In this document: positions 1 through 64,000 of the stretch, piece by piece
How positions within the stretch are numbered: the stretch's first letter is position 1
Layout of the letters: each line of letters opens with the position of its first letter
The notes under the pieces: generated by a model
Databases searched by the model: none
Told to the model about the DNA's origin: nothing
What the model saw: the letters and a program-made list of their open reading frames with translations, nothing else
Origin: Mesodorylaimus sp. YZB2_4
Taxonomy: Eukaryota; Nematoda; Enoplea; Dorylaimida; Dorylaimidae
Length of the DNA stretch: 64,000 bases
Assembly (NCBI GenBank): GCA_030248295.1
Contig: JASANH010001374.1
Span: forward strand, 806,001 to 870,000
Direction of reading: 5' to 3'
Program-made: the position numbers and the translations under genes

Positions 1-3000
1 TTTCGATAAAAACGTAAATTTTATTACCGGACGGAACGGAAGTAATTGTCGTATCTAGTTTCTTAGAATAGCAGTGATTGTTTTTTGATTAGGCGGTAAA
101 AGCTCGATCTTGGCCGCATTGGTTTTGGGCCTGGGTGGAAAACCGTCGTCGCTAAATCGTGGAAATTCGGTAAAGGAATATGTGAAAACTGGATGCGTTA
201 GCGCCGAAATTTCCATCACATTTAATAATACGGGGCCTGAATCTTACAATCCCAAAATATACGGCAATGAAATTACGGTCGAGCGAACGTTGCCAACCAG
301 TGGTAGCAGCAAGTATCGAGTAAAAAATGCCCAAGGTATGCTTATTTATTTCATGAAAATACGATCTGACAAGGTTCTCTTTTTTAGGTGTCGTAGTTGC
401 TAACAAAAGCGACGAAATTAAAGCCATGTTAAGATGTTACAATTTTCAATTGGACAATCCGGTCATGATTTTAACGCAAGATACGAGTCGCACATTTTTG
501 AATCAATGTAATCCGAAGAAACTATTCGAGGTGAGTTTTATGCCAACATCGACCGATCCGCCGATCCAGGGGGTGGATCGGATCCCGATCCGATCCGACC
601 GCTGGATCGGCCGGATCGGCATTTAAATTTGCCGCGCATTACCTGCTTGAAAAACACGCGTATGACTTGTTTTACGATACTCCTCTGACATTTGAGTTCT
701 CTCCCATAATCATTGTCTCTGTGACATCGTGTACGTGTAGTTTTTTAATGGGGTCCAGAGGTCAGAGAGAAATCAGATGCGATGGCGAATAGAAGAAGTG
801 ATAAGGAGCTTAACGATAGCTTAACGGAGCTGGATCAGATCACGCGATCCCGATGGGAAGATTTCTTGTTTCTCCTTTACCCCCTTTAACCAATTAAATA
901 AAAAAAAAAGGACCTCCCGGGGAAAATATCCGGGCCCCCCCCCGCCAACAACCCCCCCCCCCCCCTTCCTCCCCCCCCCGCCACAAAAAAACACCACCCT
1001 TTTTTTTTTTCCAACCCCCCCCCCGCACAAAAAGTTTTCCCTCTCAAAATAAAAATAAAATGAATTTATTAAAAACAAAAAAAAAATAGAGTTCTATATC
1101 CCGCGGAGACGCGCCCGGCTGAGTTTTATGGCGTACTTTGAACATGAGAGTTTCAATTTTTGTTTGTTCAAGCTTTTCTATCGCGGCACTCAATTACAAA
1201 CAATCGATGACTTGTTCGAGGACGTGAAGCAAACGTACGATAATACGAAAGAAGAAATTGTTCATCGGGAACAGGTTCGAAAAGTGTTTAAATCTGTAAG
1301 CGAACAATTATGAATATGCTTTTTAGATTATCCAAGATCTAGCAGCAGATGTGGGCGAGTTGGATGGCCGCATCAAAATCCATGAGCAAGCTCAAGTTAA
1401 TCGCGAACGCCTGGGATTTTTGTCGCACGAACTCGCTTGGGCGAGATATCGGGACGCGATCAAAGAGCTGAACACGACCACAGCTAAAGTTGAAGACTTG
1501 AAAAAGCATTTGGACGAAGCTAAGGCCCAATACGAAGCTGCTCATGTAAGCTGTTAAAAATAAGTAATTTTCTAGCTCGTTGCCGACCCCATTTTTTTGC
1601 AGGCTTATGAAACGGAATCAGACTCGAAGATTGAAGAAGAAAGGAAGGAATTGCAAGTTTCGCAATCGAAAGTGGAAGATATGAGAAAGAAAATAAATGA
1701 AATTCAGAATTTATTGGAAACGGCGCAAGCAAAGGAAAGAGAGAAAAAGGTATTTTTACTTCCTAAGTCTCATCGGTCATTTGGAGGTGTGGATTCTTTT
1801 TTAGACTACTTGTGATAAAATTATGCGGGAAATCGGACGAATAAAAAAAGATATCGATGAGTCGAAGCAGATCATTCAAGTCGAGCAGGAGAAACAGTAA
1901 TTTTTTTTGTCTTTCTCATGCGTCGTTTAAAGTTTTTCTGCTCTGAAGCAAATTTTTTCGGTATGCGAGGGGTTAATACAAGGCGGGAAAACATGGGGAA
2001 AGTCCGGAAATCTGGGAAAGGCCTGGAAAACCTAGGAAAGTCAGGGAAAAGAAAAGGGGGGGCCAAAATCAGGGGAAACCAAGAGGTTGCATTTTGAGTT
2101 TTCAAATTTAGAATCGCCTGCCTTTTCTGTGTGCCTGTTGATCATGCCAGAAGAATCATTTGAAATTAATTGAGTAGACGTGGAACATTGTGAGAAGGAT
2201 TAAATTTTTGTCCGGGAATCATTTCTCCTTGTATGAACCCTGCGCGAATGAAATTACATGAATTGTAGATTGGATCTTTCAGGATGAACGATGAAAATAA
2301 GTTAATTCGAGATCAGAAAACTGCTCAAATGAATCAATTGGGAGAAAAAGTTCCTGAAATAAAAGCCGCCGTGGATTGTCATCAGACCGAATTGATTCAG
2401 TGGCAAAATTCGTTACGTACTCGGAATGAACAACGTGACTCGTTGAGGTAAGGACCCCCCTCTGGCTATCTTGACGTTGGGTAATACTGGAGAATGGGCA
2501 CTCCATTCCTTGGTGTGTGTTGGAATGCCAGGTGGCGTGAGCGTGGGTTTAGTGTGGTACATTCGTCTTTCATTCTAGGCTCGAAATCCAGGCGAAAACA
2601 CGAGAACTGAACAATGCTGGTCGATCGTACGAGGATCTGCAAATGGCGAAATCTGACTCGGTGGCTCGTTTTGGCCGTGAAGCCCCTCGATTGGCTCAAT
2701 TGATCAATGAGGCGATGAATCGAGGTCAGTTTCATCGACGTCCACGTGGCCCGATCGGAGCGTATGTATCTGTCAAGGACGAACGTTGGGCGGTTGCCAT
2801 CGAAAGTTGCGTGGGTCGAGGAATGCTATGCTCGTATATTGTCCATGATTTCCACGATAATCGTCTTTTGGAAAATTTGATGCAACGTGCCGGCTACCAG
2901 AGGGCCAGCAAACCGTCGATTTATATTCGAAAGTAAGTTTTGTCTTCTTGTTTGGAGATTTTTTATGGGCAACATAGCGAATTTTAAGCTCGCATTGTCC

Positions 3001-5419
3001 GACACTGCTTAGCTAGGGTGGAGACCTTGATCTGTCTGATCGAATGTTTGCTTTGTTGAAGCTTTGGCGACGAACGGACTGCGCACAATGTGTCGCGTAA
3101 CGAGACTCGTAGCGATAAATATCCAAATGTATTGTCCATGTTGAAATTCGAAGATTATGTGGTCATGAATTTATTGATCGACTTTAAACGTATCGAAAGT
3201 ACTATCCTATTCAATAGTGAGGGTGAAATGAGAGATGTCATGCGGTATCGGGTAAGTGAATGGTTTTCGAGGCAGGTTACCTATTACACTTGTTTATTAT
3301 AGCCTCCAGCAAACGCTACCTCGGCTTTTGATGCGAATGGTGGAACGGCTCTTTTATCGCCTACGTTTCGGTTTTATCCAGCGCAATTCCGAGATGGCGC
3401 AAGATATTTGGTGAAATCTGTCGATGAGCAATTACAACGTTTGGAACAACATATCAGGCATCATCGAGAAGAAAAACAACGTTTGGATAAGGAATTAGCT
3501 GATGTAAGTTTTTGAAAATCGCTGCCTTGGGGCTTGAGGTGACTGATAGAAGGGCACGTAGCGTTCTGTGGTCTTGATCTATTTCACGTTGAAAAATCGG
3601 CCGATGAGTGTGAACTAATAGCAAATTGAATATTTTCACGTTTTAGTTGGAACGTCAAATCTCGACTGAAGAAGCTCAACGCCAACGTTGTCAAAGAGCA
3701 ATTGATGATGGAAATAAACAGATTCGAGATAATAAAGCGCGTGTTGATCGTCTGGAACGAGAAATCAGAGATTTATTGCCGGCCAATAAGGATATTGGAT
3801 TATTCGTAAGTGCACGAGGTGCTTATTGTATTCGAATCGGGTATCAAAAATTGTATTTTTTAGGAGAACGAACTACAGGAGAATGAGCAGAAATTGGCTA
3901 TAGCGAATGAAGCTTTGGAAAAAGCGCGGGAAGAATGGGAAGAGCGGAAGGCGAAAGTTGCGGAAGCGACGGAGGAAAGAAGTAAAATTATGGCGGAGAA
4001 GAAAGTGGTAGAAAAAGAGTTTCGAGATCGACAAGCTTGTATCGATCGACTGAATGGAGAGAAAAACCGTAGGAAGAATGAAAGCGATAATAAACGACGT
4101 GCCATGGAGGCTTTGAATCGCGGAATTGCATCGGAGGAAACTTTGGTCCGTCAACTAAACGAAAAAGCGGAGGTAAGCTCAGGAAAAGCTTGGTTTTGCA
4201 ACACGGAACATTGGATTTTATATTTTTAGAAATTAAAAGAGGAAGCAAAACTTTTGCGCGAAGAATTAATCGAAACGAGTCGTACTTGTGCAGTGATTGA
4301 ACGAGAAATGCTTCGAATTGAGAATTCGTTAAAACGCTTCGCTGAAGAGTGAGTTTAGGTTTTTATGTGTGTCGAAAAGAAAGCACCTTTTGGATTTTTC
4401 TAGAGCGACTGATCTCGACGAATTGATGAATGAGCGTCGTGAAAAAACGGAAAGGTTGGAAAATTTACGTCAATTTTTAGCGGAAATGTTGCAAGGAGAG
4501 AAAGTAGGCATTAAGAGTTTTTAAAATTTGATCTGTCTATGTTACCTTTTTTAGGCTTTAAACGATGCTATTCGTCTTCGTAAAGTTGGTTATCGAGCGA
4601 TTAAAACCATGGCAAAAATCGAAGTAAAAACGAAATTTGTTACGAATTTGTCTGGTCGTGGTTATTCGGGGAAATTATCGATTGATTATGAGCATCAAAC
4701 TTTATCGATTTTTGTAAGTTCAAAAAGATTTTCAAGGTGTTTCAGAATTTGTAACGCGTGTTTTTTGCAGGTGGAACCACGAAAGACTGGTGAGGAAACT
4801 CCGACTTTGATGCAGTATAAAAAAGCTGGCTCGAAAAGGCAATCACAAAATTTGATGAAAGATTCGGAAACGAATCGCACGCAGGATTTGCGTGGATTAA
4901 GTGGTGGTGAACGTTCGTATTCAACGGTCTCATTCATATTGGCTTTATGGGAAACGATGAACGCGCCGAGTTGTTGTTTGGACGAGTTCGACGTATTCAT
5001 GGATCATTATGCTCGGCGTGTAATTATGGAATTATTGATCTACTTCGCGTTGAAGAATCGGCCGATGAGTCAATTCATCTTTTTAACACCGTTGAGTGTC
5101 AGGTAAGTCCAATCTGCTCAGATCTGGTCAGTTGGTTTTTGGGGTGGGTGAAGCTATTTCAGTTTTGGTGAGTCTTCCTGTGCATTTTATGATGACTCGG
5201 CCATTAGCACATAGAGTAGTTTTATGGATCCATGCTTCTGGACGGCGGTCATTCTGCAGTGAGAATCGGTTTTTATGAGTTTGTTGGCATGAATATCAAT
5301 ACTTTTGCGCAAAGTTTTCTCGTTTCAGTGAATTGCCGTTCAATCAACGCGGTTTGAAAGTGCAGCAATTGGAGGCACCGCGTGATCGGAAACGTTTGAA
5401 TGATGAGAATCGTGAATGA
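1..5419 (+). CDS. SMC6: SMC6, structural maintenance of chromosomes protein 6 (5' end cut by window)
   Basis: SMC6 is an ATPase of the SMC5/6 complex, which acts in DNA repair and chromosome structure in the nucleus. Exons in phase: 1-41, 93-335, 388-530, 1173-1295, 1327-1545, 1603-1749, 1805-1896, 2283-2447, 2579-2932, 3062-3251, 3303-3503, 3647-3805, 3864-4172, 4230-4348, 4404-4503, 4555-4713, 4771-5102, 5329-5419, giving about 1,060 visible residues. The Walker A motif GRNGSGKSS spans the first intron (ends at 41, resumes at 93). Long charged coiled coils flank a hinge in exon 2579-2932. The last large exon carries the ABC signature LSGGERS (about 4896-4919) and Walker B CLDEFDVFMD (about 4977-5006), the SMC6-type sequence. 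Only the short N-terminal tail upstream of Walker A is missing. Intron 3 (531-1172) contains a GATCC-rich repeat and poly-C tracts. Exon joins at 1173 and 3062 have weaker acceptors. Confidence 0.95.
545..860 (+). repeat. Dispersed repeat with GATCC-rich head, copy 1
   Basis: Lies in SMC6 intron 3. It begins with degenerate GGATC/GATCC units and continues into unique-looking sequence. Almost the whole stretch recurs in reverse orientation at about 16935-17262. Related GATCC blocks occur near 16185-16315 and 60810-60830. No coding potential was seen. Confidence 0.8.
905..1085. repeat. Low-complexity poly-C / poly-A tract
   Basis: Runs of 8-15 C alternate with A and T runs inside SMC6 intron 3. 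It is simple sequence, with a real chance of local assembly or sequencing error. Confidence 0.7.
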
Positions 5420-5779
5420 TCTCGGTAGGCATTACTGTAATGGCGCTTGCATTATGTTATCTTTCTTTTTTTTTGTCTTAAAATTTGAACGATGTAGGTT
5501 GTATCGAATTAGATATGCCGTTTTTTGCGAAGTAAAATGCGCCTGGGTGTTGCGAGCTTGAAATTCCCGGATCTTTACCAGTATTTTTGGGTTAAGCGCG
5601 AGATTTTCAGGTAAACATTTTGAGCTGCTTATATCAAAATGCCAGCTGCCTAATTTTACTTGTGCGCGAATTCCGGGGAACAAAAAATTTTGGGAAATTT
5701 TCTGGGAGTATTTGTACGTCTTTTAGATAAAAATTAAAATTCTGTAGTCTGTATTTTTCGCCTATTGAGAAAAGATAAA

Positions 5780-7311
5780 ATGGGATTGAAAGCGTCGGGA
5801 GATGTAAGTTTGGAATTTTATTATTAGTTTTTGGGGGAAATTAATTTTTGGGTAAAAATTGTGGGCTGATTTAATATTTCAATTATATGTTGGCCAGATG
5901 TCTATTCGTGGATTTGGTTCATTTTAGTTGAGAGAATACATTGTGATCGGTCGACGATTGCCGGCTGAAAAGAGTGCGGAGAAGAAAGGCCCGAATGCTC
6001 CGCCGCCGCCGTTGTACAAGATGCGATTATTCGCTCCGAACGCTATCGTGGCGAAATCTAGGTTCTGGTATTTTTGCCGTACGTTGAAGAAAATCAAAAA
6101 GGCGAACGGCGAGATTGTTTCGGTCGATCAAGTAAGAGAATTTTAGGGTTTCCCCGGTTATTGGAAGTGAAAGAGTCGCTTTTCTCAACGAAATGGCTCT
6201 TTTTCAGTTGCAGTTAATGTAGGCTATGTTAAGTCGTTACAGTCGCCTAAAACACTAATGTGCTAAATTTTGTTTAATAAATAAACGGAAGGGGATGAGA
6301 ATAAATAAGGATGAGATTTGAAATAGGGTCTTGATGGGTGATCTGATGGGGTGATGGGTGGGTGGGATGCAGTGTCGTGTCGGGGATAGTTTTTGCTTTG
6401 CTTAGAATTTCTTCGTTACCGAGCTGACGAATCGAAGTTTCGGTGGTTGCTTTTGCGTAATTCACGACAATTTTTCTTTACTGCAACGAAATATCACATA
6501 AAATAAGGTTTTTAGCCCTCTTGCGTCTGCGCCCTTTCATGGTTTGATCTAACATATTCCATCTTTCAGGTGCAAGAAAGGAAACCGCTAAAAATCAAGA
6601 ACTTTGGTATTTGGCTGCGTTACGATTCTCGTACTGGCACGCACAACATGTACCGTGAATATCGCGATTTGACGACGGCTGCCGCTGTTACTCAATGCTG
6701 TAAGTGATGGCTTGGATATTCGCCTGTTTGGGGCCAAAAGATTCGCCTTTTTAGATCGTGACATGGGAGCTCGCCATCGCGCTCAATCCGATAGCATTCA
6801 AATTATCAAGGTGGAGGAAATACCAGCGTCGAAATGCCGTCGTGCTCATATCACGCAGTTCCACGTGAGTACTGGGGAGTACTTTTACTGGGAGGTTTGA
6901 ATCGCAGAGCGTCCAAAATTTGGGATTGTCTCAGCTGATGGTAGAACTGGCTTGGCGGGAATGAGAATTTTGTGGATTCGATTGAATTGGGGGGACTCAT
7001 AAAATCCAATTGGACTTCGGAGGATGTGTACACAAATATGCCTTTTTTGATCAGCGGGCAGGCGGACGCGTACAATCAGTTTGGTCAGAAGAAATGTGCG
7101 CGTAGTGCTGGTCCCTGTTTTTTAGTTCTTGACTCCATGGGAGAAGCGAGTCGCTGAGAAGCTACTTCAGTCTTTTATTTTGTTTTGCTGACGGAAGTTT
7201 TGTTTAATATTTTAGAATTCGAAGATCAAGTTCCCGTTGACGCAAGTGATCACGAAGAGGAAGAACGTGTCGCGTTTCACCACTCGTCGTCCCAAGACCC
7301 ATTTCTCTTGA
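5780..7311 (+). CDS. RPL18A: Large-subunit ribosomal protein eL20 (L18a)
   Basis: Structural protein of the cytosolic 60S subunit. Exons 5780-5803, 5928-6131, 6570-6699, 6755-6864 and 7216-7311 join in phase to 187 residues; animal L18a is usually about 176. Diagnostic stretches are [41 protein letters not shown] and a basic C-terminus. The extra length is a Lys/Ala/Pro-rich insert after the first strand (residues about 19-34). The first exon codes only eight residues, starting MGLKASGD, where vertebrates have MKASG. The start is chosen because it is the only ATG that joins in frame. It lies 361 nt downstream of the SMC6 stop on the same strand, and a polyadenylation signal follows at 7415. 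Confidence 0.96.
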
Positions 7312-7414
7312 GCTGGCTGCCGTGGATGACGTTGGCCGTCGAAGAAGATCGTTGGTGGTTTCTGCTTTGAATAGAAGTCGGTCGTTTTCTTGAAAAGTTG
7401 TTGAAATGTGAAAC

Positions 7415-7420
7415 AATAAA
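7415..7420 (+). terminator. Polyadenylation signal AATAAA of RPL18A
   Basis: A canonical AATAAA lies 104 nt after the RPL18A stop and 170 nt before the cytochrome c start, a suitable place for 3'-end formation between two close tandem genes. Confidence 0.6.
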
Positions 7421-7592
7421 GGTTATTGATAAAGAGTGTGGCTGGTATTGGCTGGGGTTTTGGCCCCGTGGTATTTTGCGCTTTTATGGAAAAAACGATA
7501 ATTTGGATGGTGCAATTTTGTAGGTTTAATCTTCAGTGCGAGTCTTGTACGACGTGTTTTCGATTGGTTGCTAGTGATTGAATCGAATCGAA

Positions 7593-10500
7593 ATGGCCGA
7601 TATTCCAGCTGGTAATGCGGAGAAGGGCAAGAAGTTGTTTGTAGCCAGGTGCGCTCAGTGTCACACGGCGGAGAAAGGCGGGGCGAACAAGACCGGTCCC
7701 AATTTGCATGGATTGATTGGTCGTAAGACTGGGCAAGTGCCCGGTTTCGATTATACGGAGGCCAACAAGAGGAAAGGTATCACATGGACGAAGGAGACTT
7801 TGTTCGAGTATTTGTTGGATCCGAAGAAATATATACCTGGTGAGTGGACATTTAGTGGGGAGCTGTGAGAAGATTCAAATGTAGGGCGGAATATTTGAAA
7901 AAAAGAGTGTGATATTCCGATTCAGCATCCACGTTTTAGTGGGGTAGCCAAAATTCTGGGTCTTCGCATTTTGATCTTATTAATGAATTGATGAAACCAG
8001 TTACAAAATCGATGATGGACATGGTTTTATTTGCTAAAATTTGTTGAAAGGCATCAAAGATTTTGTCTGCATATCACGTCAGGGATTCCTCAGACTAAAA
8101 AATCGGAGTTGTCGATTATTGATCAGCGGTGATTTTTTGACGAGAAGCAGAAAAATCAGATCATTTTTTCTATCTCAATTATTTAAGAAGTCGAAATTTT
8201 TGTTTCTCTTTGCGGTCAAGGATTGCGATTTTTTGACGGGTGCTGGAGGTCCAGAGTTTTGGATCCCCTGTAATGAATCTGAATATCGTACTCTGTCTTC
8301 AATATTCGCACATCGAGTCTAGACTGCATCATCGACTGTAAGGGTCTTTGGGCGCTTTTGCTGTTTGCTCCCCAGGCAAAGGCTAGTATAAGGCTGGCTG
8401 AAGCCTGATAATAGTCTAAGCTTAAGTTTTATACCAGACTAAGCCTAAGCCTAAGCCTAGGCCTAGTATCAGTCTAAGCCCAAGTCATATGCCAGCCTAA
8501 GCCTAAGCCATATTGGGGAGCAAACAGTAAAAGTGCCGGTCTTTGCTTGTGCTGTCATGGCTGTGGCAGGGCTGGGCTTAAAATCGTGCAACGTTGTGTG
8601 GCATTGCATGTGTGCCCTATAATATGCGAAGGTGACCGCGGCAAAGCAGAGGTCATAGGAGGCTGGAAAACTTGTAATCAAGGAAAACTGAGAAGTTGCA
8701 TTTCGAGGCTCCAGATTTCGTGTCAACCTCCTTGCCATGTGTGTGCTGATCATGCTGGAAATCAGGGAATCAGTTAAAGTTGTGTGTGAAATCAGGGACA
8801 AAATCAGAATTTTGTTTGGAAAACTCGGACCAATCAGAGAAAATCATTTTCAGGAGGGGTACTCTGGAGGTAACTAGGCCATGATGGGGGCTATTATTCG
8901 CTCCGTCATTGGGATGCCAGAGATGATGCTTAGAATGCCAGCGTGGACTGATCCGACCTTCGGCGTGGGCCCTGATCTCGATGTGGCTTATCCGCCTTAA
9001 GAAATGGGATGTACTGTAAATGGGGTGACCTCTTTGACAGTGCGCCCTCACTAACCCGCCCTCCTGTCCTATGACCTCTCCAAAAAAACTCAGCAGAACT
9101 GACTTGCACCGAAGGCGGGATTCAATAACAATTTGTGAGAAAAATTGTGATTCTCCGATTGTATGCAGCATTATCAAGCAGAAGAAGCGCGAAAAATTTT
9201 AGTCGCCAATTCGGCAGATGCAGCAGTCGGATAAGACTGAATGCCGACTCCGATCATCTTAGCAGATCGATCGATGCCGTGAGCAATGCTGTTTTAGAGT
9301 GAATATTTGCCATTCATTCATTGTTTATTCGATAGACGAACGCAGGATGACCCCGTACCGCATTCTGCCCAACCAGTATTTTTTCAGGGCTCGGCGGCCC
9401 CGCCCTCCTCAGCGTGTTGGCCAGTTCAGCGGCCCCACTGAACTGAGTCCAGCGGGCCCCGCCGACCTGTGCGCCTAGCCGGGTGAATATACCTCGATAG
9501 GGCCAGTGATGCCCTCGTACCGTGTGCTGTGGTGCGGACATTGCCCAGGCTCGGTTGTCGTGCGCTGGAATACTGACCTTCTCTGTGCGACAGAGTATCC
9601 ACGCGGGCTGATGTGCGTAGGATACTCTGTCAACTTTCGCCACCCTGAGAGCGGCCTTGAGGGTCTGCTCCAGGGTCGCTCTCGCGCGTCCTAGCAGACA
9701 TGTGTATGAATGCGCGAACTGTGCGCGGCCGAGTGGGTACTGTAACCGCTGTAGTTTCAGATTTTCGCTCGTGTTTTACCATTTTTTGCCTTCTTTTTCC
9801 ATTCGTGAGACTCAAGCAAGCAAAAATCACAAAACGAAAAATGCGCAAATTCAAATTCAGACCAACAGGCACATCGTTTTCTTTACATTCATCATGGAGA
9901 CAAAAATACAAAATGCGAACACAGATAAAACAAAGAAAAACTAGTTCGATTCATCAACGTGATCTCAACAGAAGTGGGTTCTAAAACAAAAATTGTCATC
10001 TCTTAGTCTCGAGAACATTTTGTAATATTAAAAACACTCACTTTTGTCTTACAATATTCCAATCGACAAGCTTACTGTAGGCCTAATTCCGCCTTTTCGT
10101 AATTCGTCGTATTGTAAAGCACCGATCTATAAAAGAGCATAATGAATAAACAACCTAGAAAAGTTAGCGACTGTATCAGTAAAATTGAAGCTACTAATGC
10201 ACATCATTGTTTTCCCCAGAGCAAGAAAGTGACTACGTGAGTCCTCGAATTTTACATAAACGGGCGGTTAATCTTCACTGATTCTCACTTCCTTCCTACA
10301 TTATTTTCTTTTCTTCGATAGGCCTACTGAAAAATTCCCCTAAATCCTTAAAGGATGCAAATAGTTCTCAGAATGACGAAAAAAACCACGCTTTCGTGAA
10401 TTCATAAACTATCTCACCTGTCTTTCTTCGCTTCGAGAATAAAAAATGTTCCGAAGTTTGATGCGATTACATACAGGCGAAATTTTTCATGATTTGTTCC

Positions 10501-11389
10501 CCCCAAACGGAACCTTTCCCTAAAAATAAAAACAAAAAATGAAGTAAAATTCGAATTCACAATAGCAATAATTCATTTCAGGTACTTCTAGCTACATTTC
10601 ACGCAAAAAATTCCAATATAACAAAGTTTCTCGCCAAGGTTCGCTCCAGGGTCTGCTCTTTCCATGCAGAGCATAACCCTCGCCAGGGTCTGCTCCGCCG
10701 TGGAGAGCATAACCCTCGCCAGGGTCTGCTCCACCGTGGAGAGCATAACCCTCGGGAGAGCACCCTGGAGCACACCCTCGGCCTATCCTACAGCACACAG
10801 GACAGGATCCTGTCCAACGAGGGTGGCGAAAGTTGACAGAGTATCCTACGCACATCAGCCCGCGTGGATACTCTGTCGCACAGAGAATACTGACCGATGT
10901 CCCTGCGCATCCTTGCCGTAGACTGCATAGCCGTACATGGGAGGCCTCCTAGTCGTAGGAGCCTGAGACATCAACCTGACGGGTTTCTGCCCCGTGCAAC
11001 CCTCTGCCTGCGAGCCGCATTTTCTCCTGCGCCTGCCAGGCATGGTTTCATTCGTCTCGAGGGCCAACCGAGGCAACTGATGAGGTGCATAAGGCGCTCA
11101 GTCAAGGCAACCACATACACGACCTCCTCCAAAGGCCAGCACACCTGCTGCACCAGTGACCTTGTGTGGGAGTACTCTCTGACTATGGCAATGTGCGCTC
11201 AACATGCCCCGATTCTCCGACAGGGACAGTCGTATCATGTGCGAAGGGGGGCTGACCTCGTGAGTCCGAAGATGAACTGACAAAATAAAGAATTTGCTGC
11301 TTTCAGGAACGAAAATGGTGTTTGCCGGTTTGAAAAAGCCGCAAGAACGAGCAGACTTGATCGCGTATTTGGAAGAGCAAAGCAAGTGA
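7593..11389 (+). CDS. Cytochrome c (somatic type)
   Basis: Soluble electron carrier of the mitochondrial intermembrane space between complexes III and IV. Two exons, 7593-7839 and 11307-11389, join through a phase-1 intron inside the Gly codon of the conserved PKKYIPGTKM motif, giving 109 residues. The haem-binding CAQCH motif is present, as are [15 protein letters not shown] and the axial Met in [11 protein letters not shown]. The N-terminal extension [14 protein letters not shown] resembles insect and nematode cytochrome c. The start is the ATG matching this N-terminus. The 3,467-bp intron is very long for this gene and is filled with repeats and at least one MITE-like element. Confidence 0.97.
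8343..8545. mobile_element. Short non-autonomous DNA transposon (MITE) with 8-bp target duplication
   Basis: The element at 8351-8537 has 23-bp inverted ends: GGCGCTTTTGCTGTTTGC... on the left and, reverse-complemented, GGCACTTTTACTGTTTGC... on the right. It is flanked by the perfect 8-bp direct repeat GGTCTTTG at 8343-8350 and 8538-8545. Its 187-bp interior is rich in TTAGGC-like hexamers and codes for nothing. Eight-bp duplications are typical of hAT-type and some other DNA transposons. Confidence 0.75.
9580..10886. repeat. Perfect 66-bp inverted repeats flanking 1.2 kb
   Basis: The sequence 9580-9645 reappears reverse-complemented at 10821-10886. Each arm itself holds a smaller palindrome, GACAGAGTATCC and GGATACTCTGTC. 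The interior has no transposase-like frame. It may be the ends of a non-autonomous element or a recent inverted duplication. Confidence 0.7.
10650..10770. repeat. 36-bp tandem repeat, about three copies
   Basis: A unit with the core GAGCATAACCCTCGCCAGGG is repeated with a 36-bp period just inside the right arm of the 9.6/10.8-kb inverted repeat. Confidence 0.65.
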
Positions 11390-12888
11390 TGAGGATGGTA
11401 GTCTCTGGCAGTGGACGATTAGCTCGGCGCAATGCCATTCAGCAGTGGTGTGGTGTGTGTAGGGGCCGATTATTCGATACTGTTGGCTACAGATTAGGTA
11501 TTTTTGCAATTTTCCATAGCTATATTGATGATAGTTTTCTACTGGTGTAGTGCCAGCTACCTGATAGTGTAATGTGGTTGTTCTCGGTGGATTACATGCC
11601 AGCTGTGCTAGTAAATGCCCGCGGATGGTGTTGTGTTTAGTGTGCGGGACGTGATATCGTGCTCTCTGCTTTTATGTCGACGCAGCCTTGCTCTTGGAAT
11701 TATCCTGTCACAAACGAGGCCTGCGGCTGTCGCTGACGTGCATTTTGATTGTTTCAAGCCTTGTGTGTGTGTTGTGCTATGATTGGCACGGGTGGCGGGC
11801 CTAAAACGTGCCAGCAGGACTGGCCGACCACGTGGTTGTGCAGTACTGCCAAGAGGGGGGCGTGTCTGTGGGAATCACGGACAATTGCCCCCACGCGCGA
11901 AATTCAAATTTTGCGAAATGCAACTGGCACCTAGGGACAGGGAAACAGAAGCTTGCAACTTGGGCTTTCACGAAAAGGCCTTTGCGACTGTTTTAGTCTT
12001 GCGCTTAGGAGGATTCTTGACGTCGAAAAAGCTTAGGCTCAGATAATTTTTTTGGGCGGCGGCAATAGCATCGAGGCGCCGCAGGTGCAATTTTACGCTA
12101 AGCCTATGCCTAAACCATTTTCGAGCCACAAATTCGCCTAAGCCCAAGCCTAAAATCAGTCGCAAAGACTCTTTTCGTGCAAGCCACAAGTTTGCAAGCA
12201 TCTGTAACCAATGCCTTTCCAGTTTAAAGCATTTTATGCGCAGTATCCAAGATAGACTAAGCCAAAGGTAACCCCGTGGGCCCAAGATTGCGGCTGCAAG
12301 TAGACCTATGGATAAAAACAACTGGCCAACGGCGCTTTTACTGCTCATTCCCTGATCATTACGCATTCACCTGCAATATTCCTCCGCCCACAATCAACGA
12401 GCCGCATAGGCAACGTGTGCGTACGTCGATTTTTAAGTACTCATGCCGAAAATTTAAAGATTGCCATGAATCAACCTGCTACGCACCATGCCCGATAACT
12501 TCGCCTCCTCACCTAATCAACTTCTCAATCATTTCGACCGAAAGACTGACCTACAACACGGTCGTCGCGATCGCTCTCATCCGCCGCTAGCAGACATCTC
12601 TGTGTACCTGCGGCCAGTGTTGCGGGGGGCAGTTGTCTGTTGGGTACAATTGTCCGCGGGAGGCAATTGTCCGCGTCCCGTTCGGGGCCTGGGTGGGCGG
12701 ATGAGTTTGAGAAAATGAACGATTAGACGAAAACGAAAACGTTGGCCTTTTCTTATCGTTTAGTTTGGAAAGAAGGCGGAGTTCGGGCGTTTGGCTTGCA
12801 TTAGAAAAACGACACCGCTGGCGGTGTGTTCTTGGGAGAATTCAAAATTTTGTCTTATTTCGACGATAAATTGGAGAGAAAAGAGGAA
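11390..12888. other. Intergenic, cytochrome c to HDHD5-like gene
   Basis: No gene was recognised. It contains a copy of the recurrent 11-mer CTAGCAGACAT at 12587-12597 and CCTAAG/TTAGGC-rich stretches near 12010-12150 related to the element at 8.4 kb. The GC-rich stretch at about 12600-12720, with AATTGTCCGCG repeated, may be promoter for the downstream gene. Confidence 0.5.
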
Positions 12889-19316
<6,428 letters not shown>

Positions 19317-19841
19317 GTTAAAAAATTTAGCTGTATTAGTCGGATTATGTAGATGGTGTTATCAGTTTTTGATGTGGCTGTATTCGCAATGGCGCTATCA
19401 ATGTGTAGGAAATGAGCTTTTCGATTTCCAGTTCTTTTTCAGTTTTGCTCTTGTCGAGTCATCGGGTACAACTGAACGCCTCGCGCCGGTGTCTTCTTGT
19501 CTGTACTTATATGCATGCTATAACCCTGCGGATAACCGGTGGCGAATGGTATGCAAAACTTGGGTGTCGAGTTGTAATGTGGGCGGAGTGGATGGGGGCG
19601 TGGCTTGCGGCTAGCCAATGGGAAATGAGCCGTGACGTGATTGGCTAGGAGATAGAATCAGGGCGGAGTTAGAGGAGGCGTGGCTTGCGACTAGCTAATA
19701 GGATGGCTAGAAAATGGGGCGTGCATTTCGAGAAATAACCAATCAGAAAACGGAAACAAAAACCAATCAGAAAATACGGCAGAACACTTGGTGATCAAAA
19801 TTCGAAAGGATATTGAATTGAAAATCACGAAAGAGTGCGGT
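19317..19841. other. Tail-to-tail intergenic region, HDHD5-like and FKBP2
   Basis: Contains two copies of GCGTGGCTTGCG followed by CTAGC (about 19598 and 19679), several CCAAT or ATTGG boxes (about 19614-19770) and GGGCGGAG boxes. These look promoter-like, although both flanking genes end here. No RNA gene was recognised. Confidence 0.45.
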
Positions 19842-20390
19842 TTATAATTCTTGTTGATTACGTTCAATGCGAATCAATTCGACGTCGAAAGTGAGGACGG
19901 CATTGGCTGAAAAGGGTAGAGTGGATGTTGTGGGATGGATGGAGGGGACACGGCAGACCTGGAATGGTGGGGGGCGATCCGTGAGTGCCGTAGCCCATAT
20001 CGGGTGGTATGACCAGTTTACGACGTTCGCCTTCGCACATGCTATAAAATTTAGGACGATTGATGGAGAATAGGGAGCGGGCAGAGGAACTCACTTCAAC
20101 ATTCCCTGATCCCAGCCTTTGATCACTTGTCCCATACCCAACGAAAAGATGAAAGGATTATCGCGTTTTCGTGAGCTATCGAATTCGGTACCATCTTCTA
20201 ATGTACCCGTGTAATGCACGTGTAAAATATCGCCTTTTCTTGATCGAGTTTTACAATCGTCGACTCGTTTTTTCACACCGATTTGCAATTTCGTTACTTT
20301 CGAGGCGCCGTTTTCTTTAGCGTGGCAAATAGCGATTAAAATAATGAGCGAAAGAAAAAAAAGAAATCGCGGAGAGGCGAATGAGGCCAT
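19842..20390 (-). CDS. FKBP2: FKBP2-type endoplasmic-reticulum peptidyl-prolyl isomerase
   Basis: Catalyses cis-trans isomerisation of prolyl bonds in the ER lumen. Minus-strand exons 20390-20095, 20041-19959 and 19906-19842 join to 147 residues. The hydrophobic leader [16 protein letters not shown] is a signal peptide. The FKBP domain shows [13 protein letters not shown], the pocket [38 protein letters not shown] and [13 protein letters not shown]. The protein ends QQEL, a possible weak ER-retention tail; human FKBP2 ends in RTEL. The start is the Met just before the signal peptide; an in-frame upstream ORF extension to 20441 would bury the signal. It is divergent from parvin, with 268 bp between start codons. 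Confidence 0.95.
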
Positions 20391-20658
20391 TTCAGAAAAA
20401 CTTAACTTCTTCACAGAATAAAATACGTATTTTAGTGGCAAATCTTTTTAGGACACGTAATCTTTTGTATTCCCGCACTCTAGCAGACATTGCTTTATCT
20501 TTTGCTGCTTATAACAAAAAAAAACTGGAAGTGTGCGTTTTTGGCGAATTACTTTGGAAATTTTTAGACTTGACGTCATAACTTTGAGAAGAGAAGACTA
20601 GTTCTGTCGAGCTAATCAAATATTTACCGAGTATATTTTTATCGTTCGATCAATAAGC
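20391..20658. promoter_or_regulatory. Shared divergent promoter of FKBP2 (-) and parvin (+)
   Basis: Only 268 bp separate the two start codons, so the promoters must overlap or be shared. A perfect palindrome TGACGTCA sits at 20571-20578. The recurrent 11-mer CTAGCAGACAT sits at 20480-20490. No TATA box is obvious. Confidence 0.5.
20571..20578. promoter_or_regulatory. CRE-like palindrome TGACGTCA
   Basis: The exact 8-bp CREB/ATF consensus in the divergent promoter. The ACGT core is also bound by XBP1/ATF6 family bZIP proteins of the unfolded-protein response, which would suit an ER gene; use is inferred only. Confidence 0.4.
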
Positions 20659-23600
20659 ATGTCGTCCACGTTGACACTGAGTCGAGGAACGGGCAGTTTG
20701 AAAAGAAAGGAGCACCAGCCAGTCAGCAATGTGGCCTTGTCCACGTCGGAAATGACATTGGACAAAGAGAGAATGGCCACATCCACTACTACTTTGTCGA
20801 AATCGGGAAAATCAAAGACGGAAACGTTAAAGAAACAACCGAAATCGAAACAGCAATTGGATGAAGAAGAGGCGGTGAAAATCGAAGTGGAAGGGCGAGA
20901 TGCTATTGATTACAATGGTGAGCAGTGTGGGTTTTGTCGGAGAGAAGAGGAGCATTTTAGTAAACCTTGGGCTCATTCAGGCTCAGTCCAGCGCAGAACT
21001 TGTACGTTTCCAGGTTTCAAAAGGCCTTCTGCAGTTTGGGATTAGGGTTCGTTATGCTAGGCTATGCGGGTTTTTCCCGGCGGGATCGGGATGGTGAGCT
21101 AAACTGAAGGTGCTGGTCAAAGTTGGCATTGTAGGACCGATTAGATCTTGATCGTAAAATGATCAATCTGATCATTTAGTCCCATCGATCAGATCTGATC
21201 ACGTCATCATCGATTCGATCGCACGATAATTTAGATCTACCGGATCGATCAGTCTGACCAAATCGATCGCGTCGTTCTTATTTGAACTATTCTTTCGTAC
21301 ATGGCTTCATTGGATTCTTACATGTCGACTTGAAAATTTTCAGGGAAGTACCTTAATTGTTCATTTTAGCCATGCCAGTCACCATCGAAATTACGGCAGC
21401 CGACTTGGAGGAGGGACAAGAAAAAGCGGTGGTAACGGAAGAAGCTTTACAACAACCGAAAGTGCAAGAAGTGATTCGTTTGCTAATCGATTGGATCAAT
21501 GACGAATTGGCACAAGAACGTATCGTGGTCAAGCATATCGTCGAAGATTTGTACGATGGTTTGGTTATTCAAAAATTAATCGAGAAATTGGCCAAGATCC
21601 AAGTAAGTCGAGATAAGCATCCGAAACTTAGCGCTTCTGGCGAGGGGGTCTGAAATTTTTCAGGCGTTTGACAGGGGGAGTATCCAGGAAGAAAAAACAA
21701 GTTTTTTTGTCCACTGCGTTATCAATTTTTTACATTAACAAGGTTCGCACGTGTCGCTGAAATGAATTTCCCAGGTGCACTAGGCAAAAATTAAAAATTT
21801 TCAAGATTAATTTCCTAGTTTGAAACCTAAAAAATGCAGCCTTTCACTTTTTCCCTTTTTTTGGCTCGAAGGTTTCATTTTCCCCAATTTTTCAGGTTTT
21901 GCGAACAAACGTAAAAATTATCCCCTGAATTTTCACAATCTACAACCTCAAAATGTAATTTTTTCAGTTTCGCCTGATTTTCGCAGGTTTTCCAGACACG
22001 GTCCTTGGGCAGTCGCGTGTGCGTCAAATTCGCAGAGTCGCCGCTTTCAGGCGATTTTTCTCGAAATTTTCAGCGATAACCTAATTTGATGTCAGCGACA
22101 ATTTTGTAGAGAGAAATTTGCTCTATCTAGCGGATATAATTTTGAGGTTCGATTTTTCGTTTCCAGTTTCTATCAAAGATTTTTCGTAAGTTTATGAGAT
22201 TCAAATGGAAAAAAATTTTGTATAATCTTAATAACAGTAGTGAAAGCCAAACAGAGATAACCAGTCGATAGAGCAAATTTTTCTCTATGAAGTTTTTGCT
22301 GATTTAAACCCTCGTTATCGCTTAAAATTTCGAAACAAATTGACCTAGAGTTGGCGAAGGCGCTAAAACGTGTTTAAGACGGGCGTGTGCACCCGACTGG
22401 AATTTCCTGGTTTTTCAAACTTGACTGAGCCTTGCGATCGTGCTTCATGCAATGGCGTGTGCACACGGTTTAGGGTTTTGATTTTTGTCCATAAAACCTA
22501 GAAAGAATTGGGGAAAAAGGAATTTTTTAGCCGAAATCGGGAAAAACTGGAAGGTTGCATTTTGAGGTTTCAAACTTAAGAAATTGAAGGAAATTTTAAT
22601 TTTTGCCTGGACGAAGCCTCACGTGGGTCATGTCGTCCCCGTATTCGGGCATGTCACAAGTTTTAAGTCTGGATGGCGCTGCAGTTCGGTCCCATTTGAT
22701 AGTCTATCGTCTCTGTCGTTGTGGCTCCTTCAGTATTGAAAATTGCGTCGGAACTGCGAAGCTCAATGAGAGGCGTCATTTTCGGGCAAGCTTGTCACTG
22801 CGCTGAGCCAAGTTTCCCTCGCGACTGTAATAAGGTTCTTGCACCTGAGCATCAATGCGCGCGGCAAATTCAAATTTTCGCAATCCACGAGTTTTTTTTA
22901 AACTTACAAGCACGCTCTGTTGCACTTTTTTTTCATTTCGAGAATTGGACTTGAACAGGGTTAAAAAGTCTGGGCTCGAGGCAGGATTTTTTCAGCTTTT
23001 TCAAGGTTAGGTGGTGGATTGGAGTCAAGCCCTTTTTTCAGAATTTTAAGATTACAAAATTGACAATATTTCAAGGAGTGGTCACCAGGGCTACGCCCGC
23101 AGTTTCGGATGCTGGTTGAGATGTTTAGAACTGGGGGACTAAGAAATATTGATTTTTCAGATGGAAGTGCCGGAAGTATCTCAAAGCGAAGAAGGGCAAT
23201 TGCAAAAATTGCGTGTTGTCTTGGATTATTGTTCGAAAGTGGTTCGAATTCAACGTTGGCAAGAATTACGTTGGACAGCGGAAGCGGTTCATGGAAAAGA
23301 TTTGGCTGCCATTTTACAATTATTGGTGGCATTGGCCTTACATTTCCGGGCGCCAGTCCGTTTCCCGGAACATTGTCAATTGCAAGTGTTGGTCGTACAA
23401 CGTCGCGAGGGCCAGTTGCAAACTCGATACGTGACCGAGGAGATCACCGGCGTGCAAGAAGAATTTGGTTTACGAGGCGAACGAGACGCGTTCGATACAC
23501 TTTTCGATCATGCACCGGACAAATTGCAAGTGGTGAAAAAATCGTTGTTGACATTTGTCAATAAACATTTGAATAAGATTAATTTGGAGGTGAGTGTAAA

Positions 23601-24408
23601 AAATTTAAAATAATTCAGTTTTGCGACGAAGAATTTGAATTTCCCGCTGAAAGCCGCTTATGACGATTTCGCGCTGATAAAAAGTGTGCGCTTCCCGCTA
23701 AAGCTGTTTTAAACAGCAGCAGGAACTTCTGGTCAGTTTTTGTAAAGAAAACCAATAAACCATAAATCAGGAAATCTGCCAGGACGACTAGCGCCCTGGA
23801 TTTTTCATCTATGTAAAATTGTCATAATCGGATTGAAGCGGGAAATTTGAATTTTTTAATTTATGAAGCCTGCGAAATGGTTTATTGAATTTTTTCAAAT
23901 TTTTAGGTGTCCGATTTGGAGACTCAATTTCAAGACGGTGTTGATTTAGTTTTATTGATGGGATTATTAGAAGCCTATTTCGTCCCTTTATATAGCTTCC
24001 ATTTGACACCGAATAATTTCGAGCAACGCGTGCACAATGTGGCCTTCAGTTTCGAATTGATGGAACAAGCTGGATTGCCGCGTCCGAAATCGAGGCCCGA
24101 AGATATTGCCAATGGCGATGTCAAGTGCACTTTGCGCTTGCTTTACAGCTTGTTCTCCAAGTGAGTGGTTGTGTCTTCTTAAGTGTTCCAGGGGGGAATG
24201 TGTCAGACCAGATCGGGTGGGTTTTCAGGCTCACATAGCATGATGATAGTAAAAACTGAAACAATGGGCTATATAGAAGTTTTAAGCGAGATAATTTTTG
24301 GCGGGAATTCAAATTTCGGAAACATGGAAAAGTGTTGTTAAGGATTTTCATATTGTTGAATGTTGTTGGGAGATGTTTTGCTTCTATTTTAGGTACAAGC
24401 ACTTGTAA
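20659..24408 (+). CDS. Parvin (actopaxin), focal-adhesion CH-domain protein
   Basis: Cytoplasmic adaptor of the ILK-PINCH-parvin complex linking integrins to actin. Exons 20659-20917, 21370-21602, 23161-23589, 23907-24160 and 24393-24408 join to 396 residues. The N-terminal 90 residues are low-complexity Ser/Thr/Lys. The first calponin-homology domain starts at QEVIRLLIDWINDELAQERIVVKHIVEDLYDG. The second contains RDAFDTLFDHAPDKL, KKSLLTFVNKHLNKINLE and QFQDGVDLVLLMGLLEAYFVPL, all close to animal parvins. The last exon adds only the final four-residue tail and stop. Intron 2 (21603-23160) is repeat-rich. The single gene does not show which vertebrate paralogue (alpha, beta or gamma) is nearest. 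Confidence 0.95.
22785..22955 (+). repeat. Dispersed repeat in parvin intron, copy 1
   Basis: The stretch with CACCTGAGCATCAATGCGCG and CATTTCGAGAATTGGACT recurs reverse-complemented, with divergence, at about 26728-26920 in the RPRD1-like gene. Confidence 0.6.
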
Positions 24409-25115
24409 GAATAACTCTGGGATTCGATGTGGTTTTAGCCCAAAGAATGAATTCGAGCGATCTGCTTTTCGCATATTTTTTATTGGTGCTTGGCAAGCTA
24501 TATTCGAGTTTGAGATGTGTTACCTTTTTATGGACGATTATTATTTAGAGTGCTAGTCGCCTGTGAGTTTGCCCATGCAGGCATAATAGGCTTTTCATAG
24601 TGAAGTCATTGATTATTGCACTGCCTTCCAGGATTGCATTGATTCAATTATGCTGTCTTGGATTTTTAGTTGATTGTAGGAGGAGTGAAAATAAAGTTCA
24701 AAGTTTATGAAGATTTTGTCGGTGGTGAGGATGTACGAGGAAGTAGGGCTGCTAAGGTTTTGCGGAAGATTTGAATTTCGCGCCTTAGTTTGTACCTGAA
24801 ATTCCGTACGCCGAGAGATGTCTGCTAGCAGCGCGACGATTTGACGAAACAAGATTAGAACATTTCAAGAATCTGTTTTGTAATTTGAAGCTCAAAGTGG
24901 CCCGAGTTTTGGCAAAAACATTGCAAAAGAAGTTGTCGTGCGGGATTGAGCAATTCGATGACATTATGCAGAAAAAGTTCAAATTTCGCGCCTCAGTGTG
25001 TACCTGGAAGTCTTGTAGTGGTCTGATGTCTGCTAGCACCGCGTATCTACGTTTCGACGAAACAGGATCCGGTCGGTACCAAATTTGGGACTTGTTTTGT
25101 AAATTGAAGCTCGAA
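24409..25115. other. Intergenic, parvin to RPRD1-like gene
   Basis: The second half is a tandem duplication of the RPRD1-like 5' region (copy at 24769-24937). The recurrent motif ATGTCTGCTAG appears at 24818 and 25026. Otherwise nothing was recognised. Confidence 0.7.
24769..24937 (+). pseudogene. Partial tandem duplicate of the RPRD1-like 5' region and first codons
   Basis: Aligns with 24977-25159 in order, including AATTTCGCGCC, GTGTCTACCTG-like and TCTGCTAGCA blocks, the TTGAAGCTC leader and ACATTGCAAAAGAAG in the first coding exon. In this copy the ATG of the true start is GTG, and the frame diverges after Lys-Lys-Leu-Ser, so it cannot give the protein N-terminus. Confidence 0.7.
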
Positions 25116-27405
25116 ATGGCCGGTTTCTCGGAACAAACATTGCAAAAGAAGCTGTCAGAATTAAGTAATACATTGCCCAGTATTCAAACAATGTCGTTGT
25201 GGTTGATTCATCATCGCAAACATTCCAAGGTAACAACTTAATTTTTTTGTGATTTTCTTTATTTATTTGTTTTGAAATCATGAAAACTAATAAATAATGT
25301 GTTGTTTTAATGAAAGTAATCAAGCACGGGTTAAGAATTGAGGTTTTTTCAGACAATTGTTGATCTTTGGTTGAAAGAAGTTCGTCGAGAACGTGATTGC
25401 AAAAGATTATTAACATTTATTTATTTGGCCAATGATGTTATTCAGAATTCGCGGAAAAGGTGGCCTCTATTTCGAGAACAATTTCAAAGTGTTTTAATCG
25501 CGGCTTTGGCTCACGTTGCTCGGCACACGGACGCCAATACTTTGCGTAATGTCCGTCGAGTTTTGGATGTTTGGCGACAACGGAACGTGTACGATGACGA
25601 ATTTTTGACACGTCTAACCTACGGGATAACGTCGAATTTATCGAGAGATATGTTGGCTTTGTTTAACGAAGGGGCGGCCAAAACGCCGCCAAGGACGGAG
25701 GTAAGGATTGACCGGCCCTTTCGAAGTCTGACAATGAGATTAGGGTTAGTGTGGGATTAGGATTAAGAATATGTAAATCCTAATCCCACTCTAACCCTTG
25801 CTTGGCTTTGTTTTTATGATGGTTTCTAGCTTCTCAACTTACATTTTAATAATGGCTGTGGTGGGGATTTACGGTGTCCTGGTTTCAGGATTCGTCAAAG
25901 ACTCGTTCGAGTGATGGTTCAACGACATCGACACCCGCGGAAGCAGCAAAACCGATCTCGACTCCGAATACGACTACGACTTTTTCGAAACCAAAGACGT
26001 ACAGTTTCGGGTCACCACTGGCGCCACCGCTTGGCGTTGAATTGCCGTTGAATTTCTTACGAACACCTGATGACGAGGACGAAACGGGTGAAAAAAAATC
26101 GGGGACAAAGGAAGAAGCTGATGTTGCTATCGATGCGGCGGCTACCACAGAATTAATGAATTCATTGAAAGATTTAGAAAAAGCGGCGTCGGCTGATGTT
26201 CGAATGCGGTAAGAGAGGCGTAGAGGGGGTGGGGACTTGGTGGGTGTGGTCTAATGCAGGATCGGCCAGTTTGATTGAGTGAGAGGCGGCGAAATTCAAA
26301 TCTGAAAAATGGCGGGAATATTTGGAGTATCAGAATTTTGGCCCAGGGTATCTGAGGAAAATCCATGTCTCGTCTATTGCTGAAGGCATTGAAAAGTGGG
26401 TCCAGCTCTGGGAATTGAACCCAGGTGTCTTACATTTTTCTTGGAGACTACTTTTTTCAGATTGGTGACTGGGTCGGCTGTACTGTAAAAGTTTTTGTTG
26501 TAGGGAGCAAATTGCCCAGTTTCCGCCCGACGTAGCCGACTTGTCGAAACTGAAGAATGTGAAGAGCAAGGAGGATGCGGATCGGTTCAGTGTGCTGGTC
26601 TCACAAGCAGACACTATGTTGGCTGAGTACAATGCCAGGTACGTCGAGTCTAGGACACCAGTCGGGATGGAACCTCCTTTAGCGCCCTGGGGCCACCTAT
26701 TATGGCAGGACAGGCTAGAGTGCGAGTCACATTCTCGAAATGAACAAACACGAGCGAACAGATAATCCGCTGTAATGTTGTACCACAAAACTCGTCAACA
26801 CTAAAGTATTTGAATTTCCCGCGCGCTCTGATGCTCAGGTGCAAGGACCTTATGGCAGTCGGGAGGGAAGCTTGTCTGAGTGCAGTGAGAGGATTGTGCA
26901 AAATGCCTACTTGCTGCCCCCAAACCGTGTTGCATGAATGCAGTACGATCACAAGGCTCAGGGTAAAAGTGTTTACTCAAGTTTTGAAAAGTCAGGGAAT
27001 CCAAGAAGTGTCTTCAAAACCTGCGAAGATTCTTCCAGTTTTTTTTCCTTCCCAGACCCCCTTTTTAAGCGCTCCAAAAATTTCAGAGCTCCCCCTCTAG
27101 CCTTGGTCTAGGGTTCGGATGCTGATAATTGGCCCGTAAACTTGTGTCTGTTTGTCAGATTGAATGAAGAATTAGAAAAACGGAAGACGAGTTTAGTCAA
27201 ATTGGAAGGTTTTATTGCTGCGCATAAACGACGTATTGAAGAAGAGACCAAAGAACTAACCACGTGGAAAGAGAAATTGGCACGATTATCGACGGATCGG
27301 CAGGAATTGTTGGTTCATATTCAATCGTTGCCCGATTTATCAAAGTTGCCAGACCCCACTAAGCTACCACCTTTGCCAAGTGCCGGCGATTTGTTCACTA
27401 AATGA
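25116..27405 (+). CDS. RPRD1-type CID protein, RNA polymerase II CTD binding
   Basis: RPRD1A/B proteins bind phosphorylated RNA polymerase II C-terminal domain repeats and recruit the CTD phosphatase RPAP2 in the nucleus. Exons 25116-25229, 25353-25700, 25889-26208, 26504-26638 and 27159-27405 join to 387 residues. Residues 1-130 form the CID domain: FSEQTLQKKLSELSNT, WLIHHRKHSK, RLLTFIYLANDVIQNSRKR and RRVLDVWRQRNVYDDEF. A Ser/Thr/Pro-rich linker follows, then a coiled-coil C-terminus with AEYNARLNEELEKRK and the family ending HIQSLPDLSKLP...LPSAGDLF. It matches metazoan RPRD1 throughout. The linker is longer than in vertebrate RPRD1B. The 5' region is duplicated upstream. Confidence 0.94.
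26728..26920 (-). repeat. Dispersed repeat in RPRD1-like intron, copy 2
   Basis: Diverged reverse complement of 22785-22955, containing CGCGCGCTCTGATGCTCAGG and ATTCTCGAAATGAA. Confidence 0.6.
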
Positions 27406-27799
27406 TGGATATTGTGTTATGTGATGGGTTGTGTATGCACTTAGGTGTGTCGTGGGACGAAATTGAGTTTAAAGGTTAGAAATAGTCAGTCATCCACGCA
27501 ATCTGAACCTACATTTTACCAGGATAGTTCGTACTTTAAATGTTTTACTTGCAGTTAGCTCGGAAAAGCAATGATTTAGTTTCTGATAGATTGCATAATT
27601 TGTTTTTAAATTTGGTCTAACTGTAGAGACTAGCTGGTTAAAATTTTGCAACTGGATCTGAATCGATATTGTACCAAACCAAGGTGTGCGCGTGAGTGGG
27701 TTACTGTAATCGCTTGGACCACCCGCGTGATGAGTTGTCGAAAACCTCGTGATCGATTTTCATTCGGATTATCCGAATTTTCTTTAAAATATTTGCATA
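27406..27799. other. Short intergenic gap before the Ac45-like gene
   Basis: 394 bp between the RPRD1-like stop and the next start codon. It must hold one 3' end and one promoter. No canonical AATAAA or TATA box stood out. Confidence 0.5.
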
Positions 27800-30700
27800 A
27801 TGAAGTGCATAATTATTTTGGTTTTTTGTAATTTCATTTCCTATAAAACCTACGCCTCGGAATTGGCGGCTGAGTTTTTGCATCAACCGATCGAACTCGA
27901 AGTTGATATTGTGGTAAGACTAATGCTAATTCCAAAATTTTATTCCAGATTCATTTTTTAAAGAATCGATGCCGTATACCAGATTATGAGTGATTTTTTT
28001 TAGAAACGACAAGCTGGAACCCCTTCACCGAAAAAGACTACCGATTATACAAGTGTGAAAACGAAGGACGGATGCAAATTATACGCTCTGGAAGTAGTAT
28101 TTTTCAAGAAAACGGCCAAAACGGAGCCAGGCCAATACGAGATAGCCGAAGTCAGCGTGCCGGGCTCAGCACTGACTAGTATAAATGACGGGACGTGCGG
28201 AAATTGGAGTGGCACGTAAGTCGTCAGTTTCTTGCACCTTTTAAAAATTTAAACATTTTGAATCCGATTTGGTCAAAAGTATAGGCTTAACTATAGCTCT
28301 GATTGTGGTTTCCGTAATCCCTAAATTCTATATTCAAACATTTGCAACCAGGTACTTCTGAAACTATATTTTACGCAGTTCGCAAATAGTAGTTCTCCGG
28401 GAAAAATTGAAGCTGCTTTTGTTGATCTGATGTATAGGATGTAATCGGGAGCCATAAAGTGTTTTGGTGGCGAATGGCTGGGCCGATGCAGACTGAAGAC
28501 TTCAAAGCGATACTCTAGCGCTATAAAAAACGATAACCTTTGGTTTTCTGCGCTTGTGGACTTGAGTGGAGGAAGCTAGAGATAGAAATTCAGTTTCGGG
28601 TGGAAATTGAATCCAAAATCCTAGCGTGAGAGGAAGACGCCTCGTCTATTAGACCATGGCCCCACCGTGACCACACACACCAAGAACAATAGATTGTAGA
28701 AATAGTAATAGAGGCGACCTAAAAACAATATTTTCTGTTTCAGAATCGTATTGGATTATCGCGGCTCATTCCCTTCGACTAAACAAGGAAAACTCGATTC
28801 GTTGAAGTTAACGTAAATATATTTTCCATAGTAGCAATTCAAATTTTGACGTGTTTTTGTGTTTTATAGATTTAACATAACTTATCGTAGACCATTTGGT
28901 TGGTGGGAATTGTCCACGTTGGACGTCGATGCGGACGGCGATTTGATTGGAAAAGGTGGTTTTCATCAAAAATTCGAAGGCAACGTGATGAGATCGGTGG
29001 CTATTGGTGCCTCGAAGAAATTCTCTTACGCTTGCGGCAAACCGCCGACAATGTTCTACAGTATGGACGAGACTTATCAGACAGTTTATGGAATTCGATT
29101 CCGTAATTTACAAGTGAGTTCTTGGTCCCCCCCCCCCCCCCCCCCCCGGATGAGTGCGCATTGAATAGGTACACTGGTGTAGGAGGTCCGGTTTTTTGTT
29201 CGGCTGCTACTGTCTGTCATGCGCGTGTCGCGTGGCCCGTGCGAAGATGTATTGTACATGGAATGGGAGTCATAAGTTCAGGGGAAGTCAGTTGATTCAT
29301 TGAGGGGAGCTGTGAGAAAAACGAGGCGAAACCTAACTTTGCCGTGTGTAGGTCAAGAAAATGGAGTGAGGACACGCGGAGATGCTGGGTGAGATTTCGG
29401 ATTGGCCAAGCTGGTCTGCATCTGGTGACTGATAGTGTAGGGTAGGATAAGAGGTTGGGTTGCCCTACGTTGGAGGAGATGGTGTCAAAGAGTCCAGTCA
29501 GGCCTCCTAGTCGTGGGTGCTGGGGTGTCTCGCCTGTGGGTGCGTTAACTAAGGCAACCTCATCCTCAGGCCTATATAGTGCAGTTCAGGACTGCAGGGC
29601 TGTGGTTAGTGCTGCATTTTATATTGTGGCCTGTATGATAAGACAGTGTGGATAGGGATCATGTCATGCCGTACTTTATTCGGCAATCATTTTTGACCCA
29701 GGCGGGAGTCGAACTCTCCCCAAAAGTGAGAGGAAGACCCCTTATTCCGGGCCACGGACTGTTTAAACGAGATGTAGTGCAGTCATCATTGGAGCTGTGT
29801 TGCCGTCTTTGCTGCAACTAGTCCTGTAGTCTGTGATAAGTTTTCTTCATAGCATGGGACTCGAGCATTTTGATGGAGAAAGGGTCTGCCTGCGCATGGG
29901 AGAAAAGTTTCGTGGGCTTAGGTTAGGCGGAGATGACTTTAGGGAGTGTGCCAGTGGTCAGTCCATACTGTATGGCTGCATCCGAAACGGGGTTGGTTGT
30001 CAGGTGATTCAGCTCTATGAATAGGTCGAGACCGACATGGAGGCATGGGGATTCTGCATATATATAGGCATAAGCAGGCCAAATACACTCTGGCTCAACA
30101 TATTTGCGACGAAGAGGCAACAGCAACATCAGCTCAAATCGATGATAGCAAGGACAACAGCTCCCCCCTCTGAAACGTTCCCTTTCTCTCGCTTATCCTT
30201 TCTGAAACATCTTCACAAGACTCCATCTAAATCATGTTTTATTGGGTTTGGGATCCTGAACGAACGCTATTTAGTTTTTGTGTTTTTTTGCAAACTGCTT
30301 TTTATATAATAGTCCGATTGCGGAGTGGCAGTCTAGAGCGATGAAAACTTGAAATGGTCTTAGCTGTGTTTTGGACGCTGGGGTGTTAATTTGCATATTT
30401 ATGCAAGTTTTTTCGCCAGTTTTTTAATTGGAGTTGTGGGTAAAATAGGCGTCCTGGTGTGCCAGCTGGAGATGATTGGTTTGTTGTCTGTGAGTCCATC
30501 TTCTGCTGCATGTGATGGCCCATTACATTTAGCTGATCGTGCCCAGGGTCTCCTCCCGTAAATAGACCTGCTGTCGATCGATCACCTGGCAGAGGAGATG
30601 GTGTATTTGCGCACGGCTAACGGGAGGAAGGGCTTTTGTGCAGGTTTGCTTCAATTTTAGATCCAGCCGTTCAATTGGAATCGTCGCCCAGGCAATTTCA

Positions 30701-30879
30701 CTGACGATGTGGACGACTGCGTGCCCTTCTTCTCGATCGGCATTTGGATGTTCCTTGTGGTGGCGGCGGTGTTGTTGTTGGTCGTCTTCTTCGGCATTGG
30801 TATGATCAGCAGTTTGAAGACCATGGATCGTTTCGATGACCCGAAGGGCAAGCCTCTGGTGATCAATACGAAGGACTAG
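27800..30879 (+). CDS. V-type ATPase accessory protein, short Ac45/ATP6AP1-like
   Basis: Ac45 proteins attach to the membrane sector of the proton pump and guide its assembly and sorting. Exons 27800-27913, 28004-28215, 28744-28812, 28870-29113 and 30661-30879 join to 285 residues. The signal peptide is MKCIIILVFCNFISYKTYA. A luminal beta-rich region follows, with GWWELSTLDV, FSYACGKPP and YGIRFRNLQIQPF. One membrane segment (FFSIGIWMFLVVAAVLLLVVFF) precedes a short tail with SLKTMDRFDDPKGKPL, the Ac45 signature. Human ATP6AP1 is 470 residues. This protein lacks its large N-terminal luminal half and keeps only the conserved C-terminal module, like ATP6AP1L-type proteins. Intron 4 (29114-30660) holds a SINE and other repeats. 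Confidence 0.9.
28600..28672 (-). repeat. tRNA-like pseudogene sequence
   Basis: On the minus strand there is an A-box-like GGCCATGGTCTAATAGACG and a B-box-like GGATTCAATTTCC. It is degenerate, in an Ac45-like intron, and probably a decayed SINE head. Confidence 0.4.
29124..29148. repeat. Poly-C tract
   Basis: About 20 uninterrupted C residues 11 nt after a splice donor. The length is unreliable. Confidence 0.8.
29660..29756 (-). mobile_element. tRNA-derived SINE, copy 4 (truncated)
   Basis: The minus strand carries the B box GAGTTCGACTCCCGCC and tail CGAATAAAGTACGGCATGACA. The head between the boxes is shortened relative to copy 2. Confidence 0.7.
30030..30260 (+). repeat. Dispersed repeat shared with 17.8 kb and 60.8 kb
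   Basis: GGGGATTCTGCATA, AGCTCAAATCGATGATAG and GGATCCTGAACGAACGCT recur as diverged blocks at 60834-60960 and 17785-17880. It lies in Ac45-like intron 4. Confidence 0.55.
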
Positions 30880-33800
30880 GCAGGCAGGGTGTCGGCTGTG
30901 GAACTTAACCTAGAGAATGCTTATTAGAAGCCTGGTGTGGGTAGCAGTGAATGGAATCTGCGTATTTGATCGAATCTTGTTTTGCATTCCATAATCGGAG
31001 GTCGTGTTCGAGTTGCTAGCCGTGTAGTCAGTGTAAAGTGCGGTGATAGGTTTTATGTCGATGATAAGATTGGATGTGTGATTCGGTGAAGGCGCGAGAC
31101 ACTCAGCAGACCGGGTCGGGGGCTCGCCATGGTGAGCCCATCCGTATGCTATACTGCATAGGGTAATGCAACTGGAGGGAATGACTGGTGTGGAACACCG
31201 ACTTGATCCAATGGCTGACCGCTGCAGAGAATCGATTGCTGCTCGCGCCTCTGTGCAACAGCAGCAGCAGAGGTTTGTACCCTGTGGGAATGGATCGACA
31301 GGGCGAATGCGACGACTGACGATAGCCAGTGTGTTTGGGCAGACAGCAGGGAGCCATACTTGTGCGTCACGTGATTAATCGATGGTGGCAGCGTCTGGTC
31401 ATTGGCCATCGATGCTGTACCTGCGCACTCTATGCGTCCGAATCCCCCGAAATGGTCGTCCCTGCATCGACCCCTCGTGCCTGGCAGGCCATGGCGAGTG
31501 AGAGTAATCGATCTCCCCCGGCTGGGTTGATGTTCCAGCGGAGTTTTTGTGCCCACACTTCCACCTACTCCTGCCATGGAGTAGTCGATCTCCCCTGGTT
31601 GGGAGACGTCAACCCGTCGGATTGATGTTTCAGCGAGGGTTACATACACCCCGGTGAGGAGATGGAAGACGGATCATCTCCAGGGATGCCCAGTTCAGGG
31701 GTTTGAACGTCCTAGAGAGTGCACAGGTAGACGATCATGGCCAATGACCAGACATTGCCACCATCGATTGATCACCGGACGTGAAATCCTTGGCTCGCCC
31801 TAGTGCACGGTCGGGCTGACCAGAGGATGGCTCAAGCCACAGGTCCACGCACGCAGTCCACGACCCCTTGCTATATCGGTCATTGCCACCACACCACACC
31901 ACAAGGGCCGTGTAGACTCACAATTCGGGGAGCAGCCGCACGTGCCGGCCGTCGAAGCGGTTTAACGGAGCTGAGCCCGAAGTGCTCACAGAGCAGTTCA
32001 GATCAGGAACTCAAGACCAGTCCTGTGTCGATGCCTGCAACCAGACCAGCCACTCGACCTCGACCCCTGGACGCACCCATAGGCCAGAGAGCAGTACATG
32101 CTTATTACAGACGCGCAAGGACGACTCTGCTGTCTGCGCAGAACAGGTCCTTGTCAGTCTTACTTTTAGGGTGCATTCGATGTCGATCCCTTCCTTCGGC
32201 CATCGACTCTTTACCGGACTGGATCGCTCGCTTTGGGGTGCAGGGCCCGCCCTCACTCCTCAGCACTGACTGAGTAGTGCCGCTGATGAAATCTTTGCGG
32301 AAGGGTGAGCACCAGCTTGGAGGCGGGTGTGTGCATTTTGTGGGGTAGTAGTAGCACCCCAGCGAAGAACACACCCAGTGTGTATCCACCACAGCACATG
32401 CGGGGAGCGTTGGTCAGGAGTAGTATGTACATGTGGTGGTCACTCACTGGTCACTCGTCCATCTGGAGTTGCCTCATCTTGACCGCCAGCGGACTGTGGT
32501 CACTCGGTCAGTTTGTCTGGTCAGCTGGAGTGCCCAGGCATGTCCACCTTGGACATGGTCACCTGGTCGCTCTTGTTTCGAGGTGCTTTAGCGCTACACG
32601 AGGGCGCATTGGAAAGTGAGGTCGAGCGTGCATAGTGGAGACAGTGGATAATTAGAACGCGCAGAATCTGGCAACCCGGGTTCTAAAAAAGAGAAGACCA
32701 AAACTTTCACTTTTTCATCAAAAAATGGTCATTGATCGTCAAACCTGCATAGTGGCCAGGTGACCATGAAGCGGGGAAATGGATGGTGGACCAACCCCAG
32801 GAATTTCGAGAGGCCATTGCCCTGGGGAAGTGGTCACCTCGAAACAAGAGTGACCAGGTGACCATGTCCGAAGGTGGACATGCCTCCAGCTGACCAGACA
32901 AACTGACCAAGTGACCACAGTCCGCTGGTGGTCAAGATGAGGCAACTCCGGACAGAAGAGTGACCAGTGAGTGACCACCACATGCACATACTGTTGTCAG
33001 GAAGGTGGTGCGCTACCCCTCACTCCCACGTTGCCAGGTTGGACCGAACCAGGACCTGAACTGGACCAGTTGACTATTTTTAACGCGCCAGGATCGAAAT
33101 GAAGCATTTTTTGCTGCTAGGCAGTCACAGCTTGATCGACTGGAGTGAAGACCAAGAGACACTCGCCATAATTCCTGTTTGTGAATGTCCGTTCACTAAA
33201 AGCCATTTGAACCAATAACTTTTCTATTTCTGTACTGTCAGGCGGCATGAAATAATAAAAGGCGCGCAGGTTGGTCCTGGCTCTGTGGTCCAGTCGAAGT
33301 CGGGGAGCGTTGGTGCCCGAGAGGACCGACAGGCCGATCGCGATCGGACCGTTGATCTGCCAAGGACCAGTGAAACATCGAGCCGACGGGTTGTGCCCGA
33401 GAAACAATGTCTTACAGGAGGTGGCGACGTGGCAGGCCAGCAGTGACGATGAGTGCCAGTAGCGTGTTGGCCTTAATTAGAGAGTCTTATGCGGGACGAG
33501 TCGGTGTGGTTATCATGGGAGCGGTTGGTAAGCAACGTTTTATCGACTTTTCAACGAGTCATTGGATTGGTGGGGGGCGGATGAGAGGAGGAGGCCGCGC
33601 TCGCATGCAGTGGCCCGAGTTGCCAGCCAAATCAATGCGAGTGCGGGGCGGCTAAAGTTTAGGTAGTAGTAGTGAATGCCCCTCTTCAGCCTTATATGGC
33701 CATAAAAAAGGCATGTATTATGGATAGGTATAAGAGAAAAGCGCAGTGGGGACGGGTCGGATAAAGGAGCCGAGGGACGATTGGACGAGCGTTTTCCGGC

Positions 33801-33987
33801 CGGCCTGGCTTGTTCAGTATCCCGTTTCCATAACGCGGGGCTCCTCCTCGCCTCGCCGCCGCTCAGCTCGTTTGATTAGGAGCACTAGGCTGCTGGTAAG
33901 TCCGAAGAGAGTGCGACTACTCGCGGCGACTACGTCGAGAAGAGAAATATTCTCGGCCGAAAGTGTTCCAGGCATCAAAGACGAACC
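30880..33987. other. Intergenic, Ac45-like to BK channel gene
   Basis: 3.1 kb without a supported gene. It holds a large inverted repeat at 32420-32995. Open frames on both strands (for example 31149-31649) lack any recognisable family and are not conserved-looking. The 5' untranslated region and promoter of the BK gene must lie in the last few hundred bases; a splice acceptor-like TGTTCCAG ends at 33972, just before the start codon. Confidence 0.6.
32413..33002. mobile_element. Inverted-repeat element with ~160-bp arms
   Basis: Arms 32423-32585 and 32834-32992 are reverse complements with few mismatches, including CACTCACTGGTCACTC and AGTTGCCTCATCTTGACC. A 7-bp direct repeat GTCAGGA at 32413-32419 and 32996-33002 may be a target duplication. 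The spacer is non-coding. Confidence 0.65.
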
Positions 33988-36900
33988 ATGGCCGACTGGC
34001 AGGGCAAGGCGGGCCCGCTCCCCTTCCCCTACAACATGGCCGTGCACCCCGCCTGCAACAACTCGGTCGACCCCCTGAACACAATGAGCGAGACCGAGAG
34101 ACTGTGCCTGAACAATCGACAGTACTGGTGTTTCCTGCTCTCCTCCATCGTCACATTCTGCGTCTCCATGCTGCTCGTGGTCGCCTGGCGCATCGTGGTC
34201 TTTCTCTGCTGCCAGACCCCCACCTCGGTCTCGCCCACGGCCTACCAGCAGACCACGGACTACGACGATGCTTTCCCGACCTCCAACTCCAATGTGGACA
34301 TCAGACAGAACGGGCAGCCGGGCAAACTGTCGCCCTGGACCGCCGAGCCCCCCTCCAGCTCGTCCACTGGTCACGAGCCACCCCTCGCCAAGAACAGTTT
34401 CGGCAACGCCTTCGCTGCCGCACGTGTCGGATGGATGACCGAAGCCAAGGACTGGGCGGGCGAATTGATTTCTGGTCAAAGCACAACCGGAAGGATCTTG
34501 GTGAGTGAGTGGGCCTGGGTTGCCTACTGCATCTTATAACATGACCACAAATCAATAAACTGCACCTTATCAGTCTTATCACTTTATCGATAGGAATTGC
34601 TGATAAGCTCGCCTCCGCCCTTCGCCAGGGTGCTTACTGACCATAGCTGCTTATCACTCAACTGTTTTTGCCACTTTGAACCGGCATGACTGCCACACCT
34701 GCTCTCCTTCCAGTCTTTTCCAGGGCGCTTACTGACCATCACGCCACCCGGCCGCTTATCACTAAACTGCAATTTGTCACTTTGACCCAAAGTGATAAGC
34801 TCGTCTACAGTATGCTCTCCTGGGACCCCGACCCCTTCCAGGCCGAGTCTGGTCAACAAATTGAATATGTTCCCATTCCGTCCTCCATTTGGTCACGTTC
34901 CAAGGCTTCACTTCCTGAAAACATCCTCGCCTGTCCTTAATTTTTTCAAAAACGTCTTTCATTCGGGCTATGTCGACGAAAAAGATGATTTTTCGAGGCC
35001 TTATGGACAAGGTTCTCGTCTGTCATTAATCTTATTTAATTACGTGCATCTCCTCGTTCCTTGCTTTGGGGGGGGGGGGGAGTGAGAAAATAGGAAATTC
35101 TTTTAGTTCGAGGCGAGAAATAGGCCAGCAGGGTTTCGATAATTTATGAGGCCAGCATGCGTAATGGAAATCAACCAAAGCACTGCTTAGATAAGACATA
35201 GGGTTGCAATTTTTATCTTAAAATGAGCTAAAAATATTACAAAATCGAAAGACTGTTTTTTTTAAGGCATTAAAGTGTTTTCTATTTTTCTCTGCGACTA
35301 TGGCTGAATAAGAAGGTTGAGCCGATGGCCAAACATGGCGAGCCTAGTCGAGCGTCATGTTGCCGAGACGTTGTGTGTGGCAAGTAATCGATAAGCTGCA
35401 GATTAGCCGTCTTAAACTCGTTCAACAAGTCTAAAATTCTATACTGCCCTTTTATGGGAGCATAGGAGGCTAATGTCGGCTTTTTTCTGTGTCCAATCTT
35501 TTATTCGTATCGAAAACGAGAGGCGACGAGGGTGCAGAGTGCTGTCACCCGCAAGTAATCAAAGCAGGGGACAAAGTATAGAGTGGGGGGACAGGTGAAA
35601 TCGGACGACGATGTCCACAGGGACACACCGCACAGGCTGATGGTCCGCCAGTGCGCACGGTGGCTCGGGGCGACAGGCGTGCTCTACGGAGGCTAGGCGA
35701 CCCGGGTCTGCGCCCTTGCCGCCCCAGCGATTAGTAGAGAGCGGCCGGACTCAGCCAGGGTTCAATCCTCGGTGACGGAGGTTAATTTGGACATTGATTA
35801 TCCTGTGAGCCCCACCAGTCGCCGTGTGATCAGCGAGGTCCTCCGGCTTCTAAATCGCACAGCACAGCAGGTTTGCCTGCGACGTCTCCACTAGGAGTAC
35901 CTGTGTCCGGGGTCCCGGATGTGAGGGAGAGGACTCCCTTCGAGATTCCTACACTAGGTCACCCAGGATTGGTCTTTCCTCCGTCGCCCAGGATTGAACC
36001 CGGGCCGAGTCCAACCACTGCAGGACCCTGACCTGGGGGGGGGGGGTCGATGTTCTGTTTGCCTTGCCTGAAATCTTGTGATGGGTTCGACCTGTTCATG
36101 GCCGTGGAGACATTGTGTCAATGATTTATACGGGCATAAAAAGGGAAGCAAAAAGTTCGAAATGATTAAAGAGGGCAATGCGAGCGAGCGGGCAGTTTCT
36201 AATCCATTTTTTATAAATGCATCGACGACGAACACGCAAGAAAAGGTCGATAAAACCAGCATAAATTAGGGCGAATAGAGGATGATACATTTTTCATAAA
36301 AATGCATCCCTGATCGAAAGATGGCTTGTTGCCAAGCAAGAAGGGCTGAAAAAATGAAAAAATTGAGGATGGCTTTTTGGATGACTTGGAAGCTAATGAC
36401 AGTTTCAAAAGGTCATGTCAGAGTGGGACCAGGGGTGGGTAGTCGATCAATGAGGTCCTGTTTTGACTTTTGATGTCACAGTCCTTCCATGGTCGAAGAT
36501 ACGCGGGCCCCATTTTGGCCTTGTTTGCACAGTTCGATGGTGTCCTGACCCCAGACACCCATCAAATTTTATGGCACAGGATTGTTGTGGTTTTCCGTGA
36601 CATCAAAGCACGTCCTGGAATATTTTATTCGAGGACAGCAATGACTCAACGCTAAGCAAGCTGAAAAGCAGGGGAGCCACAGCAGCTGGCGCAGCGTGTG
36701 CATTGCAAAAGCAAGAAGTGAATAGGTTGCATTCAAAAAGCGAATCAGACAGCAGACACGACAAGGACGGACATTTCATCTCTTGACCAGGAGATCCACT
36801 GGTCCATTGTCTTGCCTGACGTCATTGTGACCCCTGCATCAAATACCTTCTGGGGTCGCAGTCTGATTGTGAGCTGAGGATAGACCCCTCTGAGGTCCTT

Positions 36901-39900
36901 TTTCCCTCCGCCCGTTATCGGAGGAGGGAAGACTGGCCCTTGTAATGCAGGTTAGAACAGGGACTCTGTAATCAATCAAAATACAAAATTTGAGTGCTCA
37001 GCGGGATTCGAACCCTCGCGAGCTAGCTTGAACGCTTAGCGGTGGGTGACTGACCCTTGATCCCGCTGGGGTCGAATCCGGGCCCGGCAACCCGCAGGAA
37101 AAAGACGATGGGTGAAAAAATCCCGCTCAGGGTTCAAGTTTGTACTGCATCTTCGCTTTCTTCTTGATATTCGTCGCTCGCTGACCTTCAGATTCCACCA
37201 AAGCCTGAACTGAAATCAAGCACTCCTTGTCCCCCCCCACTTTTTCTCCAAAAAACACCAAAACGTTTCCTAGTCACCAAAAATTGATTCTTTTCTGGAA
37301 CTGGTCTCTTCGAGCATCCCCCGAGGATATCTGGCACGAAAACACCCCCTCCCCGTGTCAGTGCTTTCCTTATCTGTGCATGTCTTCCACTTTGCAGGTC
37401 GTGCTAGTGTTTATTCTGTCGATCGCATCGTTGATAATCTACTTTTACGACGCCTCGCAGTAAGTGGTAATGGAATATGGGTCGGGTGTGTGAGTGGACT
37501 CGACTGGCCCTGACTTGTTCAATTACTCAATTGGCTCGAAGAGTGTGCTAGCCTCCTCCTTCCGCACCGATTCCATCTGCCAAGGAGTTAAAGCAGGTCA
37601 AAAAACCCCCACTATCGATTTTCCTCCCTTCTAGTCCTCAGTTTCAAGTGGAAACGTGCGTGCCGTGGTCTCAAAGCCCCTCGCAGCAAATCGATTTAGC
37701 ATTCAATATATTTTTCTTGGTTTATTTTTTTATACGAGTAAGTCGTGGAAATGTTATTTTTAAACTAATCGAGGAATCGACAAAAAAGGCACTATAAATC
37801 ATTCGGAACAAGATTCAGAAAGACTGTTTTTCAAAGATTATTTTGTTCTAGTTTATCGCAGCCACGGACAAAGTATGGTTTTTGTTGGAGGTGTATAGTT
37901 TCGTGGATTATTTCACCATTCCCCCATCCTTCGTGGCTATTTATCTCGAACGTAATTGGCTAGGTGAGTGCCCAACAAGGCAGTGCCTAGCTGAACAGTG
38001 ACCACAAATTGATCAGTTTTTGACTAGAATTTAATGAAAACCTTATCTGCGTTTGGTGACTGGGGAGGGGTAACCAAATGATACGCTGCTCTACGGGCGG
38101 CTGATTCGGTTTAGAAGGCGAGCGGGTCGTAATTGGATTTAGGATGCTTAGTTTTAACGAGTCTTGAAATGTCAGAGGGAGATGGGGGTGGTCACAGACA
38201 AGATGGATGCCTGCAAGTGGGGACTTGGGTGGCAAAGATTAGGAAAAGGATCCGTAAGCTTGTGTCTTTTCTGTTAGCCGTACGAACTGGGTGTAAGACC
38301 TGTTATCACATGATAACGCGATAAGGTATACAATGCTGGAGGTAATTTGCTAGGTGGGAAGACCTGCTATCATGATATGATATTGCGATAATCATCTTTG
38401 GCAGGGTAGGAAGACCTGCTATCATGATATGATATTGCGATAATCATCTTTGGCAGGGTACGATGCCAAACATGATATCGCGTAATCATATCATGGCGTT
38501 CTGCCTTTCAAAAAGAGCGGCTAACAGAAAACGCATCTAAATTACAATACAACAGCGCAGTTTCGGACAGACTATCTTCAAATGTTTTGCTGTTTTCCGT
38601 TTTAATCCACCACTCGCAGCTTTGGCGCCAAAATTGACTCGCCGCAGTAAGGCTGTGCCGCTTCCGGTGACTTCCATTCGGACGCGTTATCGCCGATAAA
38701 ACTTGTCTGCCATTTACCAATAATACATTCTGCCACAATCACACATATTCCACATAGACTTTCCCCTTCTTTTGAATGCAATGCACGAAGAAATATTCTC
38801 CCGCCCACGCAACCGGAAGTCACTGGAAGCGGCACACTCTTACTACGACGTCAAAGTCAGTTTCGGCGCATTAGTTGCAAGGTGGATTTTCCAGACCTGA
38901 CAGGCGCACGATTAGACATCGTTTTACGCATTAATGGATAATTTAATTTGATTTCAAAGTCAAACAAAAAAGCCAAGCATATTTGCACGCACGCATGCGC
39001 ACACCCACGCCCTGCTATGCCCCTCATGTCGAACTGTTATAAGAAGCTAAGCGCGCGAATTCAAATTGTTGACTGCGAAGATATGAAATGGCTGATTGCA
39101 GTGAGCGGGTCGCAGGAAGCATAGCTTGCTGCGTGCAGTTACAGTGTCCGGTCTCTTATGGTCACGATACTCACCCAATGAAAAACCTCTGGTGTTTGCA
39201 TCTTCGATAGTTACATTAGAAAATCCCACTTTTAACCACAGGACAACATTACAGGCTCCGAGGATTTATGTGAAGGTGGACTTATTTTGTCAATCGGGGT
39301 TTCGGGGTTGGATCTGACGCAAGCAGTCCATCTGATGTCTAACCAGTGATCGATTGAATCTGCAGATCCAATCAATCACTGGTTCGATCATGTCGATGAA
39401 TTGGATTGGATATTGGATGGTGATTGACTGGACCAGTGACTGTGATAATGTCGATCACATATCGATTGATATGACCATGTCGCGACATGATCACAGCTGA
39501 TCACGTGATCGACGTGATCGCATCTGATCAGATGTGATCTGAGCACATTCTCTCGTCAGTTGCTGTTTGGATCCTGATCTGAGCTAACGGATTACTTGGC
39601 ATGTATCCTGTGTCTGAGACGATCAACCAATGGAGTGATCTGAGATCACACTGCGCATCGTGTCTTGACTGACATGGGTGTAACAGTGACCGATGTTGAC
39701 AGGCTTACGATTTATGCGAGCCTTGCGCCTAATGAGCGTACCAGATATACTGCAATATTTGAACATCCTAAAGACGAGTAACTCGATTCGCCTCGCCCAG
39801 CTGGTCAGTAGTTTTATCAGCGTCATATTGACGGCGGCTGGAGTCATCCACATTGTGAGTGCGGGCAGGGCACTCGTACAGTGTGCAGTGTACCTTCTAT

Positions 39901-42900
39901 GACACCCTTTCGTGCACGTACCCAACTCGGCAGTACTGTAATTTTCCATATATGGTCTGGGTATTGTACGTCCGGCCTGCTGTAGAGCACACTCATTTTC
40001 CATTTCACACTGTGGCCCTGGTGTACTGTGTTCTGTTTGACTGTTGTGCAGGACTACGTTTCCTCCGAGCACTGCGACTGATGACCGTACCGGACATATT
40101 GACTTATTTGAACATTTTGAAAACTTGTAACTCTATCCGTTTGGCACAATTAATCAGCAGTTTCGTAGCTGTCTCGTTGACTGGAGCTGGTCTCATTCAC
40201 TTGGTGAGTGGCACGGCATGCACTCTCCCCTCTCGCTCACACCCGCCTGTCCTTCTGTTCACGCTTACTAGATCGGGCATGCTCGCCTAGGCTATGCTTA
40301 TCAGTGCTCGCTCGGACCCTTATCAGTGAGTTATCACTTGGTGATAAGCCTTGATAACGCGTTGTCTCCTTTCCAGTTGGAAAATAGTGGCGATCCGTTC
40401 AAGGGCTTTGAGAATCCGCAAAGGATCACGTACTGGGATTGCGTCTACTTCTTGGTGGTCACTATGGGCACAGTGGGATATGGAGACATTTGCTGCAAGA
40501 CTGTGCTCGGTCGATTTTTTATGGTCTTTTTCATTTTAGGTGGTTTGGTAAGTTTTTTAGCTGATTTCAAAATTGAGATGAAGTATGTCCCGTTTGTGAA
40601 CGCAGGCCATGTTCGCCTCGTACGTGCCGGAAATAGTTGATTTGATTGGATCGAGGCAGAAATATGGGGGAGAATATAAAGCGGAGCATGGAAAAAGGCA
40701 CATCGTCGTGTGCGGTTACATCACTTACGAATCGGTCAGTCATTTCTTACAAGATTTCTTGCACGAAGATCGAGAAGACGTCGATGTGGAAGTGGTCTTC
40801 TTGCATCGGTACGTAAGCACGATCTGATAGCTGCCTTAGTCGCACACAGGGAAACCCTTATCTGAAACCATATTTTACTCATGTGAAAGGATAAGGCAAT
40901 TCCGGTCTTTTCGTGTGGCCGCTGGGTCTGCTTCTTCAGAAGGATCATGGCGGTATCAGTCTTCGAGCCGGACGTAGTATCCTTGCACGGGGTGTGTAAA
41001 ATATGGTTTCAGGAAGAGTGCTAGGGCGAAGGTAGACCCCTGCGGTACAGTACCCAGTGCGCGACAAAGTAATAGTGAATCTCACGATCAGTGCTGGGTG
41101 TTCTTCGAAAGGATCATGTCGGCATTCGACCCTCCAAACCGGAGGGGGTGTGTAAAATATGGTTTCAGGAAGAGGTTGCTGGGTGATGCTGGTGCGGTGC
41201 ATCCTCAGTGTTAGACCAGATGCAAAAGGGAGGGATCAGAGCTGAACACACTTGCCTTGCAGGGTGCCACCCGATCTGGAACTCGAAGGCCTATTCAAAC
41301 GTCACTTCACCAAGGTGGAATTCTTCCAGGGCACAGTCATGGATTCCATAGACTTATCCAGAGCCAAGGTAAGTGGTGACAGCGACTGCGGAGAGATGGC
41401 TCATATACTGTACTGTAGGAGATTGCAGCATGGGAGTAGCTTGGCCTGAATAGATAAGATATATCACTGAATAGATAAGATATATCACTGAATAGATAAG
41501 ATATATCACTGAATAGATAAGATATATCACTGAATAGATAAGATATATCACTGAATAGATAAGATATATCACTGAATAGATAAGATATATCACTGAATAG
41601 ATAAGATATATCACTGAATAGATAAGATATATCACTGAATAGATAAGATATATCACTGAATAGATAAGATATATCACTGAATAGATAAGATATATCACTG
41701 AATAGATAAGATATATCACTGAATAGATAAGATATATCACTGAATAGATAAGATATATCACTGAATAGATAAGATATATCACATGAATAGATAAGATATA
41801 TCACTGAATAGATAAGATATATCACTGAATAAGATAAGATATATCACTGAATAGATAAGATATATCACTGAATAGATAAGATATATCACTGAATAGATAA
41901 GATATATCACTGAATATGATAAATATATACTATAATATACTAAGATATATCACTGAATAGATAAGATATATCACTGAATAGATAAGATATATCACTGAAT
42001 AGATAAGATATATCACTGAATAGATAAGATATATCACTGAATAGATAAGATATATCGCTGAATAGATAAGATATATCACTGAATAGATAAGATATATCAC
42101 TGAATAGATAAGATATATCACTGAATAGATAAGATATATCACTGAATAGATAAGATATATCACTGAATAGATAAGATATATCACTGAATAGATGAGATAT
42201 ATCACTGAATAGATAAGATATATCACTGAATAGATGAGATATATCACTGAATAGATAAGATATATCACTGAATAGATAAGATATATCACTGAATAGATAA
42301 GATATATCACTGAATAGATAAGATATATCGCTGAATAGATAAGATATATCACTGAATAGATGAGATATATCACTGAATAGATAAGATATATCACTGAATA
42401 GATAAGATATATCACTTATCACTGAACTGATCTCCTCTTATCATAACTTTATGCAGCGTTCACAGAAATCTTTCCAACTTCAGCAATGTGAATGTTTGTG
42501 CTCATATCAGGCTGACCAAGCAGACGCGTGTCTCGTGCTGGCCAACAAGTACACATTGGATCCAGACGCGGAGGATGCGGCCAACATAATGAGAGTGATC
42601 TCGCTGAAGAACTATTCGGCCGATATTAGAGTGATCGTGCAGTTGATGCAGTATCACAACAAGGTAGATCAGGTGCACCCACTGACCACGTGACACGGGG
42701 ACTCGACTGTTGCAGGCCTACTTGCTCAACATTCCAAGTTGGGACTGGAAACGAGGCGACGATGTCATATGCTTGGCTGAACTGAAGTTGGGTATTCTAG
42801 CACAGAGTTGCTTGGCGCCTGGCTTCTCGACCATTATGGCCAATTTGTTTGCAATGAGGTCGTTCAAGACGGTAAGCTTATTTGAGGCTGGAAGGCACAG

Positions 42901-45900
42901 ATGGAAAACTGATTCTATTTGCAGCCTTCGAGCACTCCTGGATGGCTGAATGAGTATCTGAGGTAGGTGTGGCTACAGTTTCTCTTTGCTGGGCCATATC
43001 AGTGGTTCGGCAGACCATTTGGGTCATCAGTGCAGACTTACTGTCGAGGTCATCTTCAAGGCATCATCGGACATTCATGAAAAAGACATGGGGTAGCACT
43101 GATGAGTCAAGAACTTGCAGCGATAAGTACACGGTCGTGTCAAATGCAGCATGTCAGGCTGACCACCAGCCTGGTCCTACTCATCTACCATATGCCTTGA
43201 CTTTCAGGGGCGCTGGCATGGAGATGTACACCGAGTTACTCTCGCACTACTTTGTGGGCATGACATTTCCAGACGCGGCCGAGTAGGTTTCTTCCCGTCG
43301 ATGCTTTCACTCCGCCATTCATGGTCACTGTTTCAGATTCCTATTCTCCAAGTTAGGGCTTCTCATGTTGGCCATAGAAATTAAGGACGAGGACAGGAAC
43401 GAGTGTTACATCGCCATCAACCCGGGGCACCACGTGGCCATCAAGGCCAATACGCAAGGATTCTTCATTGCTCAATCAGCCGACGAAGTGAAGAGGTGAG
43501 GCGAGGAGTGGTCAGAGACAAGGACTGACGGGTTTCCGTTTAGGGCTCTCTACTATTGCAAGAGCTGCCACGAGGACATTCAGGACGTGTCCATGATAAA
43601 GAAGTGCAAGTGCAGAAACAGTAAGTTGTCCTTGATCACTGACCAGGTCATACTGTCCAGCTGCATCTATGCAGGGGCGATATCCAGCCTTGGCACGAGG
43701 GGAGGATTCGGAGAGGGCAGAGCACGAGGAAGTGATTCACGAGCCGTAGGAGGAACACTGAAACGCTAGGGTGCACGTTGCACAGGGCGCTCAGGACTTG
43801 GGCATGATCTTATCAGGACCAGTACAAGCACGTGCTCCAGGTGGGACAAGTCAGTGGTGAGCACAGGCGCTGTGCCGCAAGCACCGATAAGGACCCTGGG
43901 TGTGCACACCCAGTGTCCTTATCAGTACTGTTGCCACCAGTGGGAGGTGCCTGTGTAAGTAATCTATAGATTGGTCACCCAGAAGAAATCGTGTCACATA
44001 CGAATAAGGGGTAGCAATTGCGAAATCTCCAGGGCAGATCCCAGGTCTGCTTGGTCTTCTAGCCAGTGTACGACTGGATCCCTAATACTGGAGGGAGTGG
44101 CCGGTGGAGCTTTTGCGCTAGGTCAAGAACACAGGGCAGCCAAGCAAGTCTTCCGACCTAGTTCCTGGCTGAAACATCACCCTGACGGTGAATGATCGAC
44201 TGATTGATCGATCAGTCGATTATCGATTGGCAGGCATGCCTTCTCATGAAAAGTCCCTGCCAGTCGTGCAGGGTGAATATGAACCCCTCGGGTTGATGTT
44301 TAAGCCGCAGGTGTAGTCCTAGAATCGGAAGTTTGCACCACAACTTCATCTTCGGTTACAGTAACCCTGTTCAAGAAAGGTGTCAAACACGTAATTCTGG
44401 CCAATCGTGCAGGTAAGCCCGTCCATCTTTAAGTCAAGAACATAGACGAAGTGTGTACACTTTCAGCCAAAGTTTTGGTGCCAAAACATTCAGCTTCAAA
44501 TAGCGAAGAGAAGATGTTGGATGTTGGAGGGCGGTCGAGCAGAGAAGACTCGCCTGACCCGAGGAAACCACTTCGAGGGGACAGGTAAGGCCTGCGATGT
44601 ACAGTAGTTGACTGGGTTGGTGACCCTAGTTGGACACTCTGTGTTGGCTAACTTCGCTCGATCCAGCTCGATGTGGCATTCCCAGAGAGCTGATGGTCAT
44701 CTAGGGGCCATCTCCCGATAGACCCGATATCTGGCGTTGTCCTGTCGCCCTGACCCACCCTGACCACGGGCAGCCCTGGAAGACGCGAAGGATCTTATGG
44801 TCGTCTACTGTAGTGACCATTCCTGAAAGACTCGACACCCACCATCCCCTAAAAGACTGTGTCATCCACCTGGCTCTGGCCCTGACCCACCCTGAGTCCT
44901 GACCATGGGCGGCCTCTTGGAAGACTTGAAGGATGTCTACTGTATTGACCCCCACCCCTGCCATCCCCTGAAAGACCGCATGTCATCTTCCTGGGTCCTG
45001 GCCCTGTCACCTGACCCACCTTGATCACGTGCTCCCTTAAAGACTCGAAGGATCTGATGGTCATGTACTGCAGTGACCCGTCCCTGAGGGACCCAGTGGT
45101 CATCTGGTTCATTTCAGGCAAATTGCCCACAGCGACAGTCGCAGCATCGAGTCGTGGCGTTCGTTCGAGCCGCAGGAGATGAAGTACGATTCAACCGGCA
45201 TGTTCCACTGGTGTCCGGCTCGAGCGATCGAGGACGTGATCCTGGACCGTGATCAGGCATCGATGACACTGCTCAGTGGCCACGTGGTCATTTGCCTGTT
45301 CGCCGACAAGGAGAGTCCATTGATCGGACTGCGCAATTTCGTCATGCCATTGAGGGCATCGAATTTTCACTATCACGAATTGAAGCACGTGGTCATCGTG
45401 GGCGACGTGGAGTACATGAGGCGCGAGTGGAAGACCATGTACAACCTGCCCAAGGTCTCCATACTGAATGTAAGCTACCAGTTTACTCTGTGGTTGCCTC
45501 GCCTGGGCAGTGCACTGGTAGATTGTAGTAGTATGGGCAGGCCTGGCCTATCCAACCGAGGGCTCGTGGTGCCCAGTGCCCTTGATGCATTCATGTGCTC
45601 TAAAAGGGCTCCCAGTCACAATTGCGTTTCAGGGCAGCCCTCTCAGCCGAGCCGACTTGCGTGCAGTGAATATCAACCTTTGCGACATGTGCATCATCGT
45701 CTCGGCCCGTATTCCCAACCCGGCAGAGGACCCGACACTGGCTGACAAGGAAGCCATTCTGGCCTCGCTCAACATCAAGGCCATGCAATTCAACGATCCA
45801 CTGGTCCTCGGGGGTGTCAGACAGTCTTCGCCACCGCCACTGAGAAGACGATCCGCAAAACTGGGCACCGAAGTGCCCATGCTGACTGAGCTCGGTAAGG

Positions 45901-47299
45901 TGCATGCAAAAATGTTGGAGAGAGTGGGATTCGAACCCTTGGACCTTTGCCTTTGGAGACTAGATGCCTGAGGGAATGGCCCCACCTTACGACCCTGCCT
46001 AGCGTTATGACGCCCCTCGTTTCAGTCAATGATTCCAATGTGCAATTCTTGGATCAAGACGACGACGACGATCCGGACACTGAATTGTACTTGACTCAAC
46101 CCTTCGCGTGTGGGCACGCCTTTGCCATAAGTGTCTTAGATTCGCTGATGAGCACCACGTATTTCAACGATTCCGCTCTAACGCTCATTCGCACTTTGGT
46201 GACCGGCGGCGCCACGCCAGAACTAGAATTGATTTTGGCCGAAGGTGCTGGCCTTCGCGGCGGATATTCGACCCCGGAGCTTCTGCGCAAAAGGGATCGA
46301 TGCCGAATCGCCCAATACCCGCTCAATGATGGTCCCTTGAGAGGACTGGTGAGTCTCTGGTTTGCCCTCCTAGCCCACCCAGCTGTGGCTGAAAGGACCC
46401 CGCACTTACCAGCTAGTGTTCAAATCCCAGTCGGGGAACTCACTTCTTATGATGAGTCCCTTCACCCTCGAGGGGATGACTGAGTGCATAGTGTCAGCGG
46501 GGATAGTATCCCGTTACCCACGATGACGGGGGGCAGTTGTTCTGTCAGGCGGAGTCCATGGCCTCCCAGCCCCACCCAGCTGTGGCTGAAAGGACCCCGC
46601 ACTTACCAGCTAGTGTTCGAGTCCCAGTCGGGGAACTCACTTCTTATGATGTGTCCCTTCACCCTCGAGGGGATGACTGAGTGCATAGTGTCAGCGGAGA
46701 GAGTATCCCGTTACCCACGATGACGGGGGGCATCTGTTCTGTCAGGCGGAGTCCATGGCCTCCCAGCCCCACCCAGCTGTGGCTGAAAGGACCCCGCACT
46801 TACCAGCAAGTGTTCGACTCCCAGTCGGTTAACTCATGGTGACATGGGGGCCATTGTTCTGTCAGGCAGAGTCCATGGCCACCTCCCCCCCCGTTGGTGA
46901 CCCTTCATCCTCGGGTTAGGTGATGTGGTGATAGGAGCAGGAGTTGACTCAAGATCAGTGCAACCATTCCCAGCGGCGTTCTAATCACAATAATTTGTGT
47001 GGCAGACTGGCTCAAACTCAACGTTTGGAGAACTATTCAATAGAGCCCTTGGCGAACGTGGGATGCTGAGTATTGGATTGTATCGCCTGTTGGAGCCGAT
47101 GGAAAATGAGAAACGGTACGTGGCCACCAGTCCGAGTGCCGAGGTCAGATTACATCCTAGTGACAAGGTAAGACCACCCATCGGCACCCACACACCCCCT
47201 GCTCACTTGTACCCCATTCAGGTCTTCGTTCTCGAACCGTTCGATCATGGTTTGCAGTACGAACCTGCTGATCGCAGAAGAAAACTGCTTCAAGAATAA
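33988..47299 (+). CDS. SLO1: Slo1 BK channel, calcium- and voltage-activated potassium channel alpha subunit
   Basis: Plasma-membrane K+ channel opened by depolarisation and cytosolic calcium. Exons: 33988-34500, 37398-37459, 37635-37737, 37852-37963, then 39703-39854 or 40052-40203, 40377-40547, 40606-40808, 41263-41368, 42511-42663, 42716-42871, 42925-42962, 43208-43282, 43337-43495, 43544-43620, 44467-44584, 45118-45469, 45633-45894, 46026-46348, 47006-47167 and 47222-47299. These give 1,124 residues with either alternative exon. Exon 1 holds the S0 helix and [17 protein letters not shown]1-S4 follow, then the pore TVGYGD (exon 40377), RCK1 ([28 protein letters not shown]), RCK2 and the calcium bowl [12 protein letters not shown] (exon 46026). 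The sequence is closest to arthropod/nematode Slo1 in wording ([31 protein letters not shown]). The C-terminus is short. Introns are repeat-filled. Confidence 0.97.
34501..37397 (+). other. BK channel intron 1
   Basis: 2.9 kb. It contains imperfect direct repeats built on CTTATCACT and GGCGCTTACTGACCAT (34570-34800), tRNA-like fragments near 35735-35790 (+), 35985-36035 (-) and 36990-37065 (-, B box GGGTTCGAATCCC), and G-homopolymers near 35070 and 36035. No coding exon was seen. Confidence 0.7.
36990..37068 (-). repeat. tRNA-like sequence (degenerate)
   Basis: The minus strand reads CCCAGCGGGATCAAGGGTC..., with a perfect B box GGGTTCGAATCCCGC. The acceptor stem and A box are poor, so it is called a tRNA pseudogene or SINE head, not a functional tRNA. 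Confidence 0.45.
37964..39702 (+). other. BK channel intron before the alternative exons
   Basis: 1.7 kb. It holds a 51-bp tandem duplication (about 38360-38461, GACCTGCTATCATGATATGA), an inverted pair GCCGCTTCCGGTGACTTCC / GGAAGTCACTGGAAGCGGC (38648 and 38813), and a GATC-rich stretch (39330-39550) just upstream of the first alternative exon. Confidence 0.65.
39703..39854 (+). CDS. SLO1: BK channel alternative exon A (S4 to S5)
   Basis: 152 nt encoding [33 protein letters not shown] and LTAAGVIHI. It has consensus splice sites (TTGACAG acceptor, GTGAGTG donor) and the same length and phase as exon B. It keeps the S4 arginines. It differs from exon B at 13 of 51 residues, mostly in S5. Confidence 0.93.
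40052..40203 (+). CDS. SLO1: BK channel alternative exon B (S4 to S5)
   Basis: 152 nt encoding [33 protein letters not shown] and [17 protein letters not shown] acceptor, GTGAGTG donor, 197 bp after exon A. If joined directly to exon A the frame is shifted and a TGA appears at the tenth codon, so only one of the two can be used. Confidence 0.93.
40850..41172. mobile_element. MITE-like element with CTGAAACC ends and a partial tandem copy
   Basis: The left end CTGAAACCATATTTTAC (40862) and inverted right end GTAAAATATGGTTTCAG (ending 41012) bound a 151-bp unit. The right half is repeated, ending again with GTAAAATATGGTTTCAG at 41168. It fills most of a BK intron. Confidence 0.7.
41447..42419. 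repeat. 21-bp tandem array, about 46 copies
   Basis: The unit TGAATAGATAAGATATATCAC is repeated head to tail over 973 bp with few substitutions and one disturbed patch near 41910-41945. It lies in the BK intron between exons ending 41368 and starting 42511. Each unit contains AGATAAG, a match to the GATA-factor site, and the palindrome GATATATC. The repeat-encoded minus-strand open frames are artefacts of a unit length divisible by three. Confidence 0.97.
44680..45112. repeat. Degenerate tandem repeat, ~130-bp period
   Basis: Three or so diverged units containing CTGAAAGACTCGA, CTGACCCACC and GGAAGACTTGAAGGAT in the BK intron before exon 45118. Confidence 0.6.
45918..45992 (-). repeat. tRNA-like sequence (pseudogene or SINE head)
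   Basis: The minus strand has the perfect B box GGGTTCGAATCCCAC and a weak A box. It lies in the 131-bp BK intron before exon 46026. Confidence 0.5.
46373..46880. repeat. ~193-bp tandem repeat with tRNA-like core, 2.6 copies
   Basis: Units begin CCACCCAGCTGTGGCTGAAA at about 46376, 46571 and 46763. Each holds a B-box-like TGTTCAAATCCCAG or TGTTCGAGTCCCAG. They lie within the last long BK intron. The third unit is truncated and diverged. Confidence 0.85.
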
Positions 47300-47301
47300 A
47301 A

Positions 47302-47329
47302 AATAAATCTGCAATAAATTTCCAATAAA
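47302..47329 (+). terminator. Clustered polyadenylation signals of the BK gene
   Basis: Three AATAAA hexamers within 28 bp right after the BK stop codon, with another overlapping the stop. This implies an unusually short 3' UTR if used. Confidence 0.6.
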
Positions 47330-49565
47330 CCAAATAATCTAAAGACCGAAGATAACTATTTTATGGCGATACCTGTTTCATATCGAGCTTTTTTCGCTTT
47401 AATTTTGTTTAATTCTTTGCTCCGTGTTTCTTTTTCTGCTAATGTACAGTGGTGAAAATGTAAATCACGTCAGTCAAAGAAAAAGTGTGTCAAAGAAAAG
47501 TCAATAATTTTTGTTTCTAAAATGAATTTGTGACATCTTTTAAACATAACATGAAATTAAAAATTAAACAGAGTAATTCCTAAAAAACATACTTTATACG
47601 CTCATAATTTAGGGGCTTTATTTTTGCAATGTGAATATACTCTGGCTATTCTATAAAAATTTGAAAAACGGCTGGAAAAACTTTGGAAACTTCAACATAA
47701 AACTTGAAAAAACTTGAAATTTGTAAAAAGAATAAGACTAAAAATGTGGATACAGGACCGTATTATTTTGTTTCCTGGTTACATCGTCTAAAATACAGTG
47801 GAAAAACCTGCCAAGCAAAATTGCAGTTCTCTGATGTTATCCAAAGTATAAACAAAACTTTTCGCAGTTATTCCAGCCCGACTAAAAAACAAGTTGGATT
47901 CTAGTTTATTTTTCCCTGTCTTCTTTTTCTTGCGAAACTAGTTTTGTGTCGGACGCCGCACACTAGTGTCCTAAAGTTGGTGTAAGCAGAAAGCGCGCGC
48001 GCGAGATTCAAAAATATCTTGGTGGGGTGGTGTATATTTCGTGCCTGCTGATATCGTAGTTGATAATGTCGATGTCGCTAGGGTCTGCCAATATCAGCAC
48101 AGGGGGTGCATACCTTGTGGCTCCAGGCCTTATGAACTGTGGTGAAACAAAATTACTACTGCTGATGTCCCGAAGAAAAGATCCAGCGAAGTGTACTCCT
48201 GGATTCAAAATTTTCAACATTACTGACCAGGTTGGATAGGCACGTCATTTATTTTTGGGCGTGGTTACTGTGATGCATATAAAAGGAGCAAATATGGCTG
48301 GCAGATTTTCAGCAAAGGTGCACGAAATGTTTGGAAAAGATGGCTTGAATAGAAGATAGCTGTCACAATTTTTTAAAACTAGTGGAAATTAATCTTTTGA
48401 GCAGTGCAGAACGTGCACCCAGAAACTTAATGGCGGCGTATGTGCCACACAGACTGCAGAAATGCGTATTGCATTCCTGTCTTCCACATGCTTTTGCATA
48501 TTTACATAGCAACAGCCTGTTTCCCTAAAAACCCTTGTTTTCCGAGGGTGCTTTTTATAATTTCAAATATCCTGGGAGGGAGCATGGATACAATAGAGTC
48601 CAAGGGGGGGGGGGGGGGGGGGGAAGGCTCCTGCATTCTAGTGTAGCCATTTGAGGAGGCTTGTTTGCGTGTTTTGCTGGTGCTGTCGTATGTCAAGGTG
48701 TCCAGACAAAGGCCAACTGGCACTAGTCTCCTCAGCCTGGTTACACGGCCTCTGTGTGTCGACATCAGCCATGGTAACGCCATCACTGTGTTTATCTGCC
48801 TTGGACACACTCGTAAACTCCTGTGATTCCTCCGAAAATCTACACAGTCAAGGCCTCGTCACGTCGATCATGTTGTGCCAAAAAACTTACTTTTCATTTT
48901 CAAAACGACGGTTCAGGCGTCGAAGGAAAAATTAAACTGAAAAATTTCCCGCAAAAATTTTAACCTGCACATCACATGACCTATAACAAAGCGACATCAC
49001 TAAAGAGTTTAAAAAGTAAGAAACTGCAAGAATGCGTAAATGATTAAATGAGATATGATTAGTAAGGAAATGTAGTTTACAACATTTGGACGCAAGCCAA
49101 AATCTTTGTTCGACCTTTAAAATTCAAGAGAACTGCTACAGCGGAAAATTTCCAGCGCGCCCACCCGCATAGTGACTAGGTGTGACCACCCGCAAGTATA
49201 TGTCACCTATTTAAAACAATAGAACTTAGCAAGTGCAGCGTTTTTGTGATTTATGTCAATTTTCCTGGTATTGAGATATATTCTTCATACTAAAAATATG
49301 TGAAAAAGTCCTATGATTTTCAAAAATTAGCTTTGCTACGAAATTAAACGGGTGATTAATACTCACAAAATCCCTGGTTCTACCCCATTGGACTTTGGAC
49401 GGAGCACGTGAGGGCGTGCTTGTGCGTACCAGCCTAAATTATAGTCCCTTTCGCTGTTCTTTCGTTCTTTTACAGACTGATCAAAGTTTAGTCGAGTCGA
49501 TTCACCTTGAAAACTTTGATCTTTGTATTCAAAATATTTTCGAATTTTCTCGCGCGATATAAGAA
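47330..49565. other. Intergenic, BK channel to PAQR gene
   Basis: No supported gene. It is mostly AT-rich at the start. It contains a poly-G run (48606-48623) and a TATA-like ATATAAAAGG at about 48277 without an associated open frame. Confidence 0.55.
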
Positions 49566-52500
49566 ATGGAAGAACCCAGTCCACCGCCCCAACCGATCGA
49601 AATCGTTGTCCGTTACGAAGAGAAATCTGGTCAAATGCGAAACGGCGACACGCGTCATCTCGACGACAACGATAGCGATGGCGGCGATGATCAGTTTCAT
49701 CAAGCCGTTGAAGAAACTAATTTATCGTCGACCGAAGAAGACTGTGATCATGGGGGCGAGCTGATCGTGAAACGTCGTCGACTGACGGTTGAACATAAAT
49801 TGACGAGTCTTAGCGATGGTTCGATCGATGAATTCGAAGGCAGTGAAGCAGACGAAGATTTGCGATTTTGTTTTCCTACATTCGATACGGCGAAAGAAAC
49901 TGCCGAACATTTCGTAAAAAAGGTGAGTACTTTACGATTTTTTCCAATTTTAGTTTTCAATGTTTCTGGTAACTAACATTTTTATTGTGATATAGGCCTA
50001 TCAGTTTAACGAATTTTTCACCCTCAGGCAGAGTATTTTTAAAAAAATGCTCCGTTTTTTTCAGTTTTGTTTGAAGATAATGTAGAATTTGTTTAAAAAT
50101 CCTTTTATTTCAGGTGTGGGAAGCATCGTGGAAAGCAACTCATTTCTACTCGTTACCCGAATGGTTACAAGACAATGACTTTTTGCATACCGGCCATCGT
50201 CCGCCGTTGCCATCGTTTACGGCCTGCTTCAAATCAATTTTTCGTGTTCATACGGAAACGGGCAATATTTGGACGCATATGATTGGATGCGTATTTTTTG
50301 TCGGCATCGCATTATATTTTTTGACACGACCTCATCACGAAATTCAATTACAAGAAAAAATTGTGTTTTCTCCATTTTTCTTGGGCGCAATTGCTTGTTT
50401 AGGATTATCGTTCGCTTTCCATACGGTTTATTGTCATTCGGAACGTGTCGGCAAGTTGTTCAGCAAGTAAGTGGCATCGATTTTTATTGATTTTTTAGAT
50501 CGTATTTCAGAGGGAATACAGGAGGAAGGCGGGTTTTGATGGCGCACTGCAGCAGATTGAAAAAATGGGTTGAAACGATCGGTCGTTGATTAAAATTCTT
50601 TGTTCTGTTGAAAAATATGGTCAATAATCAAGTGGGCAGGGAGACCCTCATTTCCATCCGCTCACGTCAAGAGGGGATTGTCAGTCGCAGCAGAAGCTTA
50701 TTGATTATTCTATGCTAACGGGGTTTTGTTTTATGAAATAGGGCGTAGCATATGTTCAAATAGGATAAGACTTGTGAAGTGGAACTTAAATATTAATTTT
50801 GCTTTTGTTATCTTTTAGGCTCGACTATGTTGGCATTTCGTTGTTGATCATGGGCTCGTTCGTTCCATGGCTTTATTATAGTTTCTATTGTCGTCGTGAG
50901 CCCAAGTACACTTATATGATCACGATTATCGTTTTGGGCAGCGTGTGCATTATCGTATCGTTATGGGACAAGTTTTCGGAGCCATTATTTCGTCCTTTGC
51001 GAGCTGGTGTATTTATGGCGTTGGGTTTGTTCGGTGTGGTGCCTTCGGTACATTTCATAATCACTGATGGATATTCGGCTGCCGTCAAGGAAACTTCGTT
51101 TCACTGGTTGGTCTTGATGGCTTGTTTGTACATTGGAGGTAAGATTTGTGCGTTTTGGATTGATTCGAGAGATGCAAAAGAGGTAACCATTTTAGGCGCC
51201 TTGCTGTACGCGATGAGGATTCCGGAAAGGTTTTTCCCTGGGAAATGCGACATTTGGGTAAGTAGACGAGGGAAAGGGTGGCCAGGGGCTTGTGGGTCCG
51301 GTGTGATGGTTGTGTGCAGGGGTCGCATAGGGGTTTTGGACGCGCATTTCACAAGTCTTGTACAATGCAAAATTTGGATCTCCCGCGACTAGTGCTCATG
51401 ACAGTTTTGAATGGATAATAAATCTAAGCCTGTGCGAACGCGCTGTTAAAAGAAATCTGAGTATTTTATCAATGTTGCTTTTAGTTTATGACTAATTCCG
51501 CGGTTGACCCGCCTGATAAAGCTACAAAATGGGGGATGCGCACAGGCTTTGACCTATGGTACGTTTCATCAACGTAAAACTGTCATAAGCGGCTTGCAGC
51601 GGGAAATTCAAATTTTGCGCTGAAGGAGACCTGTAAAATTGTCGGTAGCTGAGAGTGCCTGTTAGCACACAATTTTCTTTCCTGTGTTGCACCTGACAGG
51701 CGTAAAAAACATGGGAGTTGTCCAGATTCTTTTGATTGAATATGTGAATACTTTTTGGCATTTGATTGAGTCAGAAAATATTTTCTGCCTGCTCTCAGTC
51801 CGCTGCCAGGCATTCCCATGTTTATACTTTGTGCGTAGATCACGCACCAAGTAGAAACATGTCCGAGCATGCATTGCTCACCATTGGTCTTGTGTCTGTG
51901 AATCAGCGGCATCTGAACTTTTTTCGAATCAGCGCCAGACAAAACGAGCATTTGGACGAAATGGCTGTTTTTGCTGCAAGTGCCTGGAAAAAACTGTCGT
52001 AACTCGCTGCGATTGTTATAGGGGGAGCGAGTTTTGACTGAAAAGAGTGAATACGCTTCTGTTTCTTTAGTAAAAGAGTAAATTCTAACATTTGTATTTT
52101 CGATCGGGGGAATCGATTGGTCGGAAATGGCTATTTAATGTGACCTTACTGAAAAAAGTCGAAAGTTTTTTAGTCTCTAACCTTTCGGCCATTTGCAGAT
52201 AAAGAGCGATGGTCTAAATTTTGTTCTAATGCTCATGGCTTTTGGGGGGGATGCCAATCGGTGTGCAGGAACAGGTGCAGTGGTGAGTGAGTGCAAGTGT
52301 GATGTGAGTCCTCATCTTACGTCATATTTTATCCATAGCCCAGCGCTATTAACGCACTCGAGGGCAAACACAATTGAATTTTACCCAGGCGGGAGTCGAA
52401 CCCTCCCCTGTAAGCGTGAGAGACAGACGCCTTAACCCGCTAGGCCACGGCCCAGTCCTGTCGTGCAGGCTGTTTTTCCTTTTTTAGTTCCAAAGTCATC

Positions 52501-52625
52501 AACTGTTCCACACGTGCGTTGTGATCGCGGCTTTCGTACATTATCACGGCGTTACGGAGATGGCAGTCAAGCGTTTGTCGGGTGGCACGTGCGAGGAAAT
52601 GGCCCAGGCTATGATGAGCACGTGA
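49566..52625 (+). CDS. Adiponectin-receptor-type PAQR seven-transmembrane protein
   Basis: AdipoR-class PAQR proteins are zinc-binding membrane proteins with ceramidase activity, and control lipid metabolism and membrane fluidity. Exons 49566-49922, 50114-50466, 50819-51138, 51196-51257 and 52488-52625 join to 409 residues. An acidic cytosolic N-terminus of about 140 residues precedes the core: GHRPPLPSFTACFKSIFRVHTETGNIWTH, FHTVYCHSE (first zinc histidine), DYVGISLLIMGSFVPWLYY, RIPERFFPGKCDIW, and the final SHQLFHTCVV with the other two zinc histidines. All expected ligands are present. The start is the first in-frame ATG and gives a plausible N-terminus. The last intron (51258-52487) holds a SINE and other repeats. 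Confidence 0.95.
52318..52455 (-). mobile_element. tRNA-derived SINE, copy 5
   Basis: Minus strand: A box TGGCCTAGCGGG, B box GGGTTCGACTCC, body TGCCCTCGAGTGCG and GGCTATGGATAAAATATGAC. Very close to copy 2. It lies 32 bp before the last PAQR exon. Confidence 0.85.
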
Positions 52626-52894
52626 GCATGGTAATGACGGCTGGTGTTACTTGTACGAGATGGTGAACTGGTTTGCTATCTTGAAGTCAAATCTCGATCT
52701 TTTGGTTCTGTTTTGGTTGCAAGCTATGATTTAGTGGATTTTTGTGTGTGTCATTGTAGTTTAACACTGAGTGGAGTGGACAAGTGCTAGGGCAGTGCAA
52801 ACATTCAATGGCTGTTGGGTGTGCTTATGCGATGGATGGAGTAATACTAAGCATTCTGTTGGCTTGTGTTGGAAGAGAGTGCGCCGGATCTGCC

Positions 52895-52965
52895 GGGGGA
52901 TAGGTAAAGCAGGGGGATAAAGACATGCGTGACACCGGGTTCGATCCCCGGCGATGGAGGTAGGC
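52895..52965 (+). repeat. tRNA-like sequence (second SINE type)
   Basis: A-box-like GGATAGGTAAAGCAGGG and B box GGGTTCGATCCCCGG. The flank after the B box (CGATGGAGGTAGG) resembles that at 35770-35790 (CGGTGACGGAGG), suggesting a separate SINE family. Confidence 0.5.
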
Positions 52966-53779
52966 TTGCAAACCATAAACCCTCGCTGATCTTGCATGCC
53001 CGGCTGTGAGTGACTCACCTGGGATCGCCGAGGTGCTCCGAGTGGAGAGACGGAAGCCAAGGCTGTGGAACACAGACAGGGTTCACAGCCCGCTCGCCAT
53101 CGTCTGGGAGGAGGAAGTCGGTGTGCAGCTCCTAGTGGAGATACGCAGAGGGACGTTGCTGTGTGCTGGTCCCCGCACAGCCTGCCATTCCCTGTGGATT
53201 TGCAGGCAATCAATACCCAATGAGAACCTGTGCCGAAAGGCTTGTGATCGATGCTTATACTGTACGTAATGACTCAACGAGGATGATGTGATCTATGCAA
53301 ATGTACCTATCGCATTACAAGGGGTGCCAAGATGGAGTGCCTGACACCTCGCTGACCCAGGGTCAGCAGCCTGATGTGTGGCTGTGATATGCCACCATGT
53401 CCCTTGTCCTTGAATGGCAAGACCCCCTCGCCGAGTCGCCTAGTTGACCGTGTCCGCCCTTGCCGAGAAATAGAATGGGAGCAGACTCACGAGTACTACT
53501 CGCAGGGAAACCTATAATAGGACTTTTTAGAGGCCCATCAATTGTGCGGCTAATCTAAAAGGGGAAGTGAACGAGGTCGTTAATCACGTGCTGGGCAGTG
53601 ATCACCCCAGCAAGTGTGCTTAGCCAATCGTGAAGTGGCCTGGTCTGGGATTGAAGCCAATGTACAGTCGGACCCCAGGGCATTTCTTTTTACCGTCATC
53701 CATCGAGAGGGCCTAACAAAACGGTGACACATAGTCCTCCTCTGTCGAGACCATCAGCAACTAGTGAGGTCAGGGTGGC

Positions 53780-54290
53780 ACTGGCTGGGAATGAGCTATG
53801 AAATGTGGCATGTCCACCGACCACCAAAGTGTAGTGGGTTGCAGGCCGGGCAAGCACAAGAGTTGGGTAAGCGGGGTAGAGTGGCAACATGGTATCGTCA
53901 AGCATAATATACTGTGTGCACCGATCGACAATGGAGCAGACGACAGCAGGACGAGCACGGTAAGTGATTCCATGTGCAGTCCAGTCTAATCACTTGCATG
54001 CCCTTGAGTTTCCAACTGATTCGAGTGGCTGGCTGCAATTGTGAAACATGAAATGTGGCACGTCTGACCACCACCGTCCAGTGGGTTGGAGGGCAAGCAA
54101 GCACAAGAGCAGGGTAAAGTGGCAACATGGTATTGTGAAGCATGCGATATGCAGGCATTGATCGGCAGCACATGACAGAGTATGTGCAGTCCAATCACAG
54201 GCAGCACTAGTCACTCTATCAACCTATCATTAAGCATAAATTCATTATTACATACAAAAAAAGAGTGGCAACATGGTATTGTGAAACATG
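53780..54290. repeat. ~215-bp repeat, 2.5 diverged copies
   Basis: Units share ATGAAATGTGGCA, CAGTGGGTTG, GGGCAAGC and GTGGCAACATGGTAT. Copies lie at about 53781-53995, 53996-54210 and a partial at 54265. The last part of the unit is the seed of the 46-bp array that follows. Confidence 0.7.
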
Positions 54291-54293
54291 CGA

Positions 54294-55072
54294 TATGCAG
54301 GCATTGATCGGCAGCACATGACAGAGTATGTGCAGTCCAATCACAGGCATTGATCGGCAGCACATGACAGAGTATGCCCAGTCCAATCACAGGCATTGAT
54401 CGGCAGCACATGACAGAGTATGTGCAGTCCAATCACAGGCATTGATCGGCAGCACATGACAGAGTATGCCCAGTCCAATCACAGGCATTGATCGGCAGCA
54501 CATGACAGAGTATGCCCAGTCCAATCACAGGCATTGATCGGCAGCACATGACAGAGTATGCCCAGTCCAATCACAGGCATTGATCGGCAGCACATGACAG
54601 AGTATGCCCAGTCCAATCACAGGCATTGATCGGCAGCACATGACAGAGTATGCCCAGTCCAATCACAGGCATTATCCAGCACATACAATATCCCAGTCCA
54701 ATCACAGGCATTGATCGGCAGCACATGACAGAGTATGCCCAGTCCAATCACAGGCATTGATCGGCAGCACATGACAGAGTATGCCCAGTCCAATCACAGG
54801 CATTGATCGGCAGCACATGACAGAGTATGCCCAGTCCAATCACAGGCATTGATCGGCAGCACATGACAGAGTATGCCCAGTCCAATCACAGGCATTGATC
54901 GGCAGCACATGACAGAGTATGCCCAGTCCAATCACAGGCATTGATCGACAGCACATGGCAGAGTATGCCCAGTCCAATCACAGGCATTGATCGGCAGCAC
55001 ATGACAGAGTATGCCCAGTCCAATCACAGGCATTGATCGGCAGCACATGACAGAGTATGCCCAGTCCAATCA
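54294..55072. repeat. 46-bp tandem array, about 17 copies
   Basis: The unit contains GGCATTGATCGGCAGCACAT, GACAGAGTATGCCC and AGTCCAATCACA. Copies are nearly identical, with one damaged near 54670-54700. It is non-coding. Confidence 0.95.
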
Positions 55073-56548
55073 CAAGTATGCATGCCAGTTTCTGACATAC
55101 AATTCTGATGTGTTACCAGTTTTTCATACTTTAAAGGCAAGAAAGACAAAACAACCTGCCATTGCATCTTTAATGGCACATTTCTAGGTCGATCGATATT
55201 TGAGCCATCAAATGCCTGCCGAGCATAACCCCTGGAAAACGAGCGAGCTAATGGCACCCTGGATTCTGTCCAGACCCAGCATAGGCGATAAGACAAAGCA
55301 AGGGAACCTGTCAGGACCATATCCCAAAATAGGCCATGATTGCGACCAGTCCAGTTTGAAAAACGAATCTCATGAGAAAAGAGGCTAGAAAATAAAAACA
55401 TAATTTTCTCACAAAAAATCTTATTTCCTCTTTTCGTGTTTGAGCGGAAATGTTCATTGGATAAATGTTTTTTCTAGATCGCCTGGATCTGTCATAAAAT
55501 AGGCGAGGCTAGATTAAGAACTGGCTCCGAGCATCTGCTCGTGCTGGAGTGTAACGACCTAGGATGATAGGCAGCAGAGCAGCGAGACTAATGCACCTGT
55601 CATTCTGGGGGGTAGCCCACCCACGCCTTCAGTCTTGATGTCCTCTGACCACTTGTTATCATTCGTTAACTTCCAAGCTTCTTTCCCTGCGATTTTTATG
55701 ACTTTTCGCACCACAGCCTTCTTACGAATTTCTAAATTTCCAAGTATTTTATATGCGGCTTAGACTGATCGGGAGGCTCGTGATGGGGAAAAATGACAAT
55801 CGAAATGGTCTTCACGCATTTTCCCATCGATCGATAATTTCCTGATCGATAGGCTGGATGGGGGCATAGTCGTTACCATTTCACCAGCGCAGTTTTGTGT
55901 GGGCATTGAAGCTAAACTTATTCATTTACGCTCGAAAAGAGTCGAATGACTGGTGCGCGCAATGGCGGCTAAAAAGGTTATTGGCGGGGCATAGTGCTGG
56001 TCTGATGAGTCCCCTGTGCCACACCGTTGCCAGGATCCAATACTGGCTTTTTAAGCCGGGGACAAAACGGGCCAGCGGCTCGAGTTAAGCTCTAGTCAGT
56101 AAATAACGAATTGCCTTTCTTTCCCGTCGCCATGTGACCACGCTGTCAGAGTCCTTTCCCAGACTCGACCACCCAAAACCCTCAACGGGCACACGCAGTC
56201 CGAGTCGGGCTGGCCTTTCGTCAGCTTAACTCATTTTTGTGGAACTTGGCAACTGGATAGTGTGCAAACAGTATTCGCTCCCTCTGTAGCTTGTCTTTGC
56301 TTCCGTGTTCTGACCATTCAATCCGCCCTGAGCAAATATCGTCTCGATTACCAGCCGCCTTCGCCAATCGATCCCAGCCAGACCAGGGGCGTAGATAGTG
56401 CTAATTGCTTTTTGGATATGAAGAAAATGAAATAGTTTTATCAAACCGGGCATAGCTGATTGCTGAGGCTGCCATCAGTTGGTGCATTCAAAAAGTACTG
56501 AACATTCGCTCAAAGCTGATCCCTATTTTAGGATTAAAGATTTATGAA

Positions 56549-59500
56549 ATGGGTGGAAAATACAGCCATTTGAAACCGGAAGAGATAAATGATTTGAGAG
56601 AGAATACGGCATTTTCTGCCGAAGAAATTCAACTATGGTACAAGGGATTTTTAAAAGATTGTCCCAGCGGCCGATTGACACCGCATGAATTCAAGAAGTA
56701 AACTTCGTTTTCATTGAGTGACGTGTTTTCTGTTAGCCATGCATTTCTGTTCATCAGTCTAACATTTCTTTGGGTCGCCAAAAATTTAGGGCTTCCATAC
56801 TTTGATACTTTCAGCACTAGACCAGCTTTCACTTTACACTTTGACTTTGACTTCAATAACTTTCAGATATGCGAGAACAAAGTCCAGAAACGCGGGGCTA
56901 ACGTGAGCGAAAATCTGAAACCATATTTTACCTATGCAGCAAGAGTGTGGCGCTTCTCAGTTTGTACCCCACTCTATCTTGTCTATTCAAAGCATCGAAG
57001 CCTTCTGCATTTCCATATCATCGAGGTGGCCCATCGGAAGCGCCAGAATGTAATCTGCGGTGTAGAATATGGTTTCAGATAGGGTTTTCAAAAACTGAAA
57101 ACCGAGTATAGGGATTATCTGAGAATTCTTTTTTAGAATTTACAAAACATTCTTTCCCGAAGGAGACTCAAGTCAATTTAGCGAGCACGTATTTCGGGCT
57201 TTTGATACAAATAAAGATGGTAGTATTGATTTTCATGGTGAGAGTGCAGAAAAAATTTTATCATGTTCACATTCGAGGAAAAGCAGGAAAACTAGTTAAG
57301 AGAGGAAAATAGTCACTCAATCTAGCCTCATTCATAATTCAGCACGATATCGAAATGATGGAATGGAGCTTTTAAATTTTTAGAATTTCTCTGCGCCTTG
57401 AGCGTAGCATCAAGGGGAACAGAAGATGAAAAGCTGCGTTGGGCATTCGGAAGTGAGTTTTGTTTTTTGGTTCATCCAGCATAACCTCGGCTTCCAGTTT
57501 GAATTTCGCGCGCTTTAGCTGCTTACACCAGGGGAATGGATTACTATCCCCTACCAATGTGTGCGCAAACAGAAGAAATTGTGTAGAATAACAATCTTTT
57601 TGGCTTTCCATTTTCCATGCCAGCAATCCAAGCCAGCAATGTCAATTTCCACCTGGAAACAAATTTTTGGTTGCCCAATTTGTGACTTGGCGCCAAGTCA
57701 GAGTGGTTACTGAATGGGCAACCACAAATTTGTTTCCAGGTGGAAATTGACATTGCTGGCTTGGATGCAGCCTAGCTATAGAAAGAACCTTTTTTCAGTG
57801 TACGACATTGACCACGATGGTTACATAACACGCACCGAGATGTTGCAGATAGTGCGGGTAAGTGAGCACAGTGGATGGAGACGAGCCGAACTTGTCGCAC
57901 GCTGACGTCAACACCAATGCACCCACTAGCAGTGCGCAAACAGTCGAAGAGGCTAGTAGAATCGCTCTATCACATGGATTGACTGATACGAGGTCACAAA
58001 GCCTCGAGCACAGCGACACTGGGTGATTGCGTTTTCTGTGCCGAGTGACAGGTAATTGATGGCAGCGTTGCCAGATGCAGCTAGAATCCGCTAGGTCTGG
58101 CGGATTTTTGGGCCGACAGCGGACTAAACAGCGGATTGACTGTTTTAGCGGATTATGCAGCGGAATTTGGCTTTTTTGGCGGATTCTAGCGGATTGGTGT
58201 AAATCTGGATAAAGCAACCTACTGTGTGTGCGACCACTCTAGAAACAGCACTCCTTTTTTAAAGACAGTTGAGGCAGATATGTCCGCGTGTTATGATCTA
58301 AAGGGCCGATTATACGAGTGGGGACAAGAAATAAGCAAGCAATTTGTAGACCAGGGGTCTTCCTAATTGGTAACTGCTCAGTCGATACTAAGTGAAATCA
58401 CAGTTGTTGATCCGTTCTTACTCGGCTCCTCATTCTACAGTATGCTCCATTACATTCGCACTTTCAGCGTAAAATTTAGACCTGAGTAGTGGTGGTCGGG
58501 GGCGTCGGGGTGAGTCCCTTCCCACCCTTCGATCCCAGCCTCTTCCCCTTCTCGTGTACCATCCTCAGCCTAGCCCGCTAAAAATTTGCATGCACAGTAT
58601 GATCGATGAATGAGTGAATGTTTTTTGTTCTACTCCGCGTTTTATTAAAAACTAGTCGCTAAAATACCGCTGCAAAAAAATCGTCGCTAAAATACCGTAT
58701 TGCAGCTGTTTTTAGCGGATTTTCAGGTCCTTGGCTGCGAGTTTTCATTTTTGCATCTGGCAACGCTGATTGATGGGGGTTCAACAAATATGTGAAACTC
58801 ATTTTTAATATCAGCTTTTTGAAATTTTAATAAGATTTTTCCCTTGGAGCATTTGATTATTGATCGATAATCGTTGGAACTTAATTAGCTCCCTTGAGTT
58901 GTGATCCGAGACCCATAAGACCCTTACTTCTAATTTAAAATGCCAGCGGCAGCTTGTCGATTCGATTGATCCTACTGCATTATCTTGTAGTATTGTCTGA
59001 CTGAGGGAGGGACGATAGAAAAGGAAGACAGAGAGCATTCGACTGATTGCTCGTAGAACTGCATTTGCGGCTGCTGTATTGCCGCCGTTCATCATTGTCG
59101 AAATTTTTTATGCCCCATAGCGATCTGTGGACGACGTCGGAGCATGCTCACTATTGTGAATGTGCAGCAGTACAGCCTGTATCTCACTGCAATGGGCACG
59201 CCAGGTGGTACTAAGAAGCGTTAGATACGTTATAGTACACTCATGCGTTGAGACAGCGTCATGACTGCCCGCGTCACAGTGGCTGTAGTACTTGTTGGCG
59301 CGCAAATTCTGATTCAAATTTTTGAGTTTGGGAACCAGTGCTAGGTGGTAAGGACAACTGTACACAAGCAACAGCAGCCTTGCTTGTTAGCTTTCCGCCT
59401 TCGATCGTCATTTTTTCATTGTAAATTGCATTCCCGAGCAGCCATGCATAGCTGCCGTTAGAGCGGAACCATCAATCGGTTCTGGCGGCAGCATAAAAGA

Positions 59501-60323
59501 AATAAATGCAGTTTGATCACGCGTGTTCGCCCGTATTTTTATGATAAAAAGCGCATTCCTTTTTCATACCCTGTCAAAGTAGGTTTAGAGCGCTATTTTC
59601 ATTTTTTATTAGCACGGCTTTCGGTTTAGTATTCATTTCTCATGGTCGTGAAGATTGTGCAAATGCAGAAACCCCCGACCTGAAACCATATTTTACACAC
59701 CCTGACAAGAAAGTGCTTTTGTGGTGCGGTCTAGTGAAGGCATAGCTACGCTATTTGAGTGGCCGGGGGTTAAGGCGAAACGCCCTCGAGCAAGCGCCAT
59801 TAAATTTAGTTAAATGACACTGCTCATCCAGTTTAGGGCAGAGTTCTATTCGGAAGGGCGAAAATGAAACATCAAAACATGGCAGATGGCATAACAGAAG
59901 ACTAAAAGTGCCACATACCTGCGATCGAGTAAAAGTGGGTTTCAGATCAGGGTTTCTCTATAAGGGTGCAAGATTGGAGATACCAGATTTTTGCTGCCAC
60001 GCACTCCTAGCACGGTTTTCAGTCACTTGTTCTGTCCTATTGATGGCGAGTGAGCGTGGGTTTAAAAATCAGGGATGCAGGGGATGACAGACACCGCTGC
60101 GTTTTAGGCCATACACAAAATGATTGGTCCAACATTGGGCGAGTCGTTAGATGTCGAGGCACCGACCAGATGGACGAATAATATATTTAAAGAACTGGAC
60201 AAAAATCACGACGAAAAGTTGTCATTGGAGGAATTTATGGACGGGGCCAAATGCGACCCGTTGATCGTTCGGTTGTTGAAAGGAGACACGTCAGCCGGGG
60301 CGGCACATTCCAGAAAGCACTGA
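56549..60323 (+). CDS. Neuronal calcium sensor, visinin-like/neurocalcin/hippocalcin type
   Basis: EF-hand calcium sensor that binds membranes through a myristoyl switch. Exons 56549-56697, 57137-57237, 57384-57452, 57799-57857 and 60108-60323 join to 197 residues, the family's normal length. MGGKYS is an N-myristoylation site, which fixes the start. EF1 is degenerate with the family Cys-Pro pair (LKDCPSGRL). EF2 is [14 protein letters not shown]3 [12 protein letters not shown] and EF4 [14 protein letters not shown]4 has Glu where position 6 of the loop is normally Gly. Family signatures [26 protein letters not shown] and CDPLIVRLL are present. The C-terminus (GAAHSRKH) is not family-typical. 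Intron 4 is 2,250 bp and repeat-rich. The nearest paralogue cannot be fixed from sequence alone. Confidence 0.94.
56912..57090. mobile_element. MITE-like element with CTGAAACC ends, second copy
   Basis: The left end CTGAAACCATATTTTAC starts at 56924, and the inverted right end GTAGAATATGGTTTCAG ends near 57077, inside calcium-sensor intron 1. Size and ends match the 40862-41012 unit. Confidence 0.65.
57626..57766. repeat. Near-perfect 52-bp hairpin beside calcium-sensor exon 4
   Basis: Arms 57626-57677 and 57715-57766 are reverse complements (cores CAATTTCCACCTGGAAAC and GTTTCCAGGTGGAAATTG) with a 37-bp loop. It ends 32 bp before the exon at 57799, so it would fold next to the splice acceptor. 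Confidence 0.85.
57858..60107 (+). other. Calcium-sensor intron 4
   Basis: 2.25 kb. It contains the CTGAAACC-type element at about 59679-59950 and repeats of the element GCGGATT (58080-58200). No exon was seen. Confidence 0.6.
59679..59965. mobile_element. CTGAAACC-ended element, third copy (diverged)
   Basis: The left end CTGAAACCATATTTTACACA starts at 59679-59680. The right end GGGTTTCAGATCAGGGTTTC near 59938-59957 is inverted relative to it. The interior differs from the other copies. Confidence 0.5.
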
Positions 60324-61958
60324 TAATTTGCGTTCATATTTTTGTTGTGTTCCCATTCGCATTTGGCTGGCATAGGGCTACTGTAGAGAGCGCATATTGC
60401 AGAGCCATCCGTAAAGGTTGACCGCACAAAAGCTCGATTTTTTGACCCCCCCTTCCCCTTGACCGCATGCCGACCACTTCTAGCGAACACCCTAAAAAAT
60501 TGTTGACCTCTTCAGCCATTCCCCCCCCCCCCCCCCACTCCCAAACCCAGTAAGGTGAAATGTTTCATCTTATGCTTTCTCGAGCTGGACAAGGTGCCTT
60601 TGAAGACAAATCTTTTTTTGCTTCATGGAGCGGATTTCTATTTTATAAAAGCCTCCACAAACTTTTCCCACAACATTTCCCTATATTTTTTAAAAAGTTT
60701 TGCGGGTTGGGCCGCGCCAGCCCAGTTCTCCACGGGACTTCCACTCATATTAGCTGGCCAGCAGTCATGATTTGATAAGCCGGGCTGTGCGGTGACTGGG
60801 GATAAGTTGGGATCCCGATCCTGATCCGGACATTGAGGCATCGGGATTCTGCATATACTTATGATATGCATAAGCATGGCAGGTGCACTCTGATCCATCA
60901 TATCTACGATGAAGCAGCAGCGATGAAGAGGCGATAGCAAAATCGGCTCAAATCGATAATTATAGCAACACCGATTTTACTTAGCCCAGGCTGACCTCGC
61001 TGGACGCGTATCGAAACTACGAATGTACTCATCGATTTCAGCTTATTTACATTGACTGAAAATCGGCCTGATGAAAAGCTTAAGAAAATCTGGATGACTA
61101 AAGCGTGCTTTAGTGAGGAAAATAGACTCAAAGGCAAAAACAGAAAAATGCGAAACATCCTGATGCCAATCCTGGAAAAAGGTGATCCTGACCTATTCCT
61201 AGAGGTGACCAGCTCTGACGGCAGGCTCCCTGTGTCTTCACTGGGCGCACCTCCGCACGAGTGCACACTGGTTGAGAAGGGGCTTAAGCTTAGCTTAGGG
61301 ACCATCCCGACTGGTGTTCGAGAACAGTCTCCCAATTCTCTGCTCCTTGGGTGGGCGTCCGCCGTTTGACAGTAGCAGGGGTGTCGCCCGGAGCCAGGAG
61401 TCCAAAGCCAGCGACAAGCTACTAATCTGCCGTCCTTCATCGGAATAGAACCTCGGCCTCGCAGTCAGGGTTGCGGGCCAGAAAAGCGGATCAATGCCTA
61501 AATCAGCTTAGCCATCGCCTCCCAACTTTTTCCTTTCGGTTCAGACGCCATTCCAGTTGGGAATAGTAGTCCTGGTGAACTCGAAATTGCATTATCGAGA
61601 ATGAACGACCAAGGAGAAGAGAAGACAAAAAGTTTTGAAGGTTTGAGTGCGCACTACTAGTGAAGATAGAAGGTTTTTTGTCATCAGTAGTCTAAAACTT
61701 TGCTGCGGTCGACCATTGGTCGCTGCCCCTCCCCCTCCCCCGACCGCAGCTGACCACTTTTTGCTAACCCCCTCCCCCCTAGGCTGCGGTCGACCTTTAT
61801 GGATGGCCCCTTGGCTGACAGCACGTGCTCCAGCTGGTGTAACGCTATGGTATATGCCTGCCAACAGTGGTGCGTAGTGAAGTGACATTGTGCTGTATAT
61901 GGCCATCGTAATGACACCTATTTTCGTGCAACACAAAATTATCAAAGCATGGCAGAGG
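60324..61958. other. Intergenic repeats downstream of the calcium-sensor gene
   Basis: Contains a poly-C run (60521-60537), diverged copies of the repeats at 16.9, 15.9 and 30.1 kb (60800-61440), and two GC-rich blocks sharing GCCATCC and GACCGCA (60398 and 61700-61805). No gene is supported. Confidence 0.6.
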
Positions 61959-62028
61959 GCGGGCTCTAGCAGACATTTAACGGTGCGAAATGGATCGCGC
62001 GACTGAGACAGTTTGACCTGTGCGCACC

Positions 62029-62561
62029 CAATATCACATGGCTATACTATATGTGATAAATCACTGGCTCGCACCGAAGCGGGCGCCCCCTAACGGTATG
62101 AATCAGTCACCGTTGCCGGCATTCTCCATGAAAGCCCGGAAAGGAATGATATCAAATGAACAGTGCCAAGAGGCATGAAATCAGTCAAATGTGGACAATT
62201 TGAACTGTCATCACGTTTGGGCGAAAACATCATTATTTTGAATTTGCCGCCAATCAGGTTCTTATCGATCTCGTCTGCTAGGATGGGGCAAGCTGACTAT
62301 GTTGCGCAGCTGTGCACAGTATGCCTTCGACCCTGATTGGCGGCAAATTCAAAATAACAATGTTTTCGCCCAAACGTGATGACAGTTCAAATTGTCCACA
62401 TTTGACTGATTTCATGCCTCTTGGCACTGTTCATTTGTTATCATTCCTTTCCGGGCTTTCATGGAGAATGCCGGCCACGGTGACTGATTCATACCGTTAG
62501 GGGGCGCCCGCTTCGGTGCGAGCCAGTGATTTATCACATATAGTATAGCCATGCAATATCA
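62029..62561. mobile_element. Inner MITE with 221-bp arms and 8-bp target duplication
   Basis: Arms at about 62038-62258 and 62333-62553 are near-perfect reverse complements with a 74-bp spacer. The element (62037-62553) is flanked by the exact repeat CAATATCA at 62029-62036 and 62554-62561. Confidence 0.88.
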
Positions 62562-62595
62562 TCATGGATACACTATATGCGCCACCATGCAATAT

Positions 62596-63632
62596 CATGG
62601 CTATACTTAAGGAATTCTCAGGCTCTCCTAACCACGCTCAAACCAGTTCTCTAACACGGAAAGAACTGGCCCATGGGCTAGCATGCAAGGAACAGTAGGG
62701 TTCAAATTTGGAATTCGAATGCTATCGCGGAAATAATAGTTTCATTGAATTCCTCGCATCAGACTTGACGTTCTAACAAACTATCATGTTTTACATTTTT
62801 TTTATCAAAAAATTTGAATTTGGCGCTCTGACCTTGATGAGCAGGCGAGCAGACCTTTACATCGCCGCAAACTGAAAGTCTTACCGAATCAAATCAATAA
62901 CTGATGTCCTACCCAACAGACCACCAGAATATGCAGGCTAGAGAAAAAGAAGATTGTTTGTGTTAACATTGCTGACTATCGTTTTTATTTTATCAGTAAA
63001 ACCGCTACCTTACTAACATTTCTCTGTAGCCAGAGCGCCAAAGCACCTGCGGGCGCATCTTACATCTAGCGGGTATCATACGCGCCAGATGATAACGAGT
63101 GCAGAGCGCTTTACTTCAGAAGTTTTAAGCGAGAAAAGCTGCGTGCCGCGGCAATTGGTTTTGTACTGACGTCGCTCTAAAGCTTTCTTCAGTTTAGAGG
63201 CATTACTGTTACGAACTGAAACTACATAAACAACCGCGCACGGGGAAATTATCAACAGTAATTCTTTTCACAATTGGCTTTGTACTGCTCTGTGCACATG
63301 GGTACGGAGTGCTGGAAGAACTACGTAACCGGATACGCATGCTGCAGTAAATTTCGCGCTTGTAGCAGCTTATGGCAAGCGCCCAGACAAGAACCTGCGT
63401 GCCGCCAAATTCAAATTTTTTGATTAAAAAAATGTAAAACATGATAGTTTGTTAGAAGGTCAAGTCTGATGCGAAGAATTCAATGAAAGTATTATTTCCG
63501 CGATAGCATTCGAATTCCAAATTTGAACCCTACTGTTCCTTGCATGCTAGCCCATGGGCCAGTTCTTTCCGTGTTAGAGAACTGGTTTGAGCGTGGTTAG
63601 GAGAGCCTGAGAATTCCTTAAATACAGCCATG
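62596..63632. mobile_element. Second inner inverted-repeat element, ~229-bp arms
   Basis: Arms at about 62596-62824 and 63404-63632 are near-perfect reverse complements (outer ends CATGGCTATACTTAAGG and CCTTAAATACAGCCATG). The spacer is about 580 bp and non-coding. Flanks share CAATAT, close to the target of the neighbouring element. Confidence 0.82.
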
Positions 63633-64000
63633 CCCAATATGACGTCAACCGAGGCCTGTGTTAAAGTAATACAGCAAATAAAAAAATAAAAGCTGTGGGA
63701 AAAATGAAATTTAAATTAATAATTCACTTTTTATCTGTAATTGCGATTTTTTAAGTGACGTCACATCAGGTGCGCACAGGCCAAACCGTGAGTCAATCGC
63801 TATCCATTTCGCACCACTAAATGTCTGCTAGAGCCCGCAACGCCGAAATTCAAGAAACCAGGATCTATTGCGATATATAAAAGAATAAACCCCCTCGAGC
63901 GCATGTCTACAAGCCTTATTTGCTCGCTAACGGCTACAGGACACTAGCGAGCAGGTTGAAAGCCCAGCTCTGGGCAGCTGCATTGAGTGCATCAAATAAT

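Follow-up and report, generated by a model that had tools for sequence, protein, structure and literature searches.

The window analysed here, a stretch of 64,000 nucleotides from the nematode Mesodorylaimus sp. YZB2_4, contains an apparently intact gene for the alpha subunit of a Slo1 (BK) channel, which encloses two tandem exons, A and B (Table 1). Among solved structures, Drosophila slowpoke (7pxe) gives the top match to the region from S2 to S6 plus RCK1, with an E value of 9.6e-132 when A is used and 6.2e-130 when B is used, and a model of isoform A (693 residues) scores above the cut-off for Pfam BK_channel_a, Slo-like_RCK and Ion_trans. The match to KCNT1 (Slo2) is far weaker (E 2.5e-10), and that to the listed KCNU1 (Slo3) entry is confined to residues 174-246. 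By sequence, the gene is a Slo1/BK alpha subunit, as the initial annotation had proposed, and is predicted to carry a large voltage- and calcium-gated K+ current.

Table 1. Coding exons of the Slo1 gene and the intron separating A from B (window positions).
Feature	Position	Strand	Remarks
First coding exon	33988..34500	+	ATG at 33988; presumably S0 region
Second listed coding exon	37398..37459	+	presumably S1
Third listed coding exon	37635..37737	+	presumably S2
Upstream constitutive exon, S2 end to S3	37852..37963	+	ends in phase 1
Exon A: S4, S4-S5 linker, S5	39703..39854	+	152 nt, phase 1 to 0
A-B intron	39855..40051	+	197 nt
Exon B, tandem homologue of A	40052..40203	+	152 nt, phases as in A
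Downstream constitutive exon, pore loop	40377..40547	+	phase 0; K+ selectivity filter TMGTVGYGD
RCK1 and BK_channel_a exons 1-4	40606-40808, 41263-41368, 42511-42663, 42716-42871	+	AG/GT bounded, in frame
RCK1 and BK_channel_a exons 5-8	42925-42962, 43208-43282, 43337-43495, 43544-43620	+	AG/GT bounded, in frame
Later cytosolic exons, RCK2 by position	45118..47299	+	borders approximate; stop codon 47297-47299; acidic run DQDDDDDPD, taken by us to be calcium-bowl-like

The lengths and coordinates of A and B, their AG and GT borders and the flanking exon ends at 37963 and 40377 were all found again as the initial annotation gave them. The upstream exon supplies the first base of a glycine codon, which is completed by either A or B. 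The frame argument was also reproduced: A alone or B alone preserves the frame, and a reading through both ends at a stop, the tenth codon of B. Two further statements needed correction. The two versions differ at 11 of 51 residues and not at 13, the changes from A to B being M209L, S216T, Q222T, S230C, V239I, I243V, S244A, I246S, A249G, V252L and I255L in human-style numbering. Good splice sites, claimed for both exons, are present in B (acceptor 8.0, donor 11.1) but not in A (-1.2 and 4.6): only one of 20 acceptors and one of 21 donors score below those of exon A with weight matrices built from these sites of five Slo1 genes. Over 51 residues, A and B of this gene are 84% and 78% identical to the fly sequence. 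Only 11 amino-acid changes result from the 51 nucleotide differences between them; when 51 changes were placed at random 5,000 times, the mean was 30.1 and the minimum 21. The likeness of A and B is not a matter of chance, given so few amino-acid changes and the occurrence of the same pair in three paralogous genes.

At least five Slo1 genes are present in the same genome, four of which have an A/B pair at the same place: the window gene (C9), C149, C71 and C1. The exons are always 152 nt long with the same phases; exon A of C1 is split into 63 and 89 nt by an intron of 59 nt. In the fifth gene, C136, one copy of the exon was found, and no B-like exon was listed there at E up to 10. A second duplicated exon pair is present in C1 and C149, apparently the alternative exon 'region 4', which has been reported in nematodes, arthropods and vertebrates (PMC4270693). 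As for other features of this genome, 133 of 137 candidates match Col_cuticle_N, a cuticle-collagen family characteristic of nematodes, and its COX1 reads with TGA as Trp. An assembly artefact placing two haplotypes or genes in tandem is exceedingly improbable: nothing in support of it was found, A and B share just 101 of 152 nucleotides (about two thirds) and a single set of flanking exons, and the same arrangement occurs on four contigs.

In each of the four genes, an A-B join runs into a stop once 9 or 10 codons of B have been read, and a transcript lacking both exons would be out of frame, meeting a stop within the next exon in two of them (C9 and C1). Each pair has 49-59 nucleotide changes but no more than 11-14 amino-acid changes, fewer than in any of the 5,000 random placements made per pair (minimum 20-25), and in every pair changes at third positions outnumber those at either of the other two. 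Judged by this pattern of substitution, both copies are under coding constraint. Could one copy in the window gene nevertheless be a decaying or unused relic of duplication? The weak acceptor and donor of its exon A would fit, as would the single copy found in C136, which indicates that loss may happen; but both copies have an open frame, the right phase and the same length under strong constraint, the pair has been kept in four genes despite largely saturated silent sites, and the acceptors of exon B in C149 and C1 are also weak (2.6 and -0.4), so that weak sites are no rarity among them. We regard a relic as highly unlikely.

A second possibility is that exon A, or one version in each gene, is mainly a regulatory, unproductive option, the next intron being retained so that a truncated channel arises and the amount of full-length channel is lowered or damped. 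There is a precedent in Slo-1.1 of Trichuris suis: of its alternative exons between S4 and S6, the one beside a retained intron was seen exclusively in truncated transcripts, and the other exclusively in those of full length. The proportion of one truncated form differed by stage and by tissue, a result that the authors in part call preliminary (PMC4270693). The weak splice sites of exon A in the window gene would also agree with this. An exon that merely ends translation would not need constraint on its protein sequence, however, and such constraint is seen in both versions; exon A of each of the four genes is also 84-90% identical to the fly sequence across its 51 residues. We take an unproductive choice to be quite unlikely.

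When did the duplication occur? Tests of tree shape were made on 51 codons in nine rows. A two-sided tree, with the A exons and the C136 exon on one side and the B exons on the other, fits the DNA as well as the free tree does, and the B exons form one side of a branch with support of 79/87. The AU test rejects an independent duplication in every gene (p 0.0011 for DNA, 0.0021 for codon positions 1+2, 0.0031 for protein), which the stricter SH test does not do for protein (0.077). For three duplications, in C9, in C71 and in the ancestor of C149 and C1, AU gives rejection on DNA (0.020) and on codon positions 1+2 (0.035); this tree is not rejected by AU on protein (0.179) or by SH on codon positions 1+2 (0.10). 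Holding A and B of C71 together is not rejected either (0.089), and the exon tree from protein alone leaves seven of eight inner branches open. A single exon duplication that preceded the Slo1 gene duplications is favoured by these trees.

How might the choice between A and B be made? The A-B introns of the four genes are 197, 196, 300 and 249 nt long. Exclusion through an A-B intron too short for splicing is rejected as unlikely, as five other introns of the window gene measure 48-58 nt. The A-B introns of C149, C71 and C1 hold two copies of UGCAUG each, that is, six in 942 nt, whereas 1.0 would be expected in the A-B introns; six or more were reached in 1 of 2,000 dinucleotide shuffles, and the antisense motif is absent. 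UGCAUG ranks first of all 4,096 hexamers by the number of A-B introns with at least two copies. Because the double motif of C149 had been noticed before counting, the count was repeated with C149 left out, and the remaining four copies were reached in 10 of 2,000 shuffles. The A-B intron of the window gene (197 nt) has no UGCAUG. No 6-, 7- or 8-mer occurs in every A-B intron or in every downstream intron of the four genes. Their upstream introns have two 6-mers in common, compared with a mean of 0.15 and a maximum of 2 in 200 shuffles. Half of an RBFOX-like RRM was found in the genome (82% over 39 aa). In Caenorhabditis elegans, egl-15 and unc-32 have mutually exclusive exons between which RBFOX proteins and intronic UGCAUG choose (PMC3585155). 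These too are tandem exons of a nematode, and an intron next to them holds UGCAUG; regulation was shown there by genetics and binding, in contrast to motif enrichment in three paralogs and a partial candidate protein for the Slo1 pairs.

The initial annotation expected the pair to tune both voltage sensing and gating. Each of the eight A and B exons encodes the S4 arginines R207, R210 and R213; in C136, position 213 is Gly. In the window pair, eight of the 11 differences lie at position 230 or beyond, in S5, and none at N225-K228. In simulations of a truncated BK channel, S5, with the contacts of L235, L239 and F242 to S6, is central to coupling of sensor and pore, and linker mutations at N225-K228 are cited as having little effect (PMC12258894, a preprint). 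Positions 239 and 243 differ within all four pairs, and 249 and 252, also in S5, consistently distinguish the A exons of the four genes from the B exons: 249 is Ala in A and Gly in B, and 252 is Val in A and Leu, Phe or Ile in B. Since the S4 arginines are identical, most differences fall in S5 and none at N225-K228, sensor-pore coupling would be a likelier target than charge sensing. An effect on gating would stay at the level of inference, as most differences are conservative (V/I, S/T, A/G). For the same reason, and with the same arginines in both, A and B might be mutually exclusive yet electrically equivalent, kept by drift, subunit dosage or splicing control. This reading overlaps with the explanation that we prefer and competes only with its functional half; we take it to be unlikely, as 249 and 252 separate the versions in every gene despite largely saturated silent sites.

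Is an exon choice at S4-S5 unusual, as was suggested? Insect para and Cav channels have mutually exclusive voltage-sensor exons, and there too voltage-sensor or S4-S5 sequence is chosen by exon swapping. Splice variants of T. muris SLO-1, reportedly described by Yilmaz in 2015, may bear on the comparison with Trichuris below. Para and Cav belong to other channel families, whereas the sensor and pore of BK are not domain-swapped, so that a direct contact between S4 and S5 falls within the exon (PMC12258894); the frequency of such exon events in voltage-gated channels has been addressed in PMC9741552. Within the Slo1 family, tandem-duplicated exons arose repeatedly in human KCNMA1, fly slo and worm slo-1 (PMC9741552), an event of the same kind in the same family. 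Those exons were mapped on structure 3naf, whereas the window exon covers S4-S5; 3naf aligns with the window query no earlier than residue 149 (roughly human 316, close to where S6 ends), and events beyond that structure could not be displayed on it. The statement that splice diversity of Slo1 is well known in the cytosolic region agrees with the tandem exon choices described in PMC9741552 and PMC4270693, Trichuris apart. Trichuris Slo-1.1 and Slo-1.2 have alternative exons in 'splicing region 3', from S4 to S6 (PMC4270693), a partial precedent for the present case: a nematode with more than one Slo1 paralog has alternative exons near S4 with adjoining introns. As described, the Trichuris exons differ in being tied to intron retention and truncated channels, and the text consulted in PMC4270693 does not mention an in-frame S4-S5 pair. 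None was clearly described for Slo1 in the literature searched, most of it free of subscription, which is weak evidence of novelty.

It is quite probable, from frame, constraint and paralogy, that A and B are old, regulated, mutually exclusive Slo1 exons that alter S5 on the path from sensor to pore. The frame logic and the four paralogs agree with the mutual exclusion first proposed, and exclusion itself we infer from them. An ancestral exon covering S4, S5 and the linker between them would have been duplicated before the Slo1 gene multiplied, and both versions would have been retained in four of the five genes found. A productive transcript would take one version only, since both or neither breaks the frame, as is seen in the sequence. 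The choice would be made by regulated use of splice sites, in which RBFOX-type proteins probably take part in three of the genes through UGCAUG in the A-B intron, and products with both exons may be removed as messages with a premature stop. Voltage is probably sensed alike by both versions because both keep the S4 arginines, and the S5 residues at 249, 252, 239 and 243 probably alter the relay of S4 movement through S5 to the gate in S6, so that the channels would differ in half-activation voltage or kinetics. The absence of UGCAUG from the A-B intron of the window gene and the weak splice sites of its exon A count against this explanation. More tentatively, and with somewhat less chance of being right than wrong, an ancient two-state S4-S5 module may have been kept through at least three gene duplications, providing eight couplings switched by RBFOX. 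In that case, with modules that differ at S5 sites 239, 243, 249 and 252, splicing would have served evolution to adjust the direct route of coupling from S4 through S5 to S6 in a channel that is not domain-swapped, and the gating charges would have been left alone.

Each of the four genes can probably make two channel types. The relay from sensor to gate in BK differs from that of domain-swapped channels (PMC12258894), and a natural swap limited to S4-S5, present in four genes with constant S4 arginines, offers a ready test of it. In addition, the anthelmintic emodepside acts directly on Slo1 (PMC4270693), and this nematode has at least five Slo1 genes, four of them with two versions of a transmembrane segment.

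The window's Slo1 (BK) gene reads from S0 into the BK_channel_a region in 14 placed coding exons (exon A counted, exon B being its alternative), up to 43620, whose internal borders carry AG and GT and whose frame is unbroken; later cytosolic exons (from 45118) were read by eye. Pfam BK_channel_a, Slo-like_RCK and Ion_trans all score above cut-off, and Drosophila slowpoke is the best solved relative of the S2-RCK1 part with either exon A (E 9.6e-132, with the Slo1 of Aplysia and of human next) or exon B (E 6.2e-130). A 21-nt unit, CTGAATAGATAAGATATATCA, forms an array of 46 copies (97% matches) at 41446-42416 within the intron 41369-42510, and TTATCA/TGATAA-rich sequence recurs around 40321-40365 and 38281-38500. 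The window also has open frames at 50081-51392 and 56456-60323, which we take to resemble parts of a membrane protein of the adiponectin-receptor type and of an EF-hand protein of the NCS-1/frequenin type.

Coordinates of the gene and of the two kinds of exon pair
Feature	Position	Strand	Remarks
Slo1 (BK) gene, window	ATG at 33988, stop at 47299	+	sequence
Exon A	39703-39854	+	152 nt, in phase 1, out phase 0
Exon B	40052-40203	+	152 nt, in phase 1, out phase 0
Second exon pair	L037 (fetched from C1) 6608/6823; L035 (fetched from C149) 7245/7533	reverse-complemented (gene) strand	

Exons A and B, tandem alternatives for S4, the S4-S5 linker and S5, complete the same glycine codon. As the initial annotation had stated, either alone joins 37963 (end of the upstream constitutive exon) to 40377 (start of the downstream one) in frame, and joining both allows nine codons of B to be read before a stop at the tenth; skipping of both shifts the frame. 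The two exons are under constraint: the 51 nucleotide differences over 152 nt (15, 5 and 31 at codon positions 1, 2 and 3) change 11 of 51 residues, the 13 reported earlier being a miscount, and random placement of 51 changes (5,000 runs) always gave at least 21 amino-acid changes. The good splice sites ascribed to both exons are found in B (acceptor 8.0, donor 11.1) and not in A, whose acceptor has no pyrimidine tract (-1.2) and whose donor lacks the last exonic G (4.6). Constitutive sites span -3.4 to 11.3 (20 acceptors) and 3.1 to 12.7 (21 donors), and other weak acceptors are those of C149 exon A (1.5), C149 exon B (2.6) and C1 exon B (-0.4), C149 and C1 being paralogs named by contig. We infer that A and B are used exclusively of each other.

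The pair is conserved in four genes. When the genome (145 Mb, 1,067 contigs) was searched, exon A protein gave 10 matches from 10 candidates and exon B protein gave 10 at the same places (E up to 10). The animal is indicated to be a nematode by 133 matches (from 137 candidates) to the N-terminal domain of cuticle collagens, a family that marks nematodes. The exon A search yields five Slo1 genes on five contigs, compared with two, tail to tail, in Trichuris muris and Trichinella spiralis according to the available part of one study (PMC4270693). The pair is present in the window gene (C9), C149, C71 and C1, and C136 has a single copy. All eight paired exons are 152 nt long and encode 51 residues when the upstream G is added; the A-B introns measure 197 (C9), 196, 300 and 249 nt. 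In all four genes an A+B join runs into a stop once 9 or 10 codons of B have been read, and when both are skipped only C9 and C1 meet a stop inside the exon that follows. C1 exon A, alone among them, is interrupted by a 59-nt intron (63+89 nt, two pieces that need joining), probably an intron gain. C1 and C149 bear a second duplicated exon pair in the BK_channel_a region (in C1, containing WLNEYLRGAGAEMYTE and WLALYLCGAGFEMYTE); this pair is not seen in the window gene and apparently corresponds to an alternative site already described in nematodes and arthropods. A sixth BK_channel_a place, G000:C5:914559-914874, is distant from the five genes (about one third identity to the window gene across alignable pieces); neither exon A nor exon B protein found an S4-S5 match on this contig, which possibly carries a Slo2-type gene. 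The same genome gave 15 COX1-like matches on 11 contigs (e.g., G000:C73:251445-254668), several with in-frame TAA or TAG; mitochondrial-type COX1 reads TGA as Trp. The 15 matches are either nuclear insertions of mitochondrial DNA or misassembled mitochondrial sequence.

Trees of nine exons (four A, four B and the single one of C136) argue that the exon duplication preceded the gene duplications, within the limits of the following topology tests. On DNA, the four B exons lie on one side of a branch (support 79/87), and trees that force the two exons of a single gene to group are rejected in the case of C9 (AU p 0.025), C149 (0.004) and C1 (0.027) and not in that of C71 (0.089). A single duplication that preceded those of the genes, C136 being placed with the A exons, equals the free tree on DNA and codon positions 1+2 and is nearly as good on protein (AU 0.47). 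The AU test rejects one duplication per gene with each kind of data (DNA 0.0011; codon positions 1+2 0.0021; protein 0.0031, where SH gives 0.077). A history of three events fails the AU test with DNA (0.020) and with codon positions 1+2 (0.035; SH 0.10) and is not rejected with protein (AU 0.179). The pair is old, because silent sites are largely saturated: for A against B of one gene the Nei-Gojobori estimate is 0.97 in C71 and undefined in the other three. C136 groups with C71 in the gene tree (96/94), so its single exon would be a loss of B, yet C136 sits on a long branch. Its exon (C136:77136-77288; L038, fetched as G000:C136:74500-84400) has Gly in place of the voltage-sensing arginine 213 (human numbering) of the other genes, and KYRH follows S6 where the others have KYGG; C136 may be a Slo1 whose voltage sensing is weakened.

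How is the choice between A and B controlled? The sense strand of each A-B intron of C149, C71 and C1 carries two TGCATG and the antisense strand none; there is none in that of C9, nor in the introns upstream of A in any of the four genes. The four A-B introns thus hold 6 in 942 nt, against 0.39 per kb across 123 kb of fetched sequence. Dinucleotide shuffles gave a mean of 1.0, with at least 6 in 1 of 2,000, and since the C149 intron had been seen before counting, the 4 left without it were also compared and were reached in 10 of 2,000. At least two copies in at least three introns occurred in none of 2,000 shuffles, and TGCATG ranks first among 4,096 hexamers for the number of A-B introns with at least two copies. 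Downstream of B, C71 has two further TGCATG and C9 two GCATG. At least half of an RBFOX-like RRM is present in the genome (82% over 39 of 78 residues), the sole match at E up to 1e-8 from 44 candidates. RBFOX proteins and UGCAUG control the exclusive exons of Caenorhabditis elegans egl-15 and unc-32, as stated in the accessible part of PMC3585155. RBFOX proteins would similarly control the A/B choice in C149, C71 and C1; this account does not extend to the window gene.

Tandem exon duplications of human, fly and worm Slo1 have been mapped on structure 3naf, as far as the available text goes (PMC9741552). The 3naf chain has no match in the window query before residue 149, which lies close to where S6 ends, so the duplications shown there are at sites other than that of A/B; events outside 3naf could not appear. 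In Trichuris suis, alternative exons of the S4-S6 region directly precede retained introns, one version being in full-length transcripts only and the other in truncated ones only (PMC4270693, available part); these may be the same duplication as A/B, seen through intron retention. An in-frame exclusive S4-S5 pair was not found in the accessible parts of the Slo1 literature searched.

Residues were numbered as in human Slo1 from equal ranges (human 168-415, query 1-248); the conserved arginines fall at 207, 210 and 213, and N225-K228 and F242 on matching residues as in the available part of a preprint (PMC12258894). The three S4 arginines are identical across all eight A and B exons. In all four genes position 249 is Ala in A and Gly in B, and position 252 is Val in A and Leu, Phe or Ile in B; positions 239 and 243 differ inside all four pairs with no residue fixed for A or B. 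In the window gene, eight of the 11 differences lie from 230 onward and none at 225-228. The same portion of the preprint reports that S5 carries the S4-to-S6 coupling, with L235, L239 and F242 contacting S6, and that N225-K228 mutations have little effect (PMC12258894). Since the differences are mostly in S5, the coupling path, and absent from 225-228, the A/B swap likely acts on sensor-pore coupling, and would thereby alter gating.
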